Of a stretch of DNA of 64,000 nucleotides, positions 1 through 64,000 are shown piece by piece. The stretch is from an uncultured Gammaproteobacteria bacterium. GTDB lineage: Bacteria; Pseudomonadota; Gammaproteobacteria; Eutrophobiales; Eutrophobiaceae. The notes below the pieces were generated by a model. That model was not told where the DNA came from. It ran no database searches and saw only the letters and a program-made list of their open reading frames with translations. The stretch is taken from positions 124,001-188,000 of the forward strand of contig CATOTD010000001.1 of assembly GCA_951812995.1 (NCBI GenBank), written 5' to 3'. Every line of letters begins with the position of its first letter. The stretch's first letter is position 1. The position numbers and the translations under genes are program-made.

Positions 1-18
1 ATTGTGCCGTTTGACTTT

Positions 19-279
19 CTAAAGTGCTTTTACATGACTATTTAAGCGCGATTTATGTCTGGCGGCCTTGTTTTTGTGAATTATTCCTTTTGAAACCATC
101 GCATCAATAACAGGAACAGCCGCTTGATAAGCATTTTGTGCCGCTTCTTTGTCTTTTTTTGCAATCGCTGCGACCACTTTCTTGATTTGCGTACGCAACA
201 TGGAACGCTGACTCGCATTGTGCAGGCGTAGCTTTTCATTTTGCCGCGCACGCTTCTTCGCTGATGCAATATTGGCCAC
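19..279 (-). CDS. rpsT: 30S ribosomal protein S20
   Basis: [34 protein letters not shown]... typical S20; divergent from murJ as is common in gammaproteobacteria. Confidence 0.97.
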
Positions 280-450
280 TCTTACAAACTCCTGATCATA
301 TTTAAAGGCACGCCATAATACGTATATTAAGTCTGTTTGTCAACGCTTGTGCCGTATATGCTATCCTTTAACGGTTTGGTTTAATTAGAAATAAAAACAA
401 GCAGATAGGTCATATACTTAACAATGAAATTGACTATGGGAATTACTTGA

Positions 451-1983
451 ATGAGCAACAGGTTATTGAAATCAACCTTTATAGTGGGTGGGATGACAAC
501 GATCTCACGCATTTCAGGACTGATACGCGATATTGTAATCGCCCGACTGTTTGGTGCAGGCGTGGGTGTTGATGTCTTTATTGTGGCCTTTCGTATACCC
601 AATTTTCTGCGCCGTCTCTTTGCCGAAGGTGGTTTTTCTCAGGCCTTTGTCCCCATTTTGGCTGAATATAAAGAACAACGTAATGCCGCCGCGGTTAAAT
701 CTCTGGTTGATCAAACGGCCGCTACGTTGGGAGTGGTTTTGTTTTTGGTGACATTGATTGGCGTACTGGCCGCGCCGTTGCTGGTTAAGTTGTTTGCCAT
801 GGGTTTTGATGACACCAGGCATATCATGGCGAGCGATCTCTTGAAAATCACCTTTCCCTACATTTTGTTTATCTCTTTGACGGCCTTTGCGGGCAGCATT
901 TTGAATACCTATAAACAATTTGCCGTCCCGGCATTTACACCCGTATTGTTGAATCTTTCTCTCATTATTTGTGCTGTCTGGTTGGCACCCAAAATGGCTG
1001 TTCCGGTTACCGCATTGGCCTGGGGCGTTTTGATTGCAGGTATTGCGCAACTCTTGTTTCAGCTACCTTTTTTATTCCGCATGAATCTATTACCACGACC
1101 TGGCTTCAATAAAGACCAGGCCGGCGTGCAGCGCATATTAAAATTAATGCTGCCGACATTATTTGCTGTCTCTATCGTCCAGATCAATTTGCTGGTCGAT
1201 ACGTTGTTCGCATCGTTTCTGGTTGATGGCAGTATTTCCTGGTTATATTTTTCTGATCGTATGGTTGAATTTCCTCTGGGTGTCTTTGGGATCGCATTGG
1301 CGACGGTTTTATTACCGCATTTATCCAGCGTTCATGCGACAAATGCGGCGGCAAAATTTTCCAGCATGATGGATTGGGCCTTGCGCTGGGTTTTTGTAGT
1401 GGCGATCCCGGCTGCATCCGGCCTCGCCGTGCTGGCGGTTCCAATTTTGACGACCCTGTTTCAATATGACGCATTCACACCCTATGCGGCTATCATGTCA
1501 GGAAAAAGTTTATTGGCATACGCATTAGGTTTACCGGCATTCATCCTGATCAAGGTTTTTGCAACGGGCTTTTTTTCCAGACAGGATACAAAAACACCCG
1601 TCAAGATCGGTGCTGTTGCCATGCTGGCAAATATACTATTCAATTTTTTGTTAGTTGCGCAGTTGGCCCATGTTGGGCTGGCTTTGGCGACATCATTATC
1701 GGCTATCTTGCAAGCTGGCTTATTATTTTGTCTGCTAAAAAAAGCGGGCGTTTATAATCCAGCATCCGGTTGGATAAAATTTATCTTGCAGATCATTGTT
1801 GCAGCGACCGCCATGGTGCTCTTGATTATTTATTTTGTAGCAGCACCAGAACAATGGTTTGCCTGGGAAATGCACCAACGTGCCGGGCAGTTAGCGGTGG
1901 CGATTCTTGCTGGCACTGTTTGTTATCTCACCATGCTGTGGATGACAGGGATGCGCTGGCACAGTATGACAGCGCGGCACTGA
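451..1983 (+). CDS. murJ: lipid II flippase MurJ (MviN)
   Basis: 510 aa, FIVGGMTTISRISGLIRDIVIARLFGAG..., multi-TM, MviN family signature; followed by ribF. Confidence 0.96.
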   Translation: MSNRLLKSTFIVGGMTTISRISGLIRDIVIARLFGAGVGVDVFIVAFRIPNFLRRLFAEGGFSQAFVPILAEYKEQRNAAAVKSLVDQTAATLGVVLFLVTLIGVLAAPLLVKLFAMGFDDTRHIMASDLLKITFPYILFISLTAFAGSILNTYKQFAVPAFTPVLLNLSLIICAVWLAPKMAVPVTALAWGVLIAGIAQLLFQLPFLFRMNLLPRPGFNKDQAGVQRILKLMLPTLFAVSIVQINLLVDTLFASFLVDGSISWLYFSDRMVEFPLGVFGIALATVLLPHLSSVHATNAAAKFSSMMDWALRWVFVVAIPAASGLAVLAVPILTTLFQYDAFTPYAAIMSGKSLLAYALGLPAFILIKVFATGFFSRQDTKTPVKIGAVAMLANILFNFLLVAQLAHVGLALATSLSAILQAGLLFCLLKKAGVYNPASGWIKFILQIIVAATAMVLLIIYFVAAPEQWFAWEMHQRAGQLAVAILAGTVCYLTMLWMTGMRWHSMTARH

Positions 1984-2012
1984 TCGGTATAATCCATAGC
2001 TTTTGATGACTG

Positions 2013-2960
2013 ATGGAATTTATTCGCGGACTCATAAATTTACAACGTCGGCGACAACATTGTGTGGCTACGATAGGCAATTTTGATGGTGTCCATTTAG
2101 GGCATCAGCAAGTATTAGCGCAGTTAAAAGAGGCTGCAAAAAAGGCGGGGCTAATATCAACGGTGGTAATATTCGAACCACAACCCATTGAATATTTTTC
2201 CCCAGAAAAGGCACCATCACGATTAACACGCTTGCGTGAAAAGTTGCAACAATTTTCATGCCACGACATCGATCGCATTGTCTGTCTTAGGTTCAATGAA
2301 CAGATTGCAAATTTATCGGCCGCCGCGTTTGTTGATACTATTTTATTAAACGCATTGGCCGTGAAAAAATTAATTATTGGTGATGATTTTCGCTTCGGTA
2401 AGGCCCGTCAGGGCAATGTTCAATATTTGCTTAATGCGGCAAAGACAAAAGGATTTGAGGTTGCGATAATGGAGACCTTCAACGCTAACAACAATCGTAT
2501 CAGCAGTACCTTGATTCGCCAGGTATTGGCCGATGGTGATATGCAGAAGGCCGGAGCGTTGTTAGGCCGACCGTACAAAATAAGCGGGCGGGTCATACAC
2601 GGTGATAAACGCGGGAAAAAACTGGGGTTCGCAACGGCAAATATAGCACTGCATCGATACCTCTCACCCGTTGAGGGTATATTTTCTGGTCGTGTTTATA
2701 GTCTTCCCAAGACACCTTTAGATGCGGTTGTCTATGTTGGATCAAGGCCTGTTTATAATGGTGATCACAACATACTGGAAGTCCATATTCTGGATTATGA
2801 TGCGGATTTGTATGGCCGTTATTTGCAGGTTGAATTGCTGGAGAAGCTACGCGGTGATAGTGATATTAATTCAGAAAAGGCACTGGTCTTACAAATAGAA
2901 AAAGATATTGAAAATGCCAGAGACAGCTTAAAACAATATAAGGAACATCTGATCAATTAA
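2013..2960 (+). CDS. ribF: bifunctional riboflavin kinase / FAD synthetase; last six codons plus stop lie in the end of IS-C1
   Basis: IGNFDGVHLGHQQVL, GRPYKISGRVIHGDKRGKKLGFATANI, ...; C-terminal KEHLIN* overlaps the IS-C terminal sequence. Confidence 0.95.
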   Translation: MEFIRGLINLQRRRQHCVATIGNFDGVHLGHQQVLAQLKEAAKKAGLISTVVIFEPQPIEYFSPEKAPSRLTRLREKLQQFSCHDIDRIVCLRFNEQIANLSAAAFVDTILLNALAVKKLIIGDDFRFGKARQGNVQYLLNAAKTKGFEVAIMETFNANNNRISSTLIRQVLADGDMQKAGALLGRPYKISGRVIHGDKRGKKLGFATANIALHRYLSPVEGIFSGRVYSLPKTPLDAVVYVGSRPVYNGDHNILEVHILDYDADLYGRYLQVELLEKLRGDSDINSEKALVLQIEKDIENARDSLKQYKEHLIN

Positions 2961-4124
2961 GGATTTTCAAGCAAGTGGGCATCACTGTGCTCGATAGTAG
3001 CGAGCATTGAACGTCTTGCTCATTACTCTCTTTCATTTCTCTTGTCCCGGCCTACTGTTTTCAGCTATCGCCCCTATTCCAGGCGTACTAAGCCACTGAT
3101 AGCCGTAATAATTGTTTCTTTGATAGCATAAGATTAATCAGGGCACAGTGGGCAAACAGGTGGTTCGCATTCTTGCCTGGCCCTTTGAATCTGACTTTGG
3201 TAAATCCATATTGTCGCTACATGATATGAAAGACATGCTCAACCTTGGCACGGACTTTGGATTTGTGCCGGTTTTTAGCCTTGTCCTGTTCGGTCAGTTT
3301 GCGGTGACGTGAGCCTTTGACCTGGGTGTAGTCTTTTACCTTGGGGTCATTATCCTTGAGTACGGATTGCTGACCCGCATAGGCACTATCTCCCCAAAGA
3401 CGGGTCTCTTCTCCATGCAGTAGGTCTCCAAGTACCTGTGAGTCGTGGACATTGGCTGGTGTGGCAACAACAGAGTGTATCAGTTTGGTTTTGCTATCCA
3501 CACCGATGTGCGCCTTCATGCCAAAGTACCATTGCTTGCCTTTTTTGGTCTGATGCATATCAAGATCACGGGTTTTGCTTTTGTTCTTGGTGGCGGTAGG
3601 CGCATTGATGATGGTCGCATCAACAATAGTGCCTTTGGATACTTTCATGCCGTTTTCCTCCAGATAGACGGCAACAGCATCAAACAGGGCAACTCCGAGG
3701 TTGTTCTCCTCCAGTAGATGACGGAATTTACAGCGGGTGCTTGCATCTGGCACGGGTTCCTGACCTAAGTCTATCTGGGCAAAGCACCGCATGGCTGGTG
3801 TGTCATATAAAGCCGCTTCTGTGGCAGGATCAGATAAGGCAAACCAGTGTTGCAGGAAGTAGATTCTCAGCATGCGTTCCATGCCCACCGGACGGCGACC
3901 AGCACCCCGGGGGTTGGGGTAATGAGGCTCAATTACTGCAGTCAGCGCTTGCCAGGGAATGAGCTGATTCATCTCTTCGAGAAATATCTCTTTGCGTGTC
4001 TTCTTGCGGTATTTCTCGAATCCAGATACTGCCAAGCTTTTTTGTTGCATCTTTTGACCCTCCACTTAAAACATTGCGGTATTATCGCATATTATGGCAA
4101 ATTATGGCATTAATCAGAGGTTCC
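2941..4124 (-). mobile_element. IS-C copy 1 (IS5-type element); transposase ORF 3217..4065 ended by a premature TAG
   Basis: Near-identical to 14419..15476 and 56839..58007; ends AGGAACATCTGAT / AATCAGAGGTTCC; ORF ends ...KVEHVFHIM* where copy 3 reads VFHIMQRQYGF. Confidence 0.9.
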
Positions 4125-4410
4125 CTAAGCATTATAGAACAAGTTGCCGCATAATTTATATTATATACTTTGCAAAAGAACATAACGAACAGCCTCCGTA
4201 TCACTGAGATAAAATGTTTAAAATATAAGCGCTCGATATGTGAAATATCTATGTTGCTGTTTTTAATTTATACATTAAACATATCATATCGTTTTAGTTT
4301 TAATCATAAATAATTATTTATACGACCCACTTTCTTTTTCACAATTGCCTGCTGTCTAGCACGTAAAAAAGCGCAAAGAATATATTTATCGAAAGGATTA
4401 TACTTGGTTA

Positions 4411-5064
4411 TTAAACAACCCCCGAATACTCATGCCATCTATTTACAATCTCACAAAACAATAACGCCGTCTGTTCGGCATCATAACGTGCTGAATGCGC
4501 TTCTTTGGCATCCCATGTTAGTCCCGCCGCCGCCGCCGCCCGCGCTAATACGGTTTGACCATAGGCAAGTGCTGCCATAGTGACGGTATCAAAGGTGCTG
4601 AAAGGGTGGAACGGATTGCTTTTGATATTATTGCGTGCCACCGCCGCCTTTAAAAAAGCAAGATCAAATGCGGCATTGTGCCCGACCAATATGGCACGAC
4701 TACAATCGTGTTTTTTTATTTTTGCTTGTATGGCCTTGAATACTGCATGCAGGGCGGCCACTTCACTGACTGCAATTTGCTGGCGAAAGGGATGGCTCGG
4801 ATCAATGCCGGTAAAATCGAGTGAAGCCTGATCAAGGTTGGCACCGGCAAACGGTTTGATATGTCTTGATATAATCTCATCAATACACCATTGCTGTTCG
4901 TCATTGACCGTAACGGTGACCGCGGCGATCTCCAGCAAGGCATCGGTCGCAGCATTAAAACCGGCTGTTTCGACATCAACAATAACCGGCAAGAATCCGC
5001 GAAAGCGTTTCGCGACATACGATTTTGTGTCTGTTTCGATTATTTTTTCAGTTGCCATGCACAT
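4411..5064 (-). CDS. rnt: ribonuclease T
   Basis: RFRGFLPVIVDVETAGFNAATDALLEIAAVTV..., DEDDh exonuclease motifs, GHNAAFDLAFL, HSARYDAEQTALLF. Confidence 0.93.
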   Translation of the reverse strand: MCMATEKIIETDTKSYVAKRFRGFLPVIVDVETAGFNAATDALLEIAAVTVTVNDEQQWCIDEIISRHIKPFAGANLDQASLDFTGIDPSHPFRQQIAVSEVAALHAVFKAIQAKIKKHDCSRAILVGHNAAFDLAFLKAAVARNNIKSNPFHPFSTFDTVTMAALAYGQTVLARAAAAAGLTWDAKEAHSARYDAEQTALLFCEIVNRWHEYSGVV

Positions 5065-6074
5065 GTACCCCCACCACGAAAGGGAACCAGCGTCTCCTTA
5101 CCAAACGGTAATGTCGCTGGAATCGTTTGTTCTTTTTTGATTAAGGTTATTTGTTCTTTATTATGCGGTATGCCGTAGTAGTCTGCGCCATAACGGCTGG
5201 CAAAGGCTGCAAGTTTGTCGAGTTGCCCGATCTTATCGAATACTTCGGCATATATGCCTAATGCGTTATAAGCGGAATAGATTCCGGCACAACCGCAACG
5301 GGCTTCTTTTGCGTTACGCGCATGTGGGGCGCTATCGGTGCCGAGAAAGAATTTAGGATCCCCGCTTGTGGCAGCAGTTAATACGGCCAGGCGATCTGCC
5401 TCGGCCTTCAATACCGGCAAACAATAATGATGCGGTTGTAGCCCGCCTTTGAATAAATCATTCCGGTTTAATGCTATATGTTGCGGTGTAATCGTTGCGG
5501 CAATATAAGTACTGGCATGCGTTACAAAATCAACCGCCGTGCCGGTCGTGATATGTTCAAAGACGATCTTTAATTCTGGAAAGTCGTTTATCAGGGGTGT
5601 TAATACCCTATCGATAAAGACGGCTTCACGATCAAATATATCAACATCATCATCCGTTACTTCACCATGCACTAGGAGCGGCAAACCCGTTTTCATCATC
5701 GCTTCCAGCACGGCATAGGTTTTCCTGATATGCGTCACGCCTTGCGCTGAATTAGTCGTGGCACCGACCGGGTAATATTTCAAGGCCTTGATGTAGCCAG
5801 ACTCTGCCGCTTCTGTTATGACATCCACGGTTGTGTTGTCTGTCAAATATAAGGTCATCAAGGGCTCAAAATTATAGTTTTTATCAACACACTGCAAGAT
5901 ACGGTGCCGATACGCTAATGCCATTTTGGTATCAATCACCGCTGGTTTAAGATTGGGCATGATGATCGCGCGCGAAAATTGTGCTGTGGTATGATTCACA
6001 ACGTTGGATAATGCCATGCCGTCACGTAGATGGAGATGGAAATCATCAGGTTTTGTTATGGATAATGTCTGCAT
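5040..6074 (-). CDS. pyrC: dihydroorotase (class II)
   Basis: MQTLSITKPDDFHLHLRDGMALSNVVNHTTAQFSRAIIMPNLKPAV...; likely start at the internal ATG (6074), the ORF itself extends to 6326. Confidence 0.94.
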   Translation of the reverse strand: MQTLSITKPDDFHLHLRDGMALSNVVNHTTAQFSRAIIMPNLKPAVIDTKMALAYRHRILQCVDKNYNFEPLMTLYLTDNTTVDVITEAAESGYIKALKYYPVGATTNSAQGVTHIRKTYAVLEAMMKTGLPLLVHGEVTDDDVDIFDREAVFIDRVLTPLINDFPELKIVFEHITTGTAVDFVTHASTYIAATITPQHIALNRNDLFKGGLQPHHYCLPVLKAEADRLAVLTAATSGDPKFFLGTDSAPHARNAKEARCGCAGIYSAYNALGIYAEVFDKIGQLDKLAAFASRYGADYYGIPHNKEQITLIKKEQTIPATLPFGKETLVPFRGGGTCAWQLKK

Positions 6075-6140
6075 GTCGGTTATGGAAATTAACATATAAT
6101 TGATACAAAGTTGTTTAGTATTTATAACGAGGAGGACACG

Positions 6141-7181
6141 ATGGAGTTCACAACATTGGGCAACACAAATATCGAAGTCAGTCGGCTCTGTCTTGGTACG
6201 ATGACCTGGGGTCAACAAAACACGGAGGCCGAGGCCCATCAACAACTTGATTATGCCGTGGCCGCCGGGGTTAATTTTATTGATACCGCAGAGATGTATC
6301 CAGTGCCGCCTTTCAAAGAAACGCAAGGTTTGACTGAAACCTATCTTGGCACCTGGCTGGCCAACCGATCCGATCGCGATAAACTCATTATTGCCAGCAA
6401 GGTTTGTGGCAAAGCCCTGTTTGTTCCTTATTTACGGGATGGCAAGGTCAAATTGGATAAACAGAATATCCACCAGGCTGTGGACGCATCGCTACAACGA
6501 CTGCAAACAGACTACATCGATCTTTATCAAACGCATTGGCCTGACCGAGAGACCAATTACTTTGGGCAGTTGGGTTATCACCATGCCCCGGAAAAAGACG
6601 GCATCACCATTGCCGAAACACTGGACGTGCTAGGTGGTTTGGTGCAAGCAGGCAAGATAAGAATGGTGGGTATCTCGAATGAAACCCCATGGGGCTGCGC
6701 TGAATATCTGCGTGTTGCCAAGGCGCAAGGATTACCCCGAATTGTAAGTGTTCAAAATCCCTATAATCTATTGAACCGCACCTTTGAGATCGGCCTTGCC
6801 GAGTTTGCCCATCGCGCACACGTTGGTTTGCTGGCTTACTCACCGCTTGCCTTTGGTGTCTTGAGTGGTAAATACTTAAACGGTGCAAGACCGGCCGCCA
6901 CGCGCCTGGTATTGTGGGATCGATTCTCCCGCTATACCAACCCGCGGGCAGACGCGGCAACCGCAGCCTACGTCAAACTGGCACAAGAAAATGATCTTGA
7001 TCCCGCACAAATGGCCTTGGCGTATGTGAATAGTCGGCCATTTTTGACCAGTAACATCATTGGTGCTACATCAATGCAGCAACTAAAAAGCAATATCGAC
7101 AGCATCGATATCAAACTCTCGAAAAAAATCGTCCATGCCATTGATGCGATTCATGAAGAAATCCAGAATCCATCACCATAA
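6141..7181 (+). CDS. tas: aldo/keto reductase, Tas-like
   Basis: MEFTTLGNTNIEVSRLCLGTMTWGQQNTEAEAHQQLDYAVAAGVNFIDTAEMYP; GAGGAGG Shine-Dalgarno-like sequence directly upstream of ATG 6141. Confidence 0.9.
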   Translation: MEFTTLGNTNIEVSRLCLGTMTWGQQNTEAEAHQQLDYAVAAGVNFIDTAEMYPVPPFKETQGLTETYLGTWLANRSDRDKLIIASKVCGKALFVPYLRDGKVKLDKQNIHQAVDASLQRLQTDYIDLYQTHWPDRETNYFGQLGYHHAPEKDGITIAETLDVLGGLVQAGKIRMVGISNETPWGCAEYLRVAKAQGLPRIVSVQNPYNLLNRTFEIGLAEFAHRAHVGLLAYSPLAFGVLSGKYLNGARPAATRLVLWDRFSRYTNPRADAATAAYVKLAQENDLDPAQMALAYVNSRPFLTSNIIGATSMQQLKSNIDSIDIKLSKKIVHAIDAIHEEIQNPSP

Positions 7182-7248
7182 TGCGTTTTCCGGTCGTTAA
7201 TTATTATTATAAAATATGTATAATCTATCTATTGAATATCACGCTTAA

Positions 7249-9348
<2,100 letters not shown>

Positions 9349-9463
9349 AAAAATCAATCTTGGCCGATCTGTTAATCTGCATTCTTTTCAACCCTGTTGC
9401 TAGAGCGGGGGCGGGAGCGATAGCGATTAAGTCCCTACAAAAAAACGCCATCACAGCCGCTGC

Positions 9464-12400
9464 ATGTTGATACTGAAAGGCGGTAACGCACTCTCCGACT
9501 TTCGTGTCAATAAACTCTTGGCTGCCTTGCAGTCGTATGTCCCGGCAATCGTATCGGTTCGAGCGCACTATATTCATTTTGTTAAGACCCATGCCGATCT
9601 CGACAAAAAAGAACAAGTCCAGCTTGATGATCTGTTGCAGTATGGAACAGCGTCTGGAAACACTCATCATCATTCATTCAAACAAGTCGCTATCCCAAGG
9701 CCCGGCACCCGCTCAGCTTGGTCTGACAAGGCCCGCGATATTGCGCATAACGCCGGGCTTGATAAAGTCGCCCATATAGAACGCGGCACAGTCTATGCAT
9801 TGCAACTTGACAAAAACCATACCCCGACTGCAGCGCAAATCGCCTGCATCAAGCCACTCTTACATGATCGCATGACAGAAGTCCTCATCACCAATGAAAA
9901 TGCCGCCGCTTTATTCGCACACACCGAGCCGACTCAATTCAATCAGGTTGATATCATCAATGGTGGCGCAGCAGCGTTGGCGGCAGTCAATAGCGCAATG
10001 GGGCTCGCATTGTCGGATGATGAGATCAACTATTTATTGACCGCATTCAAGAGGCTTGGCCGTAATCCGGCCGACATTGAGCTAATGATGTTTGCCCAGG
10101 CCAACTCTGAACATTGTCGGCATAAAATATTCAATGCCGAATGGACGATCGATACTATCGGGCAAGCGCATTCCTTGTTGCAGATGATACGACAGACGCA
10201 CGCAACAAACCCGGGCAAGGTCTTGTCGGCCTATCATGATAATGCGGCGGTCATGGCCGGCTTCAATGGTGCCCGCTTTTTTGCCGATCCAGATAATCAT
10301 CACTATGGCTATCACGATGAAGCCATACATATATTGATGAAAGTCGAAACGCATAATCACCCAACTGCAATCTCGCCCTATCCTGGTGCGGCAACGGGTG
10401 CGGGTGGAGAGATACGCGATGAAGCGGCAACGGGCCGCGGCGCGAAACCGAAAGCTGGCCTATGCGGCTTTGCGGTGTCCAATCTAAAAATCCCGGGCTT
10501 TGAACAGCCTTGGGAAACAGATAATGGCAAACCCGATCATATTGCATCAGCATTGGATATCATGCTTGCCGGGCCGATTGGTACTGCTGCCTACAATAAT
10601 GAGTTTGGTCGCCCGGGTTTGTGTGGTTATTTCCGCACCTATGAACAACGCGCAGATGAGTCTTGCATCTATGGTTACCACAAGCCCATCATGCTTGCCG
10701 GTGGCTACGGCATGATTCGTGAATCGCACGTACAAAAACAGGTGATTGCCGCGGGTGCCAAGTTAATGGTGCTAGGTGGGCCAGCGATGTTGATTGGCCT
10801 TGGGGGTGGTGCCGCATCTTCCAAGTCTGCCAACATGCGCGACACCGCGCTTGACTTTGCCTCAGTACAACGCGCTAACGCGGAGATGGAACGCCGCTGT
10901 CAGGAAGTCATAGACCAGTGTTGGGCAATGGGGGACAACAACCCGATCATCAGTATCCATGATGTCGGTGCCGGCGGTCTTGCCAATGCCATACCAGAGC
11001 TTGTCAATGCCAGCGGACGCGGCGCACAACTGGCGTTGCGCAAGATACCGAATGCTGATCCCGGTATGTCGCCGTTGGGCATTTGGTGTAATGAAGCGCA
11101 AGAACGCTATGTGCTTGCGGTGCGTGCTGAACACGTTGCGCGCTTTACCGCGCTTTGCGAACGCGAACGCGCACCTTGCGCCATCCTCGGCGAGGTAACA
11201 ACAAAAGAACAACTGATTGTAGACGATGCACACTTCAATAATCGGCCGATTGATATGCCCATGTCGGTGTTGTTTGGCAAACTGCCAACAATGCAGCGCA
11301 CGGCGGTTGGTGTCACTTCTCAACAAACTGCATTCGATGGCTCAGGATTGGCATTACAAGAAACGATCGATCGGATTTTGCAACTACCGGCTGTTGCCAG
11401 CAAGCGTTTCTTAATCACCATTGGCGATCGATCCATATCTGGCCTGGTTGTGCGCGATCAAATGGTCGGCCCCTGGCAAGTACCGGTCGCCGATTGTGCC
11501 GTTACCAGTGCGTCCTATTTCGACTATACCGGCGAGGCCATTGCCATCGGCGAACGCCCGCCTATAGCGGTTATAAATGCGCCCGCTTCTGGCAGGATGG
11601 CGGTTGCTGAAGCGATTATGAATATAGCCGCAGCACGTATACTCATGCTTGATGATATTGCCCTTGCCGCAAACTGGATGGCGGCCTGCGGCGAGCCGGG
11701 CCAGGATGAAAAACTATACAGCACGGTCAGTGCCGTGCGTGATCTCTGCAAAGAGCTTGGCATAGCGATCCCGGTCGGTAAGGATTCCTTGTCTATGCAC
11801 ACTACTTGGTCAGCGGGTGCATTGGAAACAAAAGTCACGGCACCATTATCATTAAATATTACCGCCTTCGCACGGGTTGCAGATGTGCGGCAATCACTAA
11901 CACCACAACTACAGCAAGATGACGATACTCTGCTGTTGTTCATAGATCTCGCGCACGGCAAACAACGCCTTGGTGGTTCTTGCCTGTGCCAGGTATATGA
12001 ACAATTCGGTAATGAAACACCCGATCTGGAAGACTCGTCTTTATTAACGGGCTTCTTTAATGCTTTGCAAATACTCAATGAATCCGATCTATTGTTGGCC
12101 TACCACGATCGTTCGGATGGCGGATTGTTTGTCACGCTGGTTGAAATGGCATTCGCTGGACATACCGGCATAGATGTCGATCTGAACAATGCAGACAATC
12201 TTGTAGCTACTTTATTCAATGAAGAGTTAGGCGCGGTTATTCAAATAAGCGCAAGACACGCACAAAATGTAAAGCAGACTTTTGTTAATGCGGGGCTTGA
12301 TGAACAAGCGATACAAACAATCGGCGCACTCAATCATGAGTACCGGTTTAATCTCAAACACAATAATACAGAGCGATTGTCTGTAGCGGTCGATGTGCTG

Positions 12401-13318
12401 CATAAAAAATGGTCTACTACCAGTTTCGAGATGCAAGCATTGCGCGACAATCCGGCCTGCGCAAAACAGGAATTTGCCGACCTTGGCAATAGCGATGACA
12501 CGGGTTTATTTGTTGATACCACCTTTACGCTCGATAGTAATCCACTCGTTTTTATCAATACTGGCGCGCCACCAGAGATAGCGATATTGCGCGAACAAGG
12601 CATCAACGGGCAACTGGAAATGGCCGCCGCCTTTGATCGCGTCGGGTTTGAATGCGTCGATATCCACATGCAAGACCTCATTGATGGCCGCATCAATCTT
12701 GATTCATTCAATGGACTGGTCGCTTGCGGTGGATTTTCCTATGGCGATGTTTTAGGTGCCGGCGGTGGTTGGGCAAAGACTATTTTGTATAATGACCGGC
12801 TCAGCACAATGTTTGCGTCATATTTCAACCGCACAGACACTTTCGCATTGGGTATCTGCAATGGTTGTCAGATGATGTCGCAACTGCGGGACTTGATCCC
12901 GGGTGCTGCAACATGGCCTGATTTTCTGCGTAATCAATCTGAGCAATTTGAAGCCCGCCTCGTGATGGTTGAAGTCATGCCATCACCGTCAATATTATTG
13001 CATGGTATGGCAGGCTCCAAGATCCCGGTGGTGGTCGCACACGGCGAAGGGCGTATTGCAACGGCGGCCACAACAACCGCTACGCTGCGTTATATCGATA
13101 ATAGTGGAAAACCGACCGTCACGTATCCACACAACCCCAATGGTTCTGCCAACGGCTTAACCGGCTTTACCAATGACGATGGCCGTGTCACGATCATGAT
13201 GCCGCATCCAGAACGTGTGTTCTTGCGTAAGCAATACTCTTATTTGCCGCCCGCCTGGAATAACGAATACAGCCCGTGGATAAAACTATTCCTCAATGCA
13301 CGAAACTGGCTTGCTTAA
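9464..13318 (+). CDS. purL: phosphoribosylformylglycinamidine synthase
   Basis: 1284 aa, single-chain PurL with AIRS domains and a C-terminal glutaminase (LGICNGCQMMSQL, MPHPERVF). Confidence 0.98.
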   Translation: MLILKGGNALSDFRVNKLLAALQSYVPAIVSVRAHYIHFVKTHADLDKKEQVQLDDLLQYGTASGNTHHHSFKQVAIPRPGTRSAWSDKARDIAHNAGLDKVAHIERGTVYALQLDKNHTPTAAQIACIKPLLHDRMTEVLITNENAAALFAHTEPTQFNQVDIINGGAAALAAVNSAMGLALSDDEINYLLTAFKRLGRNPADIELMMFAQANSEHCRHKIFNAEWTIDTIGQAHSLLQMIRQTHATNPGKVLSAYHDNAAVMAGFNGARFFADPDNHHYGYHDEAIHILMKVETHNHPTAISPYPGAATGAGGEIRDEAATGRGAKPKAGLCGFAVSNLKIPGFEQPWETDNGKPDHIASALDIMLAGPIGTAAYNNEFGRPGLCGYFRTYEQRADESCIYGYHKPIMLAGGYGMIRESHVQKQVIAAGAKLMVLGGPAMLIGLGGGAASSKSANMRDTALDFASVQRANAEMERRCQEVIDQCWAMGDNNPIISIHDVGAGGLANAIPELVNASGRGAQLALRKIPNADPGMSPLGIWCNEAQERYVLAVRAEHVARFTALCERERAPCAILGEVTTKEQLIVDDAHFNNRPIDMPMSVLFGKLPTMQRTAVGVTSQQTAFDGSGLALQETIDRILQLPAVASKRFLITIGDRSISGLVVRDQMVGPWQVPVADCAVTSASYFDYTGEAIAIGERPPIAVINAPASGRMAVAEAIMNIAAARILMLDDIALAANWMAACGEPGQDEKLYSTVSAVRDLCKELGIAIPVGKDSLSMHTTWSAGALETKVTAPLSLNITAFARVADVRQSLTPQLQQDDDTLLLFIDLAHGKQRLGGSCLCQVYEQFGNETPDLEDSSLLTGFFNALQILNESDLLLAYHDRSDGGLFVTLVEMAFAGHTGIDVDLNNADNLVATLFNEELGAVIQISARHAQNVKQTFVNAGLDEQAIQTIGALNHEYRFNLKHNNTERLSVAVDVLHKKWSTTSFEMQALRDNPACAKQEFADLGNSDDTGLFVDTTFTLDSNPLVFINTGAPPEIAILREQGINGQLEMAAAFDRVGFECVDIHMQDLIDGRINLDSFNGLVACGGFSYGDVLGAGGGWAKTILYNDRLSTMFASYFNRTDTFALGICNGCQMMSQLRDLIPGAATWPDFLRNQSEQFEARLVMVEVMPSPSILLHGMAGSKIPVVVAHGEGRIATAATTTATLRYIDNSGKPTVTYPHNPNGSANGLTGFTNDDGRVTIMMPHPERVFLRKQYSYLPPAWNNEYSPWIKLFLNARNWLA

Positions 13319-13451
13319 CAGCAAAGGCCGTTTTGTCGTAAGTGTAACGTTGCCGCAGTCTAAAACGCATGTATTCAGACTTGGCATAGCTGAAATTCAT
13401 TCAGATCTTCTGCTAGACTTCAGCCAAACAACATGCTTTTAATCGTCTATT

Positions 13452-13994
13452 ATGAAAAAATACAGACACATCTCAGATGAAGACAGCGCCCTGTTTCGTA
13501 AGGTAGCGGGCAATACCAAACCGCTGAAACAAGATAATTTCATTGTCCCAAAACCAAAACCAAACATGCGGCAGTCTACAACAGCAACCGATAATGCGGC
13601 CGCTATGGAAGCGATAAGACTTGACGATTTTGACGCTGATGTGTTGGCGGGAGGCGATGAATTGTGTTATGTCCGCGCTGGCATTCAAAAAAAAATATTA
13701 AGAAAATTGCGGCGTGGGGATTATGAAATTGAAGCGGAACTAGATCTGCATGGCATGACGGTTGAGATGGTTAAAACAGAACTCGCGGGCTTCCTGGAGC
13801 AATGCGCCGCCAACTCTCTGCGCTGCGTTAAAATCATTCATGGCAAAGGGCGAGGTTCAATAGACCAGCAGCCGATTCTTAAAAATAAAGTCAATCAATG
13901 GTTGCGAAAAATAGACATAGTCTTGGCATTTTGCTCGGCAAAAGCGGCCGATGGTGGGACTGGTGCAATGTATCTGTTATTAAAACGTGTCTGA
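13452..13994 (+). CDS. Smr domain protein (SmrA/YdaL-like)
   Basis: ELDLHGMTVEMVKTELAGFLEQCAANSLRCVKIIHGKGRGS Smr motif. Confidence 0.88.
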   Translation: MKKYRHISDEDSALFRKVAGNTKPLKQDNFIVPKPKPNMRQSTTATDNAAAMEAIRLDDFDADVLAGGDELCYVRAGIQKKILRKLRRGDYEIEAELDLHGMTVEMVKTELAGFLEQCAANSLRCVKIIHGKGRGSIDQQPILKNKVNQWLRKIDIVLAFCSAKAADGGTGAMYLLLKRV

Positions 13995-14275
13995 CCGATT
14001 GTACTTGCAAACATGACAATCAGCACGGCAACGCGGATTAACCCGTAATGCGCCGGTAATGCGAGAGAACAGCAAGACACCCACTACCGACGTATTTTAG
14101 AAACACCGCACAGCCCGACAAAGAATAGTTGATGCCGTGAACTGGAAACCTGGCGAGTATCAGCAGGCTTGCAATCACGATAGTTTATAATTAACACTGG
14201 TGGCGTACTATCAAACAATGCAGGCAGGCTACCTGATTTGTCTTAACTGTTATTGAGCCAGATACTGGGGAAAAT

Positions 14276-14461
14276 ATGACATACGAAAGCCATGATTTAA
14301 AGAAATCGATAGAGTCTGATGACTATCAGGAGTGCTCTGAATTTGTGGTGTCTGCTATTCAATCAATAATGCAAGACGCAATGGATAGGGGAAACAATAA
14401 GATAGTTATCAACACTAAGGAACCTCTGATTAATGCCATAATATGCCATAATCTACGATAA
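14276..14461 (+). pseudogene. 5' fragment of an unknown gene, truncated by IS-C2
   Basis: The last ~14 codons (EPLINAIICHNLR) are IS-C terminal sequence. Confidence 0.55.
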
Positions 14462-15476
14462 TACCGCAAGGTTTTAAGTAAGGGTGAAAAGATGCAACAA
14501 AAAAGCCTGGCAGTATCTGGATTCGAGAAATACCGCAAGCAGACACGCAAAGAGATATTTCTCGAAGAGATGAATCAGCTCATTCCCTGGCAAGCGCTGA
14601 CTGCAGTAATTGAGCCTCATTACCCCAACCCCTGCTGGTCGCCGTCCGGTGGGCATGGAACCCGTGCCAGATGCAACCACCCGCTGTAAATTCCGTCATC
14701 TGCTGGAGGAGAACAACCTCGGAGTTGCCCTGTTTGATGCTGTTGCCGTCTATCTGGAGGAAAACAGCATGAAAGTATCCAGAAGGCACTATTGTTGATG
14801 CGACCATCATCAATGCGCCTACCGCCACCAAGAACAAAAGCAACACCCGTGACCCTGATAGGCATCAGACCAAACAAGGCAAGCAATGGTACTTTGGCAT
14901 GAAGGCACACATCGGTGTGGATAGCAAAACCAAACTGATACACTCTGTTGCTGCCACACCAGCCCATGTCCACGACTCACAGGTACTTGGAGGCCTACTG
15001 CATGGAGAAGAGACCCGTCTTTGGGGAGATAGTGCCTATGCGGGTCAGCAATCCGTACTCAAGGATAATGACCCCAAGGCAAAAGACTACACCCAGGTCA
15101 AAGGCGCACGTCACCGCAAACTGACCGAACAGGACAAGGCTAAAAACCGGCACAAATCCAAAGTCCGTGCCAAGGTTGAGCATGTCTTTCATATCATGCA
15201 GCGACAATATGGATTTACCAAAGTCAGATTCAAAGGGCCAGGCAAGAATGCGAACCACCTGTTTGCCCACTGTGCCCTGATTAATCTTATGCTATCAAAG
15301 AAACAATTATTACGGCTATCAGTGGCTTAGTACGCCTGGAATAGGGGCGATAGCTGAAAACAGTAGGCCGGGACAAGAGAAATGAAAGAGAGTAATGAGC
15401 AAGACGTTCAATGCTCGCTACTATCGAGCACAGTGATGCCCACTTGCTTGAAAATCCTTAATTGATCAGATGTTCC
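14419..15476 (+). mobile_element. IS-C copy 2, internally deleted and frameshifted
   Basis: Transposase pieces 14492..14689, 14610..14798, 14899..15330; 120-bp deletion relative to copy 3. Confidence 0.9.
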
Positions 15477-15670
15477 TTAAGAATTAAATCAGACTAAAAT
15501 TCAAGATAGATCAAGTCATTCAACAGATATGCAACATGCAGTTTGTAATAAAATTTACGTATCAAAAACTTTGCGGTCTATCACATTTCATGACCAAAAT
15601 AATGATGAATTCTGTTATGTCACAAGTTATAATTATACCTCAATAATCTTAAGCTGGAGTTCTGCAAAGT

Positions 15671-15991
15671 ATGTCAGATGAAGTTGACAACACATACGAT
15701 AACGACTTGGTTGTGCAAGAGGAAAAGCCACGGCTCAAACGACCCCCATTATACAAAGTCGTCATTCTCAATGATGACTACACGCCCATGGAATTTGTAG
15801 TACACATACTAGAATCATTTTTCTTGATTGATCGAGAAAACGCTACCCGCATCATGTTAGAGGTTCACACACACGGCAAAGGCGTATGTGGCATATTTAC
15901 CCATGAAATCGCAGAAACCAAAGTATCGCTGGTTAATGACTACTCACGAGAACACCAGCATCCGCTGCTTTGCACAATGGAACAAGCCTGA
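15671..15991 (+). CDS. clpS: ATP-dependent Clp protease adaptor ClpS
   Basis: [27 protein letters not shown]; adjacent to clpA. Confidence 0.97.
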
Positions 15992-16003
15992 AAGGAAACC
16001 AAT

Positions 16004-18274
16004 ATGCTTGATAAAGAATTGGAACAAACACTAAACAATGCATTCCAGGAAGCAAGAGAACAACGTCATGAGTTTATGACTGTTGAACATCTTTTGCTTG
16101 CCTTGCTTGACAACCTGTCGGCCACGAACATACTAAAGGCGTGTGGGGCGAACCTGAATAGTCTACACAGTGATCTGGTAAGTTTTATACAAGAAAACGC
16201 GCCTGTCATCGACAACGATGACGATGATGACTACGATACGCAACCTACTTTAGGCTTCCAGCGGGTCTTGCAACGTGCCGTCTTTCATGTGCGGTCTTCT
16301 GGCAAGAAAGAAGTATCAGGTGAAAATGTTTTAGTTGCTATCTTTGGAGAGCGTGAATCACACGCGGTCTATTTTCTAAGCCAGCAAAATATCGCTCGGC
16401 TGGACGTTGTCAACTATATCGCGCATGGCATAGCCAAAATAAACGATGATGATGACGAAGACAACATCAACGAGATTGACGAGGATTCTCAAGCGGATGA
16501 CACCGCGACCGGCCCCCTTGACACTTACGCTGTTAATCTAAATGAAGCGGCTAGGCAGGGAAAAATTGACCCTCTAATTGGTAGGCAAGTTGAAACCCAG
16601 CGAACGATTCAAATATTGTGCCGTCGCCGTAAGAACAACCCGCTGTACGTGGGTGAGGCAGGTGTCGGAAAAACAGCCATTGCCGAAGGCCTGGCAAAAT
16701 TGATTGCCGATGGTGATGTGCCCGAGGTGTTGCTGGACTCGGTCATTTACGCACTTGATTTAGGGGGCTTGTTGGCCGGTACAAAATACCGGGGAGATTT
16801 TGAAAAACGCCTAAAAGGTGTCATTAAGCAATTAAAAAAACAACCCGGTTCTATCCTGTTCATTGATGAAATTCATACCATCATTGGCGCAGGTGCTGCC
16901 TCTGGTGGTGTGATGGATGCCTCCAATATTATTAAACCCGTGTTGGCATCGGGTGAGTTAAAATGTATCGGCTCTACCACCTATCAAGAATATCGTGGCA
17001 TCTTTGAAAAAGATCGCGCGTTAGCAAGACGCTTTCAAAAAATTGATGTTGCTGAACCGTCTATTGATGAAACCGTTAAAATTCTTGAGGGCTTAAAATC
17101 ATGCTTTGAAGAGCACCATCAAATCCGCTATACGCATCAAGCATTGCGCATCGCAGCCGAACTCACCGAACGCTACATTAGCGACCGTTTCTTGCCTGAC
17201 AAGGCAATAGATGTGATTGATGAGGCTGGGGCCGCACAACAATTATTGCCACCTGCAAAACGTAAAAAAACGGTGGGCGTGATGGATATAGAAAATATCA
17301 TTGCCAAGATTGCGCGTATTCCAGCCAAAAAAGTCACGGCTTCTGATAAAAATATCATCAAGAAACTTGAACGCAATCTCAAGATGGTTGTATTTGGGCA
17401 AGACGAAGCTATCAATACACTTTCTAATGCGATAAAGATGTCCCGTTCGGGATTGGGCAGTCCTGAAAAACCGATAGGCAGTTTTCTTTTTGCAGGCCCC
17501 ACCGGTGTCGGTAAAACCGAGGTCACCCGCCAGCTTGCAATACAAATGGGTGTAGCGTTAGTGCGCTTTGATATGTCTGAATACATGGAACGTCATACTG
17601 TTTCCAGACTAATTGGCGCACCGCCTGGTTATGTTGGGTTTGATCAGGGCGGCCTACTCACCGATGCCATAAACAAACAACCCCATTGTGTCTTATTGCT
17701 TGATGAAATCGAAAAAGCACATCCGGATGTATTTAATATCCTGTTGCAGGTATTTGATCGTGGCACCTTGACCGATGCTAATGGGCGTAAAGCAGATTTT
17801 CGCAATGTCATTATAGTCATGACCACCAATGCTGGTGCGGAACGCATGAGCCGTGCCTCCGTCGGTTTTACCACACAAAACCATGCGGGTGATGCCATGG
17901 TGAGCATAAAAAAAATATTCAGTCCCGAGTTCAGGAACCGTCTGGATGCAATTATTCAGTTCAATGCGTTGGATAAAAGAACGATTGCTAATATCGTAGA
18001 TAAATGCCTCATTGAGCTCGAAGTACAGCTTGATGAAAAGAAAGTCACTATTGATGTTACCGATGAAGCGCGTGAATGGCTTGCCATTCACGGCTACGAC
18101 AAGGTCATGGGCGCACGGCCCATGGCGCGCTTGATTCAGGAAAAAGTTAAACGCGCGTTAGCGGAAGAACTACTATTTGGCAAACTTGAACATGGGGGGC
18201 ATGTTGTTGTTGCGCTAAAAGATGATGCTATTGTGATTGTAATAAAAGAGGAAGCACTCACGGATGCTGTATAA
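16004..18274 (+). CDS. clpA: ATP-dependent Clp protease ATP-binding subunit ClpA
   Basis: Two AAA+ modules (GEAGVGKTAIAEGLA; GPTGVGKTEVTRQLA), Clp N domain. Confidence 0.97.
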   Translation: MLDKELEQTLNNAFQEAREQRHEFMTVEHLLLALLDNLSATNILKACGANLNSLHSDLVSFIQENAPVIDNDDDDDYDTQPTLGFQRVLQRAVFHVRSSGKKEVSGENVLVAIFGERESHAVYFLSQQNIARLDVVNYIAHGIAKINDDDDEDNINEIDEDSQADDTATGPLDTYAVNLNEAARQGKIDPLIGRQVETQRTIQILCRRRKNNPLYVGEAGVGKTAIAEGLAKLIADGDVPEVLLDSVIYALDLGGLLAGTKYRGDFEKRLKGVIKQLKKQPGSILFIDEIHTIIGAGAASGGVMDASNIIKPVLASGELKCIGSTTYQEYRGIFEKDRALARRFQKIDVAEPSIDETVKILEGLKSCFEEHHQIRYTHQALRIAAELTERYISDRFLPDKAIDVIDEAGAAQQLLPPAKRKKTVGVMDIENIIAKIARIPAKKVTASDKNIIKKLERNLKMVVFGQDEAINTLSNAIKMSRSGLGSPEKPIGSFLFAGPTGVGKTEVTRQLAIQMGVALVRFDMSEYMERHTVSRLIGAPPGYVGFDQGGLLTDAINKQPHCVLLLDEIEKAHPDVFNILLQVFDRGTLTDANGRKADFRNVIIVMTTNAGAERMSRASVGFTTQNHAGDAMVSIKKIFSPEFRNRLDAIIQFNALDKRTIANIVDKCLIELEVQLDEKKVTIDVTDEAREWLAIHGYDKVMGARPMARLIQEKVKRALAEELLFGKLEHGGHVVVALKDDAIVIVIKEEALTDAV

Positions 18275-18299
18275 ACCCCATTTTGAAACATGCACGCAT

Positions 18300-19616
18300 T
18301 TATAATGACTTAAGCAGGATTTTTGCATTACGCTGGTAATTGTAGGCTTTTTGTTTTTCGACGGGTAAGGCGTTGATTGCTGTTTCGACAAAGCCTCTTT
18401 CTATAAACCAATGCGCTGTTTGTGTGGTCAATACTATAATTTCTTTCGCGCCTGTCGCTCGCGCTTGTGATTCAATATATTGGTATAACATCTCACCCAT
18501 AAACTGATTTTGATAATCGGGATGCACTGCCACACAGGCCAATTCCATTATCTTTTCTTCTGCATATTCATGCAATACAGCGCAGGCGATGACAGTCCCA
18601 TCACGAACCAAAACAACATAATTATCAATATCCATTGCAATTTGCGCTACCGAGCGTTGCACAAGTATGCCATTTTGATCTAAAGGTGCTATTAGTTCAT
18701 AGATGCCAGTTATGTCATTAACATGCGCCTGACGAACCGTATCGAATGGCGTATGGGTTAATAATGTGCCTACGCCATCAAGTGTAAAAAGTTCTTGTAA
18801 AAGGCTACCATCCGTATTTTGCGCAATATAATGGATACGCTTAACACCAGCTTCACAGGCCTTGATGCCTTGCGCAAATGCAGTAGGTATTTCATCCATA
18901 CTACATGGACTATCAGCGTCCAGTTTCTTTTTAGCTTCTGCACAAGTAATTTGCCTTATTGTTTCGCCATTTTCATCTTGCAAAATTTGATCACTATTAA
19001 ACATAATGAGTTTATCTGCCGCCAGGTCGATAGCGACTTGTGTTGCAACTTCAATGGAACTCAGGTTGAAAATCTCGCCTGTGGCGGAATAACCCAATGG
19101 GGTTATCAAAACTATTTCACCCGCGCCAAGTCGCGTATTGATGGTTTCTTTTTCTATACTGCGCACCCTGCCGGTTAGTTTCAGATCAACACCATTAAGG
19201 ATGCCATAAGGTCTGCCTGTGACATAATTGCCCGAGGCAACCTTGATGGCCGAGTCTGCCATAGGCGAGTTGGGTAACCCCATGGACAACAAGGCTTCAA
19301 TTTTAATTTTCACATCACCCACTGCTTGCGTGACACTGCTGATTGAAGCCTCGTCTGTTACACGTAAAGCCCCGCAATACGCTGGTTTTAGCTTTCTTTC
19401 CTTTAATAATTGATCTATCTGCGGTCTTGCGCCAAAGACAACAATCAGTTTTATCGCCAGGCTGTTTAACAAGGCAAGATCATGTATTAAATTAGAGCAG
19501 CCTGCAGACGCAACAATATCACCGCTCATTTGCAAGACGAAAGTCTTGCCATGGTGTGCATGTATATAGGGTGCTGCGTTTCTAAAGCACTTTACAAAGG
19601 CGTTTTTATCTTCCAC
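18300..19616 (-). CDS. argA: amino-acid N-acetyltransferase (N-acetylglutamate synthase)
   Basis: Amino acid kinase domain plus C-terminal GNAT; FVKCFRNAAPYIHAHHGKTFVLQMSG. Confidence 0.94.
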   Translation of the reverse strand: MEDKNAFVKCFRNAAPYIHAHHGKTFVLQMSGDIVASAGCSNLIHDLALLNSLAIKLIVVFGARPQIDQLLKERKLKPAYCGALRVTDEASISSVTQAVGDVKIKIEALLSMGLPNSPMADSAIKVASGNYVTGRPYGILNGVDLKLTGRVRSIEKETINTRLGAGEIVLITPLGYSATGEIFNLSSIEVATQVAIDLAADKLIMFNSDQILQDENGETIRQITCAEAKKKLDADSPCSMDEIPTAFAQGIKACEAGVKRIHYIAQNTDGSLLQELFTLDGVGTLLTHTPFDTVRQAHVNDITGIYELIAPLDQNGILVQRSVAQIAMDIDNYVVLVRDGTVIACAVLHEYAEEKIMELACVAVHPDYQNQFMGEMLYQYIESQARATGAKEIIVLTTQTAHWFIERGFVETAINALPVEKQKAYNYQRNAKILLKSL

Positions 19617-19625
19617 TTTTTTAGT

Positions 19626-20801
19626 TTATTGTTTTGGCTGACAAAAATGAATCAGTAGCTTTGATAAGATATTTATCATCGGTTCAATTCTGTCAATCTG
19701 TAAAAATTCATTCGGTTGATGTGCGACATCAATATCGCCCGGGCCAAGGATAACGGTTTCTAATCCCATCGCATTAAAAAATGGGCCTTCTGTACCAAAT
19801 GCAACTGAACTTGAATTTTGTTGTGTTATCTTTTCGCTCACTTGAATGATCTCACTATCAATAGCAGTCTGCATGGGTGGTATCCCATCAAATATCGTGT
19901 TGAAATTGAGTTTCAAGTCCGAATCTGCCAGTGCAGTTCTTACAACACGCCGCATTTTTTCTTTTAATGCTGATATATCCATGCCAGGCAACATTCTAAG
20001 ATCGATTACCAACTCACAATTTGCACAAATACGGTTCGCGCTGTCACCACCTTTGATTTTGCCAAAATTCAAGGTTGGTACAGAAACTTTAAATTCATTA
20101 TTTTGAAACTCAACCTGTAATTCATGGCGCCACTGTCGTAGTGCATTGATGACATCGTTCATCCCTTCTAAAGCACTATTTCCTAGGGTCGGATCGCTGG
20201 AATGGCCAGAACGTCCTTGAATATGAATCGTTTCGAGAATAATACCTTTATGAATATGTCTAGGTATGAGTCCAGTGGGCTCGCCTATAATACAAAAACG
20301 CCCCAATATCGTATTTGCTTGCTGTATCGCACGCGCACCTGACATCGTACTTTCTTCATCTGCGGTGGCGACGACGGTAAGTGGTTGCTTAAATTTTATA
20401 TCAGGCAATCTTTTCAGGGTTTCAAAAATAATAGGAAAAAAACTCTTCATGTCGGCCGTGCCGAGACCATAATAATTGTCATCTGCTTTTGTCAGCGTAA
20501 ACGGATCGCTATCCCAACCCTTAGCATCATAAGGGACGGTATCAGTATGGCCTGATAAAACCAGACCAGCATTATTGTCGGGCTGATGCCCGCTACCTCC
20601 CCGACGGGCAATAAGATTACATTTTTCCGGATGAGCACTGACTGGCATAATCTCGCAGGTAAAATCAAGCTCAGCCAGATAATTGGCAAGCACATCAATG
20701 ACCGCGCGATTACTCTGATCGTGTTCTGGATCGATGCAACTAACAGAAGGCAAACGGATCAATTCGGCAAAGCAATCCTCAAATTCAGGTGTTTTTCTCA
20801 T
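19626..20801 (-). CDS. argE: acetylornithine deacetylase
   Basis: VLSGHTDTVPYDAKGWDSDPFTLT, M20 metallopeptidase family; likely start ATG at 20801. Confidence 0.93.
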   Translation of the reverse strand: MRKTPEFEDCFAELIRLPSVSCIDPEHDQSNRAVIDVLANYLAELDFTCEIMPVSAHPEKCNLIARRGGSGHQPDNNAGLVLSGHTDTVPYDAKGWDSDPFTLTKADDNYYGLGTADMKSFFPIIFETLKRLPDIKFKQPLTVVATADEESTMSGARAIQQANTILGRFCIIGEPTGLIPRHIHKGIILETIHIQGRSGHSSDPTLGNSALEGMNDVINALRQWRHELQVEFQNNEFKVSVPTLNFGKIKGGDSANRICANCELVIDLRMLPGMDISALKEKMRRVVRTALADSDLKLNFNTIFDGIPPMQTAIDSEIIQVSEKITQQNSSSVAFGTEGPFFNAMGLETVILGPGDIDVAHQPNEFLQIDRIEPMINILSKLLIHFCQPKQ

Positions 20802-20993
20802 GCGTTTTATTTTAACACGCCAAGCAAGACTCACCAGGCAAGACTGGCCGTAACAGATTGTAGCGTGCCAGAGGCGCACGCCGACCACGGCGGACACAAA
20901 CCGGATCGCACTCGCACCCGGCTCGATATTCTCCTTGCTTGTATGTGAACAGACACGGGATAATGAATCTTTTTTCGACGCTATAAAAATAAT

Positions 20994-21893
20994 ATGTGGT
21001 TCAAAAATATTAGAATTTACCGCTTTACCAGAGACATTGATCTGACACCTGATACGTTGGAGGTAGCCTTACATCAACAAGACTTCACGCCTTGTACAAA
21101 TATGGATTTTTCCCGCTACGGCTGGGTTGCGCCGTTGGGCAAAGACAATACGCAATATACCCATAGCTGCGGTGCTTACACCATGATCTGCGCCCGTAAA
21201 CAAGAAAAAATTTTACCGCCAGCCGCAATCAATGAGATGGTTGAGGAAAAGATCATTGATGTTGAAACAGCACAAGCGCGCCGCGTTTACCGAAAGGAAA
21301 AGCATACAATTAAGGAAATGGTCATGAATACGCTGTTGCCGCGTGCGCTTACGCGCTCGTATCTGGTTTATGCCTATTTTGATATAAAAAACAAATTGCT
21401 GATCATTGATTCTGCCAGCTCGAATAAAGCAGAAGAGTTTATGGATCATCTGCGTGCTACCTTGGGTAGTTTGCCGGTAGTGCCGCTTAAGTGCCAGGGT
21501 GATGCGGCTACTGTCATGACACATTGGCTCCAAGATAAGCCACCCAATAATTTCGAACTTGATAATGAATGCGAATTACAAAATCCAAGGGAAAGCAAAA
21601 ATATTATCCGTTGCAAGAATCAGGAACTGGAAAGTGCCGAGATTGTAAACCATCTAAAAGCAGGCAAACGTGTTACTCAATTGGCCTTGATTTGGCGTAC
21701 TGCAATGCGTTTTGTTATCAATGATGATTGCTCGATTAAACGCTTACGCTTCGAGGATATTATCGAAGAACAAGCGGCAGATGATAATAACGACCGAGCC
21801 ACGCAGTTTGATCAAGATTTTGCGTTAATGAGTTTGCAAATACACGAACTCATTACAGCATTACTTGAAGCGTTTGGTGGTCTGGAAAAATAA
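20994..21893 (+). CDS. rdgC: recombination-associated protein RdgC
   Basis: MWFKNIRIYRFTRDIDLTPDTLEVALHQQDFTPC. Confidence 0.94.
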   Translation: MWFKNIRIYRFTRDIDLTPDTLEVALHQQDFTPCTNMDFSRYGWVAPLGKDNTQYTHSCGAYTMICARKQEKILPPAAINEMVEEKIIDVETAQARRVYRKEKHTIKEMVMNTLLPRALTRSYLVYAYFDIKNKLLIIDSASSNKAEEFMDHLRATLGSLPVVPLKCQGDAATVMTHWLQDKPPNNFELDNECELQNPRESKNIIRCKNQELESAEIVNHLKAGKRVTQLALIWRTAMRFVINDDCSIKRLRFEDIIEEQAADDNNDRATQFDQDFALMSLQIHELITALLEAFGGLEK

Positions 21894-21908
21894 GACTAGG
21901 TTGTCGCC

Positions 21909-22276
21909 GTGAAGATCTATCTTGCCTCACGAGCATCGCGACGACGTACGTTACTTGAACAAATTGGGATTGAATTTGAAGTCGTCGATATTGAGGTTGA
22001 TGAAAGCTGGGACGGTAAAGAAAAACCAGAATATTATGTAACGCGAATCGCGTTGGAAAAAGCGCGCGCGGGCAAGGCATTTAGTAGTGCAAAATATCCT
22101 GTATTAGCCGCGGATACGGCCGTCATCTTAGCGGGTATTATTTTAGGTAAGGCGCAAAATAAAGATATGGCGGCGGTTCTGCTTAAACAATTATCGGGTA
22201 AAACGCATACCGTACTCTCTGCTGTTAGCGTCATTGAAAAACATGAAAAAACGTTATTAAATATCAGCAAAGTCAA
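21909..22276 (+). pseudogene. maf: Maf-like nucleotide pyrophosphatase, 5' part only, truncated by IS-A1
   Basis: MKIYLASRASRRRTLLEQIGIEFEVVDIEVDES...LAADTAV...; reading runs into the IS-A terminus (CTGGAAACCTCTAAAAACC). Confidence 0.9.
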
Positions 22277-23570
22277 CTGGAAACCTCTAAAAACCGTACA
22301 TTTTGTGGTACGGTCTGATTCACTTGATGTGGGAGGATTTTGTTTATGCACGCACCTGGATTGTTTGATTTGACGGATCATTTGGCGCGGCTTTCGGCGA
22401 TGGGAGATCCGCTTGAGGTTTTGGAGCGGCACGTTGATTTCGAAGTGTTTCGCCCAGTTCTTGTTGAAGCGCTTGGCTATGGGGAACGTCCCAAAGGTGG
22501 TCGCCCGCCCTATGATGCCGTTGTGATGTTCAAGGTGCTGGTGTTGGCCTTGATGCACAATCTGAGCGATGAGCGGATGGAGTTTCTCATTCGTGACCGT
22601 TTCAGTTGGCTACGGTTCCTGGGATTTCAAATCGGGGAGCCGACACCTGATCAGAAGACGATCTGGCTTTTCAGAGAGAAGCTGACCTAGGCGGGTGTCT
22701 TCAAGGCCCTGTTTGCCGCGTTTGAAGCTCAGCTCTGCGCGCGGGGATACAAACCGACCGGCGGTCAGATTGTGGATGCCACGTTGGTCTCCGCCCCGCG
22801 CCAGCGGATGACGAAAGAAGAGAAAGCGCGCGCCAAGGCAGGTGAGGCCGCATCTGACATCTGGCCCGATGATCTGTCCAAGGCAGCGCAGAAAGACACC
22901 GATGCGCGTTGGACGGTCAAGTATTCAAAGGCCAAGGAGGGTGAGGAGGATACTGGCCTTGTCGATATTCCGGTTCCGCACTTTGGGTACAAGAACCACG
23001 TGTCCATTGACCGCAAATGGCGCTTCATCCGGGGTGAGACTGGCACGAATGCGGCTCGCTACGACGGGCATGAACGCTCCTCGGTTCTGGACGAGACAAA
23101 CAGCTCGAAGGCGGTTTGGGCCGATACCGGGTACCGCTCGGCCAGGAATGAGGCTTGGCTGAAGGCGCAAGGGTACCGCTCACATATCCATCGCAAGAAG
23201 CCACGCGGCAAACCCATGGCCAGGCATATTCGCCGGGGCAACGCGACACGCTCCGCCATCCGCGCCTGTGTTCGGCTACGAGAAAGGGCCCATGGCTCTG
23301 ACCATCCGCTCAATCGGCCAAACCCGTGCGAAGGCCCGCATGACCATGGCCAACCTGAGCTACAACTTCCGCCGTCTCATCTTCCACGAGCGACGACAGG
23401 CCACAGCCTGACTCCGCCCAAATTCCGGAAATACCCGCCCTGGCAGACCCAAACAGCACAACACAGCCTCAAATACCACCGACCTTGACCTTCACACCCA
23501 CTATGCGGGTGACAACGACTGGTGCTCGCGTCAAAACCCATCCAGAATCAGCGTTGTTCGAGGTCTCCAG
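22277..23570 (+). mobile_element. IS-A copy 1 (IS5-type), transposase broken by TAG and a 3' frameshift
   Basis: ORFs 22340..22690 and 22772..23488; near-identical to 30569..31871 and 45271..46494; ends CTGGAAACCTC / GAGGTCTCCAG. Confidence 0.92.
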
Positions 23571-23660
23571 CTCTTCATGTCGGCCGTGCCGAGACCATAA
23601 TAATTGTCATTTGCTTTTGTCAGCGTAAACGGATCGCTATCCCAACCCTTAGCATCATAA
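23571..23660 (-). pseudogene. argE: ~90-bp duplicated fragment of argE
   Basis: ctcttcatgtcggccgtgccgagacc...cccttagcatcataa matches 20443..20532 with a single C/T difference. Confidence 0.95.
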
Positions 23661-24757
23661 GGCAACCTCTATTAATGCAATCACTTTCCAATTTATTGGC
23701 TCAGAGAGGTTAAAACAATAACCAATTTGATCCAAAAAGCCGGTAGTCTCCGTACAGCCCTGTTCTCGGCTTTACTTTGTTTTCAAGACGCACTGACCCG
23801 TTTCAGAAAGCATAAACGCCTCATGTTGTACCTTAGATTCATCAAGCCGATATGCATGCTTGTTCGCGTAATGCCAATGCAAGGAAACGCTTTGCGGCGT
23901 AAATTGCGCTGTGCTCCAAACATAGGTGCGACCCGACTGCGAACTTTGGAGCGCGTGCGCTTACCTTGCGCCTTGAGAAACGCTACTTTTTCCTCTGACC
24001 GATAGGCACTGTCAGCCCAGACATCTTTACTGGTATTGCTGTCATCTGGCAGGTCGGCAAAAACCTGCGCATCATGGACGCTGGCATCAGTGACCTGATA
24101 GTCACGAATCAACTTGTTGTCATGGTCTATCTGTATGTGGTTCTTGTAAGCAAAATGGCTACGGCTATGTTTCTTCGTCCAGCGGACAGGGACAGCGCCT
24201 GCCTTAATCCGTGCATTGTCTTCCCAACGGTTACGCGGCAACAGTGCCGGAATGATCGAGGAGGCAACTATCTGACCCTTGCGAGTGATATAAGCCGCCT
24301 GGTTCAACGACAACTGCTCAAACAACGATGCCATCAGACCCAGCGCCGCTAACCGATGCTTGAATGCCCAGCAGGTTTTGGTATCAGCGACTCGTTGCTG
24401 CCTAGCAAGACCCAGAAACTGCTGAAAACTGCAACGGTCTTCGATTTGGTATTCCAACTGAGCATCGCTAAGACCATACAGATTTTGCACAAGCAGTCCC
24501 TTGAACATCATCACTACGTTTGTTGGGCGTTGCCCGCCTGACGCTTACGTTGTTTCTCATGAACCTTGTTCAATAACGACCGAAAAGATTCCCAGTCAAC
24601 CGTCTTTTCCAGTTCAGGCAGAGGATTACCCAACTGTTTGAGACGATAGTCTTGAAGATTAAACAGAGAACCGAAAATGTCATTGCTCATGGAAGTTTCT
24701 TTGGCAGTTTGGACAACTTCAACATTGTACCAAATAACGTAATTAATAGAGATAGCC
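23661..24757 (-). mobile_element. IS-B copy 1 (IS5-type), transposase split in two frames
   Basis: ORFs 24514..24690 and 23783..24514; ends GGCAACCTCTATTAAT / ATTAATAGAGATAGCC; second copy at 61018..62072. Confidence 0.9.
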
Positions 24758-24850
24758 TGATGAGGGGTTTCGCCAGGCAGTTTTGTAATAGTACGGAACC
24801 AACTGGCAGATGAGCCATTGCGTTTAGGTTTTTGCAGTCCACATCCTTTG

Positions 24851-27064
24851 TTAAAATCTATTTTCCGCTTTGATTTTCTTAAAAATATCTTCGACCTGAT
24901 CCTTTAACTGCGCGTTATTTTTTTGAATTTTCGCAAGGCGTTCAATTGCTTTATCGTATGGCAGTAACAGATTTATATTTTCTTTTTGTCTGGTGAAGTA
25001 GTTTCTACTTGATGAGGAGACTTGATTGCTCCAGGCATCTATAAATTTCACAAATTGAGTGTCTTCAGAAGTATCTTCACGAAATTTTTTCCGAATTTGA
25101 CCATTATCATCTACTTGGCTCCAGCCACAGAGTAGTTCGCCTGGTCGCGGCGTTTGAAAAATCTGCTCAAAAGTCATTTTTTCAAAGCGCGTCTTTAGGA
25201 TATTTGCGATGCTCGTGAATTCTTTCTCGTCAAAAAGCCACTTGCTCTCTGGCCGCTTGTCGTTTCCATATATTCCGTGCGCGAACGTTTCACGTCTCAA
25301 TAAGTCAACCAGCCAGCCTATGGCTTTACCATCCTCAAATGCGGCCTTTGTTACATCAGTAGCATTTTCTCCGATACGCGCACGCAAAACCTGAAGCAGT
25401 TTCTCTGCTTCATGCCAACCGCGTCCCTGATTTTTTACATCCGTATCCATTACATCGGCCAGGCTACGCAGAATCATGGCTGAACGTTTGGCATTCAGAC
25501 CGCTCGGCTGAAAATCAGCAAGACGTGCGATGGCCGTGACTGCCTTGATTCCGCCGCCAATCGTTTTTTCAGAAAACCACTTTGCTAGAATTTTATTGAC
25601 ATCTGCGTGCCCGATGTCAGCGGCACTTAGAAGTTCGCTCTGCTCTGTTTCTGTAAATGCCCCTGTTGGATTTGCTAGAGCAAAGTATAAGCGAAAGTGA
25701 TCAGGGCTTGCTAATCGCTGCGCTTGAATATTTGCGTTTTTTACTTCAGGGTCTACTTTCATAAATATCTTACGCTCTTGTTGATCTTCATCATTTTTGA
25801 TCAAGTCGAATATTTGTGTACCTGGTAATATTCCGTCTAGAAAAACCCTGAAGCGGTCGTCTTGTAACTCTCTGTCTTGCTTAAATATTGAATCTAATTC
25901 GTCAGCCATACGCTTTTTTTTCTGACCATCCGGAATATATGTATTTCCGTCGGCAGCGGCCGCCATTTCCATGCAGTATTCCTCGATCCAATAGTAAAGC
26001 TCTGGGTTAGCACCTCGAACCATCTGCAGCCACACCATATCCGCAAGATCGACTTTATCGCTTAGGGCGGGCCAGAAGTACTCAACTGAGTCAAGTACCC
26101 GATTTACATCTCTTGGTGTCTGTAGAAATAGTCCAGCAGAATAATCCATTACACTTTCAAGTCGGTAAATTGCTTCGTTTCTAGTGCCTTTTGCAAACTG
26201 ATCCAAGCCCTTGTGCAACATATTTCGAAGTGCAAAAGGTTCTGGTCTAGGGATTGGTATAGAGATTTGAACAATTTTTTCCAAAAATGCGCGTCCTTGA
26301 GATACGCCAATATCTTTGCAAATGGCCTCTGCAATGATTTTCGGGTCATAACACAAAATGTAAATGATCGAGCCAAAATCGGCGACGGCGCGAACCAGTC
26401 GCAAAATCTCAGAAACCTCCCGCGGCTCCAGCCTATCCACATCATCTATAGTGACAATAATGCGTCTATCTAATTTTTTAAGTTTTTCGTCTAATTTGGA
26501 TTTTATCTCTGCTAGTGGGCGGATGTTATTCTCCTCGTTGACAATATTTTGTGCGACATCTAATGTTTTTTGTACCGGTTTGGCTAACGGGACTTCGGCA
26601 CTTGCAGCAAGGTCAGCTATAGTTGAGCCAACACCTATCAAGCGTCCAGCATAGCCGCCGATCATTCGCTTTACATCGCTAGCGTTCTCCCCCGGTTTCG
26701 TTGCGATTGCCGTGGAAAGCTCAGCAAAGAACAAAGCGATCAGAGCGTCACGATCCTTAATAAGCCAGGGCCGAAAATCTACAACTATTGGTGAGTTCTT
26801 TTCTTTCAATGCGTTTTGCGTTAGCCGAAAATCCACAACAATGGGTGAGTTATCTTCTTTTTCTTTCAATGCGTTTTGCGTCAATTGAAGCAGGCTGGTT
26901 TTGCCAGAGCCCCACTTGCCCTCAAGACCTAAAACTATGCCATCCTCAAATTTTGGATCATTGGCAAGGGATGCAGCCAATTGGTTTGCCATCTCGGAAA
27001 AGCCGAGACTGTCGTCTTTGCTGTCTTCAATAGGTTGTCGCCCACGATAGTTATTCATGTTCAC
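24851..27064 (-). CDS. KAP-family P-loop NTPase
   Basis: GLEGKWGSGKTSLLQLTQ Walker A, RRIIVTIDDVDRLEP Walker B; KAP-type layout. Confidence 0.85.
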   Translation of the reverse strand: MNMNNYRGRQPIEDSKDDSLGFSEMANQLAASLANDPKFEDGIVLGLEGKWGSGKTSLLQLTQNALKEKEDNSPIVVDFRLTQNALKEKNSPIVVDFRPWLIKDRDALIALFFAELSTAIATKPGENASDVKRMIGGYAGRLIGVGSTIADLAASAEVPLAKPVQKTLDVAQNIVNEENNIRPLAEIKSKLDEKLKKLDRRIIVTIDDVDRLEPREVSEILRLVRAVADFGSIIYILCYDPKIIAEAICKDIGVSQGRAFLEKIVQISIPIPRPEPFALRNMLHKGLDQFAKGTRNEAIYRLESVMDYSAGLFLQTPRDVNRVLDSVEYFWPALSDKVDLADMVWLQMVRGANPELYYWIEEYCMEMAAAADGNTYIPDGQKKKRMADELDSIFKQDRELQDDRFRVFLDGILPGTQIFDLIKNDEDQQERKIFMKVDPEVKNANIQAQRLASPDHFRLYFALANPTGAFTETEQSELLSAADIGHADVNKILAKWFSEKTIGGGIKAVTAIARLADFQPSGLNAKRSAMILRSLADVMDTDVKNQGRGWHEAEKLLQVLRARIGENATDVTKAAFEDGKAIGWLVDLLRRETFAHGIYGNDKRPESKWLFDEKEFTSIANILKTRFEKMTFEQIFQTPRPGELLCGWSQVDDNGQIRKKFREDTSEDTQFVKFIDAWSNQVSSSSRNYFTRQKENINLLLPYDKAIERLAKIQKNNAQLKDQVEDIFKKIKAENRF
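26771..26882 (-). repeat. imperfect in-frame tandem duplication within the KAP NTPase gene
   Basis: ccgaaaatc(t/c)acaac(t/a)a(t/a)(t/g)ggtgagtt...ttctttcaatgcgttttgcgt twice; protein LTQNALKEKEDNSPIVVDFR / LTQNALKEKNSPIVVDFR. Confidence 0.93.
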
Positions 27065-27460
27065 CTCTATTTATGAGTCTCTTAAAATATACTTCTTCAT
27101 ACCAAATGATATTGCCATTTTCAATGGCGATAGTGGAAAAATTATCGGTGATAATGTCTCAGAATTTTGCCCAATCTTTCAGGGCCGCTTTTTTCGGAAA
27201 ATGTCGCATGGTTTCGGAAAACTCACCACAAGTCGAATAAAAACGGTTATGCGTGGCAGATTTTAAATTACGCCCTAAAAACGCTTGATTGCACTCAAAT
27301 ACGGGCAAACTGGCGGCAAAAATGCAGTTTTATTCGACAATCTACACTATTGGGACTGTCGTTCAGCAAGGTGCTTTTCAACTTCATTCTGGCTTAGTCC
27401 GGAAGTGCTAACGTCTAGCGGATCAAGCGTATTTTCACTTAGATAGTATGCTGTATGGGT

Positions 27461-28438
27461 TTAATCCCCTACGGTCTTGCCCCCTGCATACTCACCTTTA
27501 TTGAGTGCCTTGACTGGAGATACGAATCCCTGCGGCTTCAGCGCTATGAGCGAGCAGGTCAGTTTCTGTATGATATTTTCTGCCGTATTACCGATTATAA
27601 ATCCGGGAATGCCGGTGCGCGCCACCGTTCCCATTACCAGAATATCGATACCTTTATCCTGAACAAGATCAGGAATCAGTGTTGTCGCTTTTCCACGCAA
27701 ATGGTGAATATGTTGCGCACCAACAATTTCAGAAGATTTAATCAGCTCATCTAAGGCGGCGCGATGCTGATTCTGCGCTTTAAGCACTGTTTGCGTTATT
27801 TCGTCATCCGATGTTTTAATCCACATATTACCGCGCAGATACGCTTCAAACTCATAATCCCAACAGGCAATAATATGTAGCTCGCCACTACAGCTATCTG
27901 CCAGTCGGCGCGAAAGTTCCAACATGCGTCTGGATAAATGCGCCGCTGATGGCTCTTGACTTTCCGGATCAATGGCTACTGCCACCTGAATATGTTGGCG
28001 TGACTGGTTAAGCGGGCGGCACAACCATACGGGTACTGGACACTTACGCAGTAAATCCATATCAATCGCTTTAAAGCCGCTTTTTTTATCCCGTGGCGTA
28101 GCTTCTTTAATGACCAGATCATGCCCCTGTTGTAGCACATGCTGGATAATGTTGATGGTCGGTGTTTTATCGCCCACCAGTGCCATGGAAATATCGACCG
28201 AGCCTGCTTCTATCTTAATGGCTGCCTGCGTCGCTTTGACCAAAGTTTTAGTCTGTTCCAGCAATGATTCCTCGTATTTTTTCCGATGCTCAGGAAACTT
28301 ATCAGGAAATGCCGGGCGTACAATCAATATTTTTAATGGAGCCCCATTGTTGCGTGCCAAGTTGAGTGCCTGTTTCAGCCCCTCGGTTTCATCCATAGTG
28401 CCATGGCTGACATAAAGTAAATTATGATAATGACGCAT
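27461..28438 (-). CDS. universal stress protein, tandem domain (UspE-like)
   Basis: HNLLYVSHGTMDETEGLKQALNLARNNGAPLKIL...; GTVARTGIPGFIIGNTAENIIQKLTCSLIALKP. Confidence 0.85.
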   Translation of the reverse strand: MRHYHNLLYVSHGTMDETEGLKQALNLARNNGAPLKILIVRPAFPDKFPEHRKKYEESLLEQTKTLVKATQAAIKIEAGSVDISMALVGDKTPTINIIQHVLQQGHDLVIKEATPRDKKSGFKAIDMDLLRKCPVPVWLCRPLNQSRQHIQVAVAIDPESQEPSAAHLSRRMLELSRRLADSCSGELHIIACWDYEFEAYLRGNMWIKTSDDEITQTVLKAQNQHRAALDELIKSSEIVGAQHIHHLRGKATTLIPDLVQDKGIDILVMGTVARTGIPGFIIGNTAENIIQKLTCSLIALKPQGFVSPVKALNKGEYAGGKTVGD

Positions 28439-28639
28439 ATAAAGACTCCTTTTTTACTGTGATGACCCCATCGAAACCCTCGCTAAAGCAGATGTTTTTC
28501 TTTTATTTTCAGCTTACGCCAGCCAATCATAGAAAAAACACTATTTTAAGTAAACCAAAATAGAAATTAATTATAAATTAAGGATACGCTAGTTATGCTA
28601 AGCCTACCTTTACATCTTGCAGATCCGCGACTGTGTTGA

Positions 28640-28800
28640 GTCGGGCTAGTGTCGCTCCTCGTAGGCTAGGCGTGGTTGGGCTGGGGTGTGGCCGGGTTGA
28701 GCTGAGTCGGGCCGGGGTCGGTTTGGGTTGGGCTGAGTCGGGCCGGGCCGGGGGTGTGGTTGGGCTGTGTTGAGCTGAGTCAAGTCGAGCCGGGCGGCGT
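28640..28800 (+). repeat. G-rich degenerate pentamer (RGYYG) tract T1
   Basis: gttgagctgagtcgggccggggtcggtttgggttgggctgagtcgggccggg... Confidence 0.75.
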
Positions 28801-28885
28801 TGGCCAAGGATGCGGCCGCTGACACTTACCCGAGCTGTGCCGCTACGCTATGATGGGCGCAATTTGCGATAAGGTCTAGACACCC

Positions 28886-29947
28886 ATGCCTATCTACGAG
28901 TTTACCAGCGACGCAATCTGCCCAATCCACAAGACCACCTTCAGCCAGAAACAGCTACAGGAGCGGTACGACCTGCAACGCCTGCTACGGGCCAACATCG
29001 CTGTGATCGCGCCCGATGTTCTGGTGATTGCCGAAGAGTTTGGGGACTGGGACGAGTCGCGGCGGCGCATCGATCTCCTCGGCATCGACCGCGATGCCAA
29101 CCTCGTCGTGATCGAACTCAAGCGAACGGAAGACGGCGGCCACATGGAGTTACAGGCGGTCCGCTATGCGGCGATGGTCTCAACCATGACCTTCGACCAG
29201 GCCGCCGAGGCATTCAAACGCTATCTCACAAAGATCGACCAAACTGAGACGGATGCAGAGGCCGAACTGCTCGATTTTCTTGGGTGGGATGAGCCCGATG
29301 AAGATGCCTTCGCACAGGACGTGCGGATTGTCCTGACCGCGGCCGAGTTTGGCCGCGAGCTGACCACCTCGGTGCTCTGGCTCATCGAACGAGCCGTTGA
29401 CATTCGCTGCGTGCGCCTTCAGCCCTATAGTATTGATGACCGAGTGCTGGTTGACGTTCAGCAGATCATCCCGTTGCCCGAGGTGGCAGAATATCAAGTC
29501 CAGATCAGCGAGAAGAAACGCAAGGGGCGTGCACCGCGCTCGGGCATAAAAGACCCCCGCTATGATGTCACCCTCGGTGAGCGCCAGTTGTCAATGCTTT
29601 GGAAGCGGCACGCCATTTATCAGATATTCCGCTATCTCGTGGAAAACGGCGTTGCCCCGGCGCAGATCGCCGAGCAATGCGGCAAGATGGCCAAGCATGC
29701 CCTCGTGTCGGTCGATGGCGAGGTGGTGGGAGATGAATTTTCTCGCTTGGCGAAGGAGGCCCTAGCCAAGGAGGGACGGAGTTCCAATCTCACACGTTTC
29801 TTTAGCAAAGACGACGAGTTGGTGTACTTCGGTGGGCGCACCTATGCGTTCTCGAACCAATGGGGTGGTGAAAATTGGGAGCAGGCCATGCACAACATAC
29901 ACAATGCCTACACGGATAAGGGGATCGATTTCACCAAATCAGACTAG
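28886..29947 (+). CDS. putative PD-(D/E)XK nuclease-like protein, GC-rich
   Basis: RRIDLLGIDRDANLVVIELKRTEDGGHMELQAVRYAAMV resembles a D...ExK core; flanked by RGYYG tracts. Confidence 0.65.
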   Translation: MPIYEFTSDAICPIHKTTFSQKQLQERYDLQRLLRANIAVIAPDVLVIAEEFGDWDESRRRIDLLGIDRDANLVVIELKRTEDGGHMELQAVRYAAMVSTMTFDQAAEAFKRYLTKIDQTETDAEAELLDFLGWDEPDEDAFAQDVRIVLTAAEFGRELTTSVLWLIERAVDIRCVRLQPYSIDDRVLVDVQQIIPLPEVAEYQVQISEKKRKGRAPRSGIKDPRYDVTLGERQLSMLWKRHAIYQIFRYLVENGVAPAQIAEQCGKMAKHALVSVDGEVVGDEFSRLAKEALAKEGRSSNLTRFFSKDDELVYFGGRTYAFSNQWGGENWEQAMHNIHNAYTDKGIDFTKSD

Positions 29948-30118
29948 CCAGATCAGCCTGGTCAGCCGTCCGTCCGTAGACCGACTGTTGCAATAACCTG
30001 ATATGATGATGAACCTTGTGCTTGCCGACACGGTTATCGCTCAGACTGACGATGCGATAGCCGACTGGTCAAGCCTCTCATCCAGCTTGCGCACCACCCA
30101 CAACCTACCATCCGAGCT

Positions 30119-30509
30119 GAGAACTTTGCATAAAACACCACACTTGAAGATTTTTTATTCTGGCTATGGCTCAATTTTAAGCCATTAGGGGTGGTGTGGT
30201 CAAGACGAGCGTGGGTTGAGCTGGGTTGAGCTGAGTCGGGTTGGATCGAGCCAGGGCGTGGTTGGTCAGGGGTGTGGTTGGGTTGAGCTGGTCTGGGTGT
30301 GGTTAGGCCGGGGCGGCGTTGGCCAGGGGTGTGGTTGGGTCGGGGCGGGTTGGGTTGGGTCGAGCCGGGATGTGTTTGAGCGTGGCCGGGATGTGGTTGA
30401 TCTGGGTTGATCTGAGTCAAGTCGGGCCGGGGCTGAGTTGAGTGTGGTCGGGTTGGGTTGGGTTGGGCTGGGCCGGGTCGGACAAGTATCGCTTTAGTGC
30501 AAAGGTCTC
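30119..30509. mobile_element. MITE-like element copy 1 containing RGYYG tract T2
   Basis: Ends GAGAACTTTGCAT / GTGCAAAGGTCTC; internal hairpin ATGGCTCAATTTTAAGCCAT; counterpart at 45138..46525. Confidence 0.7.
30205..30483 (+). repeat. RGYYG pentamer tract T2 with G-quadruplex-type runs
   Basis: GGTTG AGCTG GGTTG AGCTG AGTCG GGTTG...; GGGTTGGGTTGGGTTGGGCTGGGCCGGG at 30450..30477. Confidence 0.85.
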
Positions 30510-30568
30510 GCACTGCGTTGCTCGTCCTTAAACGCGGCTCGCAGATTGCCGTTGCCGTTTTAACTCAA

Positions 30569-31871
30569 CTGGAAGCCTCTAAAAACCGTGCATTTTGTGG
30601 TGTGATCTGATTCACTTGATGTGGGAGGATTTTGTTTATGCACGCACCTGGATTGTTTGATTTGACGGATCATTTGGCGCGGCTTTCGGCGATGGGATAT
30701 CCGCTTGAGGTTTTGGAGCGGCACGTTGATTTCGAAGTGTTTCGCCCAGTTCTTGTTGAAGCGCTTGGCTATGGGGAACGTCCCAAAGGTGGTCGCCCGC
30801 CCTATGATGCCGTTGTGATGTTCAAGGTGCTGGTGTTGGCCTCGATGCACAATCTGAGCGATGAGCGGATGGAGTTTCTCATTCGTGACCGTTTCAGTTG
30901 GTTGCGGTTCCTGGGATTTCAAATCGGGGAGCCGACACCTGATCAGAAGACGATCTGGCTTTTCAGAGAGAAGCTGACCTAGGCGGGTGTCTTCAAGGCC
31001 CTGTTTGCCGCGTTTGAAGCTCAGCTCTGCGCGCGGGGATACAAACCGACCGGCGGTCAGATTGTGGATGTCACGTTGGTCTTTGCCCCGCGCCAGCGGA
31101 TGACGAAAGAAGAGAAAGCGCGCGCCAAGGCAGGTGAGACCGCATCTGACATCTGGCCCGATGGTCTGTCCAAGGCAGCGCAGAAAGACACCGATGCGCG
31201 TTGGACGGTCAAGTATTCAAAGGCCAAGACGACCAAGGAGGGTGAGGAGGACGCGGGCCTTGTCGATATTTCGGTTCCCCACTTTGGGTACAAGAACCAC
31301 GTGTCCATAGACCGCAAATGGCGCTTCATCCGGGGTGAGACTGGCACGAATGCGGCTCGCTACGACGGGCATGAACGCTCCTCGGTTCTGGACGAGACAA
31401 ACAGCTCGAAGGCGGTTTGGGCCGATACTGGATATCGGTCGTCCAAGAACGAAGACTGGCTCAAAGCGCAAGGGTACCGCTCACATATCCATCGCAAGAA
31501 GCCACGCGGCAAACCCATGGCCAGGCATATTCGCCAGGGCAACGCGACACGCTCCGCCATCCGCGCCTGTGTTCGGCTACGAGAAAGGGCCCATGGCTCT
31601 GACCATCCGCTCAATCGGCCAAACCCGTGCGAAGGCCCGCATGACCATGGCCAACCTGAGCTACAACTTCCGCCGTCTCATTTTCCACGAGCGACGACAG
31701 GCCACAGCCTGACTCCGCCCAAATTCCGGAAATACCCGCCCTGGCAGTCCCAAACAGCGCAACACAGCCTCAAATACCACCGACCTTGACCTTCACACCC
31801 ACTATGCGGGTGACAACGACTGGTGCTCGCGTCAAAACCCATCCAGAATCAGCGTTGTTCGAGGTCTCCAA
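30569..31871 (+). mobile_element. IS-A copy 2 (IS5-type), disrupted transposase
   Basis: ORFs 30632..30982 and 31064..31789; same TAG as copy 1. Confidence 0.92.
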
Positions 31872-32459
31872 CTTGGCAACCTGACATACTGATCCGAATC
31901 TGTGCCCTCTGCGTAGGTCATAAAACTTCACCATCCATTGTAAAAATCGTTAGCACCCTTCCCTCCCCCTTTGCATGGTCATCAAAACCGTCCGCACAGA
32001 GGCCAACAATACGGTTCATAATGAAAATTTGCGATTTTTACCTCAATAAGTGCGACACTTGGGAAATGCGGGTACAGTGTTCTGGCGGGAGTGAACAAGC
32101 ATCCAGAATATGTTTTTCACCATCGGAGCACACGCGCAGTAACTTGATATTGTATATTTAACGCAAGTTCAAGACAGGTTTGTACCACGGACCTGGTTTA
32201 TATCCGACAGCGACATACACTCAAAGCGATTCGGTCTTTAAGATACATTGTTAGAGAGTGATTGACACTTGCTTGTTTATATACTTATTTTTGGTGTAAT
32301 CACTTATTTTGGTGTAGTATCCATGCTGAAAATGTGGGCTAAATGAACGGTTGCGCTGGCAACAGAATTATCGAATATTTATATAGATATAAACTATATA
32401 CAACAAAAACCTAGAATATTTGTCTGGTATAGAAAATACGAATAAGTAAAATTTCAAAT

Positions 32460-32846
32460 ATGGGCGACTCAAAACAAACAGTAGTGGTGGTAGATGACAA
32501 TATTACTGTACGAGCACTATTTAAGCGTAGTACGGAAAATCTGGCAGTCGACTTAATTGATTTTGAATCCGCAGCGATGGCTATGGAATACCTCACGGAT
32601 AACAAACCAGGCCTGCTTTTTCTGGATATTATTATGCCCGACAAAGATGGCCTTACTTTTTTGTCAGAATTAAGAAAATTACCGTTGCATCGAGATACCC
32701 CCGTAATAATGATTACTTCAAAAGATTATGCACAGGATAGAATGCTTGCAAATGAACTAGGGGCATTAAAATTTATTACTAAACCGATGCCAATGCGAGC
32801 AATTACCGATATAATCATGGAGCATTTTAATGAAGATAATCATTAA
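32460..32846 (+). CDS. single-domain response regulator (receiver domain)
   Basis: VVVVDDNITVRALF...LLFLDIIMPDKDGLTFL...VIMITSK receiver motifs. Confidence 0.9.
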   Translation: MGDSKQTVVVVDDNITVRALFKRSTENLAVDLIDFESAAMAMEYLTDNKPGLLFLDIIMPDKDGLTFLSELRKLPLHRDTPVIMITSKDYAQDRMLANELGALKFITKPMPMRAITDIIMEHFNEDNH

Positions 32847-32863
32847 TTAGCCAATAATAACCC

Positions 32864-33775
32864 ATGATCAAATCCTATCTCCGCTTTTGGGGTGTACGAG
32901 GATCGTATGCTTCACCCTTTCTAACGCACCTTAAAGTTGGCGGCAACACATCATGTGTTGAAATAAATGTAGATGATCATGTGCTTATCTGTGATGCGGG
33001 CACGGGCATCATCCCATTCGGCGATAAAATTATAGCAGAGGGCATAAACAAGAATCTATTGATTGTATTCACACATTACCATTGGGATCATATATGCGGA
33101 TTACCCTTCTTTAAGCCAGCCTTTATACCCGATTGGAATATCAATTTTTTCGGTCCTGGCGAATCAATTCGGGAAATGAAACAAACACTTAACTCCCAAA
33201 TGCAAACACCCTATTTTCCAGTCGGGGCCGAAAACTGGATGGCCAACATTGATTACATCAATCCCAGGACGACAGAATTAAGTAGCGGACCTATCAAGAT
33301 AACCTATTATAACGTCCATCATCCAGGCATTACCTATGGCTATAAAATCAAGGCTGGTAGCAAAACTATCATCTACGTTTCTGATAATGAATGTCAATTT
33401 CTCGACAAATCCATCAAACAAAAAATGATCGAGTTTAGTGAAGAAGAACAACAGATGTTCAAGACGATGAACCAGGAAGAATATAAACACGAATTAAAGG
33501 CAATACAGGATGCTGATATTCTGATTCATGATGCGCAATATACGCCCGAAGATTACGAAAAAAAACGTGGCTGGGGCCATTCATGTTATGTTGATGTTGT
33601 AAACTACGCCATTGATGCCAGAGTAAAAGAATTATATCTTTATCATCATGATCCCTGTAATGATGATGACGCTATCGACAAAATTTATGAGAATTGCCAG
33701 ACAATCATTCAACAAAGAGGGGCATTGTTAAAATGTCATGTCGCTCGAGAAGGCCTGGAAATAAACCTCGCATGA
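32864..33775 (+). CDS. MBL-fold metallo-hydrolase
   Basis: LRFWGVRGSYASP...VGGNTSCVEI...ICDAGTGI...FTHYHWDHICGLPFF. Confidence 0.88.
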   Translation: MIKSYLRFWGVRGSYASPFLTHLKVGGNTSCVEINVDDHVLICDAGTGIIPFGDKIIAEGINKNLLIVFTHYHWDHICGLPFFKPAFIPDWNINFFGPGESIREMKQTLNSQMQTPYFPVGAENWMANIDYINPRTTELSSGPIKITYYNVHHPGITYGYKIKAGSKTIIYVSDNECQFLDKSIKQKMIEFSEEEQQMFKTMNQEEYKHELKAIQDADILIHDAQYTPEDYEKKRGWGHSCYVDVVNYAIDARVKELYLYHHDPCNDDDAIDKIYENCQTIIQQRGALLKCHVAREGLEINLA

Positions 33776-33817
33776 TTGCGCAATGACCGCTTCTGATTAG
33801 TTTCATAATTGCATTCC

Positions 33818-34015
33818 ATGGAAGTTTTGCTCAATGGTAACCCACGCACGGTGGCACACAACCTCACCATCGAAAACTTGATCACAAGTTTGCATTTAGA
33901 TGGTAAATTTGCAGTTGAGTTAAATCGGCACATCGTCCCTAGAAGCGAGTACCCCAAGACAGCACTACGCCCTGGCGATAACATTGAAATAGTGCAAGCT
34001 ATAGGCGGCGGTTGA
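33818..34015 (+). CDS. thiS: sulfur carrier protein ThiS
   Basis: [11 protein letters not shown]...[13 protein letters not shown]...[14 protein letters not shown]-terminal GG; next to thiG. Confidence 0.94.
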
Positions 34016-34028
34016 TCGCAATTTAATT

Positions 34029-34820
34029 ATGTCACAAACACAATCAGACACTATCTCAATCGCCGACACTGCTTATTCATCCAGATTATTGCTTGGAACC
34101 GGTAAATATAAAGATTTGGAAGAGACGAAAAATGCTATTGAAAGTAGCGGTGCACAAATAATCACCGTTGCTATTCGCCGATCAAATATTGGCCAAAATA
34201 AAGACGAACCCAACCTGCTTGATGTTATTTCACCCGATAAATATACGATTTTACCCAACACCGCAGGTTGCTATGATGCAGATTCCGCAGTCAGAACATG
34301 CCGTTTAGCCAGAACGTTATTAGAGGGGCATGATCTGGTAAAACTTGAAGTCTTGGGTGATAAAAAAACGCTGTTTCCAGATATTACGCAAACACTAGAG
34401 GCCGCAAAACGACTGATAGATGATAACTTCAAGGTCATGGTTTATACGACCGATGACCCGGTTATGGCCAAACATTTTGAAGTGATGGGTTGCGTTGCTG
34501 TAATGCCGCTTGCAGCACCAATTGGTTCGGGGCTGGGTATTCAGAATCCGTATAATATTCGTACCATTGTTGAAAATGCTTCTGTGCCCATTTTAGTTGA
34601 TGCAGGTGTTGGTACTGCTTCAGATGCAGCGATTGCCATGGAACTCGGTTGTGATGGGGTATTAATGAATACGGCGATTGCAGAGGCCAAGGATCCGATT
34701 TTAATGGCCAGTGCCATGAAAAAAGCCATTGAAGCTGGCCGCGAAGCCTACCTGGCAGAAAGAATGCCAAGACGCGCGTATGCAAGTGCATCATCGCCAG
34801 TGGATGGGTATTTTTTTTGA
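34029..34820 (+). CDS. thiG: thiazole synthase
   Basis: [34 protein letters not shown]...PVLVDAG-type motif. Confidence 0.97.
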
Positions 34821-35560
34821 GCTTCCAGAAAAACCGGCCTGCATCCAACCCATCTCGTCCCTTGCATACAATCCCCGCAAAACAAAATAGCATTCGTAGT
34901 TATGTCAAACGTGAAGGCCGGTTAACGAAATCGCAACAATACGCACTGGATAACTATTGGGCGCAACATGGTGTTGATTTTAGTTTAGAGCTTATCGACC
35001 CTGATATTCTATTTGGACGACGAGCACCGCTTATTTTAGATATTGGTGTTGGAACGGGCGATACGACTCTCAATCATGCCGAGACTCATCCTGAAAACAA
35101 TTATCTTGCCATAGAAGTGCATCGGCCAGGTATCGGTCAATTATTGAATAATATTCAATCACATAATCTAACTAATATAAAAATTAGTAACCAGGATGTC
35201 GTGACCGTCCTAAAAAACCAGATCCCGGATCATGCCATTAGCCAGATATTTATTTTTTTTCCCGACCCATGGCCCAAGACCAGACACCACAAACGCCGCC
35301 TGATTAATAAACGGTTAATGGATTTAATCAAGAGAAAAATCGTTGCCCATGGCCGCATACATATTGCGACTGATTGGCAAGATTATGCTGATCACATTAC
35401 AACATTGTGTCTTGCAGATCCTGAACTAATCAACTTGTCAGGAAACAAGGCCCAATATGCCCCTCGACCAAATTGGCGTATTCATACACGTTATGAATTG
35501 CGGGGCTTGCGCCTTGCGCACAAAGTGTGGGATTTTTGTTATGGCTTCAATAAAAATTAA
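34817..35560 (+). CDS. trmB: tRNA (guanine-N7-)-methyltransferase
   Basis: [38 protein letters not shown]...[21 protein letters not shown] start overlapping the thiG stop. Confidence 0.95.
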
Positions 35561-35687
35561 AAACTTGAATATTAACTATACAATCTAAGTATTATTGGCA
35601 AAACATACTTGCCAGCTAGTATCAACACATCAATGATGTTAGTATCAACGTATTCATTTGAATACCATTAAAATAGGAAAATCTATC

Positions 35688-35951
35688 ATGAAACTAATAA
35701 ATTCTATCTTGCTTACCTTGTTACTCACATTACCTGTGATTGGTTTTAGTGTAGAGCCTGTCAATATTAATACTGCTGATAAAGAAACCCTGATGTCGAT
35801 GATTAAGGGCGTTGGTGAAAAAAAGGCAGAAGCAATCATTGCTTACAGAGAGGCCAATGGTGCCTTTAAATCAGTTGATGAACTCACAAATATAAAAGGT
35901 GTGAGTGCTACCATGGTTGATGAACACCGAGATATGTTGAGTACAGAATAG
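35688..35951 (+). CDS. ComEA-like helix-hairpin-helix protein
   Basis: Signal peptide then VNINTADKETLMSMIKGVGEKKAEAIIAYREANGAFKSVDELTNIKGV. Confidence 0.9.
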   Translation: MKLINSILLTLLLTLPVIGFSVEPVNINTADKETLMSMIKGVGEKKAEAIIAYREANGAFKSVDELTNIKGVSATMVDEHRDMLSTE

Positions 35952-35984
35952 ATCAAATATACTTTTCACTCTAAGACCAATCAG

Positions 35985-36006
35985 GGTCTCTATAGAGGCC
36001 TTTTTT
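35985..36006 (+). terminator. putative rho-independent terminator
   Basis: GGTCTC-TATA-GAGGCC stem followed by TTTTTT. Confidence 0.65.
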
Positions 36007-36190
36007 ATGCGCCGGGTATAATGATTTTGTTGTAGATAATCATAGCAATCAATACCGCGACGCAAAATCGTTAGGTAATGTCAGCAATACATTATCGTGG
36101 TGCCTGCAATAAATTCAGATCCTCTCTTGTCGCATTACTCTGCACTACTGTATCCTTGCGCAAAATTTTTATACCAATCAAAGCAGGATT

Positions 36191-38638
36191 ATGGACAACG
36201 ATTACCAACCGAGCCAGATTGAGCCGACACTGCAAAAAAAATGGGAAGACAGCAAGGTCTTCAAGGCCACTGAAGACTCTGATAGAGAAAAATTTTATTG
36301 TCTCTCCATGTTTCCCTACCCTAGCGGCAAACTACACATGGGGCATGTCCGCAATTATACGATTGGTGATGTCATCAGCCGCTATCAACGTATGTTGGGG
36401 AAAAACGTATTGCAGCCGATGGGTTGGGATGCCTTTGGCTTGCCGGCTGAAAGTGCGGCAATAAAAAATAATGTCCCGCCAGCAAAATGGACTTACGACA
36501 ATATTGATTACATGCGTGGGCAGTTAAAGCGCCTTGGCTTTGCCTATGATTGGGATCGAGAACTTGCGACCTGTAGCCCGAAATATTACCGCTGGGAACA
36601 ATGGTTTTTTACACAGCTTTATGAAAAAGGACTGGTTTATAAAAAAACAGCCGTTGTGAACTGGGATCCTGTAGATCAAACCGTATTGGCCAATGAACAG
36701 GTCATCGATGGCAAGGGCTGGCGTTCTGGTGCGCCCGTCGAACGTCGTGAAATACCGCAGTGGTTTTTAAAAATAACGGATTATGCCGACGAGTTGTTAG
36801 CAGATCTGGAAAAATTGCCGGGTTGGCCTGATGCGGTCAAAATGATGCAAGCTAACTGGATAGGTCGTTCGGAAGGCCTTGAAATAGATTTTAAGGTTGA
36901 TGGTACGGATGCAACCTTACGCATCTACACAACCCGCCCCGATACTATTATGGGTGTTAGTTATATGGCGGTTGCGGCCGAACACCCATTAGCCAAAGCC
37001 GCGACCGAAAATGATGACAGCTTGCGGGCGTTTATTAATGAATGCAAAAGCGTCAGCACTGCCGAACTTGATACCATGGAAAAGAAGGGTCAGCCCCTGA
37101 ATATTCATCTGTGCCATCCTGTAAGCGGTGAACTTATTCCGCTTTGGGTCTCGAATTTTGTCTTAATGAGCTATGGCACGGGTGCTGTCATGGCGGTGCC
37201 AGGGCATGATCAACGCGATTGGGAATTTGCACAAAAATATAATTTACCAATCAAACAAGTCATTATTCCTGCCGAAGGTAGTGTGCCTGATCTAACGCAA
37301 GCGGCCTACACCGAAAAAGGTATTTTACAGAACTCGTTGCAATTTGATGGTTTAACCTCAGCTGCGGCATGCAACGCGATTGCTGATTTTGTTGTAAAAA
37401 ATAATTGTGGTAAGCGCAAGGTAAATTACCGCCTCAGAGACTGGGGTATCTCGCGGCAGCGCTATTGGGGTTGCCCCATCCCCATGATTAATAAAAAAGA
37501 CGGTGAGGCCCTGGCCGTGCCAGCGGATAAATTACCGGTAGAGCTACCAGAAGATATTAAATTTGAAGGGATTAGCTCGCCGATAAAATCCATGCCTGAG
37601 TTTATTCATGTAGAAGCCCCGGACGGCAGTGGACCTGCGGCAAGAGAAACCGATACCTTTGATACATTTTTTGAATCGTCATGGTATTTTGCGCGTTACT
37701 GCTGTCCAGATAATGAGCAGGCCATGTTGGACAAACGTGCTGATTACTGGCTGCCAGTCGATCAATATATCGGCGGCATCGAACATGCTATTTTGCATCT
37801 ACTCTATGCCCGTTTCTTTCATAAGTTAATGCGTGATCTTGGACTATTAAAAAGTGATGAGCCCTTTGTCAACTTACTCACGCAGGGCATGGTACTGAAA
37901 GATGGCAGCAAAATGTCAAAATCAAAAGGCAATACAGTTGATCCGCAGACCTTGATTGATCAATATGGTGCCGACACTGTACGCCTGTTTATTATGTTCG
38001 CCGCGCCGCCAGAGCAGAGCCTTGAATGGTCAGATGCGGGGGTTGAGGGTGCTTACCGTTTCTTAAAACGGTTGTGGAAATTGGCCAGCAATCACATCAA
38101 TGAAGGGAAAATAGTCGCGCTTGATAAAGCCACGTTGACCGACAGCCAACGTCAATTACGTCGAAAGATTCATCTAACTATCGATAAAGTAGGCGACGAT
38201 TTTGGCCGCCGCTATACATTTAATACGGCCATTGCAGCGGTCATGGAAATGTGTAATGCCTTGTCGCGTGCCCCATTAAACGATAACAACGACCATGCCA
38301 TCATGCGCGAAGGCATTGCAACAGCAATATTACTCTTGTCACCCATTGTACCGCATATTACCGATACACTCTGGGTCGCCTTGGGTCATGATGGGCGACT
38401 CATCGATACCGCTTGGCCAAAATCCGATCCCGAAGCCCTGAAACAAAGTGAAGTCGAACTGGTAGTACAGGTCAACGGCAAGCTACGTAGTAAAATCATC
38501 GTCGTCGACGGGGCTGATCAAAAACACATCGAAGACCTGGCACTAAATAACGAACACATCAAACGTAATATCGAAGGTAAAACAGTCAGAAAAATTATCG
38601 TAATTCCAGGGCGCTTGGTGAACATAGTGGTATCATAG
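36191..38638 (+). CDS. leuS: leucyl-tRNA synthetase
   Basis: [33 protein letters not shown]. Confidence 0.98.
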
Positions 38639-38685
38639 GGTAATATGCAAACTAAATAGCCAAATAATCTGTTTGAGGATATGCA

Positions 38686-39189
38686 ATGAAGGCGCGCCTA
38701 TTAATGATATGTATGCTGTTACTAACCACCGCTTGTGGATTCCATCTGCGCGGCACGCAAGTTGCCGAAACGGGTATCAGTAGCAGCAGTATTTATATCC
38801 ATTCTGTCAACGCTCCAAGGCTTGCGCGAGAAGTGGCTACACAGATTTCGGCAACAGGCGTTACATTAGCAAATACCCCCGAGAGTGCTTCCTATAGAGT
38901 GACCCTTAAAGAAGAAAACTTTGAAAAGTCGGTACTCAGCGTCGCGGCAGACACGGGTAAAGTTGAAGAATATCAAATCGTTTATAACGCGAGGATAGAT
39001 GCTGTAGATGCCGACGGACACAACATAATAGACAACAATCCAGTCAGTGTGGCGCGTGATTTTACCTTTGATGAAAATGAAGTATTGGGTAAATTTTCAG
39101 AAGAAGGCATCGTTGAAGACGATCTGATCCGCATTGCTGCAAGCCAGGTTCTGCGGCGACTACAAGCACTATTGCCGACTATAAAATAA
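38686..39189 (+). CDS. lptE: LPS-assembly lipoprotein LptE
   Basis: Lipobox LLTTACGFHLRG; position between leuS and holA. Confidence 0.93.
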   Translation: MKARLLMICMLLLTTACGFHLRGTQVAETGISSSSIYIHSVNAPRLAREVATQISATGVTLANTPESASYRVTLKEENFEKSVLSVAADTGKVEEYQIVYNARIDAVDADGHNIIDNNPVSVARDFTFDENEVLGKFSEEGIVEDDLIRIAASQVLRRLQALLPTIK

Positions 39190-39204
39190 TATTGATATAT
39201 AAAA

Positions 39205-40245
39205 ATGCGATTGCGTCCTGAAGGACTTGAGCGGCACTTGCAAGGCCCAACGTTGGCTCCAATCTACTTCGTCAGTGGTGATGAACCGTTGCAAAAACTG
39301 GAATGTATTGATCAAATACGAAATGCAGCCCGTGCCAAAGGTTATGATGAGCGATTGGTGTTTGATGTTGATGGACCGTTTGATTGGAATGCAATCAATC
39401 AAGCAGCCAGCAACTTGTCTTTGTTTGCAAAGCAACGAATCATTGAATTACGCATGGCTACACCAAAGCCTGGCAATGAAGGTAGCCGTGTTTTATTAAA
39501 ATATACTGAACAACTAAATAAGGACAATCTACTTATCATAAGTGCAGATAAAATAGACCAGAAAACGCAAAATAATAAATGGGTAAAGGCCGTAGAAAAA
39601 GCAGGCATCTTGATACAAATCTGGCCAATTAATTCAGCACAATTACCGGGCTGGATAAGAAAACGCGCTCAAACCAAACACAAACGAATCACACCAGAAG
39701 CCGCCAAATTTATAGCACTACGTGTCGAAGGCAACTTGCTTGCCGCACGTCAGGAAATAGAAAAACTGGCGTTGCTCATCCATAAAGACGATATTGATAT
39801 TGAAGATGTCATGAATGCCGTTGCCGATAGCGCCCGATTTAATGTCTTCGACATGATCGAAAGCGCATGTCTTGGCGACATAGACAGAACCTTAATAATG
39901 CTCAACGGTTTAAAAAATGAAGGCATCGAACCCATGGCCTTATTTGGTATCTTGATGTGGGAGTTAAGAAGGCTCTGCACTATCGCCCATCAACATGAAG
40001 CCGGAACAGATATCGAACACCTGTTTAGATCAAACCGTATCTGGGAGCAAAAAAAACGTTCGCTGAATGTAGTTTTACAACGACATTCATGTAACTCATT
40101 GGACGCACTATTAAACTATTGCGCAACAATAGACAAAACCTTGAAAAGCACTCACAAATTACAGGCATGGGATCAATTTCATGCGGTATTTTTAGCCATA
40201 GCGGGTATTAATACGACCCGACTGCAACATCCATTTATGGCATAA
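39205..40245 (+). CDS. holA: DNA polymerase III subunit delta
   Basis: YFVSGDEPLQKLECIDQIRNAARAKGY...; leuS-lptE-holA order. Confidence 0.94.
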   Translation: MRLRPEGLERHLQGPTLAPIYFVSGDEPLQKLECIDQIRNAARAKGYDERLVFDVDGPFDWNAINQAASNLSLFAKQRIIELRMATPKPGNEGSRVLLKYTEQLNKDNLLIISADKIDQKTQNNKWVKAVEKAGILIQIWPINSAQLPGWIRKRAQTKHKRITPEAAKFIALRVEGNLLAARQEIEKLALLIHKDDIDIEDVMNAVADSARFNVFDMIESACLGDIDRTLIMLNGLKNEGIEPMALFGILMWELRRLCTIAHQHEAGTDIEHLFRSNRIWEQKKRSLNVVLQRHSCNSLDALLNYCATIDKTLKSTHKLQAWDQFHAVFLAIAGINTTRLQHPFMA

Positions 40246-40248
40246 AAG

Positions 40249-41505
40249 ATGGATATAAAACAGTATATGCAGGGCTTGGGGCAACGCGCTAAAGTATCGG
40301 CGAGAGTCATGGTGCAGGCAACAACGACACAGAAAAATAATGCCGTAATCGCGATTGCCGACAACATTCAAGAACATCGCGTGGCCCTGATCAAGGCCAA
40401 TGTGGAAGACTTAAAACGTGCAAAAGCAAATAACCTTGACGCTACATTGCTTGACCGCCTGGAACTGACCGATAGTCGTATCAACGACATGACAGAAGGC
40501 CTTAATCAAATCGCCGCGCTACCCGATCCTGTCGGCACGATTACCGATCTTGCAATGCGCCCAACGGGTATCCAGGTGGGCAATATGCGCGTACCGCTGG
40601 GGGTTGTTGGCATTATTTATGAGTCGCGGCCCAACGTCACCGCCGATGCGGCAGGTCTTTGTATCAAATCTGGTAATGCTACTATCTTGCGCGGTGGTTC
40701 AGAGGCGTTTAACTCAAATCAGGCCATCGTCAAGTGTATCCACACGGGATTGATAGCGGCCGACTTGCCACAGGATGCCGTACAGATGATTGCAACGACC
40801 GATCGGGCAACGGTTGGCGAATTACTCAACATGTCAGCGTTTATTGACGTTATCATCCCGCGTGGGGGCAAGGGCCTGATAGAACGTATTAGTGCAGAAG
40901 CACGACTGCCGGTGATAAAACATCTGGACGGGATCTGCCATGTCTATATCGATAAAGATGCCGATATTGAAAAGGCTGTCCGTATTGCCTTGAATGCCAA
41001 GACACAACGCTATGGCACCTGTAATACGATGGAGTGTTTATTGGTCGCGCGTTCTATTGCGTCTGCGACACTGGATAAATTGGCACCGCTTTATAAGGAC
41101 GCAGGTGTCGAGATCCGTGGTTGCAAAGAATCTGCCAGTATGTTCAATGATGTCAGGCTTGCCACAGATGAAGACTACGGCACTGAGTATCTGGCACCTG
41201 TCTTATCACTGAAGATAGTGACGGATGTTGATGAAGCCATGCAACATATTGCTAAATTCGGCTCCCAGCATACCGATGCGATTGTGACTGAAAATATAAC
41301 CACCGCCCGCCGGTTTTTAAGAGAAGTTGATTCCAGCTCGGTCATGGTCAATGCCTCAACGCGGTTTGCTGATGGCTTTGAATATGGCTTGGGCGCGGAG
41401 ATCGGAATCAGCACCGACAAATTTCATGCCCGTGGTCCTGTTGGTCTGGAAGGACTCACCTCAAAAAAATATATCGTGCTCGGAGAGGGTCATATTAGGA
41501 CGTAA
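40249..41505 (+). CDS. proA: gamma-glutamyl phosphate reductase
   Basis: [44 protein letters not shown]. Confidence 0.97.
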
Positions 41506-41564
41506 TAATATATAATTGTTGCGGTATTTCTTATCATGCTTGATTTATACCTACATTCAATTCA

Positions 41565-42209
41565 ATGCCTGTAGTTGGTATTTTGGGCGGCATCTTCGAC
41601 CCGATCCATAATGGGCATCTACGTCTTGCGCTTGCAACCCGGCAACAACTCAGCCTTGATCATGTGCGCCTAATACCTGCCAACATACCGCCGCATCGTT
41701 CCATGCCTGTCGCCTCTTCAATGCACAGACGCAACATGATCGCGCGGGCAATCGAGGGCGATGCGGGTTTGCGTATGGACTTACGTGAAACAGATAGCGA
41801 TGCAAGCTCGTATACGATCAATACACTGCGATCATTACGCCAGGAGTTTCCAGACGTAACATTTTGTTTAATCCTCGGAAAAGATGCCTTCAACAAGATC
41901 GATAGCTGGAGAGAATGGCAAGCGTTATTGAATTATGCACACATCATCGTCGCCAACAGGCCTGGTGAGACGAAGGAGACGGTTTCTCCAACATTAACAG
42001 CATGGATAGCAGAACACCAAACTAATCGAGCCGCATCAATGAATGAAAAATTAGCCGGGGTTATTTATTTTCTCGACATTCCTATGCTGGACATTTCATC
42101 AAGCATGATCCGGGAAAAATACGCAAAACACGAAGTAGTCAACGCATGTTTACCCGCGTCAACATTAACCTATATAAAAGACAACCATCTCTATCTGGAC
42201 ACTGCATGA
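41565..42209 (+). CDS. nadD: nicotinate-nucleotide adenylyltransferase
   Basis: GILGGIFDPIHNGHLRLA. Confidence 0.96.
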   Translation: MPVVGILGGIFDPIHNGHLRLALATRQQLSLDHVRLIPANIPPHRSMPVASSMHRRNMIARAIEGDAGLRMDLRETDSDASSYTINTLRSLRQEFPDVTFCLILGKDAFNKIDSWREWQALLNYAHIIVANRPGETKETVSPTLTAWIAEHQTNRAASMNEKLAGVIYFLDIPMLDISSSMIREKYAKHEVVNACLPASTLTYIKDNHLYLDTA

Positions 42210-42562
42210 ATATTAAAAAATGTATAGATGCCATTCTCGCAACATTAGCAGATGCCAAGGCATTTGATATCATCGTCTTTGATGTCAGTAAGCTCACCAG
42301 TATTTGTGATCACATGATTATTGCCAGCGGACGTTCAAGTCGGCAAGTCAATGCAATGGCAGAAAAAGTCATCACGGTTACAAAACAAAATGGTCTGCGA
42401 CCGCTGGGTACGGAAGGTCAGAAGGAAGGCGATTGGGTGCTCATCGATCTAGGCGACATCATTGTTCACATTATGCGCCCTGAGACACGAGAATATTATC
42501 AACTTGAGAAACTTTGGCATGCAGGCACACTGGTAGCCGAACAAGCCGAAGCACGTCAATAG
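42206..42562 (+). CDS. rsfS: ribosomal silencing factor RsfS
   Basis: DIIVFDVSKLTSICDHMIIASGRSSRQVNAMAEKV; ATGA overlap with nadD. Confidence 0.95.
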   Translation: MNIKKCIDAILATLADAKAFDIIVFDVSKLTSICDHMIIASGRSSRQVNAMAEKVITVTKQNGLRPLGTEGQKEGDWVLIDLGDIIVHIMRPETREYYQLEKLWHAGTLVAEQAEARQ

Positions 42563-42576
42563 GTAGCGCCTAAGAA

Positions 42577-43047
42577 ATGCGGATAGACTTGATTGCCGTC
42601 GGCAAGCGCATGTCGCCCTGGATAGAAACCGCCGTTAAGGAATATGTCAGGCGTTTACCTGAAAACATTCAATTTAAGCTAATTGAAATCACACCCGCCA
42701 CACGCAGAAAAAATAATAGCGCAGAAAACTTCAGGCAGCGGGAACAAGAAAATATCGAAGCAATACTTGCAGCAAACAGTATTATTGTTTGTTTAGATGA
42801 ACGCGGTAAGACAGTCAGCAGTCAACAACTCGCCGCGCAACTTAACACCTGGCATGACGAACAACAACACATCAGCATCATTATAGGCGGTGCCGATGGT
42901 ATAAGTGCGGCATTAAAAGGCAAAGCACAGCGACTGTGGTCGCTCTCTAACATGACCTTGCCGCATGGTTTAGTCAGAGTCATCATGCTTGAACAAATTT
43001 ATAGGGCCTGGACAATCATACAAAATCATCCCTACCATAGAAAATAG
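42577..43047 (+). CDS. rlmH: 23S rRNA pseudouridine(1915) N3-methyltransferase
   Basis: MRIDLIAVGKRMSPWIETAVKEYVRRLP...IIGGADGIS...LPHGLVRVIMLEQIYRA. Confidence 0.96.
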   Translation: MRIDLIAVGKRMSPWIETAVKEYVRRLPENIQFKLIEITPATRRKNNSAENFRQREQENIEAILAANSIIVCLDERGKTVSSQQLAAQLNTWHDEQQHISIIIGGADGISAALKGKAQRLWSLSNMTLPHGLVRVIMLEQIYRAWTIIQNHPYHRK

Positions 43048-43087
43048 GCGCACGATGCGTCACCTGTCACAGGCGATCAAAATAGAT

Positions 43088-43293
43088 GATGGCCGGATCG
43101 AGTATGGGTCAGGCTGGGTTGGGTCGGGCTGGGTCAAGACGGGTGTGGCCGAGCGGGAGCACGGCGGACCGGAGCCGGGTCGGGCGTGGCTGGATCAAGC
43201 TGGAGCCGGGTTGAGCTGGGCCGAGTCGAGCGTGGCCGGGCGGGAGCGCGGCGGATCGAGGTTGAGCTGGGTTGGGTGTGGTCAGGCGGTTGG
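43088..43293 (+). repeat. RGYYG-type G-rich tract T3
   Basis: gggtcaggctgggttgggtcgggctgggtcaagacgggtgtgg...; four GGG runs at 43116..43133. Confidence 0.75.
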
Positions 43294-43417
43294 ATTCAAC
43301 GTTGTATCATTTACACTACCGATTGATTCCGTTTATAGTACCGTGCTGATGACATTCGCCACATAAACAGCAAGCATCATCCAGAATCAAATAGCCCAGA
43401 ATCAAATAGCAATAGAT

Positions 43418-45124
43418 ATGAAAACATCACAGTTATTAACGGCAACCTTACGTGACGCACCGGCCGATGCAGAAGTCGTCAGTCATCGCCTTATGTTGCG
43501 CGCCGGCATGATCAGACAACTGGCTGCCGGGCTCTATACTTGGTTGCCATTGGGGTTACGCGTTTTGCGTAAAGTAGAAGCCATCGTTAGGGATGAAATG
43601 AACCAGGCTGGCGCACAAGAGATACAGATGCCTGCTATCCAACCCGCTGAGCTGTGGCAAGAATCTGGACGCTGGGCGCAATATGGCCCAGAATTACTCC
43701 GCATCAATGACCGTCATGATCGTGAATTTTGCTTCGGCCCTACGCATGAAGAAATCATAACGGATCTGGTGCGGCGCGAGGTCCGAAGTTATAAACAGCT
43801 CCCCATCAATCTGTATCAGATCCAGACTAAATTCAGAGATGAGATACGGCCACGATTTGGCATCATGCGCGCCCGCGAATTCCTGATGAAAGACGCTTAT
43901 TCATTCCACCTGAGTGATGCGTCATTACAGGAAACTTATGCGGCGATGTTTGCAACATATACCAAGATATTTAACCGCCTAGGGTTAAAATTCCGGGCGG
44001 TGATGGCAGATTCGGGCAATATTGGCGGTAGTAAATCACATGAATTTCATGTCCTGGCAGATTCGGGCGAGGATCAGATTGTTTTCTCCGAACACAGTGA
44101 CTATGCCGCCAATATCGAACAGGCCGAGGCATTGTTGCCCTTGTCCCCACGACCCACAGCCAAGCAAGCAAAGAAAATAGTCGATACGCCAGGACAACAT
44201 ACTATCGAAGAAGTCAGTGCTTTTTTGAAGGTACAACCGCGGCAGTGTTTGAAGACATTGATTGTTAAATCTGATGATGGCGGACTAATCGCGCTGGTGT
44301 TAAGAGGCGATCATGATTTGAACGCCATGAAGGCAGAAAAATTGATCGGCGTGATGCACCCGCTGACTTTCGCCGATACCGCAGAAATCAAATCAACTAT
44401 CGGGTGTGAGGTCGGGTCAATTGGGCCGATCGGGATGACGCTCCCCGTTTATGTAGATCATAGTGCGGGCCATATAAGTGATTTTATATGTGGTGCGAAT
44501 ATCGATGGCAAACATTTAACGGGCGTGAACTGGGGGAGAGATAGGCCGCTCACAACCACGGTCGATATACGCAATGTCTGTGCGGGTGATAGGGCCGTTG
44601 ATGGATCCGGTAAACTGAACTTTGCCCGTGGCATCGAAGTGGGACACATATTTCAACTCGGTACAAAATACAGTGCCAGCATGAAGGCTGATTGTCTGGA
44701 TGAACAAGGCAAGGCGGTGACATTGACCATGGGCTGTTATGGTATTGGTATATCTCGTGTTGTGGCGGCGGCGATAGAGCAGAATAATGATGCCAAGGGC
44801 ATTATCTGGCCGCTTGCAATAGCGCCTTTTCAGTTAGCACTTATTCCAATCAATATGCACAAGTCCAGCCGCTTGCGAGCAGCCGTGATGGCCTTATACA
44901 AGACACTGCTGGCGGCCAACGTTGAAGTCATTCTGGATGACCGGCATGAACGTCCTGGTGTCATGTTTGCCGATATGGAATTGATCGGCATACCCCATCG
45001 TTTTGTTTTTAGTGAAAAAGGACTTGATGCGGGTGAGATTGAATATAAGGCACGAACGGATACCACGCATCAAAATATAGCACTGGATAATGCGTTACAA
45101 TTTATAACAGAACGCCTAGCCTGA
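43418..45124 (+). CDS. proS: prolyl-tRNA synthetase
   Basis: [50 protein letters not shown]. Confidence 0.98.
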
Positions 45125-45164
45125 AGTATGACAGCCTGAGACCTTTGCACTAAAGCGATATTTG

Positions 45165-45230
45165 ACCCACGCCACGCGCGACTCAGATCGACTTGACCCA
45201 GTCCGATCCCGCTCGATCTAGTCCAATCAT
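45165..45230 (-). repeat. short RGYYG-type tract T4 (G-rich on the minus strand)
   Basis: cgactcagatcgacttgacccagtccgatcccgctcgatctagtccaatc. Confidence 0.6.
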
Positions 45231-45270
45231 GCCCAGTGGCTGAAAATTGAGCCATCGCCGAAATAAAAAT

Positions 45271-46494
45271 CTGGAAGCCTCTAAAAACCGTACATTTTGT
45301 GGTACGATCTGATTCACTTGATGTGGGAGGATTTTGTTTATGCCCGCACCTGGATTGTTTGATTTGACAGATCATTTGGCGCGGCTTTCTGCGATGGGAG
45401 ATCCGCTTGAGGTTTTGGAGCGGCACGTTGATTTCGAAGTGTTTCGCCCAGTTCTTGTTGAAGCACTTGGCTATGGTGACCGTCCCAAAGGTGGTCGCCC
45501 GCCCTATGATGCCGTTGTGATGTTCAAGGTGCTGGTCTTGGCCTCGATGCACAATCTGAGCGATGAGCGGATGGAGTTTCTCATTCGTGACCGTTTCAGT
45601 TGGCTGCGGTTCCTGGGATTTCAAATCGGGGAGCCGACACCTGATCAGAAGACGGTCTGGCTTTTCAGAGAGAAGCTGACCTAGGCGGGTGTCTTCAAGG
45701 CTCTGTTTGCCGCGTTTGAAGCTCAGCTCTGCGCGCGGGGGTACAAACCGACCGGCGGTCAGATTGTGGATGCCACGTTGGTCTTTGCCCCGCGCCAGCG
45801 GATGACGAAAGAAGAGAAAGCGCGCGCCAAGGCAGGTGAGGCCGCATCTGACATCTGGCCCGATGATCTGTCCAAGGCAGCGCAGAAAGACACCGATGCG
45901 CGTTGGACGGTCAAGTATTCAAAGGCCAAGACGACCAGGGAGGGTGAGGAGGATACTGGCCTTGTCGATATTTCGGTTCCGCACTTTGGGTACAAGAACT
46001 CTCCTCGGTTCTGGACGAGACAAACAGCTCGAAGGCGGTTTGGGCCGATACCGGGTACCGCTCGGCCAGGAATGAGGCTTGGCTGAAGGCGCAAGGGTAC
46101 CGTTCACATATCCATCGCAAGAAGCCACGCGGCAAACCCATGGCCAGGCATATTCGTCGGGGCAACGCGACACGCTCCGCCATCCGCGCATGTGTTCGGC
46201 TACGAGAAAGGGCCCATGGCTCTGACCATCCGCTCAATCGGCCAAACCCGTGCGAAGGTCCGCATGACCATGGCCAACCTGAGCTACAATTTCCGCCGTC
46301 TGATTTTCCACGAGCGACGACAGGCCACAGCCTGACTCCGCCCAAATTCCGGAAATACCCGCCCTGGCAGACCCAAACAGCGCAACACAGCCTCAAATAC
46401 CACCGACCTTGACCTTCACACCCGCTATGCGGGTGACAACGACTGGTGCTCGCGTCAAAACCCATCCAGAATCAGCGTTGTTCGAGGTCTCCAG
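45271..46494 (+). mobile_element. IS-A copy 3 (IS5-type), disrupted, with an additional ~79-bp internal deletion
   Basis: ORFs 45334..45684, 45766..46086; nested in the MITE-like element. Confidence 0.92.
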
Positions 46495-46528
46495 ATTCAA
46501 ATGCAGTATTTTGTGCAAAGGTCTCAGG

Positions 46529-46798
46529 CTAGCGGATAGAGAAATCAGGATAGGTCTGATATGCAACGGCGACACATTCTAGTTTGACGACCTTTGCCAT
46601 ACCAGGACCACGCGCCAGCCATGTACGAAATGCTTCCAGTACCGCATCTTCACCACTTGCTAAAACTTCGACCCGTCCATCAGCCAAGTTTCTGATCCAG
46701 CCCGCGACACCCAATGATGTAGCCCGCTTGCTGGCCGACATACGAAAAGAGACCCCTTGCACCCGACCGCTCACAAAACAATTAATCGACTTTTTCAT
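46529..46798 (-). CDS. acyP: acylphosphatase
   Basis: MKKSINCFVSGRVQGVSFRMSASKRATSLGVAGWIRNLADGRVEV. Confidence 0.95.
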   Translation of the reverse strand: MKKSINCFVSGRVQGVSFRMSASKRATSLGVAGWIRNLADGRVEVLASGEDAVLEAFRTWLARGPGMAKVVKLECVAVAYQTYPDFSIR

Positions 46799-46811
46799 TC
46801 AATCGCGCTGC

Positions 46812-47387
46812 TTATATGTCTTCCATTTTGAGTTTTAGTAACATAAAACTTAGATCATTGGCTAGTAGTCTCGCGCGAACTTGTTGTAATTTTTCGGTGT
46901 CTTCGTAAGGCCCTATTCTGACGCGGTGGCGCACGTCCTGACCATTAATAACCACGCGCTGAATATCAGCGGTAACGCCCATCATGGCCAGTTTGGCTTT
47001 TACTTCATCAGCCGCGGCCAATTCCTTGAAGGAGCCAACCTGTAGAACAAACATGACTGGCTTATCCTCCCTTTGCTCGCCGATATCATCTGCTGCAACT
47101 GATTCCCATTCAGAAATATTGACCTTTTTATTGGGTAAAATTTTATGAAACTCAAACTGCAACTCTGGCAATGGCGCAATATCAACATTATTTTTATCAT
47201 CTACAACAGATTCGCTCGCGGTAAGCAGATTGTTATTTTCTATCGTGGCACTATGTTCATGGAAATAAACAATCACTGCAATGAATAAACCCAACCCCAA
47301 ACCGCTTAAAAACATAAGCGTGCTTCTAAAACGCCGCCAAAATGGCACCGACGGCTTCTTTTCTATATTTTTATAATCTCTTTGCAC
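46812..47387 (-). CDS. SPOR domain-containing membrane protein
   Basis: One TM helix; FVLQVGSFKELAAADEVKAKLAMMGVTADIQRVVINGQDVRHRVRIGPYED. Confidence 0.88.
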   Translation of the reverse strand: MQRDYKNIEKKPSVPFWRRFRSTLMFLSGLGLGLFIAVIVYFHEHSATIENNNLLTASESVVDDKNNVDIAPLPELQFEFHKILPNKKVNISEWESVAADDIGEQREDKPVMFVLQVGSFKELAAADEVKAKLAMMGVTADIQRVVINGQDVRHRVRIGPYEDTEKLQQVRARLLANDLSFMLLKLKMEDI

Positions 47388-49159
47388 TACATTATCTCTG
47401 GAGAACTGACACCTAACAGGCGCAATCCATCTTGTATAACGTGCTGCGTTGCCTCTATCAATGTGAGGCGGGCGTTTCTGATGGTTTTATCTTCAACTAA
47501 AAATTGTTTTGCGTTGTAGTAGGTATGGAAATCATGGGCCAGATGCTTAAGATAATAAGCCAACTGATGCGGTTCATAATGAATAGCCGCGTTCTCTATT
47601 ACATCAGGATATCTGGCAAGCGTTGCAAGTAACTTTATTTCATGTGGCTCCGTGAGATTTGCCGAATTGCTTAGCGCTTCCGCTTGATGATATTCAAAAT
47701 TTTTGGCCGGTATTTGTCTAAACACACTACAGATCCGGGCATGGGCATATTGTATATAGTAAACGGGATTGGCATTTGACTGCGATTTTGCCAGTGCCAG
47801 ATCAAAATCGAGATGTTGTTCACTTTTTCGCATGATATAAAAGAAACGGGCGGCATCTTTTCCTACTTCATCTTGAAGCTCTTTTAAGGAAATAAATTCT
47901 CCTGAACGAGTAGACATTTGCAGTTTTTCCTTGCCGCGATAAAGCGTTGCAAACTGGACTAACAATATCTCAAGTTTTTCCAACGGCCATTCGAATGCCT
48001 GCATAGCGGCTTTTACTCTTGCAATATAACCATGATGATCTGCGCCCCAGATATTAATAATTTTTTCATAGCCACGTTCTACCTTTGACAGATGATATGC
48101 AATATCTGAGGCGAAATAAGTAGCCTGACCATTCTCTCTTATGAGTACGCGATCTTTTTCATCGCCAAGTTTACTGGATTTGAACCACTGCGCCCCGGCT
48201 TTCTCATAGATCAAGGAATGCCCAAATAATTTTGTGATGTGTTTATTGATGGCATCGCTGTTTATCAATGAACGTTCTGAAAACCAATTATCAAATTCAA
48301 CACCAAAATCGCGCAGATCCTCTTTAATTCTTATCAAGATTGAATGCTGACCTGCATCAAAAATGGTTCGATAATTCATCTCGCCCAGGCTATCAATACA
48401 ATATCTGATTAGCTGATCAAGCCTTAATTCGGCATCTTCTTCCGCAAGCAAGACTATTATATTGTCAGAAGAAAGGATGAATTTTTCAGCATGATCCGCA
48501 TGTAATTTAACGGCTATATCAATAATGTAATCGCCTTGATAAGCATTATCCGGGAAAGATATATCCACACCGCAATGTTGTAAATAACGTAGCCAGACAC
48601 TTACCGCAAGAATGTCCATCTGCCGTCCAGCATCATTTATATAGTATTCACAACTGACATCGAAGCCTGTTTTTTTCAATAAGTTTGCAACTGCGGCACC
48701 GTATGCGGCACCACGACCATGGCCAATATGTAGCGGACCTGTGGGGTTTGCCGATACAAATTCAATCAGTGTTGGTGTGTTAGCACCTATCTTGGAATCA
48801 CCATATTGGTGATCGCTGGTCAAAATTTCATGGATGATTGATTGATGAACATTTGGTTTTAGATAAAAATTAATGAATCCGGGACCTGCTATATCAACAC
48901 GTTCCAAAATTTCAGATTCGGGCAGGTGATCAATAATATTTTGAGCCATATCACGCGGATTTGATTTAACAATCCGCGCCAAAAGCATTGCAATATTAGA
49001 TGCAAAATCTCCATGTTCTGAACCCCGCGAGGTCTCTATTTTTATGCAGGAGGTATCATATACAGGAATTATTTTTTTTGATTGTAGTGCTGTTAATGAT
49101 TGGACAAGTAACGCCCAGATTTGCTTTTTCAATTTAGCCCCTCGCGAAAAATCGCACAT
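47387..49159 (-). CDS. argS: arginyl-tRNA synthetase (start uncertain: ATG 49159 or TTG 49132)
   Basis: EFVSANPTGPLHIGHGRGAAYGAAVANLL. Confidence 0.97.
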   Translation of the reverse strand: MCDFSRGAKLKKQIWALLVQSLTALQSKKIIPVYDTSCIKIETSRGSEHGDFASNIAMLLARIVKSNPRDMAQNIIDHLPESEILERVDIAGPGFINFYLKPNVHQSIIHEILTSDHQYGDSKIGANTPTLIEFVSANPTGPLHIGHGRGAAYGAAVANLLKKTGFDVSCEYYINDAGRQMDILAVSVWLRYLQHCGVDISFPDNAYQGDYIIDIAVKLHADHAEKFILSSDNIIVLLAEEDAELRLDQLIRYCIDSLGEMNYRTIFDAGQHSILIRIKEDLRDFGVEFDNWFSERSLINSDAINKHITKLFGHSLIYEKAGAQWFKSSKLGDEKDRVLIRENGQATYFASDIAYHLSKVERGYEKIINIWGADHHGYIARVKAAMQAFEWPLEKLEILLVQFATLYRGKEKLQMSTRSGEFISLKELQDEVGKDAARFFYIMRKSEQHLDFDLALAKSQSNANPVYYIQYAHARICSVFRQIPAKNFEYHQAEALSNSANLTEPHEIKLLATLARYPDVIENAAIHYEPHQLAYYLKHLAHDFHTYYNAKQFLVEDKTIRNARLTLIEATQHVIQDGLRLLGVSSPEIM

Positions 49160-49191
49160 TCTAGTGTTTTTACCGACTTGGGAGAAACAGT

Positions 49192-49839
49192 TTATTTGAC
49201 TACCGTTAAGCCCAGGCTTTCCCAATCTTGCATACCGCCACGATACCATTTAATTTTATGAGCAGGATAACCGAATCTAAGCAAGGTTTTGATATTAGAA
49301 GGTGATTGTCCACACCATGATCCGTTACAAAATAAAATGAGTGTTTTGGCGTTAGAAAAATCCCATAGGTCTTCAATGCTGATGGCACCAAACCGATCTT
49401 CCAATATAGCCGCTATTTGAAATGGGTCGGCACCAGCTTCTGGTTTTAATGCTGTCCATGGGATATTTATCGCGCCTGGGATAGTCCCTTTTTTTACCCA
49501 GTCTGCAGTACGTGAATCTATTACTAGCAATCTCTCATCACCATTTGCAATGCGTTGCAGGTAATTCAGCAACTCCAATTCCCCAATGGTTTCGACTCCT
49601 TCAGCAAGTTTGCTCGGCTGAATACAAAATGGCGGGCATTTTCTGGATGTCTTCGCATAATCTGCATTGATTACAGCGTCGGGGGCTTGCGTTCTTTGGA
49701 TTCTGACTATTTTGCCGTTATGTTTTACATCGACAAAACTGATTTCTTTGCTGATTTTTACATCAAGCCCGGTCGATGAGCATACTGAGCTGGATATGAA
49801 TGTGGCTAAAGCGATAAAAAGTAAATGTTTTTTCTTCAT
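49192..49839 (-). CDS. exported rhodanese-like domain protein
   Basis: Signal peptide; LLVIDSRTADWVKKGTIPGAINIPWT; LILFCNGSWCGQSPSNIKTLLRFGY. Confidence 0.85.
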   Translation of the reverse strand: MKKKHLLFIALATFISSSVCSSTGLDVKISKEISFVDVKHNGKIVRIQRTQAPDAVINADYAKTSRKCPPFCIQPSKLAEGVETIGELELLNYLQRIANGDERLLVIDSRTADWVKKGTIPGAINIPWTALKPEAGADPFQIAAILEDRFGAISIEDLWDFSNAKTLILFCNGSWCGQSPSNIKTLLRFGYPAHKIKWYRGGMQDWESLGLTVVK

Positions 49840-49854
49840 ATAGTGTTTGATAAT

Positions 49855-52062
49855 TTATGTTATGTCTTGTGGATCAACATCAATAGACCAACGCACCTTT
49901 TTTGCATCTTTCAGGGACTCAATATCATCCAACCAGCGCGCTATGTGCTTATGTAATGATTTTCTGTCTGGTGATTGTATTATGAGTTGATAGCGGTAAC
50001 GGCCACCGCGTTTTTCAATTAAGGCAGGAATTGGTCCGAATAACAACAATGCGTTATTTGCAATTTTTTTTAGCTGCATTGTGGCCTTAACGATAAAGTT
50101 TTTGGCATCATTGGCATAATGAGCCTCAGCTCTTAAGAAAACCATATATGAATAGGGCGGCAATGATGCATCACTCCTTTCTTGTAAAAGAGAATTACAA
50201 AAGTGATTATAGCCATACTTTATCAGTTGCTGAAATAGTGGGTGTCCAGGGTTGTAAGTTTGTACAATAACAGTCCCGGCTTTTCTCCCTCGGCCTGTTC
50301 GACCACTGATTTGCATGAAGAGTTGCGCCAATCGTTCACTGGCACGGAAATCGGTTGAGAATAATCCTCGGTCAGCATCAACGATGCCGGTTAGCGTAAC
50401 GTTTGGGAAATGGTGACCTTTAGCTAACATTTGTGTGCCTATCATGATATCAATCTTCCCCGATTGTATTGCCGCTAGATAATTATGTATCGCATTCTTT
50501 TTACGTGTTGTGTCACGGTCAATCCTGGCAATGACTGCGCTGGGAAATAAAGCGGCAAGCACCTCTTCAATACGTTCTGTGCCATGCCCCATCAGCATCA
50601 AACTTCCATCACATTCAGGACAATTCTGAAGATAAGGTTTCGTTACGCCACAATGGTGACAAACCAGCCGGTCAATATGTTTATGGTAGGTGTAAGGCAA
50701 TTCACAACGATTGCACTCGGCTTTCCAGCCGCAACAATGACAAAATAAATGAACCGCATAACCTCTGCGGTTTAAAAATAATAATACCTGATTCTTATTA
50801 TTTAAATGCTGGGTGATCTCATCCACTAATGGCTGTGATAATGGCCCATACATTTTCCGCCCACGTATGTCCAATAAACGGTATTGAGGGGGTTTTGCGG
50901 TGGCTGTCCGGCGGCATAATAGCAGATGTTTAAAGCGGCCTTTTTTAACGTTATACAATGTCTCTAACGAAGGTGTCGCAGAACCCAATATTGCTGGCAC
51001 CTTGTCGCGAGTAGCACGCATGATTAGCATATCCTTGGCTGAATAACGAAAACCGTCTTGCTGTTTGTATGAAAGATCATGCTCTTCATCAATTATATAT
51101 AAACCCGGGTTTGCCAGGGGAGTCCAGACAGCGGAGCGAGTACCTATGATTATTTTTGCTTTTCCGGATTTTGCATTCAGCCAATATTGCGTGCGTTCAC
51201 TATCAGAAAGTCCTGAATGTTGTATGGCAATACTGACTTCAAAGCGATCTTTAAAACGTTGTAATTGTTGTGGCGTTAAACCAATTTCAGGTAATAGGAT
51301 CAAGCATTGCTTGCCAGCCCGTATAACGGATTCCATCAGTGCCATATAGACTTCGGTTTTACCACTGCCCGTCAGACCATCCAGCAAAAATACTGAAGCA
51401 CGGTCCATTGACTTTAATACGGCAGTCGTCGCTGATTTTTGTTCATTATTTAATTCAAAAGGACTCATGTTTATTTTTATAAAATCATTTGGATCATGCT
51501 TAGCACTTTTTGCAATTAAACCTTTATTCTCAAGTGCCGCGAGTGATGGTTTCGCCCTTGGATAGAGAGTAGTTAATGCAGATTCATCGATACCTGATTG
51601 GCGTTGTTGTAAAAAACTTAATATTTGTGCTTGTTTGGGCGTTTTTTTTAGCAGATTCAGATCAAGAGCAAGGCCATTTTCTGTTAAACACCAGATTTTT
51701 TCGTCAAATTCAGTTATGGCATTGTTTTTTCGGAACGGCGCGGGTAATGCAGCAAAGAGAACTTCCCCGATAGCGTGGTGATAATAATGGCTAGCCCATT
51801 TTAATAAGTCCATGTGATTATCATCAAAGATAGGTTGGGCATCGATCACATGGTGAATTTTTTTTAACTTATCTTGCGGACGACAACTCTTATTACTCGT
51901 CGATACCACGATACCGATAAGATCTCGATGGCCAAATGGTATCGCCACACGAATACCAGGCATCAGGTTGTCTGATTCAGATGTCGTTGCAGGCAAATAA
52001 TCAAACAACCGCCGTAATGGCGTTGCAATCGCAATATGTAAAATCAATGGTTGTGTGATCAT
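49855..52062 (-). CDS. priA: primosomal protein N' (PriA helicase)
   Basis: LLDGLTGSGKTEVYMALMESVI; zinc-binding CHCC motifs; GTQMLAKGHHFPNVTL. Confidence 0.97.
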   Translation of the reverse strand: MITQPLILHIAIATPLRRLFDYLPATTSESDNLMPGIRVAIPFGHRDLIGIVVSTSNKSCRPQDKLKKIHHVIDAQPIFDDNHMDLLKWASHYYHHAIGEVLFAALPAPFRKNNAITEFDEKIWCLTENGLALDLNLLKKTPKQAQILSFLQQRQSGIDESALTTLYPRAKPSLAALENKGLIAKSAKHDPNDFIKINMSPFELNNEQKSATTAVLKSMDRASVFLLDGLTGSGKTEVYMALMESVIRAGKQCLILLPEIGLTPQQLQRFKDRFEVSIAIQHSGLSDSERTQYWLNAKSGKAKIIIGTRSAVWTPLANPGLYIIDEEHDLSYKQQDGFRYSAKDMLIMRATRDKVPAILGSATPSLETLYNVKKGRFKHLLLCRRTATAKPPQYRLLDIRGRKMYGPLSQPLVDEITQHLNNKNQVLLFLNRRGYAVHLFCHCCGWKAECNRCELPYTYHKHIDRLVCHHCGVTKPYLQNCPECDGSLMLMGHGTERIEEVLAALFPSAVIARIDRDTTRKKNAIHNYLAAIQSGKIDIMIGTQMLAKGHHFPNVTLTGIVDADRGLFSTDFRASERLAQLFMQISGRTGRGRKAGTVIVQTYNPGHPLFQQLIKYGYNHFCNSLLQERSDASLPPYSYMVFLRAEAHYANDAKNFIVKATMQLKKIANNALLLFGPIPALIEKRGGRYRYQLIIQSPDRKSLHKHIARWLDDIESLKDAKKVRWSIDVDPQDIT

Positions 52063-52593
52063 ATATTTGAAGGATACTTTAAATTGGTACTCAACTCAGA
52101 TGTCGTGTACATAACAAACGATCAAGCAGAAGTAATCGAAAAAGTACCGCACGGGCCATCAATCACGCAAGGAGCGCAACGAATCAGATAATCCGACCAC
52201 CCTTCCACCTAATACTAAGCACAGCGGTTCAAACGAGGTTGCAAATGCGGTGGTGGGACTCTCTGTCGGTATTGTGGCGACACGTTGCGTGTCATTGCTA
52301 CTATCATCAACCCAGGCATCATTAATACCTGCCTATCATTGACACCTGGTGACAGCCATAAACCTTATATACGGGACTGTGGCAACTTACGCATTTCACT
52401 TGTGAAAGAAAGCGCAATAGGCAACCTCTCCCGTGCCACTAGACGTTTCAATTGCCAGGGAAGAATTGCCAAAGAAGAATTGCTAGGGAATATATGAATG
52501 TGTCGGCTTATGCCATTCTTATATGGCAATGAATATTTTTTCAACGATTTATAGATGTATCTTTAGGTAAAAAACTCTCCATTCACCGCTTCC

Positions 52594-53301
52594 CTAAGCA
52601 GATGAAAATTCCATTTTTATCCCTGCCAATTCAATAAGGTCATTGCCCTTTAATTGATACGCTTTAGCACCAATAGGTTCTCCATTGACAACAGGATAGC
52701 GTTTTCCATCACCATCACTATCAATATGGGTCAAGAAATAACCCTGAGGTCTGCGGGAAATAACAGCAACTTGAACCTCAGGCACACCTAAAGTAATTAG
52801 TGCCTTGGTTAACGCTAGTTCTTTGCCAGCGATGGGTCCATTTAAGACCATTAAACGTCCGAGCGGCATACGACCACCGCTGGCGGCTGTCGCTGTTGCA
52901 GACGTAACGGCTCTGACAGCTTTTTCGGCCGCTTTGGCAGTCTTTACTGCAGCACTGGCTGAACCTGGCGTGATGATCATGGTTTTTTCAAAATCATCCT
53001 CATCCTCGGTGGCAAGTTCATTTACATATTTAAGCTCATGTTTACCGATAGAAATGATGTCACCATCTTTAAGCACATGTTTTTTAACGAGTTTACCGTT
53101 TAAGTAGCTACCATTTGTACTGCCAAGATCCTCTAAAAAAGAGTCGTCAAGTATGGTAATGACCACGGCATGTTTTCCGCTAACCGCAAGGTTGTCTATC
53201 GGTATATCATTGTCAGGTTTACGCCCGATACTCAATCGCTCTTGATTGAGCTCGTATTCACCTTGAACTGCACCATTCATGCTCAGAACTAACTTCGACA
53301 T
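52594..53301 (-). CDS. FHA domain protein
   Basis: LSIGRKPDNDIPIDNLAVSGKHAVV...LEDLGSTNGSYLNGK. Confidence 0.92.
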   Translation of the reverse strand: MSKLVLSMNGAVQGEYELNQERLSIGRKPDNDIPIDNLAVSGKHAVVITILDDSFLEDLGSTNGSYLNGKLVKKHVLKDGDIISIGKHELKYVNELATEDEDDFEKTMIITPGSASAAVKTAKAAEKAVRAVTSATATAASGGRMPLGRLMVLNGPIAGKELALTKALITLGVPEVQVAVISRRPQGYFLTHIDSDGDGKRYPVVNGEPIGAKAYQLKGNDLIELAGIKMEFSSA

Positions 53302-53323
53302 TGCTAATTCCTATCCTCTTGTT

Positions 53324-54151
53324 TTATTTAAATAAATTCTTAATTTTTGCCAAAAAACCCTTAGATGAAGAATATTCTTCCAAGATACGGACCAATATTA
53401 CTGAGGTATTATCATACCCCCCTCTTTCGTTCGCGAATCTTACTAATTCATCTGCTGTTTGTGCAAGATTAACACTGTATTTACTTAGCGTTAAGTGAAT
53501 TTCTTCATCTTTTACTAAATCTGTTAATCCATCTGAACAAAGTAGATATATATCATCCGGTAAAACAGCCTCTTCAATTATATCAACATCTACATGAGCC
53601 TCCATTCCCATTGCCCGTGTGACCATGTTTTTAGGTATTTTTTCATGTGCTTCTTCTGCCGTATAAAGCCCTCGATCAATATGCTCCTGAATTAATGAAT
53701 GATCTTTGGTAACCTGTTCTATCTTATTGTTTCTTATACGGTATAAGCGCGAGTCACCCACATGTGCTATAGATAAAATGTTGTTGTGGAAGAGGCCTAC
53801 AACGATTGTTGTGCCCATTCCCTGGCACTGTAGGTCCGCCTTGGCGACATCATAAATGACCGAATTTGCATGGATTACTGCATCACGAATGAGTATGGAT
53901 GCATTACAAAAACCTGCGGAGGTGTCAATTTTCCTATTTTTAATTTTTTTTAGCTTGTTAGTTATGCCAAATAGAATATTTGTAACGGCAATAGTGCTGG
54001 CGATTTCTCCAGCTTTATAGCCACCCATGCCATCTGCAAGGATGGCTAAGCCATTGCGGCCATCAGTAATCGTGCTATCTTCATTATGTGGACGCATCCT
54101 CCCCACATCAGATTGATTCACAATTTCAAGTTTAGCCGACAAGTTCATCAT
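53324..54151 (-). CDS. PP2C-type serine/threonine phosphatase
   Basis: SDVGRMRPHNEDS...LAILADGMGGYKAGEIAS...AHVGDSRLYRIRNN...LCSDGLTDLV. Confidence 0.94.
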   Translation of the reverse strand: MMNLSAKLEIVNQSDVGRMRPHNEDSTITDGRNGLAILADGMGGYKAGEIASTIAVTNILFGITNKLKKIKNRKIDTSAGFCNASILIRDAVIHANSVIYDVAKADLQCQGMGTTIVVGLFHNNILSIAHVGDSRLYRIRNNKIEQVTKDHSLIQEHIDRGLYTAEEAHEKIPKNMVTRAMGMEAHVDVDIIEEAVLPDDIYLLCSDGLTDLVKDEEIHLTLSKYSVNLAQTADELVRFANERGGYDNTSVILVRILEEYSSSKGFLAKIKNLFK

Positions 54152-54843
54152 TTATTTTATATTATTTAAACAGTTACGCAATTTTTTAGCCACTATTCAC
54201 CCATTTAATATCGACTTTGAGGTGTTTCTCCGATACTCAATATTATGACACTTATCTCTAGTATATTATGTTTTATCCTATTGGCGTAGTCCTATTATTT
54301 CAGGATAGCGTTCATTTACCAAGCCCGACATTAACGGAGCCATAGAATCGCGCTTAAAAAGTAATTGTCCGTTCACTCAATAATTGAGTCCATTATCCGC
54401 GTGAGCATTAAGCCTGAACAGTCATAAATATATTTTCTAATCAATTTATCTGGCAACAGAGCAAGACTTTATTCCGAGTACCATCGCTATTTTAGGAAAT
54501 TTCTGACTAATAGTCATTCCTGTGAAAGTGGATATCCATGGCCATTGAAAAAATATAAATTCCTGCCGCCGCAACCATGGAAATGACCGAGATTGGCTTA
54601 ATCAGAGACACCTTAAGCCATATACTTTGAGCGCCGACGATTTTAGTAGCAACATACAATTGGCAGGCCTTACATAATGCTACAGTATTTTTGTGGGTAT
54701 AGTGCAAGTTGTAGTTGTAATTGAATACATTGAAACAACCAGAATGTCTTGGCATAAAAACGCTTAATCAGGTATTTTTAAGCATTAATCCACCCGTTGT
54801 ATTAGCAACTTGAATCCCGCAACATTATAAAAATTGAAACAGA

Positions 54844-55575
54844 GTGATAAATAAAACGGTATTGATTACGGGTGCTGCAAAACGCATCGGGGCGGCCATA
54901 GCTGAACACCTGCATTCATCTGGCATGAATGTTATCATTCACTACAACACCGCCGCCAAGAAAGCACATGAACTCGTGCGAAAATTAAATGGTATTCGAC
55001 CTGATTCGGCCATTATGATCCAGGCCAATTTTGAACATAAAGAATATTACGCCGCATTGATCGATGCCGCCCTCAATTTCAAAGGCCAGCTCGATGTCTT
55101 GATCAATAACGCCTCCGTCTATTTCCCTACCCCAACCGCATCTCTGCATGATCAGCAATGGCAAAAAATCATGAATACTAATCTTAAGGCACCACTATTT
55201 CTGTCACAGTTTGCGGCGCAATCACTACGCTCAACTAGAGGCTGCATTATTAATATCACTGACATTCATGCCGTGCGGCCTTTAAAGAATCACTCTATTT
55301 ATAGCGTATCCAAAGCCGGGCTGGTCATGTTGACGCAATCGCTGGCAAAAGAATTGGCCCCCGCGATACGTGTTAATGCCATATCGCCAGGGGTGATAAT
55401 GTGGCCAGATGATCTTGCAGATGATAAAAAGAGTGCGATTCTAAATGAAACAATGATGAAAAGAGCAGGCGATGTGGAAGACATTACAAAAGCCATACTA
55501 TTTTTAATAAAAGATGCGGATTACATAACCGGACAAGTGCTTAATATTGATGGCGGCAGAACTTTATATTCTTAG
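54844..55575 (+). CDS. SDR family oxidoreductase, pteridine reductase/FolM-like
   Basis: VLITGAAKRIGAAIAEHLHSSGMNVIIHYN; YSVSKAG; next to folK/folB. Confidence 0.82.
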   Translation: MINKTVLITGAAKRIGAAIAEHLHSSGMNVIIHYNTAAKKAHELVRKLNGIRPDSAIMIQANFEHKEYYAALIDAALNFKGQLDVLINNASVYFPTPTASLHDQQWQKIMNTNLKAPLFLSQFAAQSLRSTRGCIINITDIHAVRPLKNHSIYSVSKAGLVMLTQSLAKELAPAIRVNAISPGVIMWPDDLADDKKSAILNETMMKRAGDVEDITKAILFLIKDADYITGQVLNIDGGRTLYS

Positions 55576-55581
55576 GAAGCA

Positions 55582-55995
55582 CTACTTAAAAACTGGAAAC
55601 TCACCATCAATAAACCACTGATTGGTTTCTTCATTAACCCACCAACGCTGCTCAAGTTTGAGCTTCCGGACCGTTCCTTGATCTTTAAAAAAGTAGCTGA
55701 TTTCAGTTTTTACATTTGCTTCAGTTTGATCTTCATTAATATTTTTTTCTAAAATCTTGACACTGGTTACACTGAGACTCTTGAGATAATCTAAATCGGC
55801 AGGAGGTTGCGTGCCATTCGGCAAAACATGATAGGCATACGCTGTCGGGTATAGCCCCCAGCGCATGGCAACAGCATAATTGGATATGGCCACCTCAATA
55901 TTATTCACGCGCTTTTTTACCGTGTATTGTTTGCATCCGCCAAGCGAGGCAATCAGAACGATAAAGACTAATCTAGCAAATAAGTTGACATTCAT
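55582..55995 (-). CDS. putative lipoprotein of unknown function
   Basis: LIASLGGCKQYTV lipobox; no family recognised. Confidence 0.7.
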   Translation of the reverse strand: MNVNLFARLVFIVLIASLGGCKQYTVKKRVNNIEVAISNYAVAMRWGLYPTAYAYHVLPNGTQPPADLDYLKSLSVTSVKILEKNINEDQTEANVKTEISYFFKDQGTVRKLKLEQRWWVNEETNQWFIDGEFPVFK

Positions 55996-56129
55996 TTCTT
56001 AAGCACCCCATCTTGACAAATGTCATTATTACAATCTCTACAAAACAATTCCATCACTAAACATTGGTTTTATTTAATCCAATAATATCGGCATGATCAT
56101 GGTTTACGATCAGCAATAAATGATAGTGA

Positions 56130-56624
56130 TCATAAAGTGAACGTCTCAGAAATTGGGCGTATTACTGCTTTGGACGAGTCAAACATTGTCCATAATTGCC
56201 GCATTGTTTTACCTGCAAGCGGGTGTATTAAATCTGGTTCAATATCGAAGAGCGGTTTTAAGACAAAGCCAAATTCAGTGATATCCGATCTCGGGACATG
56301 GTATTTGTTACAAATGTCATGTCCAAATAATAACAAGTCGACATCAAGTGTGCGGTCAGAATAACGTGCTTCATTACGATTACGCCCAAACTGAAATTCA
56401 ATCTCGCGCAACTGTTTCGCCAGCTCAGCTATAGCAAGCCGGGTTTTTAAGCCCACAACAAGATTGTAAAAATCATCGCCTTGAAAGCCGATGGCCGCAC
56501 TTGCATAGACAGGTGAGACGGTTAATTCACCATAGCGCGATTGAAGTTCCCGTAAGCCACCCCGAATATTTGTTTCACGATCAATATTACTACCGACTCC
56601 TATATAAACCTGAGTTGGGATCAT
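56130..56624 (-). CDS. folK: 2-amino-4-hydroxy-6-hydroxymethyldihydropteridine pyrophosphokinase
   Basis: VYIGVGSNIDRETNIRGGLRELQ...RTLDVDLLLFG...VPRSDITEFGFVLKPL. Confidence 0.94.
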   Translation of the reverse strand: MIPTQVYIGVGSNIDRETNIRGGLRELQSRYGELTVSPVYASAAIGFQGDDFYNLVVGLKTRLAIAELAKQLREIEFQFGRNRNEARYSDRTLDVDLLLFGHDICNKYHVPRSDITEFGFVLKPLFDIEPDLIHPLAGKTMRQLWTMFDSSKAVIRPISETFTL

Positions 56625-56838
56625 TTATTATTGCCGCGCTCAATCATGACACCGACATCCCTCACTTCACGAACAGCACCTTTTTTATTTAACGAGAGAC
56701 GCAACCAGGGTACGTTGAACTCGTGCATGATGATTTTTGCTATATTCTCGGCGAGTGTTTCAACCAATTCGAATTCACTCTCGCCAACATAACTCATCAA
56801 GCGTTTTGCTACGGCCTTATAATTCAAGGTATCTTCTA
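56621..56838 (-). pseudogene. folB: folB 3' part (dihydroneopterin aldolase), separated from its 5' part by IS-C3
   Basis: EDTLNYKAVAKRLMSYVGESEFELVETLAENIAKIIMHEFNVPWLRLSLNKKGAVREVRDVGVMIERG. Confidence 0.9.
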
Positions 56839-58007
56839 AGGAACCTCTGATTAATTAAGGATTTTCAAGCAAGTGGGCATCACTGTGCTCGATAGTAGCG
56901 AGCATTGAACGTCTTGCTCATTACTCTCTTTCATTTCTCTTGTCCCGGCCTACTGTTTTCAGCTATCGTCCCTATTCCAGGCGTACTAAGCCACTGATAG
57001 CCGTAATAATTGTTTCTTTGATAGCATAAGATTAATCAGGGCACAGTGGGCAAACAGGTGGTTCGCATTCTTGCCTGGCCCTTTGAATCTGACTTTGGTA
57101 AATCCATATTGTCGCTGCATGATATGAAAGACATGCTCAACCTTGGCACGGACTTTGGATTTGTGCCGGTTTTTAGCCTTGTCCTGTTCGGTCAGTTTGC
57201 GGTGACGTGAGCCTTTGACCTGGGTGTAGTCTTTTACCTTGGGGTCATTATCCTTGAGTACGGATTGCTGACCCGCATAGGCACTATCTCCCCAAAGACG
57301 GGTCTCTTCTCCATGCAGTAGGTCTCCAAGTACCTGTGAGTCGTGGACATGGGCTGGTGTGGCAACAACAGAGTGTATCAGTTTGGTTTTGCTATCCACA
57401 CCGATGTGTGCCTTCATGCCAAAGTACCATGGCTTGCCTTGTTTGGTCTGATGCCTATCAGGGTCACGGGTGTTGCTTTTGTTCTTGGTGGCGGTAGGCG
57501 CATTGATGATGGTCGCATCAACAATAGTGCCTTTGGATACTTTCATGCCGTTTTCCTCCAGATAGACGGCAACAGCATCAAACAGGGCAACTCCGAGGTT
57601 GTTCTCCTCCAGTAGATGACGGAATTTACAGAGGGTGGTTGCATCTGGCACGGGTTCCTGACCTAAGTCTATCTGGGCAAAGCACCGCATGGCAGGTGTG
57701 TCATATAAAGCCGCTTCTGTGGCAGGATCAGATAAGGCAAACCAGTGTTGCAGGAAGTAGATTCTCAGCATGCGTTCCATGCCCACCGGACGGCGACCAG
57801 CAGGGGTTGGGGTAATGAGGCTCAATTACTGCAGTCAGCTCTTTCCAGGGAATGAGCTGATTCATCTCTTCGAGAAATATCTCTTTGCGTGTCTGCTTGC
57901 GGTATTTCTCGAATCCAGATACTGCCAGGCTTTTTTGTTGCATCTTTTGACCCTCCACTTAAAACATTGCGGTATTATCGTAGATTATGGTATTAATCAG
58001 AGGTTCC
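56839..58007 (-). mobile_element. IS-C copy 3, transposase frameshifted
   Basis: ORFs 57728..57958 and 56986..57825; flanked by CTA (56836-56838 and 58008-58010). Confidence 0.93.
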
Positions 58008-58138
58008 CTATATTATCGGTGCTGGCGGCTTTACGAATATCGGCCCCCATTTCTAAATCGAGGATAATGGTTTCGTTCCCAGTCGTAAATACCAATAACT
58101 GTATCAATCTTGAGATTTTTGAGATAAATAATGTCCAT
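58008..58138 (-). pseudogene. folB: folB 5' part, with its own small frameshift
   Basis: MDIIYLKNLKIDTVIGIYDWERN (one frame) then IILDLEMGADIRKAASTDNI (another frame). Confidence 0.88.
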
Positions 58139-58308
58139 AATACCTATATTTTCATGTCGCTATTTTTAATTTAGTCCAGTCAAGTATAACCGCTTGGTTG
58201 ATTATAGACTCCAAAAATTAGCCATATGTAAAAGATGGACCCCAGATTCTGGATAATCAAGGATGACATAGATTCTTTCCTCCATTAAGTTAAAGAGGCA
58301 ATTTATTC

Positions 58309-59325
58309 ATGAGAAGGAAAAGAAGCTTGCATAAACCAGAGTTCAAAGCAAAGGTCGCGTTGACGACCATCAAAGGCGAAATGACGATGGCTGATATGGT
58401 CGAAAAACTTGACGTTCAACCTGGCCAAATAACACAGTGGAAAAAACAACTTTTGTTCAGCACTGGTGCGGCGTTTGATAAGGTAGACAAAGTAGCGGAT
58501 GATCATCGGCAAGAGGTGCTTGAGTTGCGCGCTAGAATTGGCCAATTGACCATGGAGAATGATTTTTTAGAACGCGGGTTAGAAAGAATACACGGCCTAA
58601 GAGGAAAGAGATGGTGAGCAAGGAAGAAGCGCTACCGATTTCACGTCAATGCCAGCTACTGGATGTAGGGCGGTCAACTTACTACTACGTCCCCGAGCCT
58701 GTCAGCGACGAAGAACTGGCGTTGATGAAGCTACTAGGATGGTACACGGCGTATCAAGGACTGGTTATTTGATAACCATGGTCGCGTGGTCAACCGGAAG
58801 CGTATACAGTGCCTGAGAATGCTTCTGGTGATAGAAACCCTGTATCCGAAGCGCAATCTCAGTGTGGTCAATCAGCGGCATAAAATTTATCCGTATTTGT
58901 TGCGTGGGCTTGAGATTGGTCGTCCCCATCAAGTCTGGTCAACTGACATCACATATATTCCAATGTCGAAAGGATTCGTTTATTTGGTAGCTGTGATGGA
59001 CTGGTATTCTCGATGCGTTCTGTCACGGCGGGTATCCACAACCATGGATGCGGACTTTTGTGTTGACGCACTTGAAGAGGCTATTGAAAATTATGGCTGT
59101 CCTGAAATCTTCACTTCGGTGCTAAAGGGCAATGACATCAAGAGCAGTATGGATGGCAAGTACCGCTGGGTGGATAATGTGTTTGTGGAGTGGTTATGGC
59201 GTAGCGTGAAATACGAAGCAGTCTATCTCAAAGCGTACGACACGGTAGCCCAAGCCCGACAATCATTGCAACGTTACTTTGTGTTTTACAATGAGCGTCG
59301 ACGACACCAATCACTGAACAAGTAG
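58309..59325 (+). mobile_element. IS3-family element, degenerate (OrfA 58309..58617, OrfB remnant 58786..59325)
   Basis: OrfA RRKRSLHKPEFKAKVALTTIKGEMTMADMVEKLDVQPGQITQWKKQLL; OrfB HQVWSTDITYIPMSKGFVYLVAVMDWYSRCVLS...FYNERRRHQSLNK. Confidence 0.9.
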
Positions 59326-59361
59326 CAGAGCTATTGTCAAAAGTAGTGTCTGGCAAGTTAA

Positions 59362-60060
59362 TCATGCGGCTGGCATGTCGTCCTTGTTCACCTCGCTTCC
59401 ATCTTTAAGCTTCACGCCTCCAATCACCTTCGCCAGGTGTCTGAAGCCTCGCAGTTTGCGCCAGGAATCTTCTGCGCATAATCCCATCTTGTAGACCATC
59501 GTCAACATCGTATTCCGCGTGACACATCCTTTGGCCTGGCGTGTTCTATGCCGGATTGTCGCAAAGCTCGACGGGGTGACATTCGTTGTCCTGATATGGC
59601 TCCAGTGTTCCGCTGGAAAGTCATAAAATGCCAGCAATGAATCACGGTCTTTCGATAAGCATGCCACTGCCTTGGGATACTTTGCACCGAAACGTTCCTC
59701 AAATGCATCGAACGCCTGCTCTGCATCAGCTCGATCTTCTGCCATCCAGATATCATGCAGACCTTGCCTCGCCTTCTCCTGAACAGACTTCGGCAGATAG
59801 TTCAGCACATTGCCGGTCTTGTGCATCCAGCAACGTTGCACATCAGTCTCTGGATACACTGCCTCAAGGGCTGCCCAGAAACCCAAAGCACCATCGCCAA
59901 TGGCCAGCTTCGGGGCTGACCCAAGCCTCTTTGTTGCAACGACAACAACACTGCTCGCCAGCGCTGTTTCGATTCCCTGACACCCTATTCAATCGACATA
60001 AAATGCTTCTGACCGCGACTGTTCACGCCGATGATGACCAGACAGCACAATCGTGTACGG
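59362..60060 (-). mobile_element. IS256-family transposase remnant (5' part missing or degraded)
   Basis: GFWAALEAVYPETDVQRCWMHKTGNVLNYLPKSVQEKARQGLHDIWMAEDRADAEQAF...SFATIRHRTRQAKGC. Confidence 0.88.
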
Positions 60061-60093
60061 AGACATCTGAATTGATCACTCTTTTTTAGGCAC

Positions 60094-60114
60094 TTATCCA
60101 CAGATTTATCCATA
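60094..60114 (+). promoter_or_regulatory. two DnaA-box-like 9-mers (TTATCCACA, TTATCCATA)
   Basis: Read directly: cacTTATCCACAgatTTATCCATAg. Confidence 0.4.
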
Positions 60115-60217
60115 GTTATGGGTGCATATCGGTATCTTTTGATGGGCATTTTTTGGTCTTTTTTAGGCCGTTCTAAGGGAGGTTAAATGCCCCTTAATAA
60201 TTAATAATGCCTTAATT

Positions 60218-60247
60218 TGGGGTAAAATCAAGTGGGGTAAAATCAAG
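60218..60247 (+). repeat. perfect 15-bp tandem repeat TGGGGTAAAATCAAG x2
   Basis: 60218-60232 and 60233-60247. Confidence 0.95.
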
Positions 60248-61017
60248 CCCAATATTTGAGTGGTTTTTGGGTCTATTTTGGAGGGAATTTTGGTGATGTT
60301 TTTTGGCCTTATTTTTAGGCGTTATGGATTGTCTAAAAATGATAATATTCCAGTCTCAATTTCATCAGCCAGATAATCGTCATTTCCGGTATATTGTTCT
60401 TGCAAAGTGCCTGTATCTGGCACTGGATTTTCAGTATAAATTGAGTCTCCAGTTTCTGATAAATCTGGGCAAGAAATGTAGGTTTTATAATTCGTACTTG
60501 AGTCCCAAATATAACGCATCCAAGCCGCCCGCCAAGCGGTCTCGTCAGCAATTTTTTGGCATTATTAAGTGTCGCCTGTGATTCCAACGCTGGCGATAGC
60601 TTTGTCAGTAACAACGTTTTGATCAGTTACTTCCTTTGTGATTGGTGTTAATGGAGATATTTCAAAGCCGTCAACCCAGGTGTCGCCAGCAGTTATCACC
60701 CGTCCAAAATTTGGGGTTATCTTCCCAGAGGTAGAAGATCGTACACTAAAGTAATTATCATCACTAATTTTATGTAGAATCGGCTCACCTATACCATTTT
60801 TAGCCCTCAAAATACCCTAAAAATCCGCCCTTTTCCCCGTCTACCGACCTCCCAATTTTGCGCCCATCCCCGCGCCCCGACTGGTTGCTTTTTAACCACA
60901 CCATTTAAACAGTTATCCGCCGGGGAAATGTACCTTTATTCATACTTGTTTTTCTAATATTCTACACAACTAAGTTATTATTTTTATATTAAAGACAATA
61001 ACTTATGATTAAATGAC

Positions 61018-62072
61018 ATCTCTATTAATTACGCTATTTGGTACAATGTTGAAGTTTCCAAACTGACAAAGAAACTTCCATGAGCAATGACATTTTCGGT
61101 TCTCTGTTTAATCTTCAAGACTATCGTCTCAAACAGTTGGGTAATCCTCTGCCTGAACTGGAAAAGACGGTTGACTAGGGAGCTTTTCGGTCGTTGTTGA
61201 ACAAGGTTCATGAGAAACAACGTAAGCGTCAGGCGGGCAACGCCCAACAAACGTAGTGATGATGTTCAAGGGACTGCTTGTGCAAAATCTGTATGGTCTC
61301 AGCGATACTCAGTTGGAATACCAAATCGAAGACCGTAGCAGTTTTCAGCAGTTTCTGGGTCTTGCTAGGCAGCAACGAGTCGCTGATACCAAAACCTGCT
61401 GGGCATTCAAGCATCGGTTAGCGGCACTGGGTCTGATGGCATCGTTGTTTGAGCAGTTGTCGTTGAACCAGGCGGCTTATATCGCTCGCAAGGATCAGAT
61501 AGTTGCCTCCTCAATCATTCCGGCACTGTTGCCGCGTAACCTTCGGGAATACAATGCCCGGATTAAGGCAGGCACTGTCCCTGCCCGCTGGACGAAGAAA
61601 CATAGCCGTAGCCATTTTGCTTACAAGAACCACATACAGATAGACCATGACAACAAGCTGATTCGTGACTATCAGGTCACTGATGCCAGCGTCCATGACG
61701 TGCAGGTTTTTGCAGACCTGCTGACAGTGCCTATCGGTCAGAGGAAAAAGTAGCGTTTCTCAAGGCGCAAGGCTAGCGCACGCGCTCCAAAGTTCGTAGT
61801 CGGGTCGAACCTGTGTTTGGAGCACAGCGCAATTTACGCCGCAAAGCGGTTCCTTGCATTGGCATTACGCGCACAAACATGCATATCGGTTTGATGAATC
61901 TAAGGTACAACATGAGGCGTTTATGCTTTCTGGCACGGGTCAGTGCGTCTTGAAAACGAAATAAAGCCGAGACAAGGGCTGTACGGACACTACCGGCTTT
62001 TTGGATCAAATTGGTTTTTTTAACCTCTCTGAGCCAATAAATTGGAAAGTGATTGCATTAATAGAGGTTGCC
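61018..62072 (+). mobile_element. IS-B copy 2, degenerate
   Basis: ORF 61256..61753 and remnants; VDW->VD* TAG; same frame break as copy 1. Confidence 0.9.
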
Positions 62073-62378
62073 TTCAATTACTGCTCTTGGTGTCTCATTG
62101 TCTCACCATAAAAGCATGTCAACCGAACCCTTTGCCCTAATTTTACTATGCAATCTGCCTCTTTCCACTGCACGAGCATCATCCATTGCAGATTTTACAT
62201 AATGTTCTAGTGTTAGATATTTTGATCCACGCATTCTTGTTATTTCCGGTAGTGTCAATAATCTTTCGCACTTTCTGATTTAGCTTTCCCTTAAATCTGG
62301 TTGTTACGCTACCTGAAAGTCCTTTTCTTTATCCATCTCTTGGAGCAAATCCATGTTCAGATATGTCCGCGTTCCCTA

Positions 62379-63535
62379 CTAGCTCCCCGCGATGTGTCTA
62401 AGCCTTGCCGCACAAAGCATCAACGCCGAGTTGCCATCCGGGAATGCTCCCACTACTCGTGTTCGCCGCCTGATTTCTCGGATGATCCGCTCCAAAGGAT
62501 TGTTAGTCCGAATGCGAATCCAGTGCTCTGCCAGAAACCGATAATACGTCAGGGTCTCTTCCATGCACTACCCAGCCAATCCGCTACACTCGATAACTTC
62601 ATGTCCCTGAGTTTCTTCTCGACCTCCGTGGCCTTATGCCTGGCAGATTCCAGATATTCAGATGCATGAATAGCCTGCAACATGCGAGAGACTTCTTTGA
62701 CACGACCACGAGACACATGACTGAAGACGTTGCGGTAGAAGTGCACAATACAACGCTGCCAGCCAGCATCAGGGTAGAAGTCACCGATCGACTCCTTGCG
62801 CCCAAGACAAGCATCACTGAGCACCAACCTGATGCCCTTGAGACCGCGTGCCTGCAAATGACGCAGGCATCCTGACCATCCCGCCTTATCCTCCTTAGTA
62901 CCTTCAACAATCCCTGGAATGCGGCGGTAGCCATCGTCCCCAACACCGATGGCGACTAGAACAGAAACGTTCTTCACTGCACCGCCCCAACTGCGTTTGA
63001 GCACAACACCGTCCAGGTATACATAAGGGAAATCACCCTCTATGGGGCGATTATGCCACTCTTCAATCTGCCGATAGATACGCTGGTTGAGCTTTGAAAT
63101 AGTCCCTGAGCTGACACGGCTACCCCAGAGGGCTACGGTGACATCCTCCACCCGTCAGACCGAAACACCTGCCAGATACATCTCAATCAGTGCCTCTTCG
63201 ACAGATGCTACACGGTGCCGGTATCGCTCTATGATGGCCATCTCAAAGGTCTGCTTGCACAACTTCTGCATCTTTAACTCAAGCTCTCCGGCCCTTGTGT
63301 GGCACTTCCTGGTGTAGCTACCAGACCGGTCGTCTTTGCGCGTCTCAGTGCGTGCATATCGATCAGCACCCACCAGCGCATCAGCCTCAACGTCCAGAAT
63401 CTGGTTGCTTGTATCTTCCACAGTATTCAAGACCACTTTGTTGAGATGGCCCTGCAGTTCCTGTTCATCAATAGGGACTACATTGTTCAAGTGCTTGCTT
63501 GTATCATCGCTCATGGCGACTCTTCTCCTGGTCAA
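62379..63535 (-). mobile_element. second IS256-family transposase, broken by an internal stop and a frameshift
   Basis: 63155..63535, 62549..63151, 62379..62564 together form one IS256-type protein (YVYLDGVVLKRSWGG; RTNNPLERIIREIRRRTRVVGAFPDG). Confidence 0.88.
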
Positions 63536-64000
63536 ATAAATGGTTATGTCACTTTTTATTTAACCAGATAAAGGGGAGCCGCCTCTTCAAATTTGCGAAA
63601 GATAATTTACGTTATCTTATTTTTTGAGCTATATGAATATTCAACATATATTCAGGTACATCAGATAGCCAATCACCACCTGACCATTCAGCATAATTAT
63701 TCTGAGCTTTGACTATGCCGCTTAATATTTTGTCTACAATCATGTCCTCCATCGAAACTTTGGGCATTAGAATTCCTCCATTTATTTGTACATCATGATG
63801 TGCGTTAAACTGCACGGTAGCTACAATTAACGCTTGCAACTTATAGGTATTTTTAAAGATGTCTTAAAAAGCCATAGGCATGAGTCTAATCATCGGTCTG
63901 GTGTTTCGCAATATTTTGGATAAGACATTAAAACGTGCCTAAAAGCAATCTATGACCCTGAACCTCGGCAAAACCTGGTATGCGACTAATAAAAAGGATT

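What the first reader, a model, noticed from the sequence alone, without database searches (positions are those of the whole stretch)
30119..30509. MITE-like element with IS5-like terminal repeats wrapped around a G-rich pentamer tract
Left end GAGAACTTTGCATAAAACACC..., right end ...TATCGCTTTAGTGCAAAGGTCTC. Inside are a near-palindrome ATGGCTCAATTTTAAGCCAT and ~280 bp of RGYYG pentamers. The reverse-complement counterpart at 45138-46525 has the same order: GAGACCTTTGCACTAAAGCGATA, pentamer tract, GTGGCTGAAAATTGAGCCAT hairpin, then TTCAAATGCAGTATTTTGTGCAAAGGTCTC. Shared ends, hairpin and tract with different tract lengths (391 vs ~164 bp) indicate a small non-coding mobile or repetitive family carrying a variable G-rich payload. 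From memory, the ends resemble those of some IS5-family (IS1106-like) elements; I could not check this.
Basis: partly seen in the sequence, partly recalled or inferred. Interest (0 to 1): 0.78.

Follow-up and report, generated by a model that had tools for sequence, protein, structure and literature searches.

The report
Miniature transposons carrying a five-base minisatellite
The finding is a real family of dozens of short non-coding transposons, probably moved by a borrowed IS5-type enzyme, each carrying a G-rich tract of loosely repeated five-letter units; they amplified in one bacterial species only, and the closest published parallel is BrickBuilt in Porphyromonas gingivalis.

Summary
30119-30509 and 45138-46525 are two copies of one element: 12-bp inverted ends GAGACCTTTGCA/TGCAAAGGTCTC, a conserved left arm with a weak hairpin, a G-rich tract of RRGYY pentamers of variable length, and a right arm. 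Copy 2 is split by a 1.2-kb IS5-family insertion sequence. The genome holds 97 ends with at most 1 mismatch (5 in reversed-pattern controls). Eighteen complete copies show exactly 5-bp target duplications (6 exact, shuffles 0.55; 64/90 identities, never reached in 5000 shuffles). The proS-acyP site of copy 2 is empty in 8 of 8 congeners. Neither the left end nor the tract occurs as a family in 57 related genomes. The same ends flank an IS5-family transposase gene in another gammaproteobacterium (235.7 bits, cut-off 140), and same-end MITEs elsewhere also duplicate 5 bp. This is therefore an IS5-type MITE with an internal minisatellite, the architecture published as BrickBuilt in Porphyromonas gingivalis, which has the same ends. 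New here are the host, the degenerate RRGYY unit and its purine/pyrimidine constraint. A tempting link between tract unit and target duplication (both 5 bp, both RRNYY) is only partly supported.

The parts
30119..30509 (+). Element copy 1 (391 bp), complete MITE-like element
   Evidence: left end GAGAACTTTGCA (1 mismatch), right end TGCAAAGGTCTC (exact)
30119..30165 (+). Left arm with left inverted end
   Evidence: Arm profile hit E=3e-17; left-arm alignment
30166..30185 (+). Near-palindrome ATGGCTCAATTTTAAGCCAT, part of the conserved left-arm block
   Evidence: block seen, with variation, across 24 aligned left arms
30213..30479 (+). RRGYY pentamer tract (G-rich strand is +)
30483..30509 (+). 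Right arm CAAGTATCGCTTTAGTGCAAAGGTCTC
   Evidence: Arm profile hit E=3.2e-8
30114..30118 (+). Left target flank GAGCT (right flank 30510-30514 GCACT; degraded duplication, 3/5 identical)
45138..46525 (-). Element copy 2 (about 168 bp of element plus a nested IS)
   Evidence: right arm, tract and hairpin at 45138-45272, left end at 46493-46525
45165..45235 (-). Pentamer tract of copy 2, short and degenerate (G-rich strand is -)
45236..45255 (-). Near-palindrome of copy 2
45273..46492 (+). IS5-family insertion sequence (about 40 copies in genome) nested in copy 2; transposase frame broken
   Evidence: copies; DUF772; transpos_IS5_4 below cut-off for the fragment
45133..45137 (+). Target flank AGCCT of copy 2 (other side 46526-46530 AGGCT, 4/5 identical)
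30571..31869 (+). Second copy of the same IS, 61 bp right of element copy 1 (neighbour, not part of the element)
43106..43292 (+). Pentamer tract with no recognisable arms, between rlmH and proS
28663..28791 (+). Pentamer tract with no recognisable arms, upstream of the gene at 28886

Best explanation
The elements are a family of non-autonomous miniature transposons (MITEs). Their ends are those of IS5-family insertion sequences of the ISNme1-like class, so an IS5-family transposase acting in trans presumably cut and pasted them (inferred), making 5-bp target duplications at a palindromic A-Y-[R-R-N-Y-Y]-R-T site (duplication and target shown). Between the arms lies a G-rich minisatellite of degenerate RRGYY pentamers. 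It probably grows and shrinks by replication slippage or unequal recombination after insertion, which makes each copy's tract length and sequence its own (inferred). The family spread in this species after it split from its congeners (shown at one site and by absence elsewhere), sits between genes, and now looks mostly inactive: many ends and duplications are decayed and no intact partner transposase was found in the loci searched.
For: 97 ends with at most 1 mismatch against 5 controls. Shared ends, arms and tract in complete copies. Of 56 tracts loaded, 17 have both arms, 27 one arm, 12 none. Target duplication of exactly 5 bp in 18 unique complete copies: 6 exact against shuffle mean 0.55, 64 identities against 37.7, 0 of 5000 shuffles; no other length shows it. 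Palindromic target logo at 85 ends. proS-acyP site empty in 8 of 8 congeners. Left end 39 times in G000 against isolated hits in 4 of 57 relatives. Six-unit tracts 137 times in G000 and otherwise only in one unrelated AAGTT/AAGCT repeat. Autonomous IS with these ends and a transposase above the IS5 cut-off (L261). Same-end MITEs in other genomes make 5-bp duplications too. ISNme1 end identical in the first 12 bases (PMC4596501).
Against: No intact transposase with matching ends was found in this genome; the closest relative of the L261 transposase is a fragment (45% identity over residues 69-209). Many tracts have one arm or none. Copy 1 in the window has a poor duplication (3/5). Slippage as the cause of tract variation is inferred, not shown.
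Confidence: 0.9

Rival explanations
1. The tract is tied to transposition itself: its unit is a repeated target duplication (same length, 5 bp, same RRNYY pattern), added each time the transposase makes a staggered 5-bp cut in the tract that is filled in and rejoined.
For: Duplication is exactly 5 bp. RRNYY lies directly outside 40 of 85 ends, against 0-5 per end set at other offsets. In-phase units keep purine/pyrimidine class at positions 1, 2, 4, 5 (ts:tv 908:195; position 2 248:15, position 4 272:28) but much less at the centre (64:47); right arms 85:46, IS copies 162:62.
Against: The full target wants a pyrimidine, mostly T, at outward position 7 (40 of 45 right flanks), whereas the tract has a purine there. 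The centre is free in targets but almost always G in the tract. The same-end family sampled in G099 uses a similar outer target (A-NNN-T, then R-T) yet the elements printed carry no such tract. A 5-bp unit that rotates to RRNYY is not rare by chance.
Confidence: 0.1
2. The tract is kept for a structure or function in RNA or single-stranded DNA: RRGYY repeats pair with themselves as 4-bp stems separated by G-G mismatches, or act as a terminator or boundary between genes.
For: RNA fold of copy 1 gives runs of 4-bp stems with one mismatch every 5 bases, z -4.9 on + and -3.9 on -. The purine/pyrimidine constraint is weaker at the unpaired centre. Ends face gene 3' ends 51 times against 32.
Against: The inverted ends themselves add to the z-scores. 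No Rfam family. The 3'-end bias is weak, and intergenic placement is expected from selection against gene disruption. Twelve tracts persist without arms.
Confidence: 0.2
3. Ordinary segmental duplication or local repeat expansion rather than a mobile element.
For: One pair of loci (C16:4361 and C2:760968) is a larger duplication with shared flanks.
Against: Other complete copies have unique flanks that diverge at the ends, with 5-bp duplications and an empty site.
Confidence: 0.02

Closest known systems
BrickBuilt MITE of Porphyromonas gingivalis (Klein et al. 2015, PMC4596501)
   Same: Same 12-bp ends (GAGACCTTTGCA/TGCAAAGGTCTC in BrickBuilt_4), IS5-family ends, unrepeated leader and tail around an internal tandem repeat of variable length, intergenic, largely species-restricted, many copies with decayed ends, predicted long stem-loops
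   Different: 23-nt repeat unit instead of degenerate RRGYY pentamers; different host (P. gingivalis); about 19 copies; target duplications of inconsistent length
MITEPgRS/MITE464 of P. gingivalis (described in PMC4596501)
   Same: MITE with IS5-like GAGACTGTTGCA end and internal tandem repeats
   Different: 41-nt repeats, repetitive flanking segments, ends differ by two bases
ISNme1 and its proposed MITE ATR in Neisseria meningitidis (described in PMC4596501)
   Same: Ends GAGACCTTTGCAAAA identical over 12 bases; non-autonomous derivative of an IS5-family IS
   Different: No pentamer tract reported there; ISNme1 is a full-length IS
Same-end MITEs in other gammaproteobacteria (loci L218-L229, G099) and the 1233-bp IS at L261
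   Same: GAGACCTTTGCAC(A/G)AA or GAGACCTTTGCATAAAA ends; 5-bp target duplication in many of the MITEs
   Different: MITEs are short (about 40-300 bp) with unrelated interiors and no G-rich tract in those printed; L261 encodes a transposase

Membership tests
[quoted passage not shown]
   Complete uninterrupted copies run from 90 to 651 bp; frames inside copy 1 are low-complexity translations of the tract
[quoted passage not shown]
   12-bp ends, 41 exact and 97 with at most 1 mismatch
[quoted passage not shown]
   5 bp only, 0 of 5000 shuffles
[quoted passage not shown]
   One site tested: 8 of 8 congeners empty
[quoted passage not shown]
   None found in loaded loci; only a transposase fragment related to that of L261
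IS5 family (non-autonomous derivative) | Ends shared with an IS encoding an IS5-family transposase | tested here: met
   L261 ends and transposase 235.7 bits, cut-off 140; ISNme1 ends in the literature
IS5 family (non-autonomous derivative) | Mobilised by that transposase | not testable with these tools
   Needs a transposition assay
BrickBuilt | IS5-like ends GAGACCTTTGCA | tested here: met
BrickBuilt | Internal 23-nt tandem repeat | tested here: not met
   Unit is 5 bp; lag-5 identity 0.50 against 0.36 at lag 4 and 0.35 at lag 6

The most novel reading that the evidence does not exclude
The element builds its own payload: the tract is made of fill-in duplications left by its transposase, so unit length equals the 5-bp stagger and unit pattern follows the enzyme's RRNYY target preference, giving a minisatellite that records or buffers transposase activity.
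Probability: 0.1. Interest if true: 0.75.

Novelty: new variant of a known kind. Interest (0 to 1): 0.42.

Why it matters
It is a second, apparently unrelated case of an IS5-type MITE with the same ends that carries a minisatellite, which suggests that this class of ends tends to pick up or generate tandem arrays. The family is private to one species, abundant, and has readable empty sites, so it can show how a bacterial minisatellite arises inside a mobile element. A class-wide 5-bp target duplication with a palindromic target was not given in the papers found, where BrickBuilt duplications were of inconsistent length.

Tried and rejected
Segmental duplication: rejected, except for one locus pair. 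The ~40-copy IS nested in copy 2 as partner: its ends (GGAAGCCTCTAAAAAC, and GGAGACCTCGAACAAC at the other side) do not match. The ~45-copy 1056-bp IS: its ends GGAACCTCTGATTAAT do not match. Viral contigs: no exact 18-mer end. Genome-wide scan of named genomes: only 6 scattered exact 19-mer hits, one of them a same-end MITE in a betaproteobacterium with no tract. Tract-only locus 43106-43292: no empty site could be read, because rlmH is not followed by proS in the congeners. Hairpin covariation: the block is conserved but stem pairs are not clearly compensated (read by eye, not scored). A G-quadruplex role was considered and not tested; the many AA and GA units argue against strict selection for it. 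My first reading, that the tract is a run of perfect target sites, was weakened by the outer target position and by the G099 family.

Full report
What is there. The window lies in a 3.05-Mb draft genome (G000, 17 contigs). Element copy 1 (30119-30509) and copy 2 (45138-46525, other strand) share the order: left end GAGACCTTTGCA, a conserved left arm with a near-palindrome, a tract of RRGYY pentamers, and a right arm CAAGTATCGCTTTAGTGCAAAGGTCTC. Copy 2 is 1388 bp long only because an IS5-family IS of about 1.2 kb, present about 40 times in the genome, is nested between hairpin and left end. The same IS lies 61 bp right of copy 1.

Family. TGCAAAGGTCTC with at most 1 mismatch occurs 97 times, against 5 for the reversed pattern. 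I fetched about 100 loci and found 85 distinct ends in recognisable arm context. The complete uninterrupted copies run from 90 to 651 bp; a few longer or odd pairs in that list are chimeras with other IS or chance pairs. Five-unit RRGYY runs occur 209 times. Of 56 merged tracts in the loaded loci, 17 have both arms, 7 only the left, 20 only the right and 12 none. Only part of the genome was loaded, so these are samples.

Mobility. In 18 unique complete copies read in one orientation, left and right flanks agree over exactly 5 bp: 6 exact duplications (shuffle mean 0.55) and 64 of 90 identities (mean 37.7), neither reached in 5000 shuffles; lengths 2-4 and 6-8 show nothing. At 85 ends the outward flank reads R-R-N-Y-Y-R-T at both ends, so the target is a palindrome, A-Y-[RRNYY]-R-T. 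The element between proS and the acylphosphatase gene is absent from all 8 congeners in which the site was found, with the same convergent gene order and only a short spacer. The left end (up to 3 mismatches) occurs 39 times in G000 and as isolated hits in 4 of 57 relatives; six-unit tracts occur 137 times in G000 and otherwise only as one unrelated AAGTT/AAGCT repeat.

Which transposase. Scans of related and class-mate genomes found MITEs with the same ends but other interiors, several with 5-bp duplications. In G099, sampled over 0.48 Mb, 12 of 26 pairs show exact 5-bp duplications and the flank logo is A-N-N-N-T followed by R-T. One locus (L261) is a 1233-bp IS with these ends and a transposase scoring 235.7 bits against NCBIfam's IS5 model, cut-off 140. 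The published ISNme1 end is GAGACCTTTGCAAAA. So the class is IS5-family. In G000 itself, where IS5-like transposases are very numerous, the closest relative of the L261 transposase is a fragment, and no intact partner with matching ends was found.

The tract. Dominant units are GGGTC, GGGTT, GAGTC and GGGCT. For in-phase units, positions 1, 2, 4 and 5 vary mostly by transition (908:195 overall; position 2 248:15, position 4 272:28), while the centre does so much less (64:47); right arms give 85:46 and IS copies 162:62. Counts are units, not independent events, because units are copied within arrays. Most transversions at positions 1 and 5 come from a second motif, GCGTGG. Lag identity peaks at multiples of 5 and is slightly higher at 10 and 20. 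Apart from a few locus pairs, tract sequences are only moderately more alike between loci than pentamer-shuffled copies are, while arms align readily, so tracts appear to diverge faster than arms. Copy 1 folds as RNA better than shuffles on both strands (z -4.9 and -3.9), with 4-bp stems separated by single mismatches every 5 bases on the + strand; the inverted ends contribute to that.

Tract and target. Unit length and RY pattern of the tract equal those of the target duplication, which suggested that the tract is built from duplications. Against it: the target wants a pyrimidine at outward position 7, where the tract has a purine; the centre is free in targets but G in the tract; and the same-end family sampled in G099 carries no tract in the elements printed. 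I keep it as a minority hypothesis.

Known kinds. BrickBuilt (PMC4596501) is an IS5-type MITE with the same ends around a 23-nt minisatellite in P. gingivalis. The present family is the same kind of object with a different host, arms and repeat unit. It is a new variant of a known kind, not a new category.

Noticed in passing
window 8686-8909: A 45-bp tandem repeat, 5 copies, 91% matches; it appears to lie within a coding region (peptide repeat), not checked further.
   Followed up: no
window 43106-43292: Pentamer tract without arms exactly where rlmH is followed by proS, an order not seen in the 10 congeners read; the tract may mark a rearrangement junction.
   Followed up: partly
genome G000, many contigs: Extreme IS load: 150 DDE_Tnp_1 matches, including a ~40-copy and a ~45-copy IS5-family element, many with broken frames.
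   Followed up: partly
G099 (loci L319-L342): A 2.0-Mb class-mate genome with 182 matches to GAGACCTTTGCANRAAA, mostly 159-bp MITEs in the sampled part, with 5-bp duplications.
   Followed up: partly
C4:125270-125304: An element end nested inside another element's left arm at AATCT, a target-like site.
   Followed up: no
C1:278221-278871 and C8:27904-28259: Longer elements share an extra internal module (CCGTTTTTTAGACGG... GGCTTGCGTTTGTTACCGACTTCTCGCCCGC...) before the tract; origin unknown.
   Followed up: no
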